DNA from: an uncultured Bacteroidia bacterium
GTDB lineage: Bacteria; Bacteroidota; Bacteroidia; Bacteroidales; UBA932
Length of the DNA: 64,000 bases
Reading direction: 5' to 3'
Assembly: GCA_902797435.1 (NCBI GenBank)
Contig: CADBSV010000029.1
Span: forward strand, 35,648-99,647
Below, piece by piece: positions 1-64,000 of the stretch. Numbering within the stretch: position 1 is the first letter of the stretch; every line of letters begins with the position of its first letter. The notes beneath the pieces were generated by a model, which did no database searches, had not been told where the DNA came from, and saw only the letters and a list, made by a program, of their open reading frames with translations. The translations under genes and the position numbers were made by a program.

Positions 1-1258
1 CCAGCGCCTGTTCCTTCATGGCGGCATAAGCCTCACGATAGTCGAATCCGGGGACATCCTGCATGATGGCATCGGCAAGTACAGATAACGAGTGCAAGCC
101 AATCATGCCGAATACCTCATAACCTCCGAATACATGGATAGGAAGCCGCCCGGTATGTCTGTAATGAAGGAGCATGGACTGGATAAATTCTACATTTCTG
201 TCACGAAGGATCAGGTTGTACAGCGGATGTAATGCGCGGTAAGTGTCCCAAAGAGAAAACGTAGTAAACACGGGAGTGTCTGACCTTTGTATCTCCTGAT
301 TTCTGTCGCACCAGTCCCCGTTACAATCTGACACCAGAGATGGGGCGATCATGCAATGATATAATGCTGTATAGAAGATTCTGACATCTTCCAAAGACTC
401 ATAATCCTTGATTTCAATGCAAGAAAGTGCTTTTCGCCATTCTGATTCAGCCTTCTTCTGTACAGATTCAAAAGACCAGCCGGGGATTTCCCGCCGAAGA
501 TTCCCATCTGCCCCGGAAAACCCGACAGTGGATAACCCTAGTTTCATCAGAACGGTACTGCCCGGGCGGAATTCGAGATAGAGTTTTCGGCCGTCGCCGC
601 TCTGTTCTGTTGCGATAATATCTGATTTGATGTCTGCCAGAAAGAAAAACACATGGTCTCCAATAAAGCCCTTCGATCTTCGATAGCCTCTGACAGAGGC
701 AGGGCCGCACATTTCCAGGTGAACGGCCGTGGGGCTGTCATTAATCCCGTGCTGCAAGTCAAAAAGAAGCCCGGCCTTCTGACCTTGGGGGAAAGAGAAA
801 CGATAAAGGGCACACCTTGCGGTGGTGGTCACTTCACAGCGCACTCCGTCTAATACGACCGAATATAAGCCAGGCTTTGCGGTCTCAGTTGTATGCGAGA
901 AATTCACTCTATACCCGGAGCCCGGGAAATGCAGATTCCCGGGAGAAAAATGTGGCTCTCCGACGATGGGCATGATCCGGATGTCACCCATATCGCCTGC
1001 GCCTGTTCCGCTCAGATGCGTCTGAGAGAATCCCATGATGGTCGAATCTGCCCAATGATATCCGGAACAATGGTTCCAGTCGTGGTCATGTGTGTCGGGG
1101 CTTGCCGAAATCATCCCGAACGGTATGCAGGCCCCCGGAAAAGTGTGTCCGTTGGCAGCGGTGCCAACCATGGGATTCACATTGTCAAGCACCGAATGCC
1201 TTCCGCCGCAACCGAACAGAAGCAGAAGGAAGAACAGAAACACGAATGTTCTTTTCAT
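1..1258 (-). CDS. GH92 alpha-1,2-mannosidase lipoprotein (3' end cut by window)
   Basis: Exo-acting alpha-mannosidase of glycoside hydrolase family 92, which trims mannose from N-glycans or mannans, probably at the outer surface or in the periplasm. The N-terminus begins with a lipoprotein signal (MKRTFVFLFF... ending in LLFGC), so the protein is likely lipid-anchored. It is followed by the family's N-terminal signature NPMVGTAANGHTFPGACIPFGM and SASPDTHDHDWNHCSGYHW. A later block, FTTFSLWDTYRALHPLYNL, is also typical of GH92. About 419 codons are visible; GH92 enzymes are usually 700-780 residues, so the catalytic C-terminal half lies outside the window. The ATG is 3 bases after the gmhA-like stop codon, so this is the third gene of the operon that starts at the MFS transporter. 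The family is clear; the exact linkage cleaved is inferred. Confidence 0.9.
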   Translation of the reverse strand, partial: MKRTFVFLFFLLLLFGCGGRHSVLDNVNPMVGTAANGHTFPGACIPFGMISASPDTHDHDWNHCSGYHWADSTIMGFSQTHLSGTGAGDMGDIRIMPIVGEPHFSPGNLHFPGSGYRVNFSHTTETAKPGLYSVVLDGVRCEVTTTARCALYRFSFPQGQKAGLLFDLQHGINDSPTAVHLEMCGPASVRGYRRSKGFIGDHVFFFLADIKSDIIATEQSGDGRKLYLEFRPGSTVLMKLGLSTVGFSGADGNLRREIPGWSFESVQKKAESEWRKALSCIEIKDYESLEDVRIFYTALYHCMIAPSLVSDCNGDWCDRNQEIQRSDTPVFTTFSLWDTYRALHPLYNLILRDRNVEFIQSMLLHYRHTGRLPIHVFGGYEVFGMIGLHSLSVLADAIMQDVPGFDYREAYAAMKEQAL

Positions 1259-1261
1259 AAT

Positions 1262-1840
1262 TCAGTGCCCAAGTATTTTTTCTATCGTCTGAATAAGGAT
1301 GTGAATTACCTTAATGTGGATTTCCTGAATGCGGTCGGAATGTGCTGCCTTGGGAGCCGCGATACATATATCGGAAAGATGCGAGATAGGGGAACATCCT
1401 TCAGAAGTAAGTGCAATGACCTTGACACCGGCTTGTCTTGCCATCTCCGCAGCTTTCACGACATTTGCTGATGTCCCACTGGTGGTAATTGCAAGAAGGA
1501 CGTCGCCTTCTTTGCCGAACGCCTCCACCCAGCGGGAAAACACCTCTTCATAGCTAAAATCATTAGCAGTGCACGTCAGATAGGCAGAATCGTTGCAGGA
1601 CATAGCCGGATATGGTCTGCGGTCGTTCCTATAACGCCCTGTCAGTTCCTCAGCAAAATGTGTGGCGTCACAAAGAGAACCTCCATTTCCGCAACTGAGC
1701 ACTTTCCCTCCTCTCGCAAGGCAGGCAGCCATCATTTCAGCGGCTGAAGCGATGACGGACACCGTTTCCGGTTTTTGGATAAACTCATCCAATTCTTTCT
1801 TCGCCTCCTGAAGGCTCTCCGATATAAGCTGCTCAAACAT
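1262..1840 (-). CDS. gmhA: SIS-domain phosphosugar isomerase, GmhA-like
   Basis: 192-residue single SIS-domain protein. It resembles D-sedoheptulose 7-phosphate isomerase, which makes D-glycero-D-manno-heptose 7-phosphate for LPS core heptose. Visible signatures are the phosphosugar-binding stretch LSCGNGGSLCDATHFAEELT, LLAITTSGTSANVVKAAEMA and the C-terminal HSDRIQEIHIKVIH with its conserved E and H. The reading frame extends upstream, but the first plausible ATG is at 1840; it overlaps the transporter stop by 8 bases (ATGTTTGA), a sign of translational coupling. The neighbours (sugar permease, GH92 mannosidase) suggest a catabolic or salvage sugar-phosphate isomerase as an alternative to an LPS role, so the gene symbol is a family label. 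Confidence 0.82.
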   Translation of the reverse strand: MFEQLISESLQEAKKELDEFIQKPETVSVIASAAEMMAACLARGGKVLSCGNGGSLCDATHFAEELTGRYRNDRRPYPAMSCNDSAYLTCTANDFSYEEVFSRWVEAFGKEGDVLLAITTSGTSANVVKAAEMARQAGVKVIALTSEGCSPISHLSDICIAAPKAAHSDRIQEIHIKVIHILIQTIEKILGH

Positions 1841-2999
1841 TTGAATTAATCTTTTTAATCTTTCCTGTGAGAGTGAACATATAGATCCAGACGACTGCCA
1901 GCACCAGGATAGCCGACCATTGATTGCCTGCAGCATCGGTAATAATGCCGATGAGTGGAGGCAGGATTCCTCCTCCGGCGCAACCCATTATCATCAAAGA
2001 AGATATCTCATTGCTGCGTTCCGGTTTGCGCTTCATTGCCATGGAGACCACGATCGCAAACAGATTTGAGTATCCCAGCCCGAAAACTGAAACGCCGATA
2101 AGAGCAAGGACCTTTTCTCTGACAAGGACCAACATTATGAGTCCAGCCAATGCAAGCAAGACGCTTACTATATAGAATCTTTCCTCAGCTATACGCAGAA
2201 GAAGGACTCCTCCGATCAGCGCTCCTATGGTCCTGGACAGGAAATAGACACTGTTGCAAAGAGCGGCAGAATCAAGATCCATCCCGCAGGTGTCCTGAAG
2301 ATACTTGGGAAACGTAACATTCATTCCGACATCAACTCCGACAAGGACAAGTATAGCTACGAAAAAGGCAAGAATCATCTTATCCCTGAACAATCCGAAA
2401 GTTGCTGCAAATGAGCTGCCTGAATCCTCTGGTTTTTCTCTTTGGACTGGAGTAAGGGCCAGCCACACAAAGCCCAATAATGAAATGGCTGCATACAGGG
2501 GGAATATGTATTTCCAGCCATAAGATGTACCGACAAACAGACTCACAAGAAGCGGTCCTGTAAAGGAACAGAGTGCTTTTGCAAGTTGCCCTATAGAAAT
2601 CACGCCTGTCTGTTTCTCAGGAGAAATGACATTAGTCACCAAAGGGTTCAGAGCAACCTGGAGCATTGTATTGCCAATTCCCACGAGAGAAAAAGCCACG
2701 ACAACTGTTGCAAAAGCATAATCGACTATTATCAGAGAAAACGCGAGAATCTGGACCAAAAAGCTGAGAAGCACAGTATTCTTTCTTCCTATCCTGTTCA
2801 TCAACAATCCGGTAGGAACTGACAGAATCAGGAACCACACGAAACAAGAAGAAGTAAGAAGGCTTACCATCGCTCCGGAAAGGGATTCGAAATCGGAACT
2901 CACATAATTGACAGTCATCCCTATAATGTCAACGAATCCCATGATGAAGAACCCGAACATTATCGGCAGAATTGCTGCTTTTTTGTTGCTCTTTGCCAT
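1833..2999 (-). CDS. MFS sugar permease (fucose/glucose-galactose permease-like)
   Basis: 388-residue major facilitator with about 12 predicted hydrophobic segments, from FGFFIMGFVDIIGMTVNYV to the end at about residue 380. The MFS loop 2-3 motif is visible as GLLMNRIGRKN at about residues 63-73. The protein resembles the FucP/FHS branch of sugar:H+ symporters in Bacteroidetes (an inference from the N-terminal pattern); the substrate is not determined. It is the first gene of the operon with the GmhA-like protein and GH92 enzyme, behind a canonical Bacteroidetes promoter and a palindromic operator. The start ATG at 2999 has a leader of about 60 bases containing the operator. Confidence 0.85.
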   Translation of the reverse strand: MAKSNKKAAILPIMFGFFIMGFVDIIGMTVNYVSSDFESLSGAMVSLLTSSCFVWFLILSVPTGLLMNRIGRKNTVLLSFLVQILAFSLIIVDYAFATVVVAFSLVGIGNTMLQVALNPLVTNVISPEKQTGVISIGQLAKALCSFTGPLLVSLFVGTSYGWKYIFPLYAAISLLGFVWLALTPVQREKPEDSGSSFAATFGLFRDKMILAFFVAILVLVGVDVGMNVTFPKYLQDTCGMDLDSAALCNSVYFLSRTIGALIGGVLLLRIAEERFYIVSVLLALAGLIMLVLVREKVLALIGVSVFGLGYSNLFAIVVSMAMKRKPERSNEISSLMIMGCAGGGILPPLIGIITDAAGNQWSAILVLAVVWIYMFTLTGKIKKINSNV

Positions 3000-3022
3000 A
3001 TTATTAGTTTTAGTTTTTCCTT

Positions 3023-3054
3023 ATACTTAACCGCATACTTAATCGGTTAAGTAT
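3023..3054. promoter_or_regulatory. Palindromic operator in the leader of the sugar operon
   Basis: ATACTTAACCG (3023-3033) and CGGTTAAGTAT (3044-3054) form a perfect 11-base inverted repeat with a 10-base spacer. The spacer carries a further copy of the half-site (ATACTTAAT, 3035-3043). Together with the right arm it makes a near-perfect 16-base palindrome, ACTTAATCGGTTAAGT (3037-3052), centred on CG as in LacI-family operators. The site lies just downstream of the predicted transcription start of the leftward operon, the right place for a roadblock repressor. No regulator gene is visible in the window, so the family of the regulator is inferred. Confidence 0.7.
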
Positions 3055-3066
3055 CCCTATACTGCG

Positions 3067-3098
3067 CAAATATATAAATAAAATTCATTTCGCTCAAA
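3067..3098 (-). promoter_or_regulatory. Bacteroidetes-type promoter of the MFS/gmhA/GH92 operon
   Basis: On the minus strand a -33 TTTG (3098-3095) is followed after 20 bases by a -7 TATATTTG (3074-3067). This fits the Bacteroidetes consensus TTTG-N19-21-TAnnTTTG exactly. Confidence 0.75.
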
Positions 3099-3102
3099 TT
3101 AT

Positions 3103-3135
3103 TTTGACAATTCTGATTTCTTTTATCTACTTTTG
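3103..3135 (+). promoter_or_regulatory. Bacteroidetes-type promoter of the EEP-family gene
   Basis: TTTG (3103-3106), a 21-base gap and TACTTTTG (3128-3135) fit the Bacteroidetes consensus. The ATG follows 23 bases later. The promoter is back to back with that of the sugar operon. Confidence 0.7.
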
Positions 3136-3158
3136 CAGCGGACAAATATAAATGAGCC

Positions 3159-4100
3159 ATGAATTTTTATCGGTTAAGAATCATCAGCATCATTATCATC
3201 CTGCTCATCCCTGGCCGTTCAGTCACCAGCGCCAAACGCTTGAAAGACCCGAACATTGTCATCGGGAGCTGTAACGTGAGATGCACAAGCCAGAAAGACG
3301 ACATTCAGGGTGACGGATGGGATGCACGCAAACAGTGGTTGTGCTCCTTCATCGAGTTTATGTCCCCCGACGTCCTGGGCACTCAGGAGGTTACATACAA
3401 ACAAAAGACTGACATGCTCGCCGCTCTTCCAGATTACGATTGCATAGGAGTAGGCAGGAATGACGGCAAAACCAAAGGTGAGCACGTCCTCATCTTTTAC
3501 CGAAGGGACAGGTTCAACTTGCTCAAGCATGGCGACTTCTGGTTGTCGGAAAGCCCGGATCAACCTTCAACGGGGTGGGATGCCGCTCACCCGAGAATCT
3601 GTACTTGGGGCTGTTTGAAGGACAAAGTTACCCACAAGAAGATATGGATATTCAACCTCCATAACGATCATCGAGGCGTCGTTGCCAGGCGAGAGAGCGC
3701 AAAGCTTGTAATCTCGCGTATAAAGGAGATGACGGGACCCCGGGACCGGGTGTTCGTTACCGGAGATTTTAATGTGGACCAGCGAAATGAGATATATACG
3801 ATTTATACGGACTACCTCGAGGATTCATACATGACGGCCGAGAAAAGATACGCCCCTAATGGCAGTTTCAACGCTTTCAAGACTGACTCTTTCACAGATA
3901 GTCGCATCGACCACATATTTGTAACTCCAGGAACCCAAGTCCTCCGCTATGGTATCCTCACAGAGACATACCGTACTGAGAACGAAAAAAGCGAGGAAGC
4001 ACTCAAGTCTTCCCATTTTCCATCAGAAGTCAGTTTCCACACATATACGGCAAGAACACTCACAGACCACTTTCCGGTATTCATCAAAGTCAGATTGTAG
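3159..4100 (+). CDS. Endonuclease/exonuclease/phosphatase family protein, exported
   Basis: 313-residue member of the EEP (DNase I-like) fold, which hydrolyses phosphodiester or phosphomonoester bonds with a metal ion. An N-terminal hydrophobic segment (residues 5-20, IISIIIILLIPGRS) looks like a signal peptide. EEP signatures in order are SCNVRC near the start, GTQEVT (metal-binding Glu), HNDHRG, VTGDFNVD (the GDFN motif), IDHIFVTP and the C-terminal TDHFPVFI with the catalytic Asp-His pair. Secreted Bacteroidetes members often act on sugar phosphates or lipids beside polysaccharide genes, so a role with the divergent mannosidase/transporter operon is plausible but inferred. Confidence 0.88.
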   Translation: MNFYRLRIISIIIILLIPGRSVTSAKRLKDPNIVIGSCNVRCTSQKDDIQGDGWDARKQWLCSFIEFMSPDVLGTQEVTYKQKTDMLAALPDYDCIGVGRNDGKTKGEHVLIFYRRDRFNLLKHGDFWLSESPDQPSTGWDAAHPRICTWGCLKDKVTHKKIWIFNLHNDHRGVVARRESAKLVISRIKEMTGPRDRVFVTGDFNVDQRNEIYTIYTDYLEDSYMTAEKRYAPNGSFNAFKTDSFTDSRIDHIFVTPGTQVLRYGILTETYRTENEKSEEALKSSHFPSEVSFHTYTARTLTDHFPVFIKVRL

Positions 4101-4294
4101 CCAGTATCGCCAGCTTTCGCAGGCCCGTTGTGAATTGCTTTCGAATTACTGTCTTTGACAGACATGACACATCCCGCAGGGCTAGGCCGGGCATGTTCCA
4201 ACCCGCTGCGTCGCCCTTTGTTGGTGGAGGCTAACTACTCAATAATTTAAACTCCACAGCCAACCAAAACTTCGCGGCTAATAAGCTAGTCCCG
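4101..4294. other. Non-coding gap at a composition boundary
   Basis: 194 bases between two convergent gene ends. I see no gene and no recognisable RNA. A weak dyad, GTGGAG ... CTCCAC with a loop of about 22 bases, near 4222-4256 could be part of a terminator. By eye the sequence to the left is AT-richer than the sequence to the right, so this gap may mark the edge of an acquired segment. Confidence 0.35.
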
Positions 4295-5158
4295 TTACAA
4301 TTGGGCAGCAAGGATGCCACGGCAGGCAGCCTCGTCCCTGCGGAGCTGCGCCGCAAGGTCGTCGAGCCCCTCGAAGCGCATCTCACCGCGTATCCTGCGG
4401 AGGAACTCCAGCCGGAGGGTCTCGCCGTAGATTTCCTCATCGAAGTCGAAGATGTGCGTTTCGTTTGTCTGGCCAATGTTGGTCATTCCGAAAAGCATGC
4501 GGTCCTTGATGCGCACTCTTGTAATGTAAACCCCTTCCGCAGGCACCAGTTTGAGTTTTTCGAAAAGCTCCAGGTTGGCGGTAGGATAACCGATGGTGCG
4601 GCCTATCTTGCGGCCGTGGACAACTTCGCCCTCGAGGGCATAGTCGTAACAGAGGAAGCGGGATGCCGTCTCCACGTCGCCCGCCAGCAGGGCCTGGCGT
4701 ATCTTTGTGGAACTCACCGCAATGCCTACGCTCGACACCTTGTCGGTACGGATCACCTCCAGTCCGAGGGAGGCGGCGAGGTCGGCCGTCTGGGCGGGAG
4801 TGCCGGAGTCATGGCCTATGCGGTTGTCGTAGCCGAGAAGGATGGCGGTACCGCCGAAACGCTCTTTTATGTAGAACTTCAGGTAATCTGCCGTGGAAGT
4901 CCGGGAGAACTCTTCGGTAAACGGCAGCACTTCCACCCTGTCCACTCCCAAACCCTGGAGGAGAGTTATTTTCTCGTCCAGGGTGTTGAGCAGACGGAGG
5001 TTCAGGGCATCGTCGCGGAGCACTATGCGCGGATGCGGCCAGAGCGTTACGACAACGCTCTCCTCACCACGCTCCCGCGCGGTGCTCACGAGGGTCTCGA
5101 GCACCAGACGGTGCCCTATATGGACACCGTCGAAGAATCCTGTAGCGATTACAGCCAT
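4295..5158 (-). CDS. ribF: Bifunctional riboflavin kinase/FAD synthetase
   Basis: 287-residue RibF, which phosphorylates riboflavin to FMN and adenylates FMN to FAD in the cytoplasm. The N-terminal nucleotidyltransferase domain (about 1-155) has GFFDGVHIGHR (the GxFDGVHxGH signature) and the ISSTKIR-like motif VSSTKIRQALL. The C-terminal kinase domain (about 160-285) has GRTIGYPTANLE (the GYPTAN motif) and FDFDEEIYGE. The start at 5158 gives a somewhat shorter N-terminus than usual, but the first motif begins at residue 7. It overlaps the phosphorylase stop by 10 bases and is the last gene of the leftward glycogen run. Confidence 0.95.
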   Translation of the reverse strand: MAVIATGFFDGVHIGHRLVLETLVSTARERGEESVVVTLWPHPRIVLRDDALNLRLLNTLDEKITLLQGLGVDRVEVLPFTEEFSRTSTADYLKFYIKERFGGTAILLGYDNRIGHDSGTPAQTADLAASLGLEVIRTDKVSSVGIAVSSTKIRQALLAGDVETASRFLCYDYALEGEVVHGRKIGRTIGYPTANLELFEKLKLVPAEGVYITRVRIKDRMLFGMTNIGQTNETHIFDFDEEIYGETLRLEFLRRIRGEMRFEGLDDLAAQLRRDEAACRGILAAQL

Positions 5159-7716
5159 TTCACAAGCGGGAAGTCCTGACGCGAAGGCAGGGCCGCATTG
5201 CGGGGATAGATGCGCACCCCGGCCTGGTACATACCTGTCTTGTCGGGCAGCACTGATGCAGTATAGGTTACAGTTCCGGCGGCAGAAGGCTCACCGTGCG
5301 CGTACTCGAAGGTCTCCTTCACGTGCAGCACTCCCTTCTTGTCGGAAACCGCGAGCACAAGTTCCACGCCCACGTCCTCGGGGCTCAGGCCGCCAAGGTC
5401 GAGTTCGAGGCTGCTCTCGAGCTTTGTCTTGTTGGAGAGCACATACGAAGCAGCAAGCGGGGTATAACTGATGGCCTTTATTCCGGGCCAGGCCGCCATT
5501 ACACGGTTCTTCCATGCCGCGATTTCCTTGGCCTTGGCGAAATTGTCCGCGCAAAGGGCGATGTAACGGTCGTACTGAGGCTGGTAGTAGCGGATGCAGT
5601 AGTCTTCCATCATGCGGTTGGTGGTGAATTCGCATGCCACCTTCGCGATGGTGTTCTTGATGCAAGCCACCCAACCGCGGCTGATTCCGGAGGCGGGATC
5701 CACTTTGTAATAAAGGGGGGCTATCTCGTTTTCGAGTATGCCGTATATGGTGGCGGCGTCGAGCTCGTTCTGATAGTTCTGGTCGTCGTAAGTACGCTCC
5801 TGGGGCAGGGCCCAGCCGCATCCTTCCTTGTAACCCTCTACCCACCAGCCGTCAAGCACGCTGAAATGCATCACGCCGTTCATGGCGGCCTTTTCGCCGG
5901 AAGTTCCGGAGGCCTCCTGCGGACGGGTTGGATTGTTCATCCACACGTCAACGCCCTGTACGAGACGCTTGGCCAGGGAGATGTCATATCCGGGAACGAA
6001 AACTATCTTTCCGAGGAAACGGGGCTGCTTTGAGATTTCGATGATGCGCTTGATGAGGTCCTGTCCGGCGCCGTCGGCGGGATGGGCCTTGCCTGCGAAG
6101 ATGAACTGCACAGGGTGCCTGGGGTCGTTCACGATAGCATCCAGACGGTCGAGGTCGCTGAAGAGCAGGGTCGCCCTCTTGTAGGTGGCAAAACGCCTCG
6201 CAAACCCGATGGTAAGCACGTCCACGCGCATGTTTTCCTTAATTTCCACCACCTCGCTTGGGGAATAGTGGCTGCTCTGTGCAGGATCCGAGAGGCGGTC
6301 GCCTATCTGCCTGAAGAGTTCGCGCTTAAGGAGCATGTGGGTATTCCAAGCCTCTTCGTCGGAGACATTGTAAATGCCCTCGAAGCAGCGCTTGTCATAG
6401 TGGTGAGTGGGGAATTCCGGACCGAACACCCGGTAGTGTATCTGCTTCCATTCCTTGGCAGCCCATGTATTGTAGTGCACTCCGTTGGTGACGTATCCTA
6501 TCTTGCTGAGTTCCTCCGGCAGGTAGCCGCGGTACATTCCGGAAAGGATTTCCCTTGAAACCTCGCCGTGCAGCTTAGAAACGCCGTTTACGTTCTGCGA
6601 GAAGTTCGCGGCAAGCACGCTCATGCTGAAACGCTCCGCTTGGTCGGAAGGATTGATCTTGCCCATTGAGAGGAAGGTGCTCCACTCGATTCCGAAACGG
6701 GCCGGATAATGCCCGAGATACTTTGCGAGGAGCCCCTCGTCAAAGGTGTCATGCCCGGCAGGGACCGGGGTGTGGGTGGTGAACAGGCCGCTTGCCCTCA
6801 CCAGTTCCATCGCCTCTTCGTAAATCAGGCCGTTCTCCTCCATGAATTCACGGAGCCTTTCGAGACCTATGAATGCGGCATGCCCTTCGTTGCAATGATA
6901 GATTGCGGGTTTTATTCCCATGGCGCGCAGGGCCCTGATGCCGCCTATTCCGAGCAGGATTTCCTGCTTGAGACGGTTCTCCCAGTTGCCGCCATAGAGA
7001 TGATGGGTAACCTCACGGTCTTCGGGAATGTTGTCTTCGAAGTCGGTATCGAGCAGATAGAGGTCGGTGCGTCCCACGCATACCTTCCATATCCTGGCAT
7101 GAAGCATGCGCCCCGGCATCTGCATGGAGATAGTTATCCAGTTGCCGTTCCCGTCGGTAACGGGCTCGGCCGGAATCTTCATGAAGTCCTGGGCATTGTA
7201 TTCGGCCACCTGGTTCCCCTGGGGAGTGAGCCTCTGGGTAAAATACCCGTAACGGTAAAGGAGACCCACCGCCACGAGGTTCACGTTCATGTCGCTGCTC
7301 TCCTTGAGGTAGTCTCCGGCCAGGATTCCGAGGCCGCCGGAATAAATCTGAATGCTGGCGTCCAAACCGTATTCCATGCAGAAATACGCCACGTCGGGAG
7401 TTCCCCTTTCGGCCTTGCGGGCCATGTAGGAATCGAACTCGTCCATCACGGACGAGAGCATCCTGAGGAATTCGGCGTCTTTCGCAAGCTGGTTGTAACG
7501 CTTCAGGCTCACCGTGTCAAGGATGACCATGGGGTTGTGCCTTGACTGATGCCAGATGTCGCCGTCAACATATCTGAACAGTGCCTTCGCATTGTCGTTC
7601 CAGCACCACCAAAGGTTCTTGCATAATCTCTCCAGGCCGGCGAGCGCCTCCGGGAGGTGCCTCGTGACCCTTACACTCGACCAACTCGGGGAGTCGGCCT
7701 CAATTCTTTGTTGCAT
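5149..7716 (-). CDS. glgP: Alpha-glucan (glycogen) phosphorylase
   Basis: 855-residue GT35 phosphorylase, which releases glucose 1-phosphate from the non-reducing ends of glycogen. It has the DUF3417 N-terminal domain (about residues 15-110, with LEAL..L..NLWWCWN character), followed by the catalytic part. YSGGLGILAGDYLKESSD and the PLP-lysine region EASGTSGEKAAMNG are clear. This is the Thermus/Bacteroidetes type rather than the E. coli MalP type. The ATG overlaps the end of the GH57 gene by 17 bases. Its place among branching, debranching and synthase genes assigns it to glycogen turnover. Confidence 0.95.
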   Translation of the reverse strand: MQQRIEADSPSWSSVRVTRHLPEALAGLERLCKNLWWCWNDNAKALFRYVDGDIWHQSRHNPMVILDTVSLKRYNQLAKDAEFLRMLSSVMDEFDSYMARKAERGTPDVAYFCMEYGLDASIQIYSGGLGILAGDYLKESSDMNVNLVAVGLLYRYGYFTQRLTPQGNQVAEYNAQDFMKIPAEPVTDGNGNWITISMQMPGRMLHARIWKVCVGRTDLYLLDTDFEDNIPEDREVTHHLYGGNWENRLKQEILLGIGGIRALRAMGIKPAIYHCNEGHAAFIGLERLREFMEENGLIYEEAMELVRASGLFTTHTPVPAGHDTFDEGLLAKYLGHYPARFGIEWSTFLSMGKINPSDQAERFSMSVLAANFSQNVNGVSKLHGEVSREILSGMYRGYLPEELSKIGYVTNGVHYNTWAAKEWKQIHYRVFGPEFPTHHYDKRCFEGIYNVSDEEAWNTHMLLKRELFRQIGDRLSDPAQSSHYSPSEVVEIKENMRVDVLTIGFARRFATYKRATLLFSDLDRLDAIVNDPRHPVQFIFAGKAHPADGAGQDLIKRIIEISKQPRFLGKIVFVPGYDISLAKRLVQGVDVWMNNPTRPQEASGTSGEKAAMNGVMHFSVLDGWWVEGYKEGCGWALPQERTYDDQNYQNELDAATIYGILENEIAPLYYKVDPASGISRGWVACIKNTIAKVACEFTTNRMMEDYCIRYYQPQYDRYIALCADNFAKAKEIAAWKNRVMAAWPGIKAISYTPLAASYVLSNKTKLESSLELDLGGLSPEDVGVELVLAVSDKKGVLHVKETFEYAHGEPSAAGTVTYTASVLPDKTGMYQAGVRIYPRNAALPSRQDFPLVKWL

Positions 7717-8896
7717 AAGCTTCTTCTACTCTGATAATGAAGTCGCTGAGGACATTCATATAATTAATGAAAGCCTCGTACGGGGTGTCATAGGGATTGA
7801 AGTACTTGTGGACATCCCCGTCCGAGAAGTATTTGGTACACATATAATAGAAGTGGTCGCTCTCCTGCAGATGGCCGAAATCGTTCCAGAGAACGGGGTC
7901 ATTCACTATGGAAAGCTTTTCCACAAGACTATACAGTTTGTTGAAGGCATCCTGCTGAAGCTCGTTTCCGAGCCATGCGGTGACATCCCTCTCTTCGTCC
8001 GCCCACGATATGGGTTGGGGAACCTCGAGGGGCCCTACCGGCTTCAGTTTAGCCGCAGCCTCGCTGGGAGTGACGAACGAGAGGCGCCCCGTCCCGAGAG
8101 CCGCCCCGGGCAAGGCCTTCATGAAATCGAAGATTCCGCAGGATACGTCCTGGTGCTCTCCGAAAGTCTCATAATCCATGAAGAGGTTGATGATGTCCCC
8201 TTCGGCCGAATCCAGCCACGATACGAACTTCTCGCTCGTAAGGGGCCACTCCGACCATCCCCGGTTGGAGAAGCGGAAGGCGATGTCGTCGGAGAAGGTA
8301 TAATTGCGCAGCAGCAGTTTCTGCCTGGGCTGCCTTGGATTGCTGTAAATATAGTTGGGACTGCGCCAGCCCATGATATGCTTCGCACCTTCCGTGAGCA
8401 CGGTGTCGAATCCCATGTCGAAAATCTGCGCACCTATGTCGTCGGAATAGATGAGCTCGGTATTGCGGAAGACCTTGGGTTCCACACCGAGATACTTCTT
8501 CAGCGCGGTTTTCTGTTTTTCCACCTGATTGCGGAGTTCGATTCCGTTCTTGAGCGAGGACAGGCTGTGGTTGTAGGTTTCGCAAAGAATCTCCACGCAG
8601 CCGGTATCTACGAGCGCCTTGAAACTGTCGATGACCTCAGGAGCATAACGGTTGAACTGCTCGAGCACGGTGCCCGTTATGGAGAACGCCACCTTGAACT
8701 TCCCCTTATGTTCCTTTATGGCCTCCAGGAGCAGCCCGTTCATGGGCAGATAGCATTTCTGCGCAACCCTGCGAAGAATGGTCCTGTTGGCGAAATCGTC
8801 GTAATAATGGGAATCCTTGCCTATATCGAAGAACCTGTAAAGACGAAGCCTCGTGGGCTGATGAACCTGAAAATACAGACAGACGTTCTTTTTCAT
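7700..8896 (-). CDS. GH57 family alpha-amylase/4-alpha-glucanotransferase-like
   Basis: 398-residue glycoside hydrolase family 57 protein acting on alpha-1,4 glucans. The family start motif FQVHQPTRLR (the HQP motif) is at residues 9-18. SITGTVLEQ, EILCETYNHSLSSL and LFMDYETFGEHQ follow, and these correspond to conserved GH57 regions. It lies 3 bases after the glycosyltransferase and overlaps the phosphorylase. Whether it is an amylase, a transferase or a branching enzyme cannot be told from sequence alone; a maltodextrin-processing role in the glycogen cluster is likely. Confidence 0.88.
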   Translation of the reverse strand: MKKNVCLYFQVHQPTRLRLYRFFDIGKDSHYYDDFANRTILRRVAQKCYLPMNGLLLEAIKEHKGKFKVAFSITGTVLEQFNRYAPEVIDSFKALVDTGCVEILCETYNHSLSSLKNGIELRNQVEKQKTALKKYLGVEPKVFRNTELIYSDDIGAQIFDMGFDTVLTEGAKHIMGWRSPNYIYSNPRQPRQKLLLRNYTFSDDIAFRFSNRGWSEWPLTSEKFVSWLDSAEGDIINLFMDYETFGEHQDVSCGIFDFMKALPGAALGTGRLSFVTPSEAAAKLKPVGPLEVPQPISWADEERDVTAWLGNELQQDAFNKLYSLVEKLSIVNDPVLWNDFGHLQESDHFYYMCTKYFSDGDVHKYFNPYDTPYEAFINYMNVLSDFIIRVEEAYATKN

Positions 8897-8899
8897 TGG

Positions 8900-10192
8900 T
8901 TATTTCTTTAATACTGATTCGTAAACCTTTGCCAGCTTTGCCGTGGCGTTGTTCCACTTGAGGGCATTGACCTCGTCATAACCCTCCCTTGCCGCGAAAC
9001 GGGTGAGAGCCGGATATTTGAGAAGCGCATAGATGTCGTCAGCCATGGCATCGACATCCCAGAAATCCACTTTGAGCGCATACTTGAGCACTTCGGCCGC
9101 GCCGCTCTGGTTGGAGATGATGGACGGCACTCCGGTACGCATGGCCTCCAGCGGAGATATGCCGAAGGGTTCGCTCACCGAAGGCATGATGTAAACGTCG
9201 GAGAGGGCGAACATCTTCTGCACGTCGGTACCGCGAAGGAAACCCGTGAAATTGAAACGGTCGCTGATTCCCAGGCGGGCCACCATCTTTATGCAGCGGT
9301 TCATCATGTCCCCGCTGCCGGCCATCACGAAACGGACCCCGTCGGTGCGCTTGAGCACTTTCGCAGCAGCTTCAATGAAATATTCCGGGCCTTTCTGGAA
9401 AGTGATGCGGCCGAGGAAAGTAACCACCTTGTCCTTCACTCCGCGCTGCACTTCGAGGTTCTCCCGTCCGCTGAAATCTACCGCGTTGTGAACCGTCACA
9501 ACCTTTGCGGGATCTATTCCGTATTTGTTGATGACTATGCCCCTGGTAAGGTCGCTCACGGTCACAACCCTGTCGGCGGCCTCCATGCCGCGCTTTTCTA
9601 TGGCATACACGCGGGAATCCACCATGTCGTCGGTTCCGCGGTCGAACGAAGTGGCATGCACATGCACTACCAGCGGCTTGCCGGTAAGCTCCTTGGCTGC
9701 GATTCCGGCAAGGTAGGTGAGCCAGTCGTGGGCATGGATAATATCGAACTCATCCTTGTGCTGCATCGCAATGGTGCCGCCTACCATGGCGTAGCGGGCT
9801 ACTTCTTCCAGAAGGTTGGCCCCGTACTTTCCGCTGAACTTGAACTTCTGCCCGTAGGACACCCTGAAGTCCTTGACCTGCCTGGCCCTTTCGTCTTCGA
9901 CCATCGTCGAAAACTCTTCCGGATCGGCATAGGGGATGAGATTGGACCCTATGTGCACGAACTTGACCTTGTCCAGAAAATCGTTGGAGGTGCCGTTCAC
10001 ATATTCGACTGCCACATCGCTCGCATTTATAATCGTAGTGGCGGACTGGTCTTCGTCTCCGCTTGCGGAAGGCATCACGAAGATGCTCTTTACGCCATTG
10101 TGGGCAAGTCCCTTGACAATTCCCTCACAGGCAGTTCCAAGCCCGCCTGCGATGTGGGGAGGAAACTCCCAACCGAACATCAGTACCGTCAT
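8900..10192 (-). CDS. Glycosyltransferase, GT4-like glycogen synthase
   Basis: 430-residue GT-B fold glycosyltransferase. The N-terminal FGWEFPPHIAGGLGTACEG corresponds to the glycine-rich acceptor loop (GGLG) of glycogen synthases. DIIHAHDWLTYLAGI and the C-terminal EPFGISPLEAM (the E-x7-E motif) are typical of retaining GT4/GT5 enzymes. Flanking branching, debranching and phosphorylase genes make an alpha-1,4-glucan synthase the most likely job, using ADP- or UDP-glucose. No glgC is present in this cluster. The ATG overlaps the debranching enzyme stop by 4 bases. Confidence 0.88.
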   Translation of the reverse strand: MTVLMFGWEFPPHIAGGLGTACEGIVKGLAHNGVKSIFVMPSASGDEDQSATTIINASDVAVEYVNGTSNDFLDKVKFVHIGSNLIPYADPEEFSTMVEDERARQVKDFRVSYGQKFKFSGKYGANLLEEVARYAMVGGTIAMQHKDEFDIIHAHDWLTYLAGIAAKELTGKPLVVHVHATSFDRGTDDMVDSRVYAIEKRGMEAADRVVTVSDLTRGIVINKYGIDPAKVVTVHNAVDFSGRENLEVQRGVKDKVVTFLGRITFQKGPEYFIEAAAKVLKRTDGVRFVMAGSGDMMNRCIKMVARLGISDRFNFTGFLRGTDVQKMFALSDVYIMPSVSEPFGISPLEAMRTGVPSIISNQSGAAEVLKYALKVDFWDVDAMADDIYALLKYPALTRFAAREGYDEVNALKWNNATAKLAKVYESVLKK

Positions 10193-12129
10193 TTCTCTTC
10201 CTCCCTGTTCTTGTTCATGAGATAGTTCACGGTAAGCAGAGCTGCGGTGCTGAGGGCGCTTGACACGGCCCCGTGCGGTTCCTGGGGAGGATCCCCGTCG
10301 TAGAGTTCACTGAATGCTCCCACGCCATGCTTGCCCAGGTCTTCGAAACAGCCCTTGGTGAGCCACTCGGCCTTCTTGCAGTAGGCAGGGCCGAAAAGCT
10401 TGAATCCGGCTGCCACGAAGTACTCGAGCAGGAACACCCATGCGCTCCCCTGGTGATAGGCGAGGTCGCGGTCGATCTGCGACCCCTCGTAAACGCCCTT
10501 GTACTTTTCGTCGCGGGGAGACAGGGTGCGGATGCCGCGCCTTGTTTCAAGTTCGTCGGCAACCGCCCTGTAAACCGAAGGATGAAGCATTTCATCAAGC
10601 GGGGAATTCTCCACCCAAATGGCTATGAGCTGGTTCGGACGGATATCCATGTTCTGCCCGAAGCCGTCAACGTAATCCGCCAGACAGCCGCGGTCCTCGT
10701 TCCAGAACACTCTCTGGAAATTGAGCTTGACATTATCCCTTACAGGAGCCCACATGGCCAGGAAATTCTTGTCGCCGCCGTATTTTGCCTCCATGTCGAG
10801 AGCGAAGCAGATGCTGTTGTACCACAGGGAGTTGGTTTCCACCTGATACCCCGGACGTTCCGTCACCGGATTGCCTCCAACGTAGGCATTCATCCATGTG
10901 AGGGCCACCCTGTCGGCCTGGGCCCACAGGAGTCCGTCCGGATGCATTGCGACCTCTTTGCGGACGCCGGGAAGATAGCTCTGCAGTATGGCCTTGACAG
11001 TTCCGCCGTATTTCTTCCAGACGCGAGCGGGATTGGCGCCGAAGGCGATGTAGGCCTGCAGGTCACTGGCAAGATACAGGGGCGCTTCCACCTGGGTGGT
11101 GCGGCGCAGGAGCCTTTCCTGCTCGTCGCCTATGAGGTTGTCCAGCACTTCTTCGAAAGTGGAGGTGTCTCCCCCTGCGTAGAGGGTGAGTCCAGGAAGC
11201 GCTATGAGGGTTTCGCGCAGCAGTCCGGTATAGAGCCACGAGAAACCGGCCGTAATTCTCTTGTGGTTGTTATGGTTGCAGATGAAGAGGTCGGCCCAGT
11301 GGCGGAGCTGATCCTCGCCGCCGGTGATCGGCTTGATATGGGACAGTGCGGACGAATATGCCCGGCTGAAGCCCCTGTGGTTCTCTTCGTATTTGGCGGC
11401 CGATACTATAAGAGAGTCGCCTTCCTTCATGGTGCCTTCGAACCAGCCCGGGCAGAGCAGGTCCTCGCGGCAGTCGAAGCCGCGGCGGTACTCGTCGGAA
11501 TAGGTCACGCCCTTGTACCAGACCGGAGAATGGACAAAGCGGAAAGAAGCCCTGCTCGTCTGGAGCACCAGGTCCGGGAAACCGGAATAGAGCTTGAAAG
11601 ACGCACCCCCGGAAACAGGTCTGTAGCCGGTGTCCGCCGCAGAATTCTCCTGCGTGAGGGCGTGGATGTTGCGGAACGGCAGGAAGGGCCTCAGCTGCAG
11701 GGTAGCCCCGGCAGGGCACTTTACCATTTCGTAGCGTATGAAGAGCTGGTCCTTGTCCGGCATGAGCAGAAGACTCTTGCGGAACACTATTTCGCCTACC
11801 TTGTAGGTGATGGTCGGAACCGGATCTGCATCGAAATCAACCACGTACTTATGGCCGCGCGGTTCGTAGATGTCTCCGTAGCAATGAATTCCAAGGTTGA
11901 ACTGCTGTCCCCTCACGATAAAGCTCTCGTCAAGGGAGGAGAGCAGCAGGTATTTGTCGCCGCCGAAACGGTCGAGCGTCACGGCGAACAGACCATGATA
12001 ACGCCGGGTATTGCAAGTGACGATGCTCGTATTGCAGTATGCACCGGTCTTGTTTGCGCAGATGATCTCCCTCTTCAGCGAGTAGGAGAGATTCACCAAC
12101 TCGGCCTTGTTGAATTTGAGGAATGCCAT
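10189..12129 (-). CDS. Glycogen debranching enzyme (amylo-alpha-1,6-glucosidase)
   Basis: 646-residue protein with the bacterial/archaeal glycogen-debranching N-terminal domain (residues 1-270, with TGAYCNTSIVTCNTRRYHGLF). The amylo-alpha-1,6-glucosidase (alpha/alpha)6 barrel follows (about 280-630, GH133). The barrel has AGFSWLYTGLLRETLIALPGL and DIRPNQLIAI; acidic residues in the last third (SQIDRDLAYHQGSAWVFL) match the catalytic region of the family. It hydrolyses the alpha-1,6 branch points of glycogen. It is 4 bases downstream of glgB and overlaps the synthase. Confidence 0.92.
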   Translation of the reverse strand: MAFLKFNKAELVNLSYSLKREIICANKTGAYCNTSIVTCNTRRYHGLFAVTLDRFGGDKYLLLSSLDESFIVRGQQFNLGIHCYGDIYEPRGHKYVVDFDADPVPTITYKVGEIVFRKSLLLMPDKDQLFIRYEMVKCPAGATLQLRPFLPFRNIHALTQENSAADTGYRPVSGGASFKLYSGFPDLVLQTSRASFRFVHSPVWYKGVTYSDEYRRGFDCREDLLCPGWFEGTMKEGDSLIVSAAKYEENHRGFSRAYSSALSHIKPITGGEDQLRHWADLFICNHNNHKRITAGFSWLYTGLLRETLIALPGLTLYAGGDTSTFEEVLDNLIGDEQERLLRRTTQVEAPLYLASDLQAYIAFGANPARVWKKYGGTVKAILQSYLPGVRKEVAMHPDGLLWAQADRVALTWMNAYVGGNPVTERPGYQVETNSLWYNSICFALDMEAKYGGDKNFLAMWAPVRDNVKLNFQRVFWNEDRGCLADYVDGFGQNMDIRPNQLIAIWVENSPLDEMLHPSVYRAVADELETRRGIRTLSPRDEKYKGVYEGSQIDRDLAYHQGSAWVFLLEYFVAAGFKLFGPAYCKKAEWLTKGCFEDLGKHGVGAFSELYDGDPPQEPHGAVSSALSTAALLTVNYLMNKNREEEK

Positions 12130-12133
12130 ATAA

Positions 12134-14119
12134 TCACTTTTTCTTTAAAACAATCGCGCACCTGCTTGGCAGGTACAGGTATAGTTCTCCACCGACGGTG
12201 ATGTGCTTCTCACCCTCGGAGAGGCGCCCGAACCCGCCATATCGCAGGGCGTCCGAATCGAGCACCAGTTCCCATTCCCCGGCGGGCGCTTCGAACCCGT
12301 AATTCTCGAAACTCCCGGAAGGATTGAAATTCAGTGCAAAGATACAATTTTTCCGCAGGAAAATGAGTATTTTTTTCTCTTCATCGGCACGAAGCAGCAC
12401 AGGCTCCCCGGCAAGGATGCCAAGGCCGCGCAGCAGATGCACCATGTCGGCATCCCATTCCTGCAGGCCGCGGTAGCGCAGGTTTTCGTCGTCGGCAAGG
12501 CTCCACTGCCGCCGGGCATACTTGCAGCTCCATCCGTTCCCCTCCCGGGGGAAGTCTATCCATTCCGGATGTCCGAACTCGTTGCCCATGAAATTCAGAT
12601 AACCGTCGCCTGCGGTCGCGGCGGTGACGAGCCGTATCATCTTATGAAGGGCTATACCCCTGTCAACAAGGATGTTCTGCGAGCCCTTGTTCATGCTCCA
12701 GTACATATCCTTGTCAATGAGCCGGAAGATTATCGTCTTGTCGCCTACCAGCGCCTGGTCGTGGCACTCGGCATAAGAGACCGTCTTTTCATCGGCCCTT
12801 TTGTTGGTGAGTTCGTACCATATCTCGCCAGGGCTCCACTGCTCGTCGCTCTTTTCCTTAATCCACTTTATCCAATGGTCGGCTATGCCCATGGCCATCC
12901 GGAAATCGAAGCCGATGCCGCCTCGCTCGAACGGAGCGGCGAGCCCGGGCATCCCGGACACGTCCTCGGCTATTGTAAAAGCATCGGGATTAAGGCTGTG
13001 AATCAGGCGGTTGGCAAGACCGAGATAGGTGACGGCATTCTCGTCCACCCCGCTGCCGAAGTAGATTCCGTAATTGCCGAAATCGGTTCCGAGACCGTGA
13101 TCCCAGTAAAGCATGGAAGTGACTCCGTCGAAGCGGAAGCCGTCGAGATGATACTCCTCCATCCAGTACTTGCAGTTGGAAAGCAGGAAATAGTTCACCT
13201 CGTCCTTGCCGTAGTCGAAGCACCGGGATCCCCAGGCAGGATGATGCCCGGCCGCGCCGGGATAGAAATACAGGTCTTCGTGCCCGTCGAGATTCCCCAG
13301 GCCTTCGAGTTCGTTGCTCACGGCATGCGAATGCACTATGTCCATGATTACGGCTATCCCGCGGCCGTGGGCGTCGTCCACCAGTGCCTTGAACTCCTCA
13401 GGAGTGCCGAAGCGGGAACTCAGCGCGAAGAAATTGCTCACCTGGTAACCGAACGAGCCGTAGTAGGGGTGCTCCTGGAGGGCCATTATCTGAAGGGTGT
13501 CGTACCCGAGATCCTCAACCCTCGGAAGCACTTTTGTGCGGAAATCTTCGAAGGACGCCACCTTCGCCTCCTCGGAGCTCATGCCTATGTGGCACTCGTA
13601 GATGAACGGATGCTCCCGCCGGCCGGGTTTTCCGTTCTTCCACAGGTAGGGCTCCGCCGGGTCCCACACCTGGGCGCTGAACACCTTGGTGTTCGGATCC
13701 TGAACGACCCTCGTGACGTATGCGGGAATACGCTCCCCCGCTCCTCCGGTCCATTCTGTCCACAGCTTGTAGAGAGTTCCGTGCCTTAGGAACATTCCCG
13801 GGAGCTTTATTTCCCAGTTGCCGCCTCCTATTGGCTGCAGCTGATAATCGGGAGTGCGTTTCCAGTTGTTGAAATCTCCGACAAGATAGATTCTGGTGGC
13901 GTTGGGAGCCCATTCCCTGAGAACCCAGCCGCCGTCCTCCGTTTTGTGAAGGCCGTAGTAAAGGTGATTGTTGGCTGCGGATGAAATGTCTCCGGGACGC
14001 CCTGCGTTCGCAGAGAGCTTCGCAGCTGCGGCATCTATCCTTGCCGTGCGGGCGTCGATAGCCCCCCGGAACGGTTCCAGCCAGGGGTCGCTTTCGTAAA
14101 TCTTCTGGACTTTGCTCAT
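12134..14119 (-). CDS. glgB: 1,4-alpha-glucan branching enzyme
   Basis: 661-residue GH13 branching enzyme of the type related to eukaryotic enzymes. An N-terminal CBM48 (about 55-150, LREWAPNATRIYLVGDFNNW) is followed by the catalytic barrel. The four GH13 regions are visible as DIVHSHA, GFRFDGVTSM (nucleophile Asp), IAEDVSGMP (acid/base Glu) and YAECHDQA. A C-terminal beta domain follows. The longest frame opens with TTG at 14146 inside xseB; I prefer the ATG at 14119, 10 bases after the xseB stop. It makes alpha-1,6 branches in glycogen. Confidence 0.95.
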   Translation of the reverse strand: MSKVQKIYESDPWLEPFRGAIDARTARIDAAAAKLSANAGRPGDISSAANNHLYYGLHKTEDGGWVLREWAPNATRIYLVGDFNNWKRTPDYQLQPIGGGNWEIKLPGMFLRHGTLYKLWTEWTGGAGERIPAYVTRVVQDPNTKVFSAQVWDPAEPYLWKNGKPGRREHPFIYECHIGMSSEEAKVASFEDFRTKVLPRVEDLGYDTLQIMALQEHPYYGSFGYQVSNFFALSSRFGTPEEFKALVDDAHGRGIAVIMDIVHSHAVSNELEGLGNLDGHEDLYFYPGAAGHHPAWGSRCFDYGKDEVNYFLLSNCKYWMEEYHLDGFRFDGVTSMLYWDHGLGTDFGNYGIYFGSGVDENAVTYLGLANRLIHSLNPDAFTIAEDVSGMPGLAAPFERGGIGFDFRMAMGIADHWIKWIKEKSDEQWSPGEIWYELTNKRADEKTVSYAECHDQALVGDKTIIFRLIDKDMYWSMNKGSQNILVDRGIALHKMIRLVTAATAGDGYLNFMGNEFGHPEWIDFPREGNGWSCKYARRQWSLADDENLRYRGLQEWDADMVHLLRGLGILAGEPVLLRADEEKKILIFLRKNCIFALNFNPSGSFENYGFEAPAGEWELVLDSDALRYGGFGRLSEGEKHITVGGELYLYLPSRCAIVLKKK

Positions 14120-14129
14120 ATAGGAAGTG

Positions 14130-14312
14130 TCAGTCTTCGGTTTCAATGTTTTCGCGCACCTCGCGCAGATACTCTCTGCAGGCCACTACCAGCTCCCTGC
14201 TTTCCTTTACAAGGCCGGCGATGTCGTCCAGGCTGGTGGACGGGTCCTCGACGACCGAGCAAATCTGCTCCAGTCGCTGAATCGCCTTGGTATAATCGAA
14301 CTTTTTATCCAT
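14130..14312 (-). CDS. xseB: Exodeoxyribonuclease VII small subunit
   Basis: 60-residue XseB (MDKKFDYTKAIQRLEQICSVVED then SLDDIAGLVKESRELVVACREYL), mostly helical, as usual for this subunit. It binds XseA to form exonuclease VII, which degrades single-stranded DNA. It lies 1 base after the xseA stop, the common order. Confidence 0.93.
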   Translation of the reverse strand: MDKKFDYTKAIQRLEQICSVVEDPSTSLDDIAGLVKESRELVVACREYLREVRENIETED

Positions 14313-14313
14313 A

Positions 14314-15492
14314 TCAGTGTTTTACATCCGTTACTTCCGTTTCTATCCGCCCGTCGGCGAAGAGCACCGACACTCTCTCGCCCTTGCTGCGTCCCGAGGC
14401 AGAGGTAATCCTTACCCCCTTTTCGTCGAGAACCAGGGAAAAACCGCGGCGCAGGACGCTGCGCGGATCGTTGGCGGCTATCCTGGTTTCGAGTATGGCC
14501 ACGGCGGATTCTGCCGCGGCAAGCCTCGCGGCCACACTTGCGGTGATGGTCTTTTCCGCAATGGCAAGGGCGGATTCGAGCGCTCCGAGGCGTGAGCGGA
14601 AAGCCAGTGCCAGCCGGTTTTCAAATGTCGATATGCGTTCGTCCGCCGCCGCTGTCTCCCCGATGAACATGTCCGCCAGGGCGGTAGGGGTCTTCACATG
14701 GTCGTAGGCCACCATGTCGGCCACATGATAATCCTTGTCGTGACCTATTGCGGTGAGCACCGGCACCGGCATGCGGGCAATCGCGGCGGCAAGGCCGTAA
14801 TCGTCGAAGCATGCAAGATCCATCTCGGAGCCTCCTCCGCGGAGAATCAGAACGGCATCGTAGCATACGGGGCTGAGCGTTATCTCCCCGAGGGCGGAGC
14901 ATATTGACTCCGGGGCGGATTCGCCCTGCATGGTTGCGGGGAAAAGATCCGCCTGGTAAGCGTATCCATACTGGTTCCCCGTCAGGTGTTCCCGGAAATC
15001 CTGCAGTCCGGCCGCCCCGGGAGCAGAGACTATCGCAAGGTAATACGGCAATTCGGGAAGGCGCAGTTTCTTCTGGCGCTCAAGGAGCCCTTCGCCGGAG
15101 AGCCTCTCTATAGTCCGGCGGCGACTGAGTTCCTGCTCGCCCACGCTTGAAGCCACATCTATGTCTTCGATAACGAGCGAGAGCCCGTAAACTTCATGGA
15201 AACTGACGCTCACAAGCACTATCACCTCGTTTCCGACGCTTATTCCCTCGCCGGTGGCGCTGCGCAGTTTGGCCTCGAGAAGCGGATAAAGGCTGCGCCA
15301 GATGACAGCCCTCACTTTCGCTATCACCACTCCGTCCCGGCTTTGTATGAGTTCCATGTAGCAGTGCCCGCCCGACTTGACGGACACCTGGGCAATCTCC
15401 GCCTTAACCCTGATGCGGTCGGGAAAGAAGTCCCCCAGGGCCTCGCCAAGGTCCTTCTGCAGAGTGTAAAGGTCGATAAAATCTTCGTCCAT
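14314..15492 (-). CDS. xseA: Exodeoxyribonuclease VII large subunit
   Basis: 392-residue XseA. The N-terminal OB-fold (about 10-110, VKAEIAQVSVKSGGHCYMEL) binds single-stranded DNA. The nuclease domain has ILRGGGSEMDLACFDDYGLAAAIARMPVPVLTAIGHDKD, the family hallmark, followed by VKTPTALADM. A coiled-coil segment of alanine-rich helices at about 280-345 precedes the C-terminal RRGFSLVLDEKG. The frame extends to a GTG at 15510, but the ATG at 15492 is the natural start. Confidence 0.94.
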   Translation of the reverse strand: MDEDFIDLYTLQKDLGEALGDFFPDRIRVKAEIAQVSVKSGGHCYMELIQSRDGVVIAKVRAVIWRSLYPLLEAKLRSATGEGISVGNEVIVLVSVSFHEVYGLSLVIEDIDVASSVGEQELSRRRTIERLSGEGLLERQKKLRLPELPYYLAIVSAPGAAGLQDFREHLTGNQYGYAYQADLFPATMQGESAPESICSALGEITLSPVCYDAVLILRGGGSEMDLACFDDYGLAAAIARMPVPVLTAIGHDKDYHVADMVAYDHVKTPTALADMFIGETAAADERISTFENRLALAFRSRLGALESALAIAEKTITASVAARLAAAESAVAILETRIAANDPRSVLRRGFSLVLDEKGVRITSASGRSKGERVSVLFADGRIETEVTDVKH

Positions 15493-15567
15493 GCCAAATG
15501 CCGGCGCCACAGTGGCGCTGCAGGTTTCAAATATAGCAAAAAACGGGAATTAAAGCAATACCCGGCC

Positions 15568-16947
15568 TCAGGCAAGAACCTTCTTCATCCAGGAATTTCC
15601 GGCCACCCTTATGGCAAAGAGGATACCCCTCACATTGAGTTCTACACACATGGCAATCCAGTATCCCACAAGCCCATAGCGCGGAGTGAGAATAACGGCG
15701 AGCACTATCCTTACGAGCCAGATGCTGGCAAAATTGAGCACCGTGGGCACAAGGGTGTCCCCCGCTCCCACACAGGCGCCGTAACCCACTATCGAAACCG
15801 CATAGAACAGTTCGGCGAAAGCCTCTATCCTGAGGCACTTGACGCCGAGGGCGATGACGTCGGCATCGGAGGTGAAAAGCCCCATCATCTGCGGGGCGAA
15901 GATATACATCAGCACCGCCATAAAGCTCATGAGCGCGGCCGCAAGCGAGATGTTTATCCATGCGAAACTCTTCGCCAGTTCTTTCCTGCGGGCTCCTATG
16001 CTCTGGCCCACAAGGGCTGTTACGGCTTCTTCGAGCCCGTATCCGGGCATGTAGCAGAAACTCTCCGCAATGATGGCGAAGGAGTTGGCCGCAATGGCGA
16101 CGGTGCCGAGCGGTGCCACGATTATGGTAGCCGCCACGTAGGCCCCGCGCATTATCACATTCTGGAGCCAGAGGGGGCCGCTTATGCCAAAGGCGTTGGA
16201 AAGAGTCCGCCCGTCGGGTTTCCATGTGTGGACGCTGTCCAGTCCGAAGCGGAGCTCGGGGCTGCGGGTAAAGAGATACCAGAGCACCGCGGCGGCGGTT
16301 ACGGCCTCCGCGAGGGCGGTTCCGAGGGCGGCACCGCGCACGCCCATGCCGGCCACGTAGATGAAAACATAATTGAATACTACGTCAAGGACGCAGGTGC
16401 CTATGTACATAAGGCTGGGAATCTTCATGTTCCCCGTGGCCTGGAGCATCGCGGCGCCCGTCCAGCTGAGCTGCATGAAGGGAAGGAAAAGGCTGAAAAC
16501 GAGAAAATACTCCCCCGCATCCTTCACCACGTCGGGGCTTCCCCCGAGCCATACGGGAAGGCTCCCGCTTATGGCCGCACCGATTCCTGCAAGAAAGAAG
16601 GCGAATACGAGTACGGAGACAAGGCCGCCGCGCATCACCTTGCGGGCCCTGACGAAATCGCCGGCGCCCACTAGCTGGGCTATCTGCACGGAAAAACCGG
16701 AGGATGCCGCCATGCAGAACCCTCCCATTATCCAGGTGCTGGTGCTGACAAGGCCTATGGAAGCGGCCTGCGATGCTCCCAGGTGACCCACCATGGAAGC
16801 GTCTATGTACTGCATCAGGATGCTGGACAGCTGGGCGAGGATCGCCGGAAGGCCGAGCATCCACGAAAGCCTCAGCCGCTCTCCCCTTGACAGGGGCGAG
16901 CCGCCTCGGATCTTCGAGAGCAATATGTCTTTACCTGATGTGGACAT
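15568..16947 (-). CDS. MATE family efflux transporter
   Basis: 459-residue multidrug and toxic compound extrusion protein with two MatE repeats (about 25-190 and 250-410) and 12 hydrophobic segments. Recognisable stretches are LGLPAILAQLSSILMQYIDASMVGHLG and EEAVTALVGQSIGARR. It exports cationic drugs or metabolites using Na+ or H+. The ATG overlaps the MscS-like gene by 17 bases and there is a 75-base gap to xseA. Confidence 0.92.
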   Translation of the reverse strand: MSTSGKDILLSKIRGGSPLSRGERLRLSWMLGLPAILAQLSSILMQYIDASMVGHLGASQAASIGLVSTSTWIMGGFCMAASSGFSVQIAQLVGAGDFVRARKVMRGGLVSVLVFAFFLAGIGAAISGSLPVWLGGSPDVVKDAGEYFLVFSLFLPFMQLSWTGAAMLQATGNMKIPSLMYIGTCVLDVVFNYVFIYVAGMGVRGAALGTALAEAVTAAAVLWYLFTRSPELRFGLDSVHTWKPDGRTLSNAFGISGPLWLQNVIMRGAYVAATIIVAPLGTVAIAANSFAIIAESFCYMPGYGLEEAVTALVGQSIGARRKELAKSFAWINISLAAALMSFMAVLMYIFAPQMMGLFTSDADVIALGVKCLRIEAFAELFYAVSIVGYGACVGAGDTLVPTVLNFASIWLVRIVLAVILTPRYGLVGYWIAMCVELNVRGILFAIRVAGNSWMKKVLA

Positions 16948-19558
16948 CCCTCTGCGGGAAGGGGATTTCTATATTATTAGCCCCCAGGGTCTTGTAGGCC
17001 GTTTCGTAAATATGGGAAACCGTTGCGTACTTGTCTTCGACGAGCACGAACATCTTCACCTTCAGATTCACCGAGCTGTCGCCCAGATCGCCCATGGTAA
17101 CCTTGATTCCGTATTTCGGTTCCACGAGAAGCCTGTCATACTTGTCACGTTTTCCCTTGAGCGGCTCCAGCGCATCGAGAAGCACTTTTTTCGCAAAATC
17201 TATGTCGGTTCCGTACGCAACCCCTATCACTACCCCTATGAACTCATAGGGAGAATTGCGGGTAAGGTTCTTGAAATTCTTGTTGAAGAGCGTAGTGTTG
17301 GTAAAGGAGATGAGCGAGCCGTCCTCGGCTTCGATAGAAGTGCTCTGATAGGAAATCTTGTCCACCTGGCCGCGGATGCCGTCGCACTGGATGGTATCGC
17401 CCACGCGCACCCTTCCGCCCATCAGCTGGATTCCGTAGATGAAATTGTTGAGAATGTCCTTGAGGGCAAGTCCCAAACCTGCGGCAAGACCTGCGAACAC
17501 CACTGAAATACTGCCGAGGGGAATCTTGAACACCAGCACGAAAATAATAACGTATATGGCCCAGACAATGATGCCTATGACATTGTTTGCCAGCGTGAGG
17601 TTCACTTCGTTGTCGCGTATGAATTCCACCTTTCGGGCCTTTTTCTCGGCATTTATCCGGAGTATCTTGTAAAAAGCCCTTATGAGATAGGCCAGATACT
17701 TGAACACGAAGAAAAGGCAGGTGACCACTACGATGCGGTCCACCGAGAGTTTGAGCACCACGTTGCCCTTGCTGTCGGGTATGCTGAAGAACACGGAGGT
17801 GAATGCGTTCTTTACGATGCTGGTAAGGTCGAACACTTCTGCGGCCATATAGAGGCAGAAAGGAATCGAAAGGATGGTGACCATGGGAACGACCGCCATC
17901 TTCACCATATCGAAAATCCATGTCTTGCGTATGAATTCGCCCTTCCTGAGGTCGTCTTTAGTGAAATGCCTCCCCTGCTCCTGCAGGCTCTTGTAGATGA
18001 ATCCCGCCTCGAAACGGTCACAGAGGTCGTGTATGGCCGTTACGGCGTGAAGGGCCGTCAGCTGGAAAAGCCACCAGATTATGAAGGCTATGCTAAGCAG
18101 CACATATCCGCAGAAGGCCATTATGAGCGCCACGGCCATGATGAAGAGGGTGGTTCCGGAATAGGCCACGTCGGCAGTCTTCACCTTCTTGCGCTGCCTT
18201 GCCACCAGCACCGCCTGCCACACAAGGAAAAGGATGAGGACAGGAGTGAGCAGGAGCGTAACGAGCCTGTTGGGGATGAGGATTATCCTGAAAGTGAGCA
18301 CCACGAGGCCGAGCAGGATTACCGGCAGGTAAAGCTTGAGCCCGCCGTTTATCTGGCCCGGTTCGAGATGGATGAGAAGGGAAGCCAGGATGACCATCAG
18401 CATCACTGCGAACACCAGCAGGAGGTTCCCCGCTTCGGCAAAGAAATTCTGCTCCACCAAAGCTCCTCCGATGAGGATGGTGAGGGTGAAGATAACCGTT
18501 CCGATGAGCAGGGTTATGCAGGTCCGGCGCTGCCGGAATTCCGGAGTACGGAAAGCCTTCACCGATTTGGTGAGAGCCAGGACTATGAGCAGGCTGACAA
18601 GAGATGCCAGCACCAGATAGACGAGCACATAGATGATGAAACCGGTAACGATGGGGCCCCTCCATTCGCTCTTCACGGCCGAGGAATAGCCGCTGAAATT
18701 GGAGTCATACTTGTCGCGGGCCTCCTCGAACGCCCTCTGCGCGTAGCGCCCCGGGTTCCTGAGGACGCGCAAGTAGCCGTCCTGTCCCTTGAACATACTG
18801 CGCTGCAGTTCCTTATACCGGCCCTGGGCGTAGTCGTAATTCTCTTTGAGCCGCTCGTTGGTTTCGGTATAATGACGGTTGTCCTCGGCCACCTTGTCCC
18901 GGTTTTTCTTGTACATGGCCAGAAGGTTCTTGGCATAGTACATACAGGAGTCGCGGTCGATGCGGGCAAGGGAATCCAGCATAACGGGCTGGGCTTCGGC
19001 ATCGCGCACCCCGCGAAGAATCACGCCCTGGGCTTCAGACCGTGGAGCACCGGCCAGGCCCCGGCGGGCGGCCGCCATGCTCTGCATGCGCAGGCTGTCG
19101 GTGGAACGGGCTATGCTGTCGGGGACATCGTCTTCCTTTTCGAGAACGGGAGGTATGCGCCGGAGCGATTCTATTAGCCTTTCATAACGGTCGATTTCCA
19201 TGTCCATGCGGGTGAGGATCTCATCGAAGGGCATCTTGCGCTTGTTGAAATTCTCGTACTCGCGGGTAGCCTGCCTCAGGGAATAGGTGACATCGAAGGT
19301 GAAGTCCTGATTCTGGGAATATAGCACCAGCGCATACTCGTTGCACCGCTGAATCATCCGCACCATGCGGTCGTGCTGCTGGTCGTTGCGCTGGCGGATA
19401 CGGGCCTGGGCACGTTCCATCTTGGCATTCTGCTCATGAAGCTCGCCCCTGAGCACGGAAAGGGTCTGGGCGAGGTCCTTCTCGTTGAGCACGGCAAATG
19501 CGGCCGTAGCAAGAAGCATGGCCGCTATGGTTGCAAATACACGTCTGCGTTGTTTCAT
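16931..19558 (-). CDS. MscS-family mechanosensitive channel, large form
   Basis: 875-residue inner-membrane protein. A signal-like N-terminus (FATIAAMLLATAAFAVL) is followed by a charged, coiled-coil-rich periplasmic region (about 25-290). About ten membrane segments then lead into the C-terminal MscS pore and beta domain. The pore-lining helix is visible as VVFAGLAAGLGLALKDILNNFIYG-type sequence and the beta domain as GGRVRVGDTIQCDGIRGQV. It resembles the large MscK/MscM-like proteins of Gram-negatives and should protect cells from osmotic downshock. The open frame reaches a TTG at 19567; the ATG at 19558 is used here. A TATATTTG -7-like box sits immediately upstream. Confidence 0.9.
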   Translation of the reverse strand: MKQRRRVFATIAAMLLATAAFAVLNEKDLAQTLSVLRGELHEQNAKMERAQARIRQRNDQQHDRMVRMIQRCNEYALVLYSQNQDFTFDVTYSLRQATREYENFNKRKMPFDEILTRMDMEIDRYERLIESLRRIPPVLEKEDDVPDSIARSTDSLRMQSMAAARRGLAGAPRSEAQGVILRGVRDAEAQPVMLDSLARIDRDSCMYYAKNLLAMYKKNRDKVAEDNRHYTETNERLKENYDYAQGRYKELQRSMFKGQDGYLRVLRNPGRYAQRAFEEARDKYDSNFSGYSSAVKSEWRGPIVTGFIIYVLVYLVLASLVSLLIVLALTKSVKAFRTPEFRQRRTCITLLIGTVIFTLTILIGGALVEQNFFAEAGNLLLVFAVMLMVILASLLIHLEPGQINGGLKLYLPVILLGLVVLTFRIILIPNRLVTLLLTPVLILFLVWQAVLVARQRKKVKTADVAYSGTTLFIMAVALIMAFCGYVLLSIAFIIWWLFQLTALHAVTAIHDLCDRFEAGFIYKSLQEQGRHFTKDDLRKGEFIRKTWIFDMVKMAVVPMVTILSIPFCLYMAAEVFDLTSIVKNAFTSVFFSIPDSKGNVVLKLSVDRIVVVTCLFFVFKYLAYLIRAFYKILRINAEKKARKVEFIRDNEVNLTLANNVIGIIVWAIYVIIFVLVFKIPLGSISVVFAGLAAGLGLALKDILNNFIYGIQLMGGRVRVGDTIQCDGIRGQVDKISYQSTSIEAEDGSLISFTNTTLFNKNFKNLTRNSPYEFIGVVIGVAYGTDIDFAKKVLLDALEPLKGKRDKYDRLLVEPKYGIKVTMGDLGDSSVNLKVKMFVLVEDKYATVSHIYETAYKTLGANNIEIPFPQRDVHIR

Positions 19559-19607
19559 AGTCTGCAAATATATATTATTCGGATGAAAATTCCCATATTT
19601 GCAATAT

Positions 19608-20606
19608 ATGAAAGACTACTCTCCCAATCCGTCCCGCTACGATGCCATGAAATGGCGCAGATGCGGCTCCAGCAGCCTCCGCCTGCCCGTATTCTCGCTC
19701 GGGTTCTGGCACAACTTCGGCAGCGTGGATGATTTCGGCGAAGCCACCGCAATGGTGCGCCTGGCCTTCGACTCGGGCATCTGTTCCTTCGACCTGGCAA
19801 ACAACTACGGCCCGCAGCCCGGCAGCGCCGAAGAGAATTTCGGCCGCATCTTCCGCAAAGACCTCGCAGCCCACAGGGACGAGATTTTCGTATCCTCCAA
19901 AGCCGGGCACCTGATGTGGCCGGGCCCATACGGAGACGGTTCCTCAAGGAAAAGCATCATCGCGAGCTGCGAACAGAGCCTCCGCCGCACCGGACTCGAG
20001 TATTTCGACATATTCTACAGCCACCGTTACGACGGCGAGACTCCGGTGGAGGAGACCATGCAGGCGCTGGTGGACCTGGTACGCCAGGGAAAAGCCCTCT
20101 ACGCCGGCATTTCGAAGTATCCTCCCCTGCAGCAGATGCAGGCCTACCGCTATTTGAGCTCCGCCGGAGTGCCATGCCTCCTGAGCCAGTACTGCTATAA
20201 CATGTTCGCCCGGGAAGAAGGAGAAGCCGCCCTCGAAAACGCAGCCGCCAAAGGGTCGGGATTCATAGCTTTCTCTCCCCTCTCGCAGGGGCTCCTCACC
20301 GACAAGTACCTTCACGGTATTCCCGAAGACTCCAGGGCTGCAAGGCCCACAGGATTCCTGCAGGCGGGGCAGGTTACCCCGGAAAAGGTGGCCGCCGCGG
20401 CGAAACTCGGCAGCATAGCCGAATCCCGCGGCCAGAGCCTCGCACAGATGGCTCTCGCATGGGTGCTCAGGGACGAAAAGGTAAGCTCGGTAATACTCGG
20501 GCCCCGCAACTGCAGCCAGCTCGAAAGCAATCTGAAAGCGATGGATAACACCGTTTTCAGCGAATCCGAACTCCAGAAAATAGATTCCATACTGAATGAA
20601 ATATGA
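19608..20606 (+). CDS. Aldo/keto reductase, YghZ-like
   Basis: 332-residue NADPH-dependent (beta/alpha)8 oxidoreductase. Visible family features are FDLANNYGP (catalytic Asp and Tyr), VSSKAGHLMWPGP (catalytic Lys), SHRYD (the catalytic His region) and the cofactor-binding end SVILGPRNCSQLESNL. It is closest in pattern to E. coli YghZ, which reduces L-glyceraldehyde 3-phosphate and methylglyoxal. The ATG at 19608 is preferred over an in-frame TTG at 19599. A CATATTTG box lies 6 bases before it. It overlaps the following aminotransferase by 11 bases. Confidence 0.9.
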   Translation: MKDYSPNPSRYDAMKWRRCGSSSLRLPVFSLGFWHNFGSVDDFGEATAMVRLAFDSGICSFDLANNYGPQPGSAEENFGRIFRKDLAAHRDEIFVSSKAGHLMWPGPYGDGSSRKSIIASCEQSLRRTGLEYFDIFYSHRYDGETPVEETMQALVDLVRQGKALYAGISKYPPLQQMQAYRYLSSAGVPCLLSQYCYNMFAREEGEAALENAAAKGSGFIAFSPLSQGLLTDKYLHGIPEDSRAARPTGFLQAGQVTPEKVAAAAKLGSIAESRGQSLAQMALAWVLRDEKVSSVILGPRNCSQLESNLKAMDNTVFSESELQKIDSILNEI

Positions 20607-21762
20607 TTTTTCCACCGAGGGAGCTCCGAAGGGTTCCAATTCGGTAAAATGGGATATGAATCCCGACGTGCTGCCACTCTGGGTGGCTGAAATGGATTTC
20701 CCGGTGGCCCCGTTCATTGTGGATGCAGTGCGCAGGCGGGTCGAGAAGGCCGTTTTCGGATACACGCTGGTTCCGGACTCGTATTACGACTGCGTAAGGA
20801 ACTGGTTTTCCAGAAGGTACTCCTGGAATATAGCCAGAGAAGAGATAATCCCCATCGAAGGGATAGTGCCGGCGGTGTCGATAGCCGTAAAGGCCCTCAC
20901 GGAGCCCGGAGACAAAGTGGTTTTCTTTACTCCGGCCTACAACTGCTTCTTCCACAACATCACCAACCCGGGAGCGGAGGAAAACCGCAGCGTACTCCTT
21001 TGGAACGAAGAGCGCAGGCGCTACGAAGTGGACTGGGAAGACTTCGAGAGGCGCATCGCCGACCCCGCCACGAAGGCATTCCTGCTCTGCAATCCGCACA
21101 ACCCGTGCGGCAGACTCTGGAACCGGGACGAACTGGAGCGCATGGGACGCATCTGCCAGGAGCACGGCGTTCCCGTGATTTCCGATGAAATCCACTGTGA
21201 AATTGCCGCCCCCGGGACATCCTACATCCCCTTTGCGACCCTTTTCCCGCAAAACTGCATCAGCATGGTATCCCCTACCAAGCCGTTCAGCATCCCAGGC
21301 CTTCAGATAGCCAATATCATCTGCGCAAACGAAGACTTCCGCCGCAGGCTGGACCGCATAATCAACATCTGGGAGCATTGCGACGTCAACCAGCTGGGCA
21401 TAGTGGCCCTCGAAGCCGCCTACTCCCGCGAAGGGGAAGAATGGCTGGAGCAGATGAACGCCGTGGTACACGACAATTTCCTGGAACTGCGCGAACGTTT
21501 CGAAAGGGAATTCCCGGAAGTGAGGGTCGCCACCCTCGAAGCCACCTATCTCGCATGGCTTGACTTTTCCGGTCTGGCCCTCAGCGGGAAACAGATTCAG
21601 GACCATCTCCTCAAAGAAGAAAAACTCTGGATCAATGCCGGCGACATGTACGGCGACCCCCGCTGCATGCGCATCAACCTGGCCTGCCCGCGGAGCACCA
21701 TAAAAAAAGCCCTGGACCTGTATGTCCGGGGCATAAGGGAACTTAAAGCAGGGCTGCTTTAG
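20596..21762 (+). CDS. PatB/MalY-type PLP aminotransferase (cystathionine beta-lyase-like)
   Basis: 388-residue fold-type I PLP enzyme. The start (NSVKWDM then LPLWVAEMDFPVAPFI) is the hallmark of the MalY/PatB group, many of which cleave cystathionine to homocysteine, pyruvate and ammonia. AFLLCNPHNPCGRLW, VISDEIHCEIA and the PLP-lysine region SPTKPFSIPGLQIAN are present. Translation is coupled to the aldo/keto reductase through an 11-base overlap, and the gene ends convergently with DUF3737 (4-base overlap). Confidence 0.9.
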   Translation: MKYDFSTEGAPKGSNSVKWDMNPDVLPLWVAEMDFPVAPFIVDAVRRRVEKAVFGYTLVPDSYYDCVRNWFSRRYSWNIAREEIIPIEGIVPAVSIAVKALTEPGDKVVFFTPAYNCFFHNITNPGAEENRSVLLWNEERRRYEVDWEDFERRIADPATKAFLLCNPHNPCGRLWNRDELERMGRICQEHGVPVISDEIHCEIAAPGTSYIPFATLFPQNCISMVSPTKPFSIPGLQIANIICANEDFRRRLDRIINIWEHCDVNQLGIVALEAAYSREGEEWLEQMNAVVHDNFLELRERFEREFPEVRVATLEATYLAWLDFSGLALSGKQIQDHLLKEEKLWINAGDMYGDPRCMRINLACPRSTIKKALDLYVRGIRELKAGLL

Positions 21763-22601
21763 CGGGTCTGCACGATGCAGTCGGCCGGCTGCTTTATATT
21801 GCCGTCGATTATTATCTCCCCGAACGAGTCCGCCACAATGCGGCCGTGACGGGGATTTTTCACCGAAGCGACCCCGCCGCGAATGTCTGCCTGCACGTCT
21901 GAATACTCGAAGGCAAGGTCGGCATCGGGTTCGAAGGTGCAGTTCTCGAGGACAAGGCCGCTGCAGTAGCAAAGCGGCTGTGTTCCGCCGATGCGGCAGT
22001 TCACCAGACACAGGTTCCTGCTGTACCAGCCAAGATACTCTCCGTTTATGAAGGAGTCGTACACCGTTACGTTCTCAGTCTCCCAGAACGCATCCTTGGT
22101 ATGGAGTTCGGAATTGCGGATTTCCACATTGCGGCAATACTGGAAGGAGTAGTTGCCCTGCAGCTTCAACCTGTCGATATGGATGTCCGCGGAGTGCATG
22201 AAAAGATAATCCCCTTTTTCCACCTCGACATCCTCGAGAATGACGTCGCGGCAGCTCCAGAGGGTCTCGGCGGCATTGGGCAGCTTTACCCTGCGAAGGC
22301 ACAGGCGGTCCATTTCGCGGAACATCTTCGGAGTCTCCACCACGGAATCCTCCATTACGAGGTCGCGTGAATACCACAGCGCAGCCCTTGCGCCTTCGCG
22401 GAAAAGGCAGCCTGTCACCTTGAATCCGTCACACTCCCAGAAAGGATACTTGCCTTCGAAAGTGCAGTTTTCGGCCTCGATGTCCGAAGTTTCCTTGAGG
22501 GCCGACTCACCTGCATGTATGGTTACGTTCTCCAGCCTCAGGCCGTGCCGGCAATAAAGGGGGCGTTCTCCCCCGAATTCCTGATTCGATATTGTTTTCA
22601 T
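21759..22601 (-). CDS. DUF3737 family protein (beta-helix)
   Basis: 280-residue protein of the DUF3737 family, whose biochemical role is unknown. The sequence is a series of short repeats of about 18-22 residues of the type ENCTF...KYPFWECDGFKVTGC, rich in C, W and aromatics. This fits a right-handed parallel beta-helix. No signal peptide is seen, so it should be cytoplasmic. Its ATG overlaps the DAHP synthase/chorismate mutase stop by 4 bases, so it is co-transcribed with aromatic amino acid genes. Confidence 0.8.
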   Translation of the reverse strand: MKTISNQEFGGERPLYCRHGLRLENVTIHAGESALKETSDIEAENCTFEGKYPFWECDGFKVTGCLFREGARAALWYSRDLVMEDSVVETPKMFREMDRLCLRRVKLPNAAETLWSCRDVILEDVEVEKGDYLFMHSADIHIDRLKLQGNYSFQYCRNVEIRNSELHTKDAFWETENVTVYDSFINGEYLGWYSRNLCLVNCRIGGTQPLCYCSGLVLENCTFEPDADLAFEYSDVQADIRGGVASVKNPRHGRIVADSFGEIIIDGNIKQPADCIVQTR

Positions 22602-23677
22602 AGTTTGTTCTGTTCTTGGACGGAGGCCTCGTGTATGGCCTCGAACACGGATTTTACGAATTTTGAATCCAGGCCGTACTGCACTGCGAGAGCATCCACC
22701 TTTTCGAGGACTTTCTCCCAGCGGCCCGCCTGTATGATTGCAACATTGTGCTCCCTTTTTATGGTTCCTATCCTTTCGCTCACCTTCATGCGGGCGGAGA
22801 GTTCCCTCACAAGGTTCTCGTCGATGACGTCTATCTGCTCGCGCAGACGGCTCAGACTCTCGCGGAATTCCTCGTCCGGCGAAGTGGCGTCACGCACCAC
22901 GAGCGACTCCAGAAGGGACTTCAGGTCTGAGGGCACCAGCTGCTGCGCGGCATCGCTAAGGGCACAGGACGGATCGCAGTGGCTCTCCACCATAAGACCC
23001 TCGAGCCCGAGATCCATAGCCCTCTGGGACAGCTCCTGGAGATATTCCCGCCGGCCGCCCATGTGCGAGGGGTCGGCAAAGATGGGAATCTGGGGATAGC
23101 GGGCACGGAGGTCCACCGCCATGCTCCAGAGGGGATCGTTGCGGTATTTTATCTTTTCCGAAGTCGATACCCCGCGGTGGATGGCTCCCAGCTTGGTTAT
23201 CCCCTCACGGTTGAACCTCTCCATCGCCCCTATCCAGAGGTCGAGGTCGGGATTGACAGGGTTCTTTACGAGCACCGGAATGTCGGTGTCGCGAAGGGCC
23301 TCGGCTATCTCCTGGACGAGGAAGGGGTTGGCCGTCGTGCGGGCGCCTATCCATACCATGTCCACTCCGTACTTTATGCACTCGAAGACGTGCCTTGCGG
23401 AAGCCACCTCGGTACAGACCTTCATTCCGTAATCACGGCGAACCTCCTGAAGCCACTTGAGTCCCGGAACTCCGATTCCCTCGAACGAGCCCGGATGCGT
23501 GCGCGGCTTCCATATTCCGGCGCGGAACACATTGATTCCAAAGGCCTTGAGACCGGCGGCCGTCTGCAGCACCTGTTCCCTTGTTTCCGCACTGCAGGGC
23601 CCTGCTATCACGCACGGCCTGGGAGGCAGACGGAAGAAACCCCACTGACTGAGGGGAGCGATGTCGAGTTCTTTCAC
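22598..23677 (-). CDS. Bifunctional DAHP synthase/chorismate mutase
   Basis: 359-residue fusion. The N-terminal domain (about 1-260) is a class-I DAHP synthase of the small AroG/KDPG-like type, with PCVIAGPCSAET, FRAGIWKPRTHPGSFEG and IPIFADPSHMGG. It condenses PEP with erythrose 4-phosphate, the first shikimate step. The C-terminal domain (about 270-359) is an AroQ-type chorismate mutase (RLREQIDVIDENLVRELSAR then ERIGTIKREH). The start is a GTG at 23677 whose last two bases overlap the tyrA TGA (GTGA); the longer upstream frame is just tyrA read in another frame. The fusion places entry and branch-point activities of Phe/Tyr synthesis in one chain, probably for allosteric control. Confidence 0.93.
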   Translation of the reverse strand: MKELDIAPLSQWGFFRLPPRPCVIAGPCSAETREQVLQTAAGLKAFGINVFRAGIWKPRTHPGSFEGIGVPGLKWLQEVRRDYGMKVCTEVASARHVFECIKYGVDMVWIGARTTANPFLVQEIAEALRDTDIPVLVKNPVNPDLDLWIGAMERFNREGITKLGAIHRGVSTSEKIKYRNDPLWSMAVDLRARYPQIPIFADPSHMGGRREYLQELSQRAMDLGLEGLMVESHCDPSCALSDAAQQLVPSDLKSLLESLVVRDATSPDEEFRESLSRLREQIDVIDENLVRELSARMKVSERIGTIKREHNVAIIQAGRWEKVLEKVDALAVQYGLDSKFVKSVFEAIHEASVQEQNKL

Positions 23678-24519
23678 TTGAGTATCCTTTTGATCCTGTT
23701 GGCTTCGGTAATCAGTTCTCCCAGCCGCTGCTCGTCCGCATCGGCGATGGCATCCCGGAACGCCTGCATCTTGTCGATATAGGTGTCCACCACCTCCAGC
23801 ACGTTCTCGCGGTTGTGCTTCAATATGGGTTTCCACATTACGGGGGAGCTTTTGGCAAGCCTCACGGTGGAGGAGAAACCTCCGGATGCGAGGTCGAAGA
23901 TATGCTTTTCGTCCCGCTCCTTGTCCAGTACGGTAAGCGCGAGGGCGAAAGAGGTGACGTGTGAGATGTGCGACACGTAGGCTACATGCAGGTCGTGGTC
24001 GGAAGCCGGCAGCCTGGAAACCCTCATATTGAGGACGTCATAGAGCCTTTCCGCCACTTCCAGGGCATCGGGAGAAGAAGCTTCGGCATCGCAGAAAATG
24101 CATGCCCTGCCGTCGAAGAGCCCCGGTTCGGCCGCCCACGGACCGGAATACTCGGTGCCTGCCATGGGGTGAGTGGCTACATAACGCTTCCTGGCCGGGT
24201 GCGAGGACGCCGCCTTGCAGAGCGGCTCCTTTACCGAACAGACGTCAAGCACCGTCTTGGACGTTCCCTCAACCAGATCCAGCACCCGGGGAAGAAGGAT
24301 AATGGCGGCATCGACCGGAACGGCCAGCACGACGACGTCGCTGCGGCGCACGCACTCCTGAAGGGGCAGCACGGCCGAAACGAGCCCGAGCCGCAGGGCG
24401 GCATCCGATGCGACGGGGTCCTTTTCCACACCCGTCACCTCCGCGGCAAAACCGCGAAGCCGCAGGTCCAGCGCCATTGAGCCTCCTATGAGGCCGGGTC
24501 CTATGATTCCGACATTCAT
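23674..24519 (-). CDS. tyrA: Prephenate dehydrogenase
   Basis: 281-residue NAD(P)-dependent prephenate dehydrogenase, which makes 4-hydroxyphenylpyruvate on the tyrosine branch. It begins with a Rossmann motif, GIIGPGLIGGSMALDLR. VVVLAVPVDA, THPMAGTEYSG and the helical C-terminal dimer domain with HISHVTSFALAL are characteristic. Both ends overlap the neighbours by 4 bases. Confidence 0.93.
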   Translation of the reverse strand: MNVGIIGPGLIGGSMALDLRLRGFAAEVTGVEKDPVASDAALRLGLVSAVLPLQECVRRSDVVVLAVPVDAAIILLPRVLDLVEGTSKTVLDVCSVKEPLCKAASSHPARKRYVATHPMAGTEYSGPWAAEPGLFDGRACIFCDAEASSPDALEVAERLYDVLNMRVSRLPASDHDLHVAYVSHISHVTSFALALTVLDKERDEKHIFDLASGGFSSTVRLAKSSPVMWKPILKHNRENVLEVVDTYIDKMQAFRDAIADADEQRLGELITEANRIKRILK

Positions 24520-25673
24520 AATATCGCCTTTATCTTCTGTACGGCCCTCTCATACTCGGGAACGTTCTTGCAGAGGGATATCCTCAGGTAGCCCCTGCCG
24601 CGGCTTCCGAAGATGTCGCCGGGAGTGATGAACACCCCTGCCTTGTGAAGTATCTCGTCGGACTTTGCAAGAGAATCTCCGCCGACGTATCCCCAGAGGA
24701 AAAGGCCCTGTGAGTGAGGATTGTAGCGGGCTCCGAGAAGGTCCATTATCTTGGAGGCCGCCTCCCTGCGGCGACGGTATTCGGCATTCAGGGACTCGAA
24801 CCATTCCGGCCCCTGCGCCAGGGCCCTCGTCGCCGCTATCTGCATGGGGCGGAACATGCCCGAATCCATCTGGCTCTTTACCTTGAGCAGCTCCGACACG
24901 TAGCCGGCCGCGCCGACGACCACACCTATGCGCCATCCGCTCATGTTGTGGGCCTTGCTCAGGGAATTGAGCTCAATCGCACAGTCGAAAGCCCCCGGAA
25001 CCGAAAGGATTGAAAGGGGCTTCTCGCTCAGCACGAAACTGTAGGGATTGTCGTTTACGATGAGTATTCCGTGCCTCCTGCCGAAATCCACCAGCTTTGC
25101 AAAAAGCTCGGGAGTTGCGGGGGCGCCGGTCGGCATTCCCGGGTAATTGGTCCACATGAGCTTAACCCCGCTGAGGTCCATCCGCTCGAGCTTTTCGAAA
25201 TCCGGCTGCCAGCCAAGGGATTCCTCCAGATCGTAGGGAAGCATCTCCGCCTGACACAGGGCGGCCGAAGACGAATAGGTGGGATAGCCCGGATTGGGCA
25301 CCAGCACCTTGTCTCCTTTGTTAAGGAACGCCAGCGATACGATGAGAATGCCTTCCTTCGAGCCTACAAGCGGCTGCACCTGGGTGGTAAAGTCGAGCTG
25401 CACTCCGTACCAGCGGGCATACCAGTCGGCGAATGCCTTGCGCAGCTCAGCCGTACCGCGATAGTCCTGATAAGCGTGGACCCCGTCCTTCTGCGCCTCT
25501 TCGCAGAGGGCGTCTATGGCTTCCTGCGGAGGCCTTCCGTTCGGAGCCCCGATACCGAGGTTGATGACCGGTTCGGTGCGGCCGTCCGCATTCATGGCGG
25601 CAATCTGGCGATTCTTGGTGGAGAAGTAATATTCGCGCACGTCAGCAGTGCGCTCTGCAGGGGATATTATCAT
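24516..25673 (-). CDS. Class I/II PLP aminotransferase (aromatic amino acid aminotransferase-like)
   Basis: 385-residue fold-type I aminotransferase with NLGIGAPNGRPP, NPGYPTYSSSAAL, NPYSFV and the PLP-lysine motif LNSLSKAHNMSGWRIG. By operon context (directly before tyrA and the DAHP synthase/chorismate mutase) it probably transaminates phenylpyruvate and 4-hydroxyphenylpyruvate to Phe and Tyr. The sequence also resembles LL-diaminopimelate/aspartate-type enzymes, so the substrate is inferred. It overlaps rfbC by 4 bases and tyrA by 4 bases. Confidence 0.88.
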   Translation of the reverse strand: MIISPAERTADVREYYFSTKNRQIAAMNADGRTEPVINLGIGAPNGRPPQEAIDALCEEAQKDGVHAYQDYRGTAELRKAFADWYARWYGVQLDFTTQVQPLVGSKEGILIVSLAFLNKGDKVLVPNPGYPTYSSSAALCQAEMLPYDLEESLGWQPDFEKLERMDLSGVKLMWTNYPGMPTGAPATPELFAKLVDFGRRHGILIVNDNPYSFVLSEKPLSILSVPGAFDCAIELNSLSKAHNMSGWRIGVVVGAAGYVSELLKVKSQMDSGMFRPMQIAATRALAQGPEWFESLNAEYRRRREAASKIMDLLGARYNPHSQGLFLWGYVGGDSLAKSDEILHKAGVFITPGDIFGSRGRGYLRISLCKNVPEYERAVQKIKAIL

Positions 25674-26242
25674 TTGTAGAGGTCTTGATTATAGTCGAAC
25701 AGGAAACTGCAGTCTTTCAGAAGTGGGTTGCAGGAGTCCTTTTCGGAAAGGATCACCTTGTCCGAAGGAAGCTTCCAGTCTATTCCGAGGGAAGGATCGT
25801 CCCAGGCTATGCCCGCCTCGGCTCCGGGAGCATAGAAGCGGTCGCATTTGTACTGGAACACCGCAGTTTCGCTGAGGACGCTGAATCCATGGGCGAAGCC
25901 CCTGGGGATAAAGAACTGCAGATGGTTCTCACCGCTGAGTTCCACGGCTACATGCATGCCGAATGTGGGACTTCCCCGGCGGATGTCGACAACAACGTCG
26001 AGCACCCTGCCTTCGAGGACCCTTACGAGCTTGCTTTGGGAATGTTCACCCTTTTGGAAATGCAGCCCCCTCACGACTCCGAAGCAGGAGCGGCTTTCAT
26101 TGTCCTGACAGAAATCGACGGGACGTACGGCCTGCGCGAAATCCCGGCTGTTCCAGGCTTCGAAAAAATAGCCCCTGGAATCCCCGAAAACACGCGGATG
26201 GATAATTTCGACCCCTGGTATTGCGGTATGTTCAATTTCCAT
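25670..26242 (-). CDS. rfbC: dTDP-4-dehydrorhamnose 3,5-epimerase
   Basis: 190-residue cupin-fold epimerase of dTDP-L-rhamnose synthesis. DSRGYFFEAWN, VVRGLHFQKGEHSQSKLVRV (catalytic His) and FQYKCDRFYAPGAEAGIAWDDP (catalytic Tyr region) are the family hallmarks. It overlaps rfbD by 11 bases. The two other genes of the pathway (rfbA, rfbB) are not in the window. Confidence 0.95.
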   Translation of the reverse strand: MEIEHTAIPGVEIIHPRVFGDSRGYFFEAWNSRDFAQAVRPVDFCQDNESRSCFGVVRGLHFQKGEHSQSKLVRVLEGRVLDVVVDIRRGSPTFGMHVAVELSGENHLQFFIPRGFAHGFSVLSETAVFQYKCDRFYAPGAEAGIAWDDPSLGIDWKLPSDKVILSEKDSCNPLLKDCSFLFDYNQDLYK

Positions 26243-27128
26243 TTATCTGTGCCATGCATTTTTTCAGGGAATCGTACCAGTGCGGTATCGCAACCCCGAA
26301 TGTTTTCCGGACGAGCGTCTTGTCCAGCACCGAATAGTGCGGACGCCTGGCCTTGGAAGGATAGTCCGCACTGCGGCATGGACTTATCTCGCAGCTGTTG
26401 CCGGAAAGGTCCCTTACCGCGGTTGCGAAATCGTACCAGGAAGTGACGCCGAGATTGGTGTAATTGTAGGTGCCGGTATGCCCTAACTTGCGGGAGCCGA
26501 TAATCTCCACTATGAACGATGCCAGATCATCGGCGAAAGTGGGGGTTCCCACCTGGTCGCAGACCACGCGTAGGGAATCCCGGTCGCGGGTGAGGCCGTT
26601 CATGGTTTTTACGAAGTTGCGGCCGTAACGGGAATACAGCCATGCAGTGCGCAGTATGATGGCGCTGCAGGCGCTGTCCTTCACGGCCTTTTCGCCGGAG
26701 AGCTTGGAGGCTCCGTAAACATTGGAGGGGGCCGGGACGGCATCTTCCCTTATAGGCTCGCAGGCCTGCCCGGAGAAGATGTAATCGGTGGATATGTGTA
26801 TGAGAGTGGCCCTGCGGGCCCTGCAGACGGAAGCGAGTATCCGCGGCACCTCGCCGTTGAGGAGAGCCGCAGCGCCCGGATTTCCTTCCGCCCCGTCAAC
26901 ATCGGTGTAGCCGGCGCAGTTTATGATGATGTCAATTTTCTCGCTGTCGCAGACTATCTCCACCGCCCCCTGGTTGGTGACATCGAGATAGACCGTCTCC
27001 TCTCCCGGGAAGGAGGTTATATCCGTGAAGATATAACGGTCGCCGCTGCCTTTCGCCGCCGCACGCAGGGCGCATCCGAGCTGGCCGTTGCCTCCGGTTA
27101 CGAGAACATTGAGTCTTTTCTTTTCCAT
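26232..27128 (-). CDS. rfbD: dTDP-4-dehydrorhamnose reductase
   Basis: 298-residue short-chain dehydrogenase/reductase catalysing the last step to dTDP-L-rhamnose for O-antigen or capsule. The Rossmann motif TGGNGQLG is at about residues 10-17, ISTDYIFSG in the middle, and the catalytic YxxxK appears as YGASK. The open frame extends upstream across the divergent promoter region; the ATG at 27128 is the right start. A TATTTTTG -7-like box lies upstream on this strand (27143-27136). Confidence 0.94.
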   Translation of the reverse strand: MEKKRLNVLVTGGNGQLGCALRAAAKGSGDRYIFTDITSFPGEETVYLDVTNQGAVEIVCDSEKIDIIINCAGYTDVDGAEGNPGAAALLNGEVPRILASVCRARRATLIHISTDYIFSGQACEPIREDAVPAPSNVYGASKLSGEKAVKDSACSAIILRTAWLYSRYGRNFVKTMNGLTRDRDSLRVVCDQVGTPTFADDLASFIVEIIGSRKLGHTGTYNYTNLGVTSWYDFATAVRDLSGNSCEISPCRSADYPSKARRPHYSVLDKTLVRKTFGVAIPHWYDSLKKCMAQINGN

Positions 27129-27145
27129 ATTCTTGCAAAAATAAC

Positions 27146-27153
27146 TATTTTTG
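27146..27153 (+). promoter_or_regulatory. -7 box close to the rnhA start
   Basis: TATTTTTG fits TAnnTTTG and ends 6 bases before the ATG at 27160, so the transcript would be leaderless or nearly so. No good TTTG is found at the -33 position. Confidence 0.45.
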
Positions 27154-27159
27154 TGCAAA

Positions 27160-27642
27160 ATGGAAACAGAGCGAACCATATACCTTTACACCGACGGAGC
27201 CGCCTCCGGAAACCCCGGCCCGGGCGGCTGGGGAGCGGTCCTCAAATGCGGCAGCCTCCGAAAGGAGATGTCGGGAGGGTTCCGCCTCACCACCAACAAC
27301 CGGATGGAACTGCTCGCGGTGATAATGGGGCTCGAGGCCATAAAATGGAACAATGCTACGGTGGAAGTCTGGAGCGATTCTTCCTATGTGGTCAAGGCGG
27401 TCTCCGAAGGCTGGCTTCCGAAATGGATAGCGACAGGGTTCAAAAAGAAAAAGAACAAAGACCTATGGCTCCGTTTCCAGGACGTTTATTCGCGGCACAA
27501 CGTTACTTTCCACTGGCTCAAAGGCCATGCAGGGCATCCCGAAAACGAGTGCTGCGACCGTCTTGCCGTCCAGGCATACGGCGCCCCCGATCTCCCGGAA
27601 GACGAGGGCTACTCTCAAGATCAGGAAGAAAAATTGTTTTGA
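27160..27642 (+). CDS. rnhA: Ribonuclease HI
   Basis: 160-residue RNase HI, which removes the RNA strand of RNA-DNA hybrids (primers, R-loops). YTDGAASGNPGPGGWG (first Asp), TTNNRMELLAVIMGLE (Glu), VWSDSSYVV (Asp) and GHPENECCDRLAV (last Asp) show the complete DEDD active site and the basic handle region. The ATG at 27160 is used; an in-frame TTG lies at 27151. pdxA follows 6 bases after the stop. Confidence 0.95.
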   Translation: METERTIYLYTDGAASGNPGPGGWGAVLKCGSLRKEMSGGFRLTTNNRMELLAVIMGLEAIKWNNATVEVWSDSSYVVKAVSEGWLPKWIATGFKKKKNKDLWLRFQDVYSRHNVTFHWLKGHAGHPENECCDRLAVQAYGAPDLPEDEGYSQDQEEKLF

Positions 27643-27648
27643 TTTGAT

Positions 27649-28737
27649 ATGGAAAACAGGAAACCGGTCGTCGGGATAACCCAGGGCGACAGCAACGGAA
27701 TAGGGTATGAAGTCATAATCAAGGCTCTTGCGGACCCGCGTATCCTTGACATGCTCACCCCTGTGGTATATGGTTCATCCAAAATCTTCGGCTTCTACAA
27801 GAAGACAGTCCACGAAGTGGAGCATCTCGACACAAATGTGATAACCTCGGCCAAAGAGGCCTTCCCCAAGCGCATCAACGTACTCAACTGCCTGCCGGAA
27901 AACGTATTTGCCGAGCCGGGCGGCGCCACCCCCGATTCGGCCAAGGCGGCGGTCACATCCCTCGAATACGCCGTAAGGGACCTGAAGGCCGGGCTCATCG
28001 ACGTGCTCGTCACCGGCCCCATCAACAAACGCAGCGTAGTGGATGCCGGATTCGGTTTCCCGGGACATACCGAGTTCCTTCAGCAGGCATTCGGAGTCGG
28101 GGACGTCACAATGTTCATGATATCCCAGAGGCTGAAGGTGGGCGTGGTAACGGGGCATATTCCTCTCAGCGAGGTCCCCGGCGCAATCACCCGGGAAAAG
28201 ATAATCAGCAAACTGCGCCTCATGAAAGCCTCCCTCGAGCAGGATTTCGGAATAGATGACCCGCGCATCGGGGTGCTGAGCCTCAACCCGCACAGCGGGG
28301 ACAGCGGGCTTCTCGGAAGCGAAGAGCAGAATATAATCATCCCCGCCGTAAAGCAGGCCGAGAGCGAAGGGATACAGGCTTTCGGGCCCTTCTCCCCAGA
28401 CGGTTACTTCGGAATGGGCATGTACGAGAAATTCGATGCCACCCTCGCAATGTACCACGACCAGGGCCTGGCTCCCTTCAAGGCAATCGCCTTTGAAGAC
28501 GGAGTCAACTATACCGCCGGCCTTCCCGTAGTGCGCACCTCGCCCGACCATGGCACCGCCTTCGAGCTTGCGGGCCGCGACGAGGCCGATCCCCGCAGCA
28601 TGAGGGCCGCGATATTCCTTGCCATCGACATCATGAAGAACCGTAAAGCATGGAAAAAGCTCCAGGCCGACAAACTGGAAGAAACGCATGAGCCGGAAGA
28701 CAGAAACGACCGCCCCGGCAGGCCGCAGATAGCATAA
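27649..28737 (+). CDS. pdxA: 4-hydroxythreonine-4-phosphate dehydrogenase
   Basis: 362-residue PdxA, which oxidises 4-phosphohydroxy-L-threonine in pyridoxal 5'-phosphate synthesis. Family marks are VGITQGDSNGIGYEVI, VTGPINKRSV, GFPGHTEFL (metal-binding His), NPHSGDSGLLG and MYHDQGLAPFK. The short C-terminal tail after about residue 340 is charged and low in similarity. It is cotranscribed with rnhA. Confidence 0.94.
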   Translation: MENRKPVVGITQGDSNGIGYEVIIKALADPRILDMLTPVVYGSSKIFGFYKKTVHEVEHLDTNVITSAKEAFPKRINVLNCLPENVFAEPGGATPDSAKAAVTSLEYAVRDLKAGLIDVLVTGPINKRSVVDAGFGFPGHTEFLQQAFGVGDVTMFMISQRLKVGVVTGHIPLSEVPGAITREKIISKLRLMKASLEQDFGIDDPRIGVLSLNPHSGDSGLLGSEEQNIIIPAVKQAESEGIQAFGPFSPDGYFGMGMYEKFDATLAMYHDQGLAPFKAIAFEDGVNYTAGLPVVRTSPDHGTAFELAGRDEADPRSMRAAIFLAIDIMKNRKAWKKLQADKLEETHEPEDRNDRPGRPQIA

Positions 28738-28771
28738 AAGACAATAACCAGTACTAAAACCTTTAATAACA

Positions 28772-29899
28772 ATGAAAAACAATAGCTCTTTTGAAATCGT
28801 GCCCGTGCGCGGAAAGAAGATGCTGAAAGCATTCATCCACTTCCCCATCGACCTTTACAAGGACTGCGACAAGTGGGTTCCGGCATTCGAGGACGACGAA
28901 TTCGCCTCACTCGGAGAGAACAATCCCTCGCTCTCTTTCTGTGAAAGGGAACTTTACCTTGCCGTATCGGAAGGTAAAGTGCTCGGCAGGGTGGCCGCCA
29001 TCATCAACCACAACGCCGACAAAAAGTGGAACGAGCATACGGTACGCTTCGGATGGATTGATTTCGTAGAAGACTATGAAGTAGCAAAAGCCCTGATAGA
29101 CAAAGTCATAGAATGGGGTAAAGCAAAAGGCGCCGAAAAGATAAAGGGCCCTCTCGGCTTTACCGACATGGACAGGGAAGGGCTTCTTGTCGAAGGCTTC
29201 GAAAACGAGAGCCCCTTCACGGTAATCTACAACTATCCCTACTACGGGGAATACCTGGAAAAGATGGGGTTCACCAAGGACGTGGACTGGACGCAGCGTT
29301 TCGTGGACATGCCTTCGGAACTCCCGCCGATGCTGCAGTACGCCGACCTCGTTGAGAAGCGCTACGGAATCCGTATCTACAGGGCCAGGACCCTGGGACA
29401 GATGGCCCGCCGCGGACGTGAGATGTTCCATGTGCTCAACGACGCATTCGCTCCCCTCTACGAGTACTCGAAGCTCTCTGACGAGCAGATTGACGGCTAT
29501 GTAAAGCAGTACGTCCCCGTGCTCAACAAAGACCTCGTCGCATTCGTGGTGAACGAAAAGGACGAGCTGGTAGGCTTCACGGTTACAATGCCGCATATTT
29601 CCGCCGCCGTGCGCAAAGCGAAAGGCCGCATTTTCCCCTTCGGATGGATTCCCCTGCTGAGGTCCCTCAAACACAACGACACCGTGGAGGCCCTGCTCAT
29701 AGGCGTCCTTCCCGAGTACCAGGCCAAAGGAGCGGCTCTCCTTATGTTCAAATACCTGCACGAGAACTATATCCGCCTGGGAATAAAGCGTATGCTGCTC
29801 AACCCGCAGCTCGAAGAGAACCATAAGGTACAGTCGCTCTTCGCGGGATATGATCCGCAGCCCTATCAGCGCAGGCGCAGTTATGTAAAGGAGATTTAA
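28772..29899 (+). CDS. GNAT-like N-acyltransferase, about 375 residues
   Basis: 375-residue protein of a widespread GNAT-related family. Its typical layout is visible: an N-terminal FIHFPIDLYKDCDKWVPAF, then VSEGKVLGRVAAIINH, FGWIDFVEDYEVAKALID, KIKGPLGFTDMDREGLLVEGF and YNYPYYGEYLEKMGFTKDVD, and a C-terminal GNAT core with ALLIGVLPEYQAKGAALLMF. Relatives of this layout, as I recall, include proteins proposed as bacterial ceramide synthases (N-acylation of a sphingoid base), but that match was not tested. It ends convergently with, and overlaps by 4 bases, the FAD-reductase/ACP/ligase operon, which would fit a lipid substrate. No signal peptide. Confidence 0.65.
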   Translation: MKNNSSFEIVPVRGKKMLKAFIHFPIDLYKDCDKWVPAFEDDEFASLGENNPSLSFCERELYLAVSEGKVLGRVAAIINHNADKKWNEHTVRFGWIDFVEDYEVAKALIDKVIEWGKAKGAEKIKGPLGFTDMDREGLLVEGFENESPFTVIYNYPYYGEYLEKMGFTKDVDWTQRFVDMPSELPPMLQYADLVEKRYGIRIYRARTLGQMARRGREMFHVLNDAFAPLYEYSKLSDEQIDGYVKQYVPVLNKDLVAFVVNEKDELVGFTVTMPHISAAVRKAKGRIFPFGWIPLLRSLKHNDTVEALLIGVLPEYQAKGAALLMFKYLHENYIRLGIKRMLLNPQLEENHKVQSLFAGYDPQPYQRRRSYVKEI

Positions 29900-31362
29900 G
29901 AACGGCTGACGAACTCCACGCCGTAATCCCTGCAGAGTTTCTGAACGCACCGCCTTCCGGTCTCGGCTGCAATTGGCAGCCCTCCCGAGAAGGCGGTTCT
30001 CTGTCCCGTGAAATAGATACCTTTCCTGTACCGCATAGGCGCGTTGCAGGCAAAATGCCCCGGCAGCCAGTCGGACATGTAGCTGCCCTCGAAGGTGTCG
30101 CAGTAGCGCTCGTATGTAACCGGTGTTGCCATGTCGGTAACCTCCACATTGCCTTCAACCTCCGGCACCGTCTCTTGGAGAGCCTTTATGAAATCTTCTA
30201 TGACCTGCTGCTTGAGGGCGGCGTAAGTGCCGTTTTCGCGGGCCTCTTTCCAATAATGATAACTCCGTCCCGAAAGGATTGCCGTAAGCGTAGTGCAGCC
30301 TTCGGGGGCATATCCGGCCTCTTTGGAATAATTGTTCACCGTTATGGAGTCGTATTCTATGCCGCCTGCCATTAAAGGGTTTCGGAGCATTATCTTCATG
30401 CAGCGAGGATAGGCCGAAAGGTCCGCCTTTACCCCGAGGGCGATGAACATGCACTGCGAAGTGAGCAGATTCCTGCGCATTCGACGGGCCCAGCCGTCCT
30501 GCAAGGGGGACTCGAAAAGTTTGTCCATTGCGGTGCGGGCGTCCGCGGAGATAATAACGGCGTCGCTTCTTATTTCGCCGTCCTGCGTCTTCACGACGAC
30601 CCCGCCTTCCCCGGAGCCCAGCACCTTAAGGGCCGGTGTGCGGTAAAGGATTTCCCCGCCGAGGGACGTGAAGGTATCCGCCATGTTCCGGGCCATCCGG
30701 AGCGACCCGCCCTCAGGGTAACCGCTGTCGCCGCCGGTGAAAGAGCTGAGGGTATATATCAGCGAAAGGGCATTGATGTCGGGATCCACAACCGCCTCGA
30801 GAAGATGCCGGAGTTTCCTGCTGCGGAAACGCGAAATGTACTTGCGGGCGGAGAAAAGCATGAGGAACGGGGTGAGGAGCACCGCCGGCCCCATCTTTAC
30901 GAATTCCAGAATGGAGAACTCCCTCGGATGGCGCACCTTAAGCCCGAAGATATCCTGGACCGGTGTATGGAAAAAGGTGAAGCACCATACATGGAAACGC
31001 ATCAGGGCAAGGAAAAAGCGGTCTTCGGGAAAGTCCTTGGAAAGCGTCCTGAGGTCGCGGTGCAGGCTGGTCCGCTCATTCCCGTCCAGAAGGGTATATA
31101 CGGGGTCCTTGAAATAAACCGGATTGTTCTCTGCAAGGGCGCCCGTCTCTGTCCAGATGTCATTGAGCGGAACCCCTGGCTTGGATCCTATCAGCCAGTG
31201 GATGCCGCCTTCGAAAGTGTAGCCCCTGCGTTTCCAGCTTGTTGACACTCCTCCGGGATTCCCGGCTTTTTCGAGAATGACGACATGCCATCCCGAACGG
31301 CAGGCATAAACGCCGGCCACAAGCCCGGAAATCCCGGCCCCGACAATAGTGAGTGTCTTCAT
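29896..31362 (-). CDS. FAD-dependent oxidoreductase, CrtI/retinol-saturase-like
   Basis: 488-residue flavoprotein of the phytoene desaturase/carotenoid isomerase/retinol saturase superfamily. The dinucleotide-binding motif GAGISGLVAGVYACRSG is at residues 8-24, followed by GGVSTSWKRRGYTFEGG. The C-terminal FAD-contact motif is YFTGQRTAFSGGLPIAAETGR. It should reduce, saturate or isomerise a C=C bond in a hydrophobic substrate. It lies 12 bases after an ACP gene in an operon with an adenylate-forming ligase, so the substrate may be an ACP-bound acyl chain (inferred). No carotenoid genes are nearby. Confidence 0.85.
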   Translation of the reverse strand: MKTLTIVGAGISGLVAGVYACRSGWHVVILEKAGNPGGVSTSWKRRGYTFEGGIHWLIGSKPGVPLNDIWTETGALAENNPVYFKDPVYTLLDGNERTSLHRDLRTLSKDFPEDRFFLALMRFHVWCFTFFHTPVQDIFGLKVRHPREFSILEFVKMGPAVLLTPFLMLFSARKYISRFRSRKLRHLLEAVVDPDINALSLIYTLSSFTGGDSGYPEGGSLRMARNMADTFTSLGGEILYRTPALKVLGSGEGGVVVKTQDGEIRSDAVIISADARTAMDKLFESPLQDGWARRMRRNLLTSQCMFIALGVKADLSAYPRCMKIMLRNPLMAGGIEYDSITVNNYSKEAGYAPEGCTTLTAILSGRSYHYWKEARENGTYAALKQQVIEDFIKALQETVPEVEGNVEVTDMATPVTYERYCDTFEGSYMSDWLPGHFACNAPMRYRKGIYFTGQRTAFSGGLPIAAETGRRCVQKLCRDYGVEFVSRS

Positions 31363-31374
31363 ATATGAAGGCTT

Positions 31375-31617
31375 TTATGCCTTGTACTTGAGAACAGAGT
31401 CGCAAACGTCCCCTACCGTCACGGGCGCGGGCGCGTCGTTGGGGAAACGAAACTGGAACTTTTCCTCTACGGCAAGCGAGAGGAGAATCATGAAGAGCGA
31501 GTCGATACCGAGCTCCTTTACGAGCTCGGTACCGAATGCCACCTGAGAAAGGTCCGTCTGCGGACGCATCGAAGCTATGACCTCCTTGAGGCCTTCGAAA
31601 ACATCTTCCCTTGTCAT
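31375..31617 (-). CDS. Acyl carrier protein (dedicated, secondary)
   Basis: 80-residue ACP with the phosphopantetheine motif ELGIDSLFMI; the attachment residue is Ser40. It differs from a fatty acid synthase AcpP in its phenylalanine-rich second half (EEKFQFRFPND) and in its context: it overlaps the ligase by 4 bases and precedes a flavin oxidoreductase. It therefore looks like a pathway-specific carrier loaded by the neighbouring ligase. Confidence 0.88.
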   Translation of the reverse strand: MTREDVFEGLKEVIASMRPQTDLSQVAFGTELVKELGIDSLFMILLSLAVEEKFQFRFPNDAPAPVTVGDVCDSVLKYKA

Positions 31618-33104
31618 ACGCGTGCGACTTTCATGCTTCCGGTACGCTTGAAATCTTCGGTGCGCACCGTCATCTTTACTATCCTGTGTGTCGAAGGCAG
31701 GGTGGAGTTTACCTTGTCCACCAATGCCTGCATGTAAGCGTGAATCTCTTCCGGGGTCTTGCCGTCGAAGGCAGGAGCGAAGGGAAGGATTTCCACCGCG
31801 ATTACGGGAGCGCCGTTGAGAGTGTCTTCCTTAACCATGGCGTCACGCACGCAGGGATCTGCGTAGAAGGGTTCCTCGAGCGATTCGGGGCTGACATTCT
31901 CGCCGTTTGCAAGGATGATGAGGTTCTTTATGCGGCCGGTGATATAGAGGTAGCCCTCTTCGTCAAAGCGCACCAGGTCGCCGGTGCGGAACCAACCATC
32001 TTCGGTGAAAGTCTCTGCCGTGCGCTCGGGGTCCTTGTAGTAGCCGGAGAACACGTTGTCGCCCTTGATGAGCAGTTCGCCGTTCACGACCTTGGTCTGC
32101 TGTCCCGGATAAATCTTTCCGATAGAAGTGGGATGGGTCACTGCATCTGCATTGGCGGATGTGAGGTTGGCGGTTTCAGTCAGACCGTATCCGAAGCAGA
32201 ACTCGACTCCGAGCTTGGTGAAGATGTCCACCAGACGGGGAGGAACATTGGCCGCGCCGGAGATGATCATGCGGAGCTGGCCGCCGAGGAACTGCGGACC
32301 GTACATCTTTACGAGGCCTGCAAGGATGTCGCAAACGCCGGGGACGATTACGAGGATGGTGGGCTTCAGGACCGGGAACTTGCCTATCGTGGCCTTCATG
32401 TCCTCGCAGGTGTAGATGAGGTTTCCTGTATAGAAGCATCCCATGGTGCCGGCGATGAGGCCGAATACATGGCTGAGCGGAAGGATGGCGATATAGCGGT
32501 GAACGCCGATAACCTTTCCGGGTTTGAAGATGGCGTTATAGTTGCCTCTCATGAGGGCCCTGTGCGAAAGGACAGCACCCTTGGGAGCGCCGGTGGTGCC
32601 GCCGGTAAAGAATATTGCGGCGGGAGTATCGGGATCAACCTTCACGGAAGGAGCCTGTGTGTCCGCTATCGAGGACACCGGACATACCTTGACGCCCTGC
32701 AGGTTTGCAGTGAGTGGCATGAACTCGTCGCGTACCATGATGGCGGCGACATCGAACTTGCGGCAGGAGCCGGCCACGGCAGGCTCCGGAAGGGCGGCGG
32801 GGAAATTCATCGCGACGTAGCCGGCAGAAGTGACGGCGAGGAACATCTCGATGGCATCCTGGCTGTTCTTGTCAAAGATGGCTATGTGGGCACCTTTTTC
32901 GAGACCGAGTGTGCCCAGGAAAGCGCGGCGGCGTGCCACCCTTTCGCCCAATTCTTTATAAGTAATGGTGTTTACCTGATCGGAAATGGCCGGATTGTCA
33001 GCATATTCTTTTGTGAACCAGTCAACGAATTCTCCCATGGTAGGAAGATAGGGAATCCTTTCAAACTCCTCTTTAGGGAGCATGTCATAGAAATAATTGC
33101 TCAT
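31614..33104 (-). CDS. Acyl-CoA/acyl-ACP synthetase (AMP-binding, ANL superfamily)
   Basis: 496-residue adenylate-forming ligase. The P-loop motif A3 reads FFTGGTTGAPKGAVLSH (about residues 170-186); FGYGLTETA, GWFRTGDLVRFDEEGYLYITGR and a C-terminal lysine region (TEDFKRTGSMKVARV) complete the ANL core motifs. It should activate a fatty or aryl acid as acyl-AMP and load it onto CoA or, given the overlapping ACP gene, directly onto ACP. First gene of the operon; tdk ends 39 bases upstream. Confidence 0.88.
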   Translation of the reverse strand: MSNYFYDMLPKEEFERIPYLPTMGEFVDWFTKEYADNPAISDQVNTITYKELGERVARRRAFLGTLGLEKGAHIAIFDKNSQDAIEMFLAVTSAGYVAMNFPAALPEPAVAGSCRKFDVAAIMVRDEFMPLTANLQGVKVCPVSSIADTQAPSVKVDPDTPAAIFFTGGTTGAPKGAVLSHRALMRGNYNAIFKPGKVIGVHRYIAILPLSHVFGLIAGTMGCFYTGNLIYTCEDMKATIGKFPVLKPTILVIVPGVCDILAGLVKMYGPQFLGGQLRMIISGAANVPPRLVDIFTKLGVEFCFGYGLTETANLTSANADAVTHPTSIGKIYPGQQTKVVNGELLIKGDNVFSGYYKDPERTAETFTEDGWFRTGDLVRFDEEGYLYITGRIKNLIILANGENVSPESLEEPFYADPCVRDAMVKEDTLNGAPVIAVEILPFAPAFDGKTPEEIHAYMQALVDKVNSTLPSTHRIVKMTVRTEDFKRTGSMKVARV

Positions 33105-33143
33105 TTAAGGATAGGTTTTAGTTATATGATTGGTGAAATACTA

Positions 33144-33719
33144 TTATTCTTTTGCGTCTTCTGCAAGAGCCTTGTTGTAACACTCCCGGCAAAGAGGTTC
33201 ATAAACGTCCTTTTCGCCCAGCACAACAAGCTTTTTACTATGGCTCAGGCGGTGCGAATGATTGGCCAGCGCACCGCACTTGACGCAGATTGCATGAACC
33301 TTCTGAACGTCTTCGGCCACCGCGAGCAGCGCCGGAATGGGGCCGAAGGGCTTGCCGAGATAATCGGTGTCGAGCCCGGCGGCGATAACCCGGATGCCCC
33401 TGTTCGCCAGGGCCTGGCAGACTTCCACCAGATTGGTGCCGAAGAACTGCGCCTCGTCTATTCCGACCACCTGGGTGTCGGCGGGGACGCCCAGCATCTC
33501 GGAGGCGTCCTTTATAGGGACGGACTCAATTTTGTGCGCGTCGTGCGACACCACCTCCACATCGGAATAGCGGGTATCGACCTGCGGTTTGAAAATGGCT
33601 ATCTTCTGGTTTGCGAACTGCGCGCGGCGAAGGCGCCTGATAAGCTCTTCGGTTTTGCCTGAGAACATTGAGCCGCATATTACTTCGATGCAGCCCGGTT
33701 TCCTGTTTTCTGAGAACAT
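33144..33719 (-). CDS. tdk: Thymidine kinase
   Basis: 191-residue type II thymidine kinase for deoxynucleoside salvage. The P-loop is [17 protein letters not shown] (residues 16-32), [10 protein letters not shown] is the Walker B/lasso region, and a zinc ribbon is formed by CVKC and CREC. A TATATTTG -7-like box lies 22 bases upstream of the ATG on this strand; the gene is divergent from rsmI. Confidence 0.95.
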
Positions 33720-33778
33720 CTTTTTTTGCTCTTGTCTTTTGCAAATATAGTCATTTTTGCCGACATTTGCCTCAAATC

Positions 33779-34516
33779 ATGAAAGGAACGCTTTACATAG
33801 TGCCCACGCCTGTCGGCAATCTGGAAGATATCACCCTCAGGGCCCTCCGGGTCCTGAAGGAGGCCGACCTCATTCTGGCAGAGGACACGCGCACCACTTC
33901 CCTGCTGCTGTCCCGCTATGACATCCACGTTCCGCTGGTTTCCCACCACAAATACAACGAGCACGGCACTGCCGAAAAGGTATGTGAAGAAATTCTCGCC
34001 GGGCGCAAGGTGGCCCTGGTAAGCGATGCCGGCACACCCGGCATATCCGATCCAGGATTCCTGCTTTCAAGGACCTGCGCCGCCAAAGGGATAGAAGTGG
34101 TCACTCTCCCGGGAGCCACCGCCTGCATCCCCGCCCTGGTTTCTTCCGGACTTCCTTGCGACCGCTTTTGTTTCGAGGGGTTCCTCCCACAGAAGAAAGG
34201 CCGCATGAGCGCGCTCGAAGCCTTGCGGGAAGAGCCCCGCACAATGGTCTTCTATGAGTCGCCCTACCGTCTCGTAGCTACGCTGCAGCAGTTCATCGGG
34301 GTATTCGGGCCCCAGAGGCACTGCAGCGTCGCCAGGGAAATCTCCAAAATGCACGAGGAGCATGTGCGGGGCACGCTCGAGCAGGTGCATTCCCATTTTG
34401 TCGCTACCGATCCCAAAGGCGAAATCGTAATCGTTGTGGCCGGCTGCCCCACAGAGAAGAGAGGCGCCCACCGCAACAAATACCGGGACGGCGGCGATGG
34501 CAGCGAAGAAGAATAA
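33779..34516 (+). CDS. rsmI: 16S rRNA (cytidine1402-2'-O)-methyltransferase
   Basis: 245-residue RsmI of the tetrapyrrole-methylase fold; it 2'-O-methylates C1402 in the ribosomal P site using SAM. TLYIVPTPVGNLEDITLRALRVL, LAEDTRTT, VALVSDAGTPGISDPG and FEGFLPQKKGR are the family hallmarks. The frame extends upstream into tdk; the ATG at 33779 is the family start. A possible promoter (TTTG 33738-33741, GACATTTG 33762-33769) lies 9 bases upstream. The last 20 bases overlap the next gene. Confidence 0.94.
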   Translation: MKGTLYIVPTPVGNLEDITLRALRVLKEADLILAEDTRTTSLLLSRYDIHVPLVSHHKYNEHGTAEKVCEEILAGRKVALVSDAGTPGISDPGFLLSRTCAAKGIEVVTLPGATACIPALVSSGLPCDRFCFEGFLPQKKGRMSALEALREEPRTMVFYESPYRLVATLQQFIGVFGPQRHCSVAREISKMHEEHVRGTLEQVHSHFVATDPKGEIVIVVAGCPTEKRGAHRNKYRDGGDGSEEE

Positions 34517-35483
34517 CGGCACATCCGAAGGCAGACACAATCCGTCGGGTGTCTTCAAGGCGGGGGCGGTCAGCCTCGCCTTTCTAATCATCGGATACCA
34601 GGCCGCTCTTTTCGTGCACCGTGCCGCAGTTGAAAAGATTGCGTCCAACCGCGACCATCCCGACACGGTTTACGTCATCGACCGGGCGCTGGCCGCCGAA
34701 ATTCTTGAAGGGCCCGGTGTTGCAGGTAGAAACGGACCTCTGCCAGAATATCCCGCCTGCGCGGCAGACATTTCCGGACAGAGCGCCGGAGAGGGTGCCG
34801 GAGGCAGCACCCGGGGTCCCGTAATCGTGCACAAACCTTCCTCCCACTCGAGTCAGGCGCAGGCCATCTACCATGATTCCGGGCGCCGAAAGGTCGAATC
34901 GTTCCGATTCAACCCCAACACCGTCAGCGTAGAAGACCTCATCCGCTTAGGTTTCAGCGAGAAGCAGGCCATGAGCATAGACAATTACAGGGCAAAAGGC
35001 GGCAGATTCAGGCGGAAAGGCGATTTCGCAAAATCCTTTGTCGTAGCGGATTCCGTATTCCGCAGGCTCGAGCCCTTCATCGTCATTCCCCGCATCGACA
35101 TCAACAAAGCCGACTCCGCCGCTTTCGACTCCCTTCCCGGAGTAGGAGGATGGACGGCGGCGAAGATGGTGGAATACCGACGGATGCTCCATGGTTATTC
35201 CTGCCCGGAGCAGCTGATGGAAATCTACCGTTTCGACAAAGAGAGGTTCGACGGGCTCTGCGACCTCATCTCCTGCTCCCCTGTTCCTCCGTTCAGGCTC
35301 TGGTCGCTTCCCGCAGACAGCCTCCGGACTCATCCGCATATACGCTCCTGGCAGACAGCCCGCGCGATAGTCTTCTACAGGGAGCATAATCCACGGGACA
35401 AATGGACTGTGGACGGGCTTCTCTCCGCCGGAATCCTGACCGAAGACCAGACGCAGAAACTTCGCCGCTGCAGGCTGGAATAG
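34497..35483 (+). CDS. ComEA-like helix-hairpin-helix membrane-anchored protein
   Basis: 328-residue protein. An N-terminal membrane anchor (about residues 22-38, AVSLAFLIIGYQAALFV) is followed by a low-complexity linker rich in G, A and S (about 70-115). Two HhH-type regions then follow: FNPNTVSVEDLIRLGFSEKQAMSIDNYRAKGG at about 130 and RIDINKADSAAFDSLPGVGGWTAAKMVEYR at about 200. The second is the ComEA double HhH, which binds DNA non-specifically; a third degenerate copy lies at the C-terminus. ComEA pulls DNA into the periplasm during uptake. The start ATG at 34497 overlaps rsmI by 20 bases, so expression is probably coupled. The function in this organism is inferred. Confidence 0.78.
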   Translation: MAAKKNNGTSEGRHNPSGVFKAGAVSLAFLIIGYQAALFVHRAAVEKIASNRDHPDTVYVIDRALAAEILEGPGVAGRNGPLPEYPACAADISGQSAGEGAGGSTRGPVIVHKPSSHSSQAQAIYHDSGRRKVESFRFNPNTVSVEDLIRLGFSEKQAMSIDNYRAKGGRFRRKGDFAKSFVVADSVFRRLEPFIVIPRIDINKADSAAFDSLPGVGGWTAAKMVEYRRMLHGYSCPEQLMEIYRFDKERFDGLCDLISCSPVPPFRLWSLPADSLRTHPHIRSWQTARAIVFYREHNPRDKWTVDGLLSAGILTEDQTQKLRRCRLE

Positions 35484-35493
35484 TTTCCCCCAT

Positions 35494-35595
35494 CTAAAGT
35501 GCCGTTAACGTGCACAAAGACATGCACGTTAACAGCAAAATCGGCCAAAAGCGCCGTTAACGTGCACCAAAATCTGCACGTTAACGGCACTTTAG
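35494..35595. repeat. RAYT element 1, left double-hairpin repeat
   Basis: Two tandem hairpins: GTTAACGTGCA (8-base loop) TGCACGTTAAC, then GCCGTTAACGTGCA (8-base loop) TGCACGTTAACGGC. The 21-base outer ends, 35494-35514 and 35575-35595, are also perfect inverted copies of each other, so the whole unit is a nested dyad. The core 35501-35591 matches 36851-36941 at 88 of 91 positions in the same orientation. It also sits right after the comEA-like stop and could act as a terminator. Confidence 0.9.
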
Positions 35596-35609
35596 GAAGG
35601 GAAAATCCA

Positions 35610-36476
35610 TCAAAAAGCCTCTACCAGACTGCAGACATCCGGATAGGGGATTCCGGTAACGCGCGACAACTGGGCCAAATCCGCGCTGAATCTGAAACGA
35701 AGCTGTTTCAGCATCTCGGATTTCTCGGGATCGGACAATTCTTCCACAGCGGTTTTTCTGAAAAGTGAATGACACAGGTCCGAAAGTCCCGACAGTATCA
35801 CGTGATCCCTGAAAGACGGCATGGCATCCATCGCCATACGGTTTTTAGCCTTGAACGAATTGTTAAGAAAAAACTGGAACCGCTTCGGTGATCTGAACAG
35901 GTTCTCAACAAAGCTCACAGGGACGTAACTGCCTGGGTTTATGAATCCTTCATGAGTCAGCATATAATCCGGGGGCAACTGTACGTTACTGTGAATCTGG
36001 CGGATACACTCTCTTTGCGAGAGAGAAGAAAGCGGCACCCCCATGGCAGACCTCCGGGGATAAAAAAAGACGGAACCACATCCCCAGGGGTACTGTGAAG
36101 GGTGCGTGCAGATGTTGGCCGCGACACAATTCATATGGACATAGGCGATCGCCCGTTCCAGGGACTCATTACAAGCGCTTGTTTCCCTGATGTCCGAAGT
36201 ATTGCCGCGAAGATACTTTGCAAGACCGTATTTATTGCGCATATACTTGCTATACAGCAATTTGAAGTAGTCTATGAATTGCCTGGCCCCTTCTGCGCCT
36301 GCCTGCACGACAAAATGGACATGATTGGACATGAGAATGAAATTCAAAACCTTTATCCTGCACACATAGGCGGCAACGGCCACCATGTTCATCGCAGCTT
36401 TGAAATCATCCTCATCCTGAAACCATATACGGTCTTCAAGATGGCTGGTGCTTATTAAGTAGAAACGCTTCTGCAT
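35610..36476 (-). CDS. REP-associated tyrosine transposase-like protein (Y1, HUH)
   Basis: 288-residue protein related to IS200/IS605 Y1 transposases. It starts MQKRFYLISTSHLEDRIWF, the usual beta-strand start of these enzymes. FILMSNHVHFVV carries the HUH metal-binding pair (HVH). A following helix, FKLLYSKYMRNKYG, supplies candidate catalytic tyrosines. A C-terminal helix-turn-helix-like segment (LAQLSRVTGIPYPDVCSLVEA) is present. Longer starts exist (TTG 36545, ATG 36521), but the ATG at 36476 lies 1 base after the upstream gene's stop and starts the conserved domain. It should cut and join single-stranded DNA at the flanking hairpins (inferred). Confidence 0.82.
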   Translation of the reverse strand: MQKRFYLISTSHLEDRIWFQDEDDFKAAMNMVAVAAYVCRIKVLNFILMSNHVHFVVQAGAEGARQFIDYFKLLYSKYMRNKYGLAKYLRGNTSDIRETSACNESLERAIAYVHMNCVAANICTHPSQYPWGCGSVFFYPRRSAMGVPLSSLSQRECIRQIHSNVQLPPDYMLTHEGFINPGSYVPVSFVENLFRSPKRFQFFLNNSFKAKNRMAMDAMPSFRDHVILSGLSDLCHSLFRKTAVEELSDPEKSEMLKQLRFRFSADLAQLSRVTGIPYPDVCSLVEAF

Positions 36477-36477
36477 A

Positions 36478-36831
36478 CTAACTGCATTTGTTGCCTGTCC
36501 CTGAACCGGGGTAAATAACATGGATTTCTTCTCCGGCTTTTTCAAATTCTTTTCTAACCGTGTTCAAGCACTCTGCAAGATATTCAGAACCATGTTCCAA
36601 CTGTTCGAGCATTTCTTTCCGGTTGACACACAAGGAAAGGTCTGCCAGAGTCAGTGCACGCAATACTGCCAGAACGGACATTTCATTTCCACCCCAGAGA
36701 TTTGTGGCCATTGAAAACGCAGCCATTGAGGAGATGTTCGGAATAGCCTCCGGATACAAGTTTACGTCGATATCTGTATCAAAACGGATTTCACCGTTCT
36801 CGTTTTGAAGAACTTCAAGTATTTTTTTCAT
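36478..36831 (-). CDS. Unknown 117-residue protein inside RAYT element 1
   Basis: No family recognised. The sequence begins MKKILEVLQNENGEIRFDT, has a central stretch AAFSMATNLWGGNEMSVLAVLRALTLADLSL that is mildly hydrophobic and helical, and a charged helical second half (RKEMLEQLEHGSEYLAECLNTVRKEFEKAG). No signal peptide. The ATG is 20 bases from the right-hand repeat, and the stop is followed after 1 base by the transposase ATG, so the two genes form an operon enclosed by the repeats. It could be an accessory or regulatory partner of the transposase, or an older host gene trapped in the unit. Confidence 0.7.
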   Translation of the reverse strand: MKKILEVLQNENGEIRFDTDIDVNLYPEAIPNISSMAAFSMATNLWGGNEMSVLAVLRALTLADLSLCVNRKEMLEQLEHGSEYLAECLNTVRKEFEKAGEEIHVIYPGSGTGNKCS

Positions 36832-36850
36832 ATTTCGGATTAATATTACC

Positions 36851-36941
36851 GCCGTTAACGTGCACAAAGACATGCACGTTAACAGCAAAATTGGCCAAAA
36901 GTGCCGTTAACGTGCACCAAAATCTGCACGTTGACGGCACT
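36851..36941. repeat. RAYT element 1, right double-hairpin repeat
   Basis: 91-base copy of 35501-35591 with three substitutions, in the same orientation. The first hairpin is intact (GTTAACGTGCA, loop, TGCACGTTAAC). The second has one mismatch in the right arm (TTGAC for TTAAC). It lies 21 bases downstream of the recA stop and directly upstream of the unknown gene, so it may act both as recA terminator and as leader of the element. Confidence 0.9.
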
Positions 36942-36962
36942 AAGGGAGAATTCGAAAGGAGG

Positions 36963-37991
36963 CTAGTCCTTTACGGCCTTGAGGGCTTCGCGGATACGGC
37001 CTTCGATTTCGTCGGCAAGTTCGGGATTGTCGCGCAGGAGCTGTTTGGTGCCTTCGCGTCCCTGTGCGAGTTTGGAATCGCCGTAGCTGAACCACGAGCC
37101 GCTCTTGGTCACGATGCCGAGTTCGACTCCGAGGTCCACCAGCTCTCCGGCATGGGAGATGCCTTCGCCGAATACGATGTCGAATTCCGCCTTCTTGAAG
37201 GGCGGGGCCATTTTGTTCTTTACCACCTTCACGCGGGTGCGGTTTCCGGTAGCCTCATCGCCGTCCTTGAGCTGCGTGGTGCGGCGCACGTCGAGACGCA
37301 CGGAGGCGTAGAACTTGAGTGCGTTGCCACCGGTGGTGGTTTCAGGATTGCCGAACATGATGCCAATCTTCTCGCGCAGCTGGTTGATGAAGATGCAGCA
37401 GGTGTTCGTCTTGGCGATGTTGGCGGTGAGCTTGCGAAGGGCCTGGCTCATCAGACGGGCCTGCAGGCCTACTTTGTTGTCGCCCATTTCGCCTTCGATT
37501 TCCGCCTTCGGGGTAAGGGCGGCGACAGAGTCGATGACGACTATGTCAACTGCTCCCGAACGGATAAGGTTGTCGGCTATATCGCGGGCCTGCTCGCCGT
37601 TGTCGGGCTGGGATATGAGCAGGGTTTCGAGATTTACGCCGAGGCTCTTGGCGTAGCTGCGGTCGAATGCGTGTTCCGCATCGATCATCGCGGCGATTCC
37701 GCCGCGTTTCTGCGCCTCGGCGATAGCGTGGATTGCGAGGGTGGTCTTTCCGCTGGACTCAGGACCGTAGATTTCTACGATTCGCCCGCGCGGATAGCCG
37801 CCGATGCCCAGCGCATGGTCCAGCGCCACGCTGCCGCTGGGAATAACCTGGGCTTCACTCCATTCTGGCTGGTCTCCCAACTTCATGATCGTACCTTTAC
37901 CGTAGTCTTTCTCGATTTTGTCGATCGTGGCCTGAAGTGCCTTGAGTTTGGCAGCGTTCAAAACCTGTTTTTCTTCTGCTTCGTTAGCCAT
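36963..37991 (-). CDS. recA: Recombinase RecA
   Basis: 342-residue RecA, the DNA strand-exchange ATPase and SOS co-protease. The Walker A GPESSGKT is at residues 76-83; VIDSVAAL is the Walker B strand, [27 protein letters not shown] covers loop L2 and the following conserved block, and [18 protein letters not shown] lies beyond. The C-terminal tail is short and acidic/basic mixed. Its leader carries a strong hairpin. recX is not adjacent but lies about 3.4 kb away on the other strand. Confidence 0.98.
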
Positions 37992-38017
37992 AATGTTCAG
38001 TTGTTTTTAATTATTGC

Positions 38018-38034
38018 CCGGGGACCTTCCCCGG
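38018..38034 (-). promoter_or_regulatory. GC-rich hairpin in the recA leader
   Basis: CCGGGGA (38018-38024), a 3-base loop and TCCCCGG (38028-38034) form a perfect 7-base stem in an AT-rich leader, 27 bases upstream of the recA ATG. A TATATTTG -7-like box lies just upstream (38047-38040), so the hairpin would be at the very 5' end of the mRNA, where it could stabilise the transcript. Confidence 0.5.
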
Positions 38035-38060
38035 AGAGACAAATATAGGTAATTTTTGAT

Positions 38061-38068
38061 TAAATTTG
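38061..38068 (+). promoter_or_regulatory. -7 box close to the rlmN start
   Basis: TAAATTTG fits TAnnTTTG and ends 7 bases before the ATG at 38076, implying a leaderless or very short-leader mRNA. No TTTG is found at the -33 position. Confidence 0.45.
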
Positions 38069-38075
38069 CCTCACG

Positions 38076-39110
38076 ATGGAGAACTTGCTCGGAAAAAATC
38101 TGGAAGAACTCAGGGAGGTCGCAGCACAATGCGGCCTGAAGCCTTTCGTAGGCAATCAGCTCTGTGACTGGCTCTACAAAAAAAAGGTTTCGTCCTGGGA
38201 CATGATGCCCAACATATCCAAGGCGGCCAAAGCCGCAATTTCGGCCCGATACTCCCTTGGCACCGCCCCCGCATCGGGGAGGGCGTCATCGGCGGACGGA
38301 ACGGTGAAGTACCTGTTTCCCGTCGAATGTACGACGGCTCCGGGCATCACGGAACGTTCCGCTGTGGAGTCGGTAGTGATTCCGGACGATGACCGCAGGA
38401 CTCTCTGCGTCAGCAGTCAGGCCGGATGCAGGATGGGCTGCCGTTTCTGCATGACCGGGCGCCAGGGGTGGCACGGCAACCTTTCGACGGCGGACATCCT
38501 CAACCAGTTCATCTGCGTGGATTCTCCGGAAACGATAACCAACGCGGTGTTCATGGGCATGGGCGAACCTTTCGACAACTACGAAGCCGTCTCCAAGGCG
38601 CTCGAAGTCCTGACAGCTCCGTGGGGGTTCGCGTGGAGCCCAAAACGCATTACGGTCAGCACCATCGGAGTGCTTCCGGCGCTCAGGCGCTATCTCGACT
38701 CCCAGCGCTGCCATCTTGCGGTGAGCCTGCATAATCCCTTCCCCGAAGAAAGGGAAGCATTCATGCCCGTGCAGAAAGCCTGGGACGAGCAGGCCGTCAT
38801 ATCGCTTCTGCGGCAATACGATTTCAGCGGTCAGCGGAGAGTCAGTTTCGAATACACGATGTTCGGCGGATGGAACGACAGCAAACGGCACGCCGATGCG
38901 CTTATCCGCCTGCTCAAAGGCCTCGAATGCAGGGTCAACCTCATCCGTTTCCACAAGATTCCGGACTTCCCTTTCGAGAGTTCTTCCTCCAGCGTAATGG
39001 AAGCCTTCAAGGAAAGGCTTGGCAACAACGGTATAACATGCACCATAAGGGCATCCCGCGGAGAAGACATCCTGGCAGCCTGCGGAATGCTCGCAGGGAA
39101 ACATAAATGA
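38076..39110 (+). CDS. rlmN: 23S rRNA (adenine2503-C2)/tRNA (adenine37-C2)-methyltransferase
   Basis: 344-residue radical-SAM methyltransferase. The iron-sulfur cysteines are in CRMGCRFCMTGRQG (CxxxCxxC). GMGEPFDNY, RITVSTIGVLPAL and HLAVSLHNPFPEERE are RlmN signatures, and a catalytic Cys lies near the C-terminus in the ITCTIRASRGEDILAACG region. It methylates A2503 in the peptidyl transferase centre and A37 in some tRNAs. It overlaps the following patatin gene by 4 bases (ATGA). Confidence 0.95.
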   Translation: MENLLGKNLEELREVAAQCGLKPFVGNQLCDWLYKKKVSSWDMMPNISKAAKAAISARYSLGTAPASGRASSADGTVKYLFPVECTTAPGITERSAVESVVIPDDDRRTLCVSSQAGCRMGCRFCMTGRQGWHGNLSTADILNQFICVDSPETITNAVFMGMGEPFDNYEAVSKALEVLTAPWGFAWSPKRITVSTIGVLPALRRYLDSQRCHLAVSLHNPFPEEREAFMPVQKAWDEQAVISLLRQYDFSGQRRVSFEYTMFGGWNDSKRHADALIRLLKGLECRVNLIRFHKIPDFPFESSSSSVMEAFKERLGNNGITCTIRASRGEDILAACGMLAGKHK

Positions 39111-41449
39111 CAATGAAGAGGATAGTTTTCATATTCGTGTTTTTGCTGTGCGGCATCTCCCTTTACTCCCAGGGGAACTACAACCTCGTCTCTCCGAGCG
39201 TCGATCCCGAAGGGGATGCAATCGTTTTCGCGAAGATGCAGCGCAGGATGAGGACAGTCCGCGAGAAATACGGACGCCCCACCGTAGCCCTTGTCCTGAG
39301 CGGAGGAGGAGCGAAAGGTGCGGCCCACGTGGGCGTCATCAAGGCCCTCGAAGAAAAGGGCATCCCGGTTGACATGGTGCTGGGAACCAGCATGGGAGGG
39401 CTTGTCGGAGGGCTTTATTCTCTCGGCTATACGCCTCAGTTCCTCGATTCACTGCTGCGGACATGCGACTGGGACCTTCTGCTCAGCGACGACATCGACC
39501 AGAAATTCATTCCCTACGAGACCAAGATGCGCAGAGACAGGTTCAATCTCCTCGTTCCGATAGGATACAAGTCTTCCGACGGGGAGGACTCACCCCTGAG
39601 CGGCCTGTCCCGGAGCCTTCCGGCGGGATGGGTAAGCGGAATAAACGTGGAGAACATCATTTCGCGCCTGTCTGTAGGGTACCGCGACTCCCTCTCCTTC
39701 ATGGACCTGCCGATTCCCTTTTTCTGCGTAGCAGCCGACCTGGTGAGCGGAAAATCAAAGAACTGGACGAGCGGCGACATAGCGATGGCGATGCGCTCCA
39801 CCATGAGCATTCCCGGGCTGTTCAATCCGGTAGGATTCGAAGGCATGGCCCTGGTGGACGGGGGCACCCGCAATAATTTTCCGACCGACCTCGCAAGGGC
39901 GATGGGTGCCGACATAGTAATAGGCGTAGTTCTGAGCCAGGTCTCCCAGGAAAAGATAAGGGTGGACAACATAGGGAACATCATCTCGCAGCTCATAGAC
40001 ATGCTTTCGCGCGAAGCCTACGAGAAGAACATCATGGATGCGGACGTATATATCCACCCCGACCTGCACGAATACAACATGATGAGTTTCAACAAGGAAG
40101 CCATCGACACAATAATAACCAGGGGCTACGAAGCCGCTCAGGCGTGTTCGGAGGAACTCAATCTCGTGGCGTCCAGGACGGCCGGAAGGAAGGCCCCTTC
40201 GAGGAAAAGTCCCGCGATCGACCTTGCATCAACCAGCGTGAAGATTTCCGGCATCAGCTTTCCCGGAAAGTCCCAGACGGACGCGCTCTTCCTCCAGAAC
40301 CTCTCCGGCATAAGCCCAGGAGATACCGTAAGTTCGCCTCAGATTGAAGATGCGGTGAGTTCCATTTTCGGAACCGGCTCTTTCAGGGATGTATCTTATT
40401 CACTGCGAGGCGGCGAAGGCGGCGCGTACAATCTGCAGTTCAATCTTACCGACGGCCCCGTACACCGCATCGGAACCGGCTTCAGGGGTGACACCGAAGA
40501 CATGGTGGCCGCCATCATGGAGGTAAGCCTGGGAGCATACAAACTGAGCGGTTCCAAACTGGACCTTGAGGCACGCATCGGCCAGAACTGGTACGGACAG
40601 GCCCGCTATTCGTATCTTTCTCCGGGAGCCCCATCCTTTAATTTCAGACTCAGGTCGGGCAAGAACATGGCCAACATGATAATAGGAGGAACTGCCTGCG
40701 ACGCCGGTTTCTGGCACCACAGGGCGGAAGCCTATGCCGGAGGCCTGCGCTCTTCCAACTTCGATCTTGCAGGAGGGCTGCGCTTCGACTATTACGGTCT
40801 CAATTCGTGGCTGAGCGAGAAAAGCTTCGACGACCGGGTGACCGCCATGGACGACATGAACACCTACCGCAAGGCTTTCTTCTCCGCTTTCGGAAGCGCA
40901 AGGGCCTATACCATGGACAGCAAGTACTTCCCTACAAAGGGTTTTTCGCTCGGAGTGGACTATCAGTGGGTTTTCGGGCATGACATGTCGCAGATAATAG
41001 CCATCGACTACCGCGGGCATATCGGTCTGGGAGACATGTTCGCACTTCTTCCCTCGGCCTATCTCCGTTATGTAGTAAGCGACAGCACCGCGCCTGATGA
41101 CAACCTGTTCCTGGCCAATTTTGCAGGAGGTGCGATTCAGGGCAGGTATTTCGACCAGCAGATGAGTTTTGCAGGCTTCCACCGCTGTACCATACTCGGA
41201 GACTTCGCCGCAGACCTGGAATTCGAGCTCCGGGCAAATCCCTTCAAGAAAACCTACATTTCCCTGAAGGGAGGCACGCTCTGGTCGGCCGACGAAATCG
41301 CGGGGCTCTTCAGCGAAGGCGCCTCCTTCATCCTGGGAGGCGCCTTCGAAGTGGCATACAACGCTTTTTTCGGCCCGCTCAAATTCGACATCCAGTATAG
41401 CGGCCAGAACGGCATAGGAGCCTATGTAAGTTTCGGTTATGACTTCTAA
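39107..41449 (+). CDS. Patatin-like phospholipase with POTRA and outer-membrane barrel (type Vd-like)
   Basis: 780-residue protein with a signal peptide (IVFIFVFLLCGISLYSQ). The patatin domain (about 60-260) has the oxyanion loop LSGGGAKGAAHVG, the nucleophile elbow GTSMGG and the catalytic LVDGGTRNN. A POTRA-like segment (about 375-440) includes NLSGISPGDTVSSPQIEDA. The last about 330 residues are rich in alternating aromatic strands and end in VSFGYDF, a terminal aromatic as in outer-membrane barrels. This is the layout of PlpD/FplA type Vd autotransporters, so the enzyme is likely displayed on or released from the outer membrane. The start may also be the ATG at 39113. Confidence 0.9.
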   Translation: MTMKRIVFIFVFLLCGISLYSQGNYNLVSPSVDPEGDAIVFAKMQRRMRTVREKYGRPTVALVLSGGGAKGAAHVGVIKALEEKGIPVDMVLGTSMGGLVGGLYSLGYTPQFLDSLLRTCDWDLLLSDDIDQKFIPYETKMRRDRFNLLVPIGYKSSDGEDSPLSGLSRSLPAGWVSGINVENIISRLSVGYRDSLSFMDLPIPFFCVAADLVSGKSKNWTSGDIAMAMRSTMSIPGLFNPVGFEGMALVDGGTRNNFPTDLARAMGADIVIGVVLSQVSQEKIRVDNIGNIISQLIDMLSREAYEKNIMDADVYIHPDLHEYNMMSFNKEAIDTIITRGYEAAQACSEELNLVASRTAGRKAPSRKSPAIDLASTSVKISGISFPGKSQTDALFLQNLSGISPGDTVSSPQIEDAVSSIFGTGSFRDVSYSLRGGEGGAYNLQFNLTDGPVHRIGTGFRGDTEDMVAAIMEVSLGAYKLSGSKLDLEARIGQNWYGQARYSYLSPGAPSFNFRLRSGKNMANMIIGGTACDAGFWHHRAEAYAGGLRSSNFDLAGGLRFDYYGLNSWLSEKSFDDRVTAMDDMNTYRKAFFSAFGSARAYTMDSKYFPTKGFSLGVDYQWVFGHDMSQIIAIDYRGHIGLGDMFALLPSAYLRYVVSDSTAPDDNLFLANFAGGAIQGRYFDQQMSFAGFHRCTILGDFAADLEFELRANPFKKTYISLKGGTLWSADEIAGLFSEGASFILGGAFEVAYNAFFGPLKFDIQYSGQNGIGAYVSFGYDF

Positions 41450-41894
41450 GGAAAAAATTCTCTCCGCCCTGGAGGCCCTTTGCGCAAAGAGGGAGTATTG
41501 CTCGCAGGACATGCTCCGCAAGGCCCTTGAGCGTTGCGAAGGCGACAGCGCAATGGCCGAAGAGATAGTCTCTTCGCTCAAAGCCGGAAGATTTGTCGAT
41601 GACGCACGATATGCTTCCGCCTTCGCCAGGGAAAAAGCGTCCATCACGGGATGGGGACCGATAAAGATACGTTTTGCCCTGAGGGCCAAGGGACTCTCCG
41701 GGGAAGACATCGAAGCCGGACTCTCGGAGGTGGATTCCGAATCTGCCGGAACAAGGCTCGAAACGCTCATGAGAAACAAATGGAAGAGCCTCTCGGACGA
41801 CCCGCAGGGAAGGCTCAAACTAATCCGTTTCGCTCTCTCCAGAGGGTATGAGTACCCGGCTGTGGAGCGCCTGTCCAATGAGATAACGCGCTGA
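41439..41894 (+). CDS. recX: Regulatory protein RecX
   Basis: 151-residue helical protein with the RecX three-helix repeats. CSQDMLRKALERC..., GRFVDDARYASAFAREK and GWGPIKIRFALRAKGLSGEDIEAGL match the family. RecX binds and limits RecA filaments. It overlaps the patatin gene by 11 bases. It is unlinked from recA by about 3.4 kb and on the opposite strand. Confidence 0.9.
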   Translation: MTSKEKILSALEALCAKREYCSQDMLRKALERCEGDSAMAEEIVSSLKAGRFVDDARYASAFAREKASITGWGPIKIRFALRAKGLSGEDIEAGLSEVDSESAGTRLETLMRNKWKSLSDDPQGRLKLIRFALSRGYEYPAVERLSNEITR

Positions 41895-41896
41895 CC

Positions 41897-42376
41897 ATGG
41901 ACAACCTGCGGCTTCAGAGGATATATGCCCGCAACTGCAGCGTCCGGCGAATCGACAACGCCGAGGCCGCGCCCTTTTTCGAAGCAAACCACCGAATGGG
42001 CTACTGCACGTGCAGGCATCGCTACGGGCTGTTCGTGGAGCGCACGTCGGGAAGCGGCGAAGCGGTTCTTCCAAAAGGAAGCCTCGTCGCGGCCGCCGGG
42101 TTTTCAGGCCCGAGGAACATGACGCGAAAAGGAGGCAATCCCCGTTCCTTCGAATGGATACGCTATGCATCCCTTTCTGGCTACCGCGTGGTGGGAGGAA
42201 TGGGAAAACTCATGTCTGTCTTCGTTAAAGAACTGCACCCCGGAGACATCATGACCTATGTAAAGTCGAACGAGTCCAGCGGGGACTGTTTCAAAGCCCT
42301 CGGGTTCGAGTGCGAGGGGCGCTGGGGCAAGGAAGCCTGGGGATACGACAATCTCAAATTCAGAAAAAAATTTTAA
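41897..42376 (+). CDS. Unknown 159-residue protein, possible GNAT-like fold
   Basis: No confident family. The sequence has the pattern FFEANHRMGYCTCRHRYGLFVE, then SLVAAAGFSGPRN, SFEWIRYASLSGYRVVGGMGKLMSVFVKE, IMTYVKSNESSGDCFKALGFECEG. This resembles a GNAT-like module I associate with phage proteins near homing endonucleases and with Mom-like DNA modification proteins: N-H motif, E-x-x-R, V-V-G-G-x-x-K-L and a G-F near the end. It starts 2 bases after recX and is followed after 10 bases by the M48 gene, so it is part of a stable-looking run. The similarity is by eye only. Confidence 0.5.
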   Translation: MDNLRLQRIYARNCSVRRIDNAEAAPFFEANHRMGYCTCRHRYGLFVERTSGSGEAVLPKGSLVAAAGFSGPRNMTRKGGNPRSFEWIRYASLSGYRVVGGMGKLMSVFVKELHPGDIMTYVKSNESSGDCFKALGFECEGRWGKEAWGYDNLKFRKKF

Positions 42377-42381
42377 TTTTG
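42374..42381 (+). promoter_or_regulatory. -7 box close to the M48 lipoprotein start
   Basis: TAATTTTG fits TAnnTTTG and ends 5 bases before the ATG at 42387, at the stop codon of the preceding gene. No TTTG is found at -33. Confidence 0.35.
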
Positions 42382-42386
42382 TGAAT

Positions 42387-43175
42387 ATGAAAAAGATTCT
42401 TCTGCTCATCGCGGCCGCGCTGCCGCTCCTTTCCTGCTCAGTGCTTCAGAACATGAACTCCGCACGTGTCATGCAGGGAGGCACGAAAGTAATTCAGGCA
42501 CTTGGAGTTACGAATGCCCAGATGCAGAGTTATGTAACCGCTTCGGTTGCCCAGCTCGACGCCGAGGCCACCGTACTCCCTTCAACGAATTCCTATTCGA
42601 AGAGGCTTGCCAGGATAACCAAGGGGCTCACCAGCGTAAACGGCATCCCCCTCAACTTCAAGGTTTACAAGGAAAATGAAGTGAATGCCTTTGCCTGTGC
42701 AGACGGTTCCGTGCGGGTTTATACCGGCCTTATGGACATCATGACTGACGAGGAAGTGCTCGGAGTCATAGGGCACGAAGTCGGACATGTCGCCCTCGAG
42801 CACACCATGAACGCATACAAGTATGCCCTCTACACCTCGGCGGCATTCGACGTGGTGGCCTCAACGGGCAATGTGGCGGCCGCCCTCACCGACTCCGTCC
42901 TCGGCCAGCTGGGCCAGAGCATGATACAGGCCCGATATTCCCGCAAGCAGGAGACCGCCGCCGACGACTTCGGCTACGACTTCCTCAAGGGGGCCGGAGT
43001 CAACCCCTGGCACATGGCCATGGCTTTCGAGCAGCTGCAGAAGGCCTCGGGTTCAGGCACCGGAGCCGTTCCCGGCAATGTCGCCACAATGTTCTCCTCG
43101 CATCCCGATACCGCAAGCCGCATCGAGAGAGTAGCCTCAAAGTGCGCCAAGGACGGGTTCACAAGGCCTCAGTAG
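42387..43175 (+). CDS. M48 family metallopeptidase, lipoprotein
   Basis: 262-residue periplasmic zinc peptidase. The lipoprotein signal is MKKILLLIAAALPLLSC with the lipidated Cys at residue 17. The catalytic motif is VIGHEVGHVALEH (HExxH). RYSRKQETAADDFGYDFL supplies the third zinc ligand Glu, and FSSHPDTASRIERV is a typical end. It resembles BepA/LoiP-type quality-control proteases of the outer membrane. The ATG at 42387 is preferred over an in-frame GTG at 42381. Confidence 0.92.
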   Translation: MKKILLLIAAALPLLSCSVLQNMNSARVMQGGTKVIQALGVTNAQMQSYVTASVAQLDAEATVLPSTNSYSKRLARITKGLTSVNGIPLNFKVYKENEVNAFACADGSVRVYTGLMDIMTDEEVLGVIGHEVGHVALEHTMNAYKYALYTSAAFDVVASTGNVAAALTDSVLGQLGQSMIQARYSRKQETAADDFGYDFLKGAGVNPWHMAMAFEQLQKASGSGTGAVPGNVATMFSSHPDTASRIERVASKCAKDGFTRPQ

Positions 43176-43178
43176 GCC

Positions 43179-43658
43179 ATGGCACAGGAGATAGAAAGGA
43201 AATTTTTGGTTGCGGGAGACTTTTCAAAGGGAGTTTCCCGCAGCCTGCCTATTGTCCAGGGGTACCTCTGCAGCGACGCCAGGCGCACCGTCAGGGTGCG
43301 GGTCTGCGGAGACAGCGGGTTCATTACCGTAAAGGGCGCATCCGACGAGTCGGGGCTATCCCGTTTCGAATGGGAGAAGGAGATACCCTCCTCCGACGCC
43401 ATGAGCCTTCTGGAACTGGCGCTGCCGGGAGTCATTAGCAAGACCCGCCACCTCGTGCCGTGCTCGGACGGGGTGCACACCTGGGAAGTGGACGAGTTCC
43501 ACGGAGACAACGAAGGGCTGCTGCTCGCCGAGATAGAACTCTCCTCCGAAGACGAAGCCTTCGAGCGCCCGGACTGGCTCGGGAAGGAAGTCACGGGCGA
43601 TCCCGCCTACTATAATTCCGCCCTGAGCCGGAACCCCTACAAGAACTGGAACCGCTGA
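43179..43658 (+). CDS. CYTH domain protein
   Basis: 159-residue protein with the CYTH (CyaB/thiamine triphosphatase) tunnel fold. The N-terminal EIERKFLV (ExExK-type motif) is at residues 4-11, VRVRVCGDSGFITVKG contributes basic strand residues, and FEWEKEIP, TRHLVPC and LAEIELSSEDEAFERPDWLG complete the family pattern. Such proteins hydrolyse inorganic triphosphate or similar organic triphosphates with a metal ion. Its substrate is unknown. It starts 3 bases after the M48 gene. Confidence 0.9.
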   Translation: MAQEIERKFLVAGDFSKGVSRSLPIVQGYLCSDARRTVRVRVCGDSGFITVKGASDESGLSRFEWEKEIPSSDAMSLLELALPGVISKTRHLVPCSDGVHTWEVDEFHGDNEGLLLAEIELSSEDEAFERPDWLGKEVTGDPAYYNSALSRNPYKNWNR

Positions 43659-43671
43659 CGCCGGGCGGGTG

Positions 43672-44565
43672 CTATTTCCGTGGGTGATGCCTCAGAACCT
43701 CCGCCTGCCAGGTAGCGGAATCGATGTGAGTGTAGATTTCCGTCGTGAGGATACTCTCATGCCCGAGCATTTCCTGAACCGAACGGAGGTCGGCTCCGTT
43801 TTCGATAAGGTGTGTCGCGAATGAATGGCGGAAAGTATGTGGCGATATCTCTTTTGTAATGCCTGCCAGCTGGGCCTGCTTCTTTACCATCTTGAATACC
43901 GAAACCCTGCTGAGCGGCTCTCCGAAACGGTTCAGGAAGGCCAGGTCGTCATACGAGCGTGAAGCCGGCTGGGGGCGTCCCTCCTCAAGATACCTTTTGA
44001 AGGCATCTGCCGCGATGCCTCCGAGCGGCACAAGGCGTTCCTTGTCGCCCTTCCCCACTACCCGCACGAACCCTTCCGCCAGATACACATGGGATATCAG
44101 AAGGGTGCATGCCTCGGACACCCGCAGACCGCACCCGTAGAGTATCTCGAGAATTGCCCTGTTGCGGAGCCCCTGCCAGTCGCCGAGAGACACATGGTCC
44201 ATTATGGCGGACACTTCTTCCACAGACAGCACGGCGGGAAGATAACGCCCGAGTTTGGGCCTGTCAACTTGCTCGCACGGATTTTCCGTCATCTCCCCTT
44301 CCAGGATCATCCATCCGAAAAAAGAAGAAAGGGAAGAGAGTATCCGTGCCTGGCTGCGTTTGGAAAGGATGTCGGAGCGTGCCTGCAGATAGGCTTCGAT
44401 GTCCGCCGCCGTGCATTCCGACGGGCATACGCTCCCCCCGCCTGCAGCTTTCCATGAAAGGAAATCAGCCACGTCACCGCAGTAGCTGCTGACGGTATTC
44501 GGGGAGTTTTTCCTCTCCATCCGGAGATAATAGGAATAGTCTTTTAAAGCTGTTGCGGCGTCCAT
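43672..44565 (-). CDS. xerD: Tyrosine recombinase XerC/XerD
   Basis: 297-residue integrase-family recombinase. The N-terminal SAM-like domain spans about 5-90. The catalytic domain has the complete residue set: Arg in YGCGLRVSEACTLL, Lys in VVGKGDKERLVPLGG, HxxR in SPHTFRHSFATHL, His in QEMLGHESI and Tyr in TTEIYTHID. The size and absence of mobile-element neighbours point to the chromosome dimer resolution recombinase acting at dif. XerC and XerD cannot be separated safely by eye. The frame opens with GTG at 44571; the ATG at 44565 is used. Confidence 0.9.
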   Translation of the reverse strand: MDAATALKDYSYYLRMERKNSPNTVSSYCGDVADFLSWKAAGGGSVCPSECTAADIEAYLQARSDILSKRSQARILSSLSSFFGWMILEGEMTENPCEQVDRPKLGRYLPAVLSVEEVSAIMDHVSLGDWQGLRNRAILEILYGCGLRVSEACTLLISHVYLAEGFVRVVGKGDKERLVPLGGIAADAFKRYLEEGRPQPASRSYDDLAFLNRFGEPLSRVSVFKMVKKQAQLAGITKEISPHTFRHSFATHLIENGADLRSVQEMLGHESILTTEIYTHIDSATWQAEVLRHHPRK

Positions 44566-44590
44566 CTTCACAAATATATTAAAAATTTGC

Positions 44591-44598
44591 TACATTTG
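44591..44598 (+). promoter_or_regulatory. -7 box close to the clostripain start
   Basis: TACATTTG fits TAnnTTTG and ends 6 bases before the ATG at 44605. A divergent TATATTTG (44578-44571) faces xerD. Neither has a convincing -33 TTTG. Confidence 0.45.
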
Positions 44599-44604
44599 TA
44601 GGTT

Positions 44605-45837
44605 ATGAAATTGTTCCGGGCCATATCCGCAGCCGCTTTGGCCATCATGCTCCTGGGCTCCTGCTCAAGGGGAGAAATGGGGTATAGCTACACTGACGAA
44701 TCCACCCGCGGGAAAGTGCTTGTTTTTTACGCGGCCGCCTATAACAACATCTCCAGCTATATCACCCGGAACGTACAGACCATAACAAAAGGCAAACTCC
44801 CCGCTCCCTACGGAAAAAAGGCGGTTCTTGTTTACTGCCATTCGGGCATCGGACCTTCTTACCTCTGCAGGCTCTCTTCTGACGAATTCGGGAAAGCCGT
44901 GTCCGACACCCTCTACACCATTGAAGCAGGCAGGAGCGCCGCCGATGCCGGAGTCCTTGCGGAGGTGCTGGGAGCCGTGCTCGACGAATATCCGCAGGAC
45001 AGTTATTCCTATACGCTCATCCTCTCTTCGCACGGCAACGGCTGGTATCCCAAGTGGGCAAAGAACGAAGAGAGCGAAGAGTCCTGGGACTTCGCCCCCC
45101 GAAGGAAGACTTTCGGGTACGAGACCATCAGAAACGTCAATTATCAGATAGATATCGCAGACCTTGCGGATGCCATCCCCATGAAGCTCGACTGCCTTGT
45201 GTTCGACGCATGCATGATGGGAGGCATTGAAGTGGCCTACCAGCTCCGCGAGAAAGTCGTCAAACTCTGCTGTTCCCCCGCCGAAGTGCCGGGAAACGGC
45301 TATCTGTATTCCGACATAGACGGGCTTATCCTCTCGGAAAGCGCCTCTCCGGAATCGTTCAGCCGGGCCTTCTTCGAATACTACCGCAACGCTCTCGAAA
45401 CCGGGCACCCGTCGGCCGATGCAATGTACGGCGCCACCAGCACTACGGTTGACTGCTCAAAGCTGGAGCCCCTGGCCGAAGTCTGCAGGACCCTTTTCGA
45501 AAAATACCGCAGCGAAATCGCCGCCCTGGACTATTCCGACGTGCAGCGTTACTACCGCACAGACCCGAGGCTGACCTATTATTTCGATTTCTTCGACCTC
45601 AGGGACATCCTCCTGCATGCCGGCATAACGCCGGAGGAAGACGCAGCCCTCGGAGCAGCTCTGGACGGCTGCATAAGCTACAAGGGCGCAACCCGCTCTT
45701 TCCTCAAGGATTATTATGGCTTCGATATAAAGACCTTCTGCGGCCTGAGCATGTATCTGCCCTGCAAAGGAAACGCAGATCTGGACGCCTTCTACAAAAC
45801 GCTCGACTGGAATGCCGACACCGAACTTGTAAAATAA
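44605..45837 (+). CDS. Clostripain-family (C11) cysteine peptidase, lipoprotein
   Basis: 410-residue caspase-fold peptidase. The lipoprotein signal AISAAALAIMLLGSC puts the lipidated Cys at about residue 20. The catalytic His is in LILSSHGNGW and the catalytic Cys in LVFDACMMGGIEVAYQL, the two signatures of family C11. These enzymes cleave after Arg or Lys at the cell surface or in the periplasm of gut Bacteroidetes. The GH2 gene follows after 22 bases. Confidence 0.92.
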   Translation: MKLFRAISAAALAIMLLGSCSRGEMGYSYTDESTRGKVLVFYAAAYNNISSYITRNVQTITKGKLPAPYGKKAVLVYCHSGIGPSYLCRLSSDEFGKAVSDTLYTIEAGRSAADAGVLAEVLGAVLDEYPQDSYSYTLILSSHGNGWYPKWAKNEESEESWDFAPRRKTFGYETIRNVNYQIDIADLADAIPMKLDCLVFDACMMGGIEVAYQLREKVVKLCCSPAEVPGNGYLYSDIDGLILSESASPESFSRAFFEYYRNALETGHPSADAMYGATSTTVDCSKLEPLAEVCRTLFEKYRSEIAALDYSDVQRYYRTDPRLTYYFDFFDLRDILLHAGITPEEDAALGAALDGCISYKGATRSFLKDYYGFDIKTFCGLSMYLPCKGNADLDAFYKTLDWNADTELVK

Positions 45838-45859
45838 CCCGAATTATAAACTTTCACAG

Positions 45860-47791
45860 ATGAAAAAATTCTTTCTTCCCATCGTAGCATTGATTGCCTC
45901 CGCCCTTCCCAGCCTTGCCCAGGACTGGGCTCCCGCAGGCAACGACATCAAAACGAAATGGGCGGACCAGGTGAATCCCGCCGCTCCGCTTCCGGAATAT
46001 CCCCGTCCCCAGATGGTACGCCAGGGATGGATGAACCTCAACGGTCTCTGGGATTATGCCATTCTCCCTTCAGGCGAGAACTATTCCAAGGCTGACGGAA
46101 AGATACTCGTGCCGTTTGCCGTGGAATCGTCCCTCTCAGGAGTAGGAAAGGAGGTCGGCCCGGAGAATGCCCTGTTCTACAAAAGGACATTCAAGCTGCC
46201 TTCTTCATGGAAAGGAAAGAAAGTGCTCCTGCATTTCGGAGCAGTGGACTGGAAGGCCGAAGTAAAGGTCAACGGCAAGGATGCCGGAGTGCATACCGGA
46301 GGATATGCGCCTTTCTCTTTCGACATCACCCCGCTTCTGAAAAAGAAAGGCCTGCAGGAGATAAGCGTGAAGGTGCAGGATGCCACCGACCAAGCCTGGC
46401 AGCCTCGCGGAAAGCAGGTGCTGCATCCCCAGGGGATCTGGTACACCCCCGTCACCGGCATCTGGCAGACAGTCTGGATTGAAGCGGTTCCGCTCGCGCA
46501 TATCGCTTCTTACTACGCAGTTTCCGACATTGACAATGGAAAGCTCAACGTGGACGTGCAAGCCGAAGGCCTCGTGGAAGGCGACAAGGTTGTGGTAAAA
46601 CTCCTTGAAGGCGGCATCGGATACAATCCGGAGACCCCGTCCGGGACGGTGCTCGCCCAGGCAGAGGGCACAAGCGTGTGCATCGATGTTCCGGACGCAA
46701 AGCTCTGGTCTCCTTCGTCCCCGTATCTCTACGGTCTTGAAGTGTGCATCCTCCGCAAGGGGAAGGTGCTCGACAAGGTTGAAGGTTATACGTCCCTTAG
46801 GAAAATCTCCGCAGGCAACACTGCCGACGGCCTCAAGGTCTCCAAGGGAAAGAACATCGGATACAGGCGCATGCTGCTCAACAACGAGTACCTCTTCCAG
46901 TTCGGTCCCCTCGACCAGGGCTGGTGGCCCGACGGGCTTTACACCGCCCCCACCGACGAAGCCCTCCGTTTCGACATAGAGAAGACCCGCGAATGGGGAT
47001 TCAACATGATCCGCAAGCACATCAAGGTGGAACCGGCCCGCTGGTACTACTGGTGCGACGCCCTCGGAATGCTGGTATGGCAGGATATGCCATGTATTGC
47101 AGACCACAGCCGCGGAGTTGGCGCCACCCGCCCGAAGGATGTCTCGAAAGGGCAGATCAACAAATGGGCGGGAGACAGTTTCATCGGCGGAACCGACTGC
47201 GTCGTGCCGAAGGCCTGGCAGGACAACTACTATAAGGAATGGAAGGAAATCATAGCCGCCACAAAGGGCTTCCAGTGCATCGTGGTATGGATTCCCTTCA
47301 ACGAGGCATGGGGCCAGTTCGACACCCCCGAAGCCGTACGCGTCACCCGTGAAGCCGATCCCACCCGCCTCGTAAACGAATCTTCCGGAGGAAACTTCAG
47401 CCTGTGCGGCGACATCCTCGACGCCCACCATTACCCGGAGCCAATGATGAACATCATGGAGAAAAAAATGGTCAACGTGCTGGGAGAATACGGCGGAATA
47501 GGCTATGTCGTTCCCGGGCACATCTGGCGTCCGAGCGGCAAGAACTGGGGCTATGCCGGCCTTTCCGACAGCCCCGAGGCCGTGCTGAGGCGCTACAAGG
47601 CTTATGCAGACCGCCTCAAGGTGCTCATCTCAACGGGATGTTCCGCAGCCGTCTATACCCAGACGACCGACGTGGAAATCGAAGTCAACGGCCTGCTGAC
47701 CTACGACCGTATCGAGAAGATAGACGCTTCGAAGCTTCGCGCCATCAATCAGGACGTCATTAACGCCCCCCTGTGGCATTACGATTTCTAA
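45860..47791 (+). CDS. Glycoside hydrolase family 2, exported
   Basis: 643-residue exported enzyme with a signal peptide (FFLPIVALIASALPSLAQ). A GH2 sugar-binding jelly roll (about 50-220, with FYKRTFKLPSSWKGKKVLLHFGAVDW) is followed by an immunoglobulin-like domain (about 220-320) and the catalytic barrel (about 320-640). The acid/base Glu is in VWIPFNEAWGQF and the nucleophile Glu probably in VNVLGEYGGIGY. Family GH2 covers beta-galactosidase, beta-glucuronidase, beta-mannosidase and others; the specificity is not clear. Confidence 0.9.
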   Translation: MKKFFLPIVALIASALPSLAQDWAPAGNDIKTKWADQVNPAAPLPEYPRPQMVRQGWMNLNGLWDYAILPSGENYSKADGKILVPFAVESSLSGVGKEVGPENALFYKRTFKLPSSWKGKKVLLHFGAVDWKAEVKVNGKDAGVHTGGYAPFSFDITPLLKKKGLQEISVKVQDATDQAWQPRGKQVLHPQGIWYTPVTGIWQTVWIEAVPLAHIASYYAVSDIDNGKLNVDVQAEGLVEGDKVVVKLLEGGIGYNPETPSGTVLAQAEGTSVCIDVPDAKLWSPSSPYLYGLEVCILRKGKVLDKVEGYTSLRKISAGNTADGLKVSKGKNIGYRRMLLNNEYLFQFGPLDQGWWPDGLYTAPTDEALRFDIEKTREWGFNMIRKHIKVEPARWYYWCDALGMLVWQDMPCIADHSRGVGATRPKDVSKGQINKWAGDSFIGGTDCVVPKAWQDNYYKEWKEIIAATKGFQCIVVWIPFNEAWGQFDTPEAVRVTREADPTRLVNESSGGNFSLCGDILDAHHYPEPMMNIMEKKMVNVLGEYGGIGYVVPGHIWRPSGKNWGYAGLSDSPEAVLRRYKAYADRLKVLISTGCSAAVYTQTTDVEIEVNGLLTYDRIEKIDASKLRAINQDVINAPLWHYDF

Positions 47792-47822
47792 TTTGTTAAA
47801 CAATAATTTTTTACTATCTTTG
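47792..47822 (+). promoter_or_regulatory. Bacteroidetes-type promoter of rplY
   Basis: TTTG (47792-47795) immediately after the GH2 stop, a 19-base gap and TATCTTTG (47815-47822) fit the consensus exactly. The predicted leader is about 78 bases. Confidence 0.75.
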
Positions 47823-47836
47823 CGGCCGCTATTTTA

Positions 47837-47850
47837 GGGTCCTGCGACCC
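47837..47850 (+). promoter_or_regulatory. Hairpin in the rplY leader
   Basis: GGGTC, a 4-base loop and GACCC make a short perfect stem, followed by a GC-rich stretch (to 47880) before an AT-rich ribosome-binding region. It could be part of a ribosomal-protein autoregulatory leader. The leader is unusually long for this region, where other genes have almost none. Confidence 0.4.
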
Positions 47851-47906
47851 GGTGCAATGGGATTCCGGCCCCAGAAAGCCAGGAATTGAGTAACACAATT
47901 AAAATT

Positions 47907-48512
47907 ATGCAGCATTTCGAACTCAAAGGCCAGACCCGCAAGGTCGGCAACAAAGCCGTCATCAAGGCTTTCCGTAAAGAGGGTCTCGTACCCTGCAACC
48001 TCTATGGCAACGGCGTAGAGAACATTCTCTTCACAGTCAGCGACAAGGACCTCCAGGCCCTGCTCTGCACTCCGGCATCTTACATCGTCGATCTCGTACT
48101 CGACGGAGAGAAGGCACGCACTGCCGTTCTTCACGAACTCCAGTTCCATCCCGTAAAGGACAACTGCCTTCATGTAGATTTCCTCGCAGTTGACGAGAAG
48201 AAGCCCATCGCCATCAACGTTCCCCTTGTGATCACCGGTCACGCAGTCGGCGTACAGAAGGGCGGAAAGTTCAGCCAGAGGCTCCGTTCACTCCGCGTCA
48301 GCGCCCTCATGAACGACCTTCCCGACAATATCAGCATTGACATCACTCCCCTCGACCTCGACAAGAAGATCGTCGCCGGAGACGTCAAGCTTGGCGGCGT
48401 CACCATCCTTACCGACAAGGACGCAGTTATCTGCTCCGTACGCACCACCCGCAACGTCTCCGCCGCTGCTGCGACGGAAGAAGGCGCAGAGGAAGCTCCC
48501 GCAGCAGAATAG
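47907..48512 (+). CDS. rplY: 50S ribosomal protein L25/general stress protein Ctc
   Basis: 201-residue long-form L25 (Ctc), the 5S rRNA-binding ribosomal protein. It has FELKGQTRKVGNKAVIKAFRKEGLVPCNLYGNG at the start, the C-terminal TL5-like domain and an acidic A/E-rich tail. The ATG at 47907 is used; an in-frame TTG at 47886 is ignored. It is the first gene of a pair with pth, the usual arrangement. Confidence 0.95.
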   Translation: MQHFELKGQTRKVGNKAVIKAFRKEGLVPCNLYGNGVENILFTVSDKDLQALLCTPASYIVDLVLDGEKARTAVLHELQFHPVKDNCLHVDFLAVDEKKPIAINVPLVITGHAVGVQKGGKFSQRLRSLRVSALMNDLPDNISIDITPLDLDKKIVAGDVKLGGVTILTDKDAVICSVRTTRNVSAAAATEEGAEEAPAAE

Positions 48513-48524
48513 TTTTCCCTCTTT

Positions 48525-49112
48525 ATGGCCGGAGAGAGTTTCCTCGTCGTGGGACTCGGGAACATTGGTCCCGAATACGAACTTTCCCGCCACAACATGG
48601 GTTTTATGGCACTGGACGCCTGGGCTAAGGCGTCCGGTGCTTCTTTTTATACCCGCCGCTACGGCGACCTTGCAGAACTCTCCCTCAAAGGGCGCAGCAT
48701 TTATCTGCTGAAGCCTTCCACATACATGAACCTGAGCGGGAACGCCGTCCGTTACTATCTGGGGAAACTCCCGGTTACGGAGGAGAGGCTCATGGTGGTG
48801 TGTGACGACATAAACCTGCCGTTCGGCACTCTCAGGCTCCGGAAAAACGGAAGCGACGGAGGGCACAACGGCCTAAAGAGCATAGCCGAGTGCATAGGCA
48901 CCACCTCTTTCCCAAGACTCCGCATGGGAGTGGGGCACGATTTCGCCAAGGGAGGGCAGGTCGATTTCGTCCTGGGGAATCTCGACTCATCCCAGCTCGC
49001 CGAGATGCCGATGCTCTGTGAAACTGTATCTAAAGGCTTGCAGGAGTGGATCTTGGCTGGAATTGACCGTGCAATGAATTCGGTTAACGGCAAAAAAACT
49101 GAAATTGTTTGA
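48525..49112 (+). CDS. pth: Peptidyl-tRNA hydrolase
   Basis: 195-residue Pth, which recycles peptidyl-tRNA released from stalled ribosomes. GLGNIGPEYELSRHNMGFMALD (with the catalytic His), LLKPSTYMNLSGNAV, VVCDDINLPFGTLRLR and GSDGGHNGLKSI are the family hallmarks. It starts 12 bases after rplY. Confidence 0.96.
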   Translation: MAGESFLVVGLGNIGPEYELSRHNMGFMALDAWAKASGASFYTRRYGDLAELSLKGRSIYLLKPSTYMNLSGNAVRYYLGKLPVTEERLMVVCDDINLPFGTLRLRKNGSDGGHNGLKSIAECIGTTSFPRLRMGVGHDFAKGGQVDFVLGNLDSSQLAEMPMLCETVSKGLQEWILAGIDRAMNSVNGKKTEIV

Positions 49113-49225
49113 TTTTTTTTCAAAAATTTGCTTATTTCCCGAAATTTCAATAAATTGCACGTGTTTTTGGGCTTGAAATTACAAACCATCATTATTTTTA
49201 TAAACTATTAAAACAACCAAGTATC

Positions 49226-49399
49226 ATGAAAAAGCTTGTCGAAAAGATCAACGAGAACATCGAGCTCTTCCAGGTGAATGCAGCTGCTCAGCTCAACAAG
49301 GGAAACAAGGCCGCCGGTGCACGCGCCCGTAAGGCTGCTCTTGCTCTCATGAAGGACCTTAAGGAATTCCGCAAGGAGTCCGTCGAGGCCGCAAAGTAA
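49226..49399 (+). CDS. Histone H1-like small basic protein
   Basis: 57-residue lysine- and alanine-rich protein: MKKLVEKINENIELFQVN, then NKGNKAAGARARKAALALMK and KEFRKESVEAAK. It matches the short histone H1/Hc1-like proteins found across Bacteroidetes, which bind DNA and probably contribute to nucleoid structure. It is too short for many gene finders. It follows an AT-rich leader of about 110 bases after pth and is followed by AT-rich sequence and a terminator. Single-gene transcription unit. Confidence 0.88.
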   Translation: MKKLVEKINENIELFQVNAAAQLNKGNKAAGARARKAALALMKDLKEFRKESVEAAK

Positions 49400-49484
49400 G
49401 TTTTTTCGTTTTTTTACGATAAACGATGCAACATTTCTAAAACCGCTTGCATCTATATTGCAGGTTTAGGTTTTAGTACACGTC

Positions 49485-49527
49485 TAAGGGTCGATGGCCG
49501 TGATGGCTGGCGGCCCTTACTTTTTTT
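49485..49527 (+). terminator. Rho-independent terminator-like hairpin
   Basis: TAAGGG (49485-49490) pairs with CCCTTA (49514-49519), with further imperfect pairing of the interior GC-rich stretch, and is followed by seven T (49521-49527). It would end the transcript of the histone H1-like gene. The T-run overlaps the -33 box of the next promoter. Confidence 0.6.
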
Positions 49528-49556
49528 GGCTATTCGCCGCCAAAAAGTTATCTTTG
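49525..49556 (+). promoter_or_regulatory. Bacteroidetes-type promoter of the M6 protease gene
   Basis: TTTG (49525-49528), a 20-base gap and TATCTTTG (49549-49556) fit the consensus. The ATG is 11 bases further on, so the leader is very short. Confidence 0.72.
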
Positions 49557-49567
49557 CCTTACGGCAA

Positions 49568-51286
49568 ATGAAACGCACCTGTCTCATACTGGCGCTGATC
49601 CTGCTCGCAGCATCAGGTCTCGCCTCCGAAAGGAAGGCGCTGGTTTTGTTCGTGCAGTTCCAGGACCTCAAGTTCAAATACGGCTATGAAGAGTTCTCCG
49701 CGATGACGGATTCGCTCGGCATGTACTTCAACGACCAGTTCCACGGAGAGCCGGTCTTTTCTTTCAGGAGGGGGCCGCTGGTAACGATAGAAGAAAGCCA
49801 TGCCATATACGGCGCCAACGGAACCGCAGGGGCGGACGTCCAGATGTACAAAGCAGTCGCCCAGGCCTGCAGCATTGCAGCAGATTCGCTCTCCTTCGCA
49901 GATTTTCTCAGTTATCCCTCCACCGATATCCGGGACCTGCTGATAGTGGTGCCTGGAAAGTCGGAGCAGGATTCGCTGGATACCGAAATGTTCTCGCCCC
50001 AGTTCGTCACCATGAAAGGCAACTACTACGCGGGCCGATACCGTATAGCCTGCTATGGCCTCGCCTGCGAACTGGATGCCGGAGGCTCTTTCGCGGGCAT
50101 AGGGACAATCGCCCACGAATACTGCCATATACTCGGTCTGAGCGACCTGTACGACACCGACGGGGAAGGGAGCGGCGGAGTCTCCAAAGGGCTCTGGGGC
50201 AGCCTTGGAATCATGGACGGCGGAAATGCGAACGGGGGCGGCCACTGTCCTCCGAATTTCTGCGCGGCCGACTACTACGCACTTGGAGCCGGAAAAGGGG
50301 AGATAATACGAAACTCAGGTAACTACACCCTCGAACCTATAGATGTACAGGGAAGGTATTTCATATTTGAAGGGCCCCGCAGCGGGGAAGCCTTCCTCGT
50401 GGAATCCCGCATCGACCGCGGGTGGGATTCTCACATAGGCGGACGCGGAATGGTTATTTACCACTACGACAGATCCGACGGGAACGCCCTGTGGAGCACC
50501 TGGGACGGGCGTGAACTCACGGCCCGGGAGAGATGGGACCTGAACAGGGTAAACTGCAATCCGGAGCACCAGTGCGTTGAGCTGCAGGCCCCGGATCCTT
50601 CAAGCCCATTCTTCCCGCACGGCGACATTGAAAGTTTCGCTTCCGAAACCGACCCGGCCTTCCGTTTCTGGGACGGGAACACCTCACATCTGGCAATCAG
50701 CGGAATCACTCAGGATGGCGAGGGCAACGTGTCTTTCAGCCTCATCAGGCCGATTGCAGCGCTGACGGTCACTCCTTTTCAGAATTCGCTCATAATAAGC
50801 TGGAAATGCGACCAGAGCATTTCGGGAATAGACAGCTGCAAGGTGGTATGCAGCAGAGGCTCCGAAAGGCTTTCCACAGGCAAAGGGACTCTGCTGGGAA
50901 ACGGCTTATGGAGCTGCACCATCGACAAACTCTCGCCCGCAACCACATACAGGGTCGCGGTGCAGATAATGAAAAACGGCAGCCCGTTCTTCTCCGCCGG
51001 CATTTCGGCCAGCACCATGACCATGCGCCGCGGAACCTTCCCGTTCATTTACCTGAAGGGGGCCCAGCGGAATTCCGACGGTTCTTTCGCCCCTGGGGCC
51101 AGGATTCCGCTCCAGGTCTTCAATGCTGACAAGGCACAGGAGATAAAGTGGTATTTCAACGGGGAGGGCATAGCCACCGGCCCTGACGGATACTATACAA
51201 TCCCCGGCTCCGGAACGCTCAGGGCCGAAATCCTGCTGGAGGACGGCAGCCGCGATTACATCATAAAGGAAATCGAAGTAAAATGA
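49568..51286 (+). CDS. M6 family metalloprotease, exported
   Basis: 572-residue secreted zinc protease. Signal peptide MKRTCLILALILLAASGLAS. The active site is GTIAHEYCHILGLSDLYDTDGEG (HExxH plus a downstream Asp), as in immune-inhibitor A/M6 proteases; LWGSLGIMDGGNANGGGHCP follows as the Met-turn region. The C-terminal part (about 390-480) resembles a fibronectin type III domain (SLIISWKCD to SPATTYRVAVQI). The ATG at 49568 is preferred over a longer frame that starts inside the terminator. It overlaps the lipoprotein gene by 4 bases. Confidence 0.9.
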   Translation: MKRTCLILALILLAASGLASERKALVLFVQFQDLKFKYGYEEFSAMTDSLGMYFNDQFHGEPVFSFRRGPLVTIEESHAIYGANGTAGADVQMYKAVAQACSIAADSLSFADFLSYPSTDIRDLLIVVPGKSEQDSLDTEMFSPQFVTMKGNYYAGRYRIACYGLACELDAGGSFAGIGTIAHEYCHILGLSDLYDTDGEGSGGVSKGLWGSLGIMDGGNANGGGHCPPNFCAADYYALGAGKGEIIRNSGNYTLEPIDVQGRYFIFEGPRSGEAFLVESRIDRGWDSHIGGRGMVIYHYDRSDGNALWSTWDGRELTARERWDLNRVNCNPEHQCVELQAPDPSSPFFPHGDIESFASETDPAFRFWDGNTSHLAISGITQDGEGNVSFSLIRPIAALTVTPFQNSLIISWKCDQSISGIDSCKVVCSRGSERLSTGKGTLLGNGLWSCTIDKLSPATTYRVAVQIMKNGSPFFSAGISASTMTMRRGTFPFIYLKGAQRNSDGSFAPGARIPLQVFNADKAQEIKWYFNGEGIATGPDGYYTIPGSGTLRAEILLEDGSRDYIIKEIEVK

Positions 51287-51684
51287 AGAAGGCCGTTTTA
51301 TATCTGCTGGCTGCGCTGCTGCTCTGCTCCTGCAGCGACGACCGCTTCATCACCCCTTTCGTCTCCGGGGACGGAATAAGGCTGGTGGAAAACTCCAAGA
51401 CGCTGTTCTCGTACGACCCGAACACCTGCCAGATGTCTTTCAACAGGGACAAATGCGAGTTCAGGGTACACACCGACAACATGTCGGATTTCTATACCAT
51501 AACATTGTCGTCCATTCCGCAAAGGGAGGGGCAGGAAGTCCGCGGCACGCTTGTCTGGACCACCAGCAGCGACATTTATACAAAAAGAAATGTCACCTTC
51601 TCGGCAGAAAAGCTGGAAGGTGACAAAATCTGGCTCTGGACCTCCAACGGCCATATCGGCCTCGTGGTCCGTATCCTCGACTAG
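51283..51684 (+). CDS. Small lipoprotein, unknown function
   Basis: 133-residue protein with a lipoprotein signal ([17 protein letters not shown]) and a predicted beta-rich body ([25 protein letters not shown] and [21 protein letters not shown]). No family recognised. It is translationally coupled to the M6 protease by an ATGA overlap, so it may be a partner or inhibitor of that protease. It ends convergently with tpiA (4-base overlap). Confidence 0.8.
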
Positions 51685-52436
51685 TAGCTGAGGGCTATCT
51701 GGATGAAATCATCCGCCTTGAGGGCCGCGCCGCCGATGAGGCCGCCGTCGATGTCCTTCTGGGCGAAGAGTTCGGCTGCGTTGGAGGGCTTGCAGCTGCC
51801 GCCATAGAGGATTGTGGTGTCTTCAGCGACCTGACCTCCGAACTTCCCGGCAAGGACGCTGCGGATGCAGGCGTGGATTTCTTCTGCCTGCTCTGCGCTG
51901 GCAGTTTTGCCCGTACCGATGGCCCATACCGGCTCGTATGCCACGACGATGTGCTTCATCTCTTCGGCGGTGAAGTTGTAGAGCACGTTCTTTACCTGCT
52001 CGGTTACGACTTCGAAATGCTTGCCTGCCTCGCGCTGGTCAAGATTCTCGCCAACGCAAAGGATAACGCCGAGACCTGCGCCGAGAGCAAGTTTGGTTTT
52101 TGTGACGAGTTTTTCATCGGTTTCTCCGTAGTACTGCCTGCGCTCGGAGTGGCCGAGTATGGTCCATTTGCAGCCGGCGCTCTTAAGCATATCTACCGAA
52201 ACCTCTCCGGTGTAGGCACCCTTTTCGTGATCGGCGCAGTTCTGCGCTGCAAGCTCCACCTTGCTGCCCTCCAGGACGGAAGCAACGCTCACCAGATGGG
52301 TGAAAGGAGCGGCCACAATAAGGCCTACGTTAGCGGGGGTTTCGGCAGATTTTGCCACAACCGCCTTTGCAAGTTCGATTCCTTCGGGAACTGTGGTATT
52401 CATTTTCCAGTTGCCCGCAACTATTTTCTTACGCAT
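51681..52436 (-). CDS. tpiA: Triosephosphate isomerase
   Basis: 251-residue TIM interconverting DHAP and glyceraldehyde 3-phosphate. VAGNWKMN (catalytic Lys), TILGHSERR (catalytic His), [14 protein letters not shown] (catalytic Glu) and [10 protein letters not shown] (phosphate loop) are intact. The ATG at 52436 starts the conserved [11 protein letters not shown]; the open frame runs further upstream. Confidence 0.97.
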
Positions 52437-52510
52437 TTCTATGTGTTTTTGAGTTTCTTTGGATTGCAAATTTAGCAATTATTGCCCAACTTTGTAAGTT
52501 AAATGTTTTG

Positions 52511-53803
52511 ATGATGAAAAATTTTGTAGAAGAGCTCAAATGGAGGGGAATGATCAAGGACATCACTCCCGGTACGGAAGAAGAACTGATGAAAGGCCCT
52601 GCAGCGGCCTACGTGGGGATAGATCCTACCGGAGATTCCCTGCACATCGGACACCTTGTGAGCATTATGATACTCAAGCATTTCCAGGCTTGCGGGCACA
52701 AGCCTTACTGCCTGGTGGGAGGCGCCACCGGCATGATAGGCGACCCTTCGATGAAGAGCGCGGAGCGCAACCTTCTCGACGAGGCCACGCTCGCCCACAA
52801 CGTATCCGCAATAAAGAAGCAGCTGGGAATCTTCCTCGATTTTGATTCGGACGCCCCCAACAAGGCCGAACTGGTGAACAACTACGACTGGATGAAGGAC
52901 TACACCTTCATAAACTTCACCCGCGACATCGGCAAGCTCATTACCGTCAACTACATGATGAGCAAGGATTCGGTAAAGAAGCGCCTTTCCCGCGACTCTT
53001 CCGAAGGCATGTCCTTCACCGAATTCAGCTACCAGCTCCTGCAGGGCTACGACTTCCTGTATCTTTTCCGGGAGCGCGGAGTAAAGGTCCAGCTAGGCGG
53101 AGCGGACCAGTGGGGCAACATCACCACCGGAGTGGAGATGATACGCAAAGTCCTCGACAAGCAGGCTTTCGCCCTCACGTGTCCCCTTATCACCAAAGCC
53201 GACGGAGGCAAGTTCGGAAAGACGGAAAAGGGCAACATCTGGCTCGACGCAGCACGCACAAGTCCCTATCAGTTCTATCAGTTCTGGCTCAATGTCAGCG
53301 ACGAAGATGCAGAGCGCTACATAAAGATATTCACCCTGCTCGACCGCGAAACGATTGAGAGCGCCATCGCAGAGCACCGCCAGGATCCCGGCCGGAGAAG
53401 CCTCCAGAAGATTCTCGCACGCGAGGTTACCGTAATGGTGCACGGGGAGGCCGAATACGAGAAGGCGCTTTCCGCCTCGCAGATGCTTTTCGGGAAAAGC
53501 ACTTCCGCCGACCTCCGGGCCCTTGACGAAAAGACCCTGCTGGACGTTTTTGACGGAGTGCCCACCTTCGAAGTCGAAAGGGGGAAGCTGCCCTGCGGCA
53601 TTCTCGATTTCCTTGCAGTGGAAACCGGAGTCTATGCTTCCAAGGGCGAGGCAAGGCGTGCCATCGCAGGGAACGGCTTCAGCCTCAACAAAGACAAGTT
53701 CACCTCCGCAGACGGGCAGGTAACCGAGGCGGACGTGGTGGACGGCAAATACATCCTCTGCCAGAAGGGAAAGAAGGATTATTATCTGGTAATAGTCAAA
53801 TAG
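52511..53803 (+). CDS. tyrS: Tyrosyl-tRNA synthetase
   Basis: 430-residue class I Tyr[20 protein letters not shown] has the HIGH motif, [10 protein letters not shown] follows, and [13 protein letters not shown] is the KMSKS equivalent. A C-terminal S4 RNA-binding domain is present ([21 protein letters not shown]). Two adjacent ATGs at 52511 and 52514 could start the protein. It is divergent from tpiA; rbfA starts 2 bases after its stop. Confidence 0.97.
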
Positions 53804-53805
53804 CC

Positions 53806-54156
53806 ATGGATTCCAAACCAGCAGGAACAAGGCAGCTTAAGGTTGCCCGTGAAATTCAGAGGGACCTTGCCGAAATAATACGCGGCAAGGGCATGACTTT
53901 TTTCGCAGGCGCCATGGTGACCGTGAGCGAGGTGCGCATCAGCCCCGACCTCTCCGTCGCCAAGGTCTATGTGAGCATTTTCCCGTCGGAAAAACAGTCC
54001 GAAGTGATGGGAATACTGTCCGACTGCGGCAGGTCCCTGCGCGGAGAACTCGGGCACATGATAGGGAAGCAGCTGCGAATCGTCCCGGAACTCGTCTTCT
54101 ATCTGGATACCTCTCTCGACTACGCTGAGCACATCGAAGAACTCCTCAAAAAGTGA
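53806..54156 (+). CDS. rbfA: Ribosome-binding factor A
   Basis: 116-residue KH-like RbfA, needed for 16S rRNA 5' end maturation and cold adaptation. RQLKVAREIQRDLAEII, VTVSEVRISPDLSVAKVYVSIFPSE and ELVFYLDTSLDYAEHIEELL match the family. It overlaps the permease by GTGA. Confidence 0.94.
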   Translation: MDSKPAGTRQLKVAREIQRDLAEIIRGKGMTFFAGAMVTVSEVRISPDLSVAKVYVSIFPSEKQSEVMGILSDCGRSLRGELGHMIGKQLRIVPELVFYLDTSLDYAEHIEELLKK

Positions 54157-55364
54157 GGATAGCTCCCTTCATAGCCTGGCGCTACCTGTTTGCCCGCAAA
54201 TCACACAACGTAATCAATGTGATTTCGGGGATAAGCGCGCTCGGAATGGCAGTAGGCACTGCGGCGCTGGTGCTGATACTCAGCGTTTACAATGGTTTTG
54301 ACGGGATCATACGTGCCAATCTTGACGACTCCGATCCGGACCTGCTGGTAAAAACTTCCGGCGGTTCCCGTTTCGTTCCCGAAGGGCCGGTGTTCGACTC
54401 TCTGTTCGACTCTCCCCTGCTGTCATCCGTGGGCAGTTCGCTGAGCGAGGACGTTTTCGTCATCCATGGGGACAAGCAGGCCGTCGTAAGGGCAAAAGGC
54501 GTCGATTTTGTCTTCGAAGAGGAAAGCGGAATGGCAAGGCACGTGGTCATGGGCGCCTGGGGACTCCATAACGGGAGTCAGCCCCTTGCCGCCCTCGGAA
54601 CCGTTCTTGCCAATAAACTCGGCGCCAATCCCAGATTCCGCACTCCCCTCACCATATACTATCCTTCATCAACCGGCAATTTTTCTCCGGCCAACCCGAT
54701 GGCTTCGCTCAGAAAGGAGAGTTTGCTTGCAGGGAGCATACTCAGCATCAATGCTGAAACCGATGAAGGACTGCTGCTGGTCCCCATAGAAACCCTCTCC
54801 TCGCTTCTTGGCTGCAAGGAGGAAGAAGTGTCGGCCGTAGAACTCCGCTTTGCGCAAGGACTCAGCGGCAGGGAAAAGAAACGCTTTACAAAAATGCTCA
54901 GAAGCGAACTCGGAAGCGGATTCGCGGTGCTCGACCGCTATCAGCAGCATGCAGCCCTCTACAAGATGATGCGCGCCGAAAAGGCTGCGATTTGGCTCAT
55001 CCTCGCATTCGTCGTGTTCATTATCGCCCTCAACATATTCGGCTCGCTAAGCATGCTCATCATCGAAAAGAAAGAAGACATCGCCACCCTCAAGGCCATG
55101 GGCGCATCGGACGGTCTCGTGAGAAGAATCTTCATTCTTGAAGGATGGATGGTTTCGCTGCTCGGAATGGCCGCGGGGCTCTTCTGCGGCATTGCGCTGG
55201 CACTCCTGCAGCAGCATTTCGGCATTGTAAAGATGCCGGGAGCCTTTATCGTTAACGCATACCCGGTTGTCCTGAAAGCGGCAGATGTGCTTCTCACCGC
55301 CGTTTCGGTTGCCCTAATCGGGCTTATCATCGCACTCGTACCCGCAAAATATGACTATCACTGA
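54153..55364 (+). CDS. FtsX-like ABC transporter permease (LolC/LolE type)
   Basis: 403-residue inner-membrane permease. A first transmembrane segment lies near residues 20-45 (INVISGISALGMAVGTAALVLILSVYNGFD), a periplasmic MacB/core-like domain at about 45-260, and three C-terminal segments form an FtsX domain (EKAAIWLILAFVVFIIALNIFGSL onward). LolC/E proteins release lipoproteins from the inner membrane with the LolD ATPase; no LolD gene is adjacent. The start is a GTG overlapping the rbfA stop. Confidence 0.88.
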   Translation: MRIAPFIAWRYLFARKSHNVINVISGISALGMAVGTAALVLILSVYNGFDGIIRANLDDSDPDLLVKTSGGSRFVPEGPVFDSLFDSPLLSSVGSSLSEDVFVIHGDKQAVVRAKGVDFVFEEESGMARHVVMGAWGLHNGSQPLAALGTVLANKLGANPRFRTPLTIYYPSSTGNFSPANPMASLRKESLLAGSILSINAETDEGLLLVPIETLSSLLGCKEEEVSAVELRFAQGLSGREKKRFTKMLRSELGSGFAVLDRYQQHAALYKMMRAEKAAIWLILAFVVFIIALNIFGSLSMLIIEKKEDIATLKAMGASDGLVRRIFILEGWMVSLLGMAAGLFCGIALALLQQHFGIVKMPGAFIVNAYPVVLKAADVLLTAVSVALIGLIIALVPAKYDYH

Positions 55365-56694
55365 AATAATACTCGTTATCTTTTCCCTTCTGGCCCTTGC
55401 CGCGGCAGCCATCATCTGGCTCACAGGCAGGCGCAGGGAAGGGGGGCTGCGCAGCGAACTGAAAGCTGCCATGGAGGAAAACCGCGGCCAGCAGGAGCGC
55501 ATCACCGGACTTTCTTCGGAGAACGCGGCTCTCAAAGCCCGGCTCGCATCCCAGGAAGAATCGCTCACAAAGGAAACGGAGCGCTTCGCAAAATCTCTTG
55601 AAGAGATGAAAAACACCTTCAAGGCTCTCAGCGCGGAGAATTCAGAGCATTTCCGCAAGACAAGCGCAGCGGCGGTAGGAGAACTCCTCAAACCGATACA
55701 GGACAAATTCGAGGCTTTCGGAAAAAGCATCCACGAATCGGATGAGAAAGCGGCGGCCAGGGGCAGCAGCATCGAAAAGATGGTGCAGATTCTCTCCGAC
55801 CAGAGCAAATCGGTGGGAGACCAGGCAAAAGCCCTCGCAGATGCCATAACCGGGCAGAGCAAGGTGCAGGGAGACTTCGGGGAGATGCTGCTCACGGACC
55901 TGCTCCGGGCCTCCGGTCTGGAGGAAGGCGTCAACTTCGACGTGCAGGGAGTCATCCGCGACGAATTCGGCCATGAAATCAAGAGCGACTGCGGTTCTGC
56001 AATGATTCCCGACGTTATCGTGCACTACCCCGACGGCGGCGAGGTGATAGTGGATTCGAAAGTCAGCCTCAAGGCTTTCGTAGCCTGGAACCAGGCCGTG
56101 ACGGCAGAGGAAAGGAACCGTCTCGCGAAGGAGCATGTGCACAGTATCGAGCAGCATATCAACGAACTGCGCTCCAAGGACTACGCTTCCTACATTCCCG
56201 AAGGGCGAAAAAAGATTGACTACAACATAATGTTCGTGCCCATCGAGGCGGCCTTCCAGCTGATGCAGCAGCAGGCTCCCCTTCTCTGGCAGAAAGCCCG
56301 CGACGAGAAAGTCCTCATCGTGAGCCAGATGTCCCTGAGCGTAGTGCTGAACATGGTGCTCATAGCATGGAGGCAGCATGACCAGCAGCAGAATATCGAA
56401 GAGGTGTATAACACGGCCGCCGAGCTTATGAGCGCGCTCGGAAACTGGATGGACACCTATTCCAGGCTCGGAGAGTCGATAGAAAAGGTAAGCGCCGGCT
56501 ACAGGGAATCCACCCGCCAGCTCAAGGAATCGAACCAGAGCGTAGTTAAGAAGATAGCAAAACTGGAAAAACTGCGGGTTTCGCCCAAGCGTTCCCGCGC
56601 CGCAGTAAAGGCCTCAGGCCGAAAGGGAACGGGCGCTGCAGCAGCGGAATCGGTGATTCCCGCCATTCTCGCGCAGGACTCTCCTGACGAGTAG
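55351..56694 (+). CDS. rmuC: DNA recombination protein RmuC
   Basis: 447-residue RmuC. An N-terminal membrane anchor (IILVIFSLLALAAAAIIWL) is followed by a long coiled coil (about 30-160) and the RmuC nuclease-like domain (about 165-390) with QGDFGEMLLTDLL, PDVIVHYPDGGEVIVDSKVSLKAF and YIPEGRKKIDYNIMFVPIEAAF. It limits DNA inversions between short repeats. It overlaps the permease by 14 bases. The C-terminal about 55 residues are low-complexity and basic/alanine-rich. Confidence 0.93.
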   Translation: MTITEIILVIFSLLALAAAAIIWLTGRRREGGLRSELKAAMEENRGQQERITGLSSENAALKARLASQEESLTKETERFAKSLEEMKNTFKALSAENSEHFRKTSAAAVGELLKPIQDKFEAFGKSIHESDEKAAARGSSIEKMVQILSDQSKSVGDQAKALADAITGQSKVQGDFGEMLLTDLLRASGLEEGVNFDVQGVIRDEFGHEIKSDCGSAMIPDVIVHYPDGGEVIVDSKVSLKAFVAWNQAVTAEERNRLAKEHVHSIEQHINELRSKDYASYIPEGRKKIDYNIMFVPIEAAFQLMQQQAPLLWQKARDEKVLIVSQMSLSVVLNMVLIAWRQHDQQQNIEEVYNTAAELMSALGNWMDTYSRLGESIEKVSAGYRESTRQLKESNQSVVKKIAKLEKLRVSPKRSRAAVKASGRKGTGAAAAESVIPAILAQDSPDE

Positions 56695-56738
56695 GGGCCG
56701 CTCAGGGTACTCTCCCTCTCCGCCCGGAGCACGGGGGC

Positions 56739-56847
56739 CCGTGCCCGGCAACTATCCATCAATCAAGCATTTGCTTAAATTCAATTCGCTGATTTGACGA
56801 ATTGAATTTAAGCATCTTTCTAATTATTAATCACTTACTGGGCACGG
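56739..56847. repeat. RAYT element 2, left 109-base palindromic repeat
   Basis: Outer arms CCGTGCCCGGCAA (56739-56751) and TTACTGGGCACGG (56835-56847) pair with two mismatches. Inside them a perfect 17-base stem (56772-56788 with 56798-56814) has a 9-base loop, CTGATTTGA. The repeat aligns without gaps to 58492-58600 in the same orientation at 83 of 109 positions. Confidence 0.88.
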
Positions 56848-56905
56848 CAAATCTTTTTATAATTCAGTTATTTTTATTCCGGAGTTTTATTGATACCTTT
56901 AAAGC

Positions 56906-57877
56906 ATGAGCCATGTTGTTCGTGCCATACACATCTACCAGATGAGTAAAGGACGGAATGTTCTGTTCTATACCCGTCAGGATTACCTTGTGCTATTCAC
57001 CGTCATATCCGTCTGCGCGAAAAAACACGGCATCAGACTGCTTGGCCTGGCCATCATGTACAATCATCTGCACATCCTCATTGAAGAATGCGAGCCGCTC
57101 AGCGTGAGCCGTTTCGTTGCGGATTACAGCATAAAATTCGCAAAACTGTACAACGGCGAGCTCGGATGCAGGGGTCAGGTATTCCACCATCCTTTCGGAT
57201 CTGCACTCAAATATGGTGAGAAAAACATACGCACGGCGGCAGGGTATCTGTACAACAATCACACTAACAAAAAGTTGTGCAGCAGGGCAGAAGACATCCG
57301 GTGGAACTTCCTGGCCTACGCCCACAACAGTAACCCTTTTTCGGAGCCTCTGGTATTAAGAAGATCTTCCAAGTCCTTGCGCAATGCCGTGAAACTTGTC
57401 GGTCTTGAGCATGCGGCGGAAAGGCCCCTCAGCTACTCCATCCTCCGCAGGGCCTTCAAGAAACTCACCCCGCCTGAAAAGGAGCAGCTCATAGACCGCA
57501 TTATCGTTTTGTACAATATTATCGACTACGCTTCACTGGAAGGTCTGTACCGTTCTTACGAAGATATGCTGTATTCTTTTAATGCCAACACATTCAATGA
57601 ATACGACATTTCCGAAGAGGAAGAAGAACGCAAAGGGGATGACAGGGTATATATTCGGCTTTCTAAGGAGATTCTGTCTTCCGGTCGTTTTGAGAATCTG
57701 AAAGAAATCCTGCTTATCCCTGATGACCAGCGGCTTCGGCTTGCCGTTGAGTTGAGGGCGTCCACCGGCATATCATACAAATGCATCGGTGCATTCCTGC
57801 ATCTCAGGATTACCCGTGTGAAAAATGTCATATCCGGGGACGAAGCCCGCCTAATCGATGAAGCTTATGGACATTGA
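56906..57877 (+). CDS. REP-associated tyrosine transposase-like protein (Y1, HUH)
   Basis: 323-residue member of the Y1 transposase superfamily. The start IHIYQMSKGRNVLFYTRQDY is the usual first strands. The HUH pair is in LAIMYNHLHILIEE (HLH). FVADYSIKFAKLYNGELGCRGQVFHHPFGS matches the catalytic-helix region (Y, then N, G and a basic/GQVF stretch). A C-terminal helix-turn-helix-like segment (LRASTGISYKCIGAFLHLRITRV) resembles that of the element 1 protein, and an acidic run EEEEER precedes it. It should nick and rejoin the flanking palindromes as single strands (inferred). It overlaps the glycosylase gene by 20 bases. Confidence 0.82.
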   Translation: MSHVVRAIHIYQMSKGRNVLFYTRQDYLVLFTVISVCAKKHGIRLLGLAIMYNHLHILIEECEPLSVSRFVADYSIKFAKLYNGELGCRGQVFHHPFGSALKYGEKNIRTAAGYLYNNHTNKKLCSRAEDIRWNFLAYAHNSNPFSEPLVLRRSSKSLRNAVKLVGLEHAAERPLSYSILRRAFKKLTPPEKEQLIDRIIVLYNIIDYASLEGLYRSYEDMLYSFNANTFNEYDISEEEEERKGDDRVYIRLSKEILSSGRFENLKEILLIPDDQRLRLAVELRASTGISYKCIGAFLHLRITRVKNVISGDEARLIDEAYGH

Positions 57878-58463
57878 GGCACATCCTTTCAGGCCTTTCC
57901 TGCCTGAAGAAGCCGGAGTTCTGTTTTTGGGGAGTTTTCCTGCCACGCCCAACAGATGGAGCATGGATTTCTATTATCCCAATTTCGCTAACGACTTCTG
58001 GCGTATCATAGGACTGTTGTTCTTCGGAAATCCCTCTCATTTCGAGATTCGGAAAGGAGCGGATGAAACACGGAATCGCTGGGATGAGAATGAAATCAGG
58101 AACTTTTGCTCGCAGACGGGGATAGCATTGTCCGATACGGCTGCCGAAATCCGCCGTCTCAAAGGGAATGCCTCCGATTCGGCTCTCGAGATTATCTCGC
58201 AGCAGGATATCCGGGCTCTGATAGACAGACTTCCATGCTGCCGGGCGGTTGCGGCAACGGGAGCGCTGGCTTCCGAAATAGTTGCCAGGCAATTCTCCTG
58301 TGTTATTCCACCAGTCGGAGGGATGGTTTGCGGCATATCGCCGGATCGAGGTAATCTTGCTTTCTACCGCCTTCCGTCCACTTCTCGTGCATTTCCCATG
58401 CCGCTGATAAAAAAAGCAGAGTTTTACCGGAAACTGTTCCTTGATATCGGGTATTCGGTGTAG
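57858..58463 (+). CDS. Uracil-DNA glycosylase superfamily protein (Mug/TDG-like)
   Basis: 201-residue protein of the UDG fold. LFLGSFPATPNRWSMDFYYP followed by NFANDFWRII corresponds to motif A of Mug/TDG-like glycosylases (G-x-x-P ... Y/F-x-x-P-x-N-x-F-W). RLPSTSRAFPMP near residue 175 corresponds to motif B (LPSTSxA). Such enzymes excise uracil, thymine or damaged bases from mismatches. The usual catalytic Asn of Mug is replaced in this region, so the activity is uncertain. Two starts are possible (57858 and 57867); both lie inside the transposase gene, so translation is coupled. It ends 28 bases before the right repeat, so it travels with the element. Confidence 0.78.
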   Translation: MKLMDIEAHPFRPFLPEEAGVLFLGSFPATPNRWSMDFYYPNFANDFWRIIGLLFFGNPSHFEIRKGADETRNRWDENEIRNFCSQTGIALSDTAAEIRRLKGNASDSALEIISQQDIRALIDRLPCCRAVAATGALASEIVARQFSCVIPPVGGMVCGISPDRGNLAFYRLPSTSRAFPMPLIKKAEFYRKLFLDIGYSV

Positions 58464-58491
58464 TAAGCTGCTTCTGCTGACGGGACAGAAC

Positions 58492-58600
58492 CCGTGCCCA
58501 GCAACTATCTATGAATCAGGTTTTTGACGAAAATCAATTCGCAGATTTGACGAATTGATTTTAAGCAATTAATTGTATATCAGCAATTTGCTGGGCACGG
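58492..58600. repeat. RAYT element 2, right 109-base palindromic repeat
   Basis: The outer arms are perfect and extend beyond the aligned core to 15 bases (58490-58504 with 58588-58602, ACCCGTGCCCAGCAA and its complement). The inner hairpin has 12-base arms (58530-58541, 58551-58562) and a 9-base loop, CAGATTTGA. It lies 28 bases after the glycosylase gene and 31 bases before the nhaC stop, so it may also serve as a bidirectional terminator. Confidence 0.88.
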
Positions 58601-58630
58601 GTAGTATTCCAGAGCAAAAACTCCCCGGGA

Positions 58631-59917
58631 CTACTCCTTTGCGGGATTGACAAGGATGGCAAAGAGAGCGGAAACGGCGAGAGCCATCGGGTAATACAGG
58701 AACGGTATTATGGAAGACGAGCTTATTCCGGCGAGCGAGGCAGCCATGAGAAGCTGGGCCCCGTAAGGAAGAATTCCCTGGATAACGCATGAGAAGGTAT
58801 CGAGAAGGCTTGCGATGCGCCGCGGGGCCACCCCGAACTTGTCCCCGATCCGTTTTGCCATTTCACCGGTGGTGATGATGGCGATGGTGTTGTTGGCCGT
58901 GCAGACATTGGCAAGTGACACCAGGGCGGCGATGCTCAACTGGGCAGCCCGTACTCCGCCCACCCGTTTGGTGAGTCCGCCTATCAGATAGTGAAGGCCC
59001 CCGTTGTGCGATATAAGGGCAAGCATCCCGCCTGACAGAAGAGTTATTATAATAAGCTCTCCCATGCCGGAAATACCGTTTCCAACCGAAGACAGCCAGC
59101 TTGTCCAGGTGAGCGCCCCCGTACAGAATCCGACAATCGCACATGAGAGGATTCCGGCAAAAAGAATCAGCGTGACGCTGACCCCGGCAAGGGCAAGTCC
59201 GATTACGAGCAGATAAGGAATGAGTTTCACAATGGCCACGCCTCCCGGTGCTTCGGCCCCGACATTGCCGTCTATCCCCCGGAAAAGATAAATGCCCAGG
59301 ACAACGGCAACCGCAGGAAGCACTATCGTGATGTTAGCCTTGAATTTGCTTCGCATGTCGCAGCCTGCAGCCTGGGTTGACGCTATGGTAGTATCGGATA
59401 TGAATGACAGGTTGTCTCCGAAAAAGGCGCCTCCAACCACCACGGCCGCCATCTGGGGCATGGGTACTCCGGTCTGCGTAGCAACGCCTGCGGCTATGGG
59501 GACAAGGGCCACTATCGTGCCTACGCTGGTGCCTATCGCAAAACTGATGAAGCAGGCCGTGAGGAACAGTCCCGCAAGCAGCAGATTACCGGGGATGATG
59601 CTGAGGGTCGCGCTGACAGTGGCCTCCACCGCCCCCATTTCCCGTGCCGTGGCGGCAAAGGCTCCGGCAAGGATGAAAATCCAGATCATCAGCAACACGT
59701 TGCCGTTGCCGGCCCCCCGCGAAAAAATGGCCATTCGCTCGGAAATCTTCCCGGGAGTCACGGCGATTGCATAGGCCGATGCTATGACGAAAGCGGACGA
59801 AATGGGAATACGGTAGAAATCTCCCGCTATTATGGAAGATACAAGGTATATCCCAAGAAACACCAGTATCGGGCTGAGGGCTACGAAGCCCTTGATATGA
59901 GACGCTTTAATTGCCAT
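58631..59917 (-). CDS. nhaC: NhaC-family Na+/H+ antiporter
   Basis: 428-residue antiporter with about 11 membrane segments. GAFFGDNLSFISDTTIASTQAAGCD is the NhaC family hallmark, with SFAIGTSVGTIVALVPIAAGVA and VCTANNTIAIITTGEMAKRI in the second half. It exchanges Na+ (or amino/organic acid anions in some relatives) for protons at the inner membrane. The open frame extends upstream across the promoter; the ATG at 59917 is used. Confidence 0.9.
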   Translation of the reverse strand: MAIKASHIKGFVALSPILVFLGIYLVSSIIAGDFYRIPISSAFVIASAYAIAVTPGKISERMAIFSRGAGNGNVLLMIWIFILAGAFAATAREMGAVEATVSATLSIIPGNLLLAGLFLTACFISFAIGTSVGTIVALVPIAAGVATQTGVPMPQMAAVVVGGAFFGDNLSFISDTTIASTQAAGCDMRSKFKANITIVLPAVAVVLGIYLFRGIDGNVGAEAPGGVAIVKLIPYLLVIGLALAGVSVTLILFAGILSCAIVGFCTGALTWTSWLSSVGNGISGMGELIIITLLSGGMLALISHNGGLHYLIGGLTKRVGGVRAAQLSIAALVSLANVCTANNTIAIITTGEMAKRIGDKFGVAPRRIASLLDTFSCVIQGILPYGAQLLMAASLAGISSSSIIPFLYYPMALAVSALFAILVNPAKE

Positions 59918-59978
59918 AGTAATACACTTGCGGGCGCACTCCTTCGGGCTGGAGCGCCGGCTGTCCCTAAGGACTTTG

Positions 59979-60010
59979 CAAAGATAGATTTTTTTGCATT
60001 TCATTGCAAA
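59979..60010 (-). promoter_or_regulatory. Bacteroidetes-type promoter of nhaC
   Basis: On the minus strand TTTG (60010-60007), a 20-base gap and TATCTTTG (59986-59979) fit the consensus exactly. It is interleaved with the polA promoter on the other strand. Confidence 0.75.
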
Positions 60011-60024
60011 AAGTTTCATCTTTG
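59993..60024 (+). promoter_or_regulatory. Bacteroidetes-type promoter of polA
   Basis: TTTG (59993-59996), a 20-base gap and CATCTTTG (60017-60024), one mismatch from TAnnTTTG. The ATG follows 8 bases later, so the leader is very short or absent. Confidence 0.65.
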
Positions 60025-60032
60025 CCATAATT

Positions 60033-62621
60033 ATGAAACTTTTTCTCATCGACGGCCACGCCCTCATCTTCAAGATGTATTATGCCTTTCTGGGCAGGCC
60101 GATGATAAACAGCAAGGGAACCGACACTTCCATCCTTTTCGGTTTCACAAAATACCTCCTGGAAATGCTGGACAGGGAGAAACCCACCCACGTTGCAGTG
60201 AGTTTCGATCCTCCCGGAGGCACCTTCCGCAACAAGCTCTACCCCGAGTACAAGGGAACGAGGCCTCCCACCCCGCAGCTTGTCATAGATGCCCTCGAGC
60301 CGCTCACGGCGATCGTGAAATCGCTTGGCATTCCCGTCCTCATGATTCCGGGGTTCGAAGCCGACGATGTGATAGGCTCCATGGCTAAACGCAGCGCCCG
60401 CGAAGGATTCGACGTTTACATGGTAACGCCCGACAAGGACTACGGCCAGCTCATAGAGGAGCATATCTTCCAGTACAAACCCGGGAAAGGCGGCGAAAAC
60501 GAACTTATCGACGTAAAGGGAGTCTGTGAAAAATACGGAATACAGAGGCCGGAGCAGGTGATAGACATGCTGGCTATATGCGGAGACGCGGCCGACAACG
60601 TGCCGGGAGTGAAGGGTGTGGGCGAAAAGGGGGCCGCCAAGCTCCTTCAGCAGTTCGGAACGGTAGAGAACATCTACAGCCATCTTGATTCCCTTACCGC
60701 CAGGCAGAAAGCGCTTTTCGAAGAAGCCATGCCACACATGGCTCTCAGCAAGACCCTGGTCACCATAAAAACCGACATTCCCATTGAAACTTCTGCGGAC
60801 GACATGCGCTTTGGGGGAGAATTCAGTCCCGAAGCGGCCGAGCTGTTCGCTTTCTACGAATTCAATTCGTTGAAAAGGTTCCTAAGGGGCTCCGGCAGCG
60901 CCCAAGCCGGCCCGCGGCCGCAGGGAAGCCCGGCGGCAACCGCGGCACCTTCCGGAAAGGATGCCGTAGTGAGCAGGACCGCCGACGCTGCCATCCTCCT
61001 GGACGGGGACATCCTTTATCTGGCCGGAAGGGACCGCGTTCGCAAAGGCTCTCCCGAAGAATTCCGCAGCATACTCGAGGACCCCGCCGTGAGCAAGGCC
61101 GGATTCGGCATCAAGGCGCAGATGAACGCTCTCGCCAGGGCAGGCATCACCCTCAGGGGAAAACTCTACGACTGCGAGCTGCTGCACTACCTGCTGAACC
61201 CCGAAAGCAGCCATATCCTCGGCGACCTCCTTAAGGATTACCTCGGCGTGGAAAGCGGGGGAAAAGATGACTCCCCTTCCGAACTCTCCCTCTTCGATTC
61301 CGAAGGGGAAGCCGCTCCGGAAAGGGATTTCAGCGAAGAATGCGGGGCCCTGCTGCCGCTTTCGGATAAACTCTATTCGGCCCTGTCGAACAAGAGACTC
61401 TACGATGAAATCGAGGAGCCTCTGACAAGGGTCCTGTCGGAAATGGAACTTACCGGTGTAAAGATAGACCTCGCATCCCTTTCGGATTTTGCGGAATCAC
61501 TCCGGAAAAGCATGAATGAAAGGGAAAGGCAGGTGCGCGAACTGGCCGGAGAGCCCGACCTCAACCTGGCTTCTCCCAAGCAGATAGGGGAAGTCATCTT
61601 CGAAAAACTGAAACTGGACCCTTCCGCACGCAGGCGCAAGGGCAGCTGGCCCACCGACGAAGAAACGCTCAGCGCTCTCTCCGACCGAAGCCCCATCATA
61701 GAAGCCATACTCGACTACCGCGGCCTGAGGAAACTGCTCAGCACCTATATAGAGCCTTTCGCCGGCTACGTGGATCCTTCGGACGGAAGGGTGCACACCA
61801 CTTTCAACCAGGCGCTCACCAGCACCGGAAGGCTCTCGTCAAGCAATCCCAATCTGCAGAACATACCGATTCGCACCGAGCAGGGCCGCGAAATACGCAA
61901 GGCCTTCGTTCCGGAGAACCCCGCCGAGAGCGTTATGATGAGCGCCGACTATTCCCAGATCGAACTGAGGGTAATGGCGCATCTGTCGGCAGACGCCCAT
62001 CTGTGCGCTGCCTTCCGGGACGGAGTGGACGTTCATGCCGCCACCGCCGCCAAAATATTCGGGATACCGGTGGAAGAGGTCACTCCCGAGCAGCGGAGGA
62101 TAGCCAAAACTGCCAACTTCGGCATCATGTATGGCATTTCCAGCTTTGGCCTGGCATCCAGGCTGGGAACATCCCGCGCCGAAGCGAAAGAACTGATTGA
62201 CGGCTATTTCGACAGTTTCCCTGCCATACGCGACTTTATCAGCGCCACCCTCCGGCAGGCCAGGGACAACCAGTACACCGAGACCCTCTTCGGCCGCCGC
62301 CGCTATATCGCCGACATCAATTCGGTGAACGGCAACCTGAGGTCGCTCGCCGAGCGCAATGCCGTCAACGCCCCCATCCAGGGAACTGCCGCCGACATCA
62401 TAAAGATAGCCATGATAAGGGTGGACAGGTGCCTGCGCGAAGAAAACCTGAAAGCCCGGATGGTGCTGCAGATACACGACGAACTGCTGCTCGAAGTGCC
62501 CCGCTCCGAAATAGACAGGGTGAAGGAAATCCTCATCCGGGAAATGGAAAACGTCATTCCTTTGAACGTACCGCTAAAAGTTGAATGCAATTATGGAAAA
62601 AACTGGCTCGACGCTCACTGA
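60033..62621 (+). CDS. polA: DNA polymerase I
   Basis: 862-residue Pol I. The 5' nuclease domain (about 1-290) has FLIDGHALIFKMYYAF, PGFEADDVIGSMA, VTPDKDYGQLI and CGDAADNVPGVKGVGEKGAA. The polymerase domain (about 480-862) has DYSQIELRVMAHLS (motif A), RRIAKTANFGIMYGISSFG (motif B) and QIHDELLLEVP (motif C). The region between, normally the 3'-5' exonuclease, is short and lacks the DxE motif I; only the later part (FGIKAQMNALARAGITL then YDCELLHYLL) is recognisable, so proofreading is probably lost. It functions in primer removal and gap filling. The start is the ATG at 60033. Confidence 0.95.
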   Translation: MKLFLIDGHALIFKMYYAFLGRPMINSKGTDTSILFGFTKYLLEMLDREKPTHVAVSFDPPGGTFRNKLYPEYKGTRPPTPQLVIDALEPLTAIVKSLGIPVLMIPGFEADDVIGSMAKRSAREGFDVYMVTPDKDYGQLIEEHIFQYKPGKGGENELIDVKGVCEKYGIQRPEQVIDMLAICGDAADNVPGVKGVGEKGAAKLLQQFGTVENIYSHLDSLTARQKALFEEAMPHMALSKTLVTIKTDIPIETSADDMRFGGEFSPEAAELFAFYEFNSLKRFLRGSGSAQAGPRPQGSPAATAAPSGKDAVVSRTADAAILLDGDILYLAGRDRVRKGSPEEFRSILEDPAVSKAGFGIKAQMNALARAGITLRGKLYDCELLHYLLNPESSHILGDLLKDYLGVESGGKDDSPSELSLFDSEGEAAPERDFSEECGALLPLSDKLYSALSNKRLYDEIEEPLTRVLSEMELTGVKIDLASLSDFAESLRKSMNERERQVRELAGEPDLNLASPKQIGEVIFEKLKLDPSARRRKGSWPTDEETLSALSDRSPIIEAILDYRGLRKLLSTYIEPFAGYVDPSDGRVHTTFNQALTSTGRLSSSNPNLQNIPIRTEQGREIRKAFVPENPAESVMMSADYSQIELRVMAHLSADAHLCAAFRDGVDVHAATAAKIFGIPVEEVTPEQRRIAKTANFGIMYGISSFGLASRLGTSRAEAKELIDGYFDSFPAIRDFISATLRQARDNQYTETLFGRRRYIADINSVNGNLRSLAERNAVNAPIQGTAADIIKIAMIRVDRCLREENLKARMVLQIHDELLLEVPRSEIDRVKEILIREMENVIPLNVPLKVECNYGKNWLDAH

Positions 62622-63192
62622 CGAACTAATCCGCCTCGCAATAATAGGCGACGGAGCCGCTTTTACCAGGCTCTGGGACACGCACATCGACGGGCTTCGT
62701 TCCTACATCAAGGGGAAAATGAAGAACCTCGACGACTTCTACGTGGACGACATCTGTTCGCGCACCTTTGAAAAGGCCTTCCGCCAGATAAGGACCTACG
62801 ATCCTTCCAAGAGCCAGTTCAACACATGGCTGCTGACCATTGCGCGGAACACCGCGCTCGACACTCTCGAGCATGAGAACCGCGCCCGGCGCCAGCTTGT
62901 ATCACTGGACGATGAGGACAGGCGCACCTCCGCGATGGTAAGCCGCATCGAGGACGGCGAAGACACCGCCCTGGAGAACATCATTCACGGGGAAGACGAA
63001 GACCGCACAAAAAAGTATATCGAGTCGCTGCCCCAGCTCTACCGCGAGATTGCGAGGATGAGGCTGGTGGACGGGCTGCAGTACAAGGAGATAGCAGAGG
63101 AACTCGACATGGAACTGAACACGGTGCGCACCCGCATCCGCAGGGCGAAGGCGCTCATCGACAAAATGCAAAGTGATTACGGACAGGACTGA
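62593..63192 (+). CDS. RNA polymerase ECF-type sigma factor
   Basis: 199-residue sigma-70 family factor of the ECF group. Region 2 (about 30-95) has FTRLWDTHIDGLRSYIK, DICSRTFEKAFRQIRTYDPSKSQFNTWLLTIARNTALD. Region 4 (about 140-190) has IESLPQLYREIARMRLVDGLQYKEIAEELDMELNTVRTRIRRAKA, a clear HTH. An acidic linker lies between (EDGEDTALENIIHGEDED). No anti-sigma gene follows. The ATG at 62593 overlaps polA by 29 bases, so it is coupled to polA. Confidence 0.93.
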   Translation: MEKTGSTLTDELIRLAIIGDGAAFTRLWDTHIDGLRSYIKGKMKNLDDFYVDDICSRTFEKAFRQIRTYDPSKSQFNTWLLTIARNTALDTLEHENRARRQLVSLDDEDRRTSAMVSRIEDGEDTALENIIHGEDEDRTKKYIESLPQLYREIARMRLVDGLQYKEIAEELDMELNTVRTRIRRAKALIDKMQSDYGQD

Positions 63193-63193
63193 C

Positions 63194-63964
63194 ATGACAG
63201 CTACCAAAGAGAAATATGCAGATGCCATACGCCTGTGGCAGGAGTGGAACGGGAAGATAAATGTCATCTCAAGACGCGATACGGATGCCATTTTCGAGCA
63301 CCATATACTCCATTCGCTGGCCATAGACGAATACCTGAAACGCTTTTATCCGCTTTCTGAGGATGAAGCCCTTTCGGGAGTTCGCCCTTCGGGCTCACCC
63401 CACCACCCCTGCGGGGCGGTCCCCCCGCTATCGGACCGCGGGTGTCACGTCCCTCAGGGGCTTCATCCCCAGAAGGCTGCCATGACTGTTCTGGATCTGG
63501 GATGCGGAGGAGGATTCCCCGGAATTCCGCTGGCCATGGAATGGCCGCAGGCACAGTTCACGCTGTGCGATTCGATAGGCAAAAAGGTAAAGGTGGCACA
63601 GGCCGTTGCAGACGGGCTTAAGCTTGGAAACGTGAAATGCATCCAGGCCCGCGCCGAACAGCTCCCCGGAACATGGGACCTCGTGGTTTCGAGGGCGGTG
63701 GCGCCTCTGGAAACTCTCTACGGATGGGTTCGGGACAAATTCACCGGAAGCCTTCTGTGCCTGAAGGGCGGAGACGTAAACGAAGAAATATCGCAGCTTC
63801 TGAGGCGATACGGCAAAGGCCGGTGGGCGCTGAAACCCGGCCAAATCCGCACATGGCGAATATCCGATTGGCTTGATGACGAATATTTTGCAGAAAAATT
63901 TGTAATTGAAGTCGGAAAATCCTACCTTTGCAGTCCCTTTGACGAAAAATATAAAAATCAATAA
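63194..63964 (+). CDS. rsmG: 16S rRNA (guanine527-N7)-methyltransferase with in-frame palindromic insertion
   Basis: 256-residue RsmG (GidB), about 45-50 longer than usual relatives. The N-terminal half (IRLWQEWNGKINVISRRD then FEHHILHSLAI) and the SAM-binding motif LDLGCGGGFPGIPLA (starting near residue 99) are normal. Between them residues about 54-95 are encoded by a 126-base palindromic element (63352-63477) rich in P, G, H and S. Downstream, CDSIGKKVKVAQAV and VSRAVAPL are typical. It methylates G527 of 16S rRNA; loss gives low-level streptomycin resistance. The ATG at 63194 follows the sigma factor stop by 1 base; a GTG at 63173 is also in frame. Confidence 0.9.
   Translation: MTATKEKYADAIRLWQEWNGKINVISRRDTDAIFEHHILHSLAIDEYLKRFYPLSEDEALSGVRPSGSPHHPCGAVPPLSDRGCHVPQGLHPQKAAMTVLDLGCGGGFPGIPLAMEWPQAQFTLCDSIGKKVKVAQAVADGLKLGNVKCIQARAEQLPGTWDLVVSRAVAPLETLYGWVRDKFTGSLLCLKGGDVNEEISQLLRRYGKGRWALKPGQIRTWRISDWLDDEYFAEKFVIEVGKSYLCSPFDEKYKNQ
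63352..63477. repeat. Palindromic element inserted in frame in rsmG
   Basis: The arms 63352-63371 and 63458-63477 are complementary at 18 of 20 positions, with a perfect 11-base core GGATGAAGCCC / GGGCTTCATCC. Between them lie further hairpins: CCCTTTCGGG (63369-63378), GCCCTTCGGGC (63384-63394), CCCCTGCGGGG (63406-63416) and CCCGC...GCGGG (63424-63428 with 63438-63442). The total of 126 bases is 42 codons without a stop. The composition (GC-rich, many CCC/GGG) is unlike the surrounding gene. Confidence 0.85.
63899..63930 (+). promoter_or_regulatory. Bacteroidetes-type promoter of rpmH inside the rsmG 3' end
   Basis: TTTG (63899-63902), a 20-base gap and TACCTTTG (63923-63930) fit the consensus exactly, 36 bases before the rpmH ATG. 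It lies inside the coding sequence for the last residues of RsmG. Confidence 0.75.
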
Positions 63965-63966
63965 CA

Positions 63967-64000
63967 ATGAAACGTACATTTCAACCTTCTACCCGCAAGC
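63967..64000 (+). CDS. rpmH: 50S ribosomal protein L34 (partial, 3' end outside window)
   Basis: The ATG at 63967 opens MKRTFQPSTRK, the conserved start of L34, which is normally about 45-52 residues. It follows rsmG by 2 bases and has its own promoter. Only 11 codons are visible. Confidence 0.88.
   Translation, partial: MKRTFQPSTRK

Follow-up and report, generated by a model that had tools for sequence, protein, structure and literature searches.

An in-frame palindrome in the rsmG linker

The window, a 64,000-nt stretch of Bacteroidales DNA, carries on its forward strand the gene rsmG (63194–63964), encoding the 16S rRNA m7G527 methyltransferase. The assignment is based on the open reading frame and on Pfam and NCBIfam profiles (Pfam GidB, E 2.6e-31; NCBIfam TIGR00138 at 97.5 bits, narrowly below its 99.5-bit cut-off). 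The frame begins at ATG 63194, is readable from GTG 63173, ends at 63964 and stays open through a palindrome at 63352–63477. A spurious ORF was considered and rejected, since the RsmG of homologues matches both flanks of the insert. The first-pass annotation had described a 126-base palindrome lying in frame within rsmG, with no stop arising and with 18 of 20 bases paired at its ends, and the analysis bore this out. By reading, 63352–63371 and 63458–63477 gave the same 18/20 count, while a mechanical palindrome finder returned 28-nt arms with 82% complementarity. Furthermore, the 146-nt stretch 63342–63487 has a folding energy of -73.2 kcal/mol, whereas its shuffles average -53.7 (sd 4.1, z -4.72), and none of 200 shuffles was as stable.

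The insert extends the linker between the RFYP and VLDLG motifs, which by reading spans 45 residues here versus 7 in short-linker relatives such as L140. The insertion of about 42 residues expected relative to other RsmG proteins was thus found, with a net gain over short-linker relatives of about 38–40 residues rather than 42. An RsmG query matched 114 of 121 same-genus genomes, the match in G100 covering only the element. Among the matches listed, only those in the own genome, G079, G118, G120, G044 and G084 start before residue 60, and most begin at about residue 95–105, i.e., behind the insert. In an alignment with 27 of 30 fetched loci, from which the own locus and two N-terminally extended loci were left out, the insert sequence was absent from all other proteins; by reading, the linker is short in 22 of the 27 and longer but different in five (L132, L134–L137). 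AlphaFold2 with this alignment gave a confident fold (mean pLDDT 82.9) in which model residues 62–82, within the insert, have a pLDDT below 50, in keeping with the earlier placement of the insert in a loop. In addition, a second RsmG (by reading), on contig JAEEXQ010000001.1 (L117, approximately 480–660), has the element in the same linker, flanked by different arms, and RsmG was therefore apparently a target on more than one occasion.

Two Y1/HUH-like genes also lie in the window. The first, a RAYT-like gene at 35610–36545 on the reverse strand (NCBIfam REP_Tyr_transpos 41.7 bits, cut-off 80; Pfam Y1_Tnp 23.2, cut-off 23), has palindromes GCCGTTAACGTGCA/TGCACGTTAACGGC paired on both its sides (35484–35605 and 36846–36943), as in a REP-transposase unit. 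The second, at 56906–57877 on the forward strand (PF01797, 29.1 bits), is preceded by a 50-nt imperfect palindrome within 56739–56847. An element-flanked RAYT was sought and not found for these two genes.

A dispersed hairpin element and its host proteins

The rsmG insert is one member of a family of small hairpin elements dispersed in gut Bacteroidales. Its portion common to other copies, the conserved core at 63369–63460, lies in forward orientation as judged from copy matches and is read in frame as ...SGVRPSGSPHHPCGAVPPLSDRGCHVPQG.... The outer approximately 17 nt on each side are copy-specific: a left arm (63352–63368), defined by the fold, the palindrome finder and comparison of arms across copies, pairs with a right arm (63461–63477), defined by the fold and the palindrome finder. 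Across the family the core measures about 94 nt (exactly 94 in 54 of 86 copies; 86–133 nt over all 86), and the element about 126 nt with arms of about 19 nt each. A consensus structure from 42 diverse copies of the 86 consists of a closing stem followed by three hairpins. In rsmG these fall at 63384–63394 (GCCC/GGGC, two pairs in the consensus structure; position by reading), 63402–63420 (ACC.CCCC/GGGG.GGU; position by reading and consensus) and 63424–63442 (CCCGC/GCGGG; stem from the consensus), all on the forward strand. Folded alone to minimum energy, the rsmG copy pairs this inner core unlike the consensus. Paired changes, counted without a shuffle control, occur at several core pairs, e.g., at columns 36/44 (CG 27, UA 10, GC 3, AU 2). 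By eye, the loop triplet GAC of hairpin 3 (63434–63436) may form a candidate pseudoknot with GUC at 63444–63446, and by reading the motif CGTC lies within the outer stem of the element and not at the stem foot. As far as the copies show, the element does not code for a protein of its own. A known Rfam family was rejected, the only hit on the element in the window stretch and five loci being mir-296 at E 0.46; the same search gave a tRNA match elsewhere, off the element. In L023 (1501–1629) a smaller hairpin (GGGGCCCCCGGAAAATGACAATTTTC) is nested as an insertion inside hairpin 3, and the UvrA copies L277 and L278 contain extra in-frame sequence of a similar kind.

The own genome (1.87 Mb, 80% complete) contains five element matches at E <1e-15, located in rsmG, in RNase R, in a SpoU methyltransferase (a partial match) and, twice, in a tandem-repeat region adjacent to genes reading as ATP synthase subunits. 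In L015 (G000:C37, 600–1500), two copies sit in a degenerate-repeat array (GGGAGCAAAACCACCCCTTCCTGCACCCCG...) adjoining genes that read as ATP synthase subunits. At E <=0.001, matches occur in 17 of 101 same-genus genomes including the own (16 of 100 others), several of them partial or weak, and an exact degenerate pattern found 90 copies on 88 stretches in genome_contigs. The first-pass annotation would not have held if no other copy existed in related genomes; since other copies do exist, in the own genome, in same-genus genomes and in genome_contigs, and mostly within coding frames, it stands on this point. Record titles, available for 80 of the 88 stretches, name Bacteroidales, Bacteroidia or Candidatus Cacconaster throughout, and Rickettsiales are absent from these 80. 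The core had no blastn match in PLSDB or INPHARED and the exact pattern none in IMG/VR viral contigs, and a phage or plasmid origin was rejected on these searches.

Most copies with a classifiable context lie in frame within genes. Both flanks were available for 83 of the 90 copies, and a codon score trained on long ORFs, with the best frame compared on both flanks, assigned one coding frame across the element in 66 of the 83, of which 63 are open. The figure of 63 is a lower bound, since the codon-usage classifier missed at least one copy (L043, an in-frame AroK seen through the identical L304). The 63 copies use frames -a (30), +a (20), +b (12) and +c (1); two reverse frames, interrupted by stops in 73/86 and 77/86 cores respectively, are unused. 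The open frames give peptides rich in G, P, S and R. As tallied from the 25 commonest Pfam families, the 63 host ORFs include SpoU methylase (14), 5'-3' exonuclease/PolA (6), DsbD (5), RsgA (4), shikimate kinase (AroK; 4), UvrA (4), TruB (3) and the endonuclease/exonuclease/phosphatase family (3), among others. Where the element persists, it is mostly in loops and linkers of housekeeping proteins that tolerate it.

Other repeats share such sites. In the SpoU methyltransferase loop after CPE (L161–L190; 25 of 30 loci read), other species carry other repeat-like peptides (RPELVEGRS, CHSERSEESS, DVIPGLTGN, RDDNNEGAP, VIPSEAKESR), which suggests that several repeat families use this one tolerant loop. 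In L107 (3391–4149), an AroK with the element has another in-frame stretch near its N-terminus.

Copy-specific arms and turnover at single sites

The arms are site-specific and self-complementary. Within copies, the arm pairing score has a median of 18.5 versus 5.5 for mismatched partners, and 70 of 85 copies exceed the 95th percentile of the null while 15 do not; the null reaches a maximum of 24.0 because orthologous copies share arms. Five of the 90 copies were left out of this comparison, as no left end was available (L072 by motif; L061, L078, L090 and L113 by contig ends). Arm conservation falls off from position 12 on, and the pairing excess lasts to about position 30 (83 copies with enough flank). 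Some consensus is present at inner arm positions (GTA[CT] close to the inner end, 26 of 86), and some of the arm may thus be element sequence or reflect a preference for certain targets.

Among 86 distinct sequences, 178 pairs (38 elements) combine cores of >=96% identity with dissimilar flanks, the latter defined by an author-set identity cut of 0.62, set once. In these pairs, agreement of the outer arms between copies is 0.50 (random 10-mers, 0.46) and pairing within copies is 0.80, the latter value taking the better of two registers; the list includes one UvrA–UvrA pair in opposite orientation (L018/L092). The clearest case is provided by G100, whose copies in UvrA (L018) and RsgA (L034) have identical cores and unrelated arms. 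The RsgA arms are nearly the same in G381 and G100, with one paired change, both genomes being about 89% identical to G380 over the region; drift alone therefore fails to explain unrelated arms on identical cores. These observations bear on a reading in which the insertions are old and vertically inherited, selection on structure holding the core while the arms evolve fast by compensatory change. The conserved multi-hairpin core with its uncontrolled pair changes is consistent with that history, as are the arms held in common by three orthologous DsbD copies. The near-unchanged RsgA arms set beside the unrelated arms of L018 and L034 nevertheless speak against it, as do positions and orientations that differ between related species, and old vertical insertion appears very unlikely.

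Opposite orientations and scar-like remnants do occur at the same sites in related species. In RsgA, G380 and G232 have the element in reverse, G381 and G100 have it forward, and G000 retains what seems to be an eroded remnant. In UvrA it is reverse in G380, G098 and G166, forward in G100, G374 and G120, and scar-like in G381. In AroK it is forward in L085 and G329 and reverse in L306, L307, L107 and L099, with scar-like sequence in G374 and G044 and no element in G098. The AroK span from IER to LSLGGG measures 54–55 residues in filled copies versus 18–21 in three empty ones. The net length over empty sites varies between cases, so that insertion and flank replacement are not separated. Three features go beyond what had been annotated before: arms specific to each copy, an orientation that changes from one related species to another, and the presence, in the same loops, of scar-like remnants and of other inserts that resemble repeats.

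The same sites give some view of how the arms arose. By reading, the left arm of AroK resembles the empty site in G044/G098 and the right arm does not, whereas in UvrA of G380 the novel arm is the left one, the right arm lying on conserved codons that G100 also has. A nucleotide test for an ancestral arm in AroK, covering three distant empty sites and 18 comparisons with six filled copies (four with near-identical arms), was negative for both the left (0.50, null 0.48) and the right arm (0.46, null 0.47). The direction of arm copying rests on few cases. One account holds that a plain insertion came first and that quasipalindrome template switching later homogenised the flanks around the core and flipped the spacer. 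For yeast coding DNA, template switching that inverts spacers and homogenises arms in this way is described in the part of the source available (PMC8604942), and by reading the left arm of the G100 UvrA copy differs from that of G380 at positions that improve pairing. On the other side, the pairing of 70/85 copies above the null, together with paired arms in near-identical-core copies, points to arms that formed during insertion or shortly afterwards, which makes a purely later origin of the arms rather doubtful.

Proposed origin and relation to known elements

We consider it probable that the family is a dispersed hairpin element whose arms are made by foldback template switching on its own target flank. 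Paired arms that differ from one sister copy to the next, the two orientations and the scars are all accounted for by this proposal. A nascent strand, having already copied the core, would fold back on the hairpin, would be extended by about 10–19 nt with its own target flank as template, and would then return to the original template, leaving flank X, the core and X', the reverse complement of X. Later, the same chemistry would homogenise the arms, invert the core or delete it, and copies in frame would be kept by selection where a loop tolerates them. The identity of cores between copies could, however, be due to selection and not to recent spread. A precedent is provided, in the available part of the yeast study (PMC8604942), by coding DNA in which a template switch between inverted repeats homogenises arms and inverts spacers. 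A more tentative extension concerns the mode of mobility: a hairpin joined to its target at one end might self-prime on the target flank, so that each insertion would leave an inverted rather than a direct target duplication and host replication might suffice without a dedicated transposase.

A dedicated enzyme would be involved if a single-strand Y1/HUH, RAYT-like transposase mobilised the element and picked GGTAYT-like targets, the arms then being pre-existing target palindromes. PF01797 is matched in all 17 element-bearing genomes versus 61 of 84 without the element (Fisher p 0.011, with kinship uncontrolled), and REPs nested in palindromes are reported from other bacteria in the portion of the source at hand (PMC3733652). 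The domain is, however, common (78 of 101 genomes), and some of the element matches are weak. Moreover, the rsmG copy is the only one found on the window's contig, so that neither Y1/HUH-like gene of the window is flanked by the element; one of the two is flanked by a different palindrome pair, and the outer arms lack a strong consensus. Mobilisation by such a transposase is possible but appears unlikely, and foldback template switching is the preferred origin.

Among known repeats, Rickettsia palindromic elements (RPEs) have a length of about 100–150 bp. They are palindromic, dispersed and in frame within ORFs, according to the part of the source available (PMC3733652). The Bacteroidales element is likewise a dispersed palindrome, in frame in conserved genes whose relatives are without the insert, but it belongs to another phylum, has copy-specific arms and a three-hairpin core, and is likened to RPEs by behaviour and not by sequence. 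By analogy it appears to work like them, and the RPE-like label of the first-pass annotation is apt in that sense, as an in-frame, dispersed palindromic element in a low-confidence loop. MITEs are small and dispersed and have inverted arms. The element resembles them in size, dispersal and arms, but has no terminal repeat in common beyond the core end, its outer arms being unrelated between copies, and no direct target-site duplication of >=8 nt flanks the rsmG copy, the one copy examined in this respect. GTAG/CGTC REPs, as described in the available part of the source, are 20–40 bp long and mostly intergenic, also occur inside genes including uvrA and DNA polymerase I, and lie in some cases within larger palindromes (PMC3733652). 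The element shares with these intragenic REPs a palindromic repeat inside genes, uvrA and DNA polymerase I included; unlike them, it has a core of about 94 nt, is mostly intragenic, occurs in few copies per genome and lacks a tetranucleotide tag at the base of the hairpin. Quasipalindrome template switching offers a further likeness in arm homogenisation and spacer inversion in coding DNA, but is described, in the part of the source available, for native inverted repeats, whereas here the element is dispersed (PMC8604942). A human microbiome study gives, in the portion available, palindromic RNA candidates in Bacteroidetes (PMC8040213). A literature search, not exhaustive, turned up neither a description of this family nor one of in-frame palindromes from Bacteroidales, in agreement with the earlier statement that none was known.

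If the interpretation is true, mobile palindromes make new protein segments in housekeeping genes in a second lineage, one distant from Rickettsia. Some ninety copies are available for comparison, and since each has paired arms of its own, the chemistry by which such elements insert can be put to the test. In addition, the turnover within single loops, by insertion and inversion and with scar-like remnants, would constitute a natural record of how linker residues are gained and lost.
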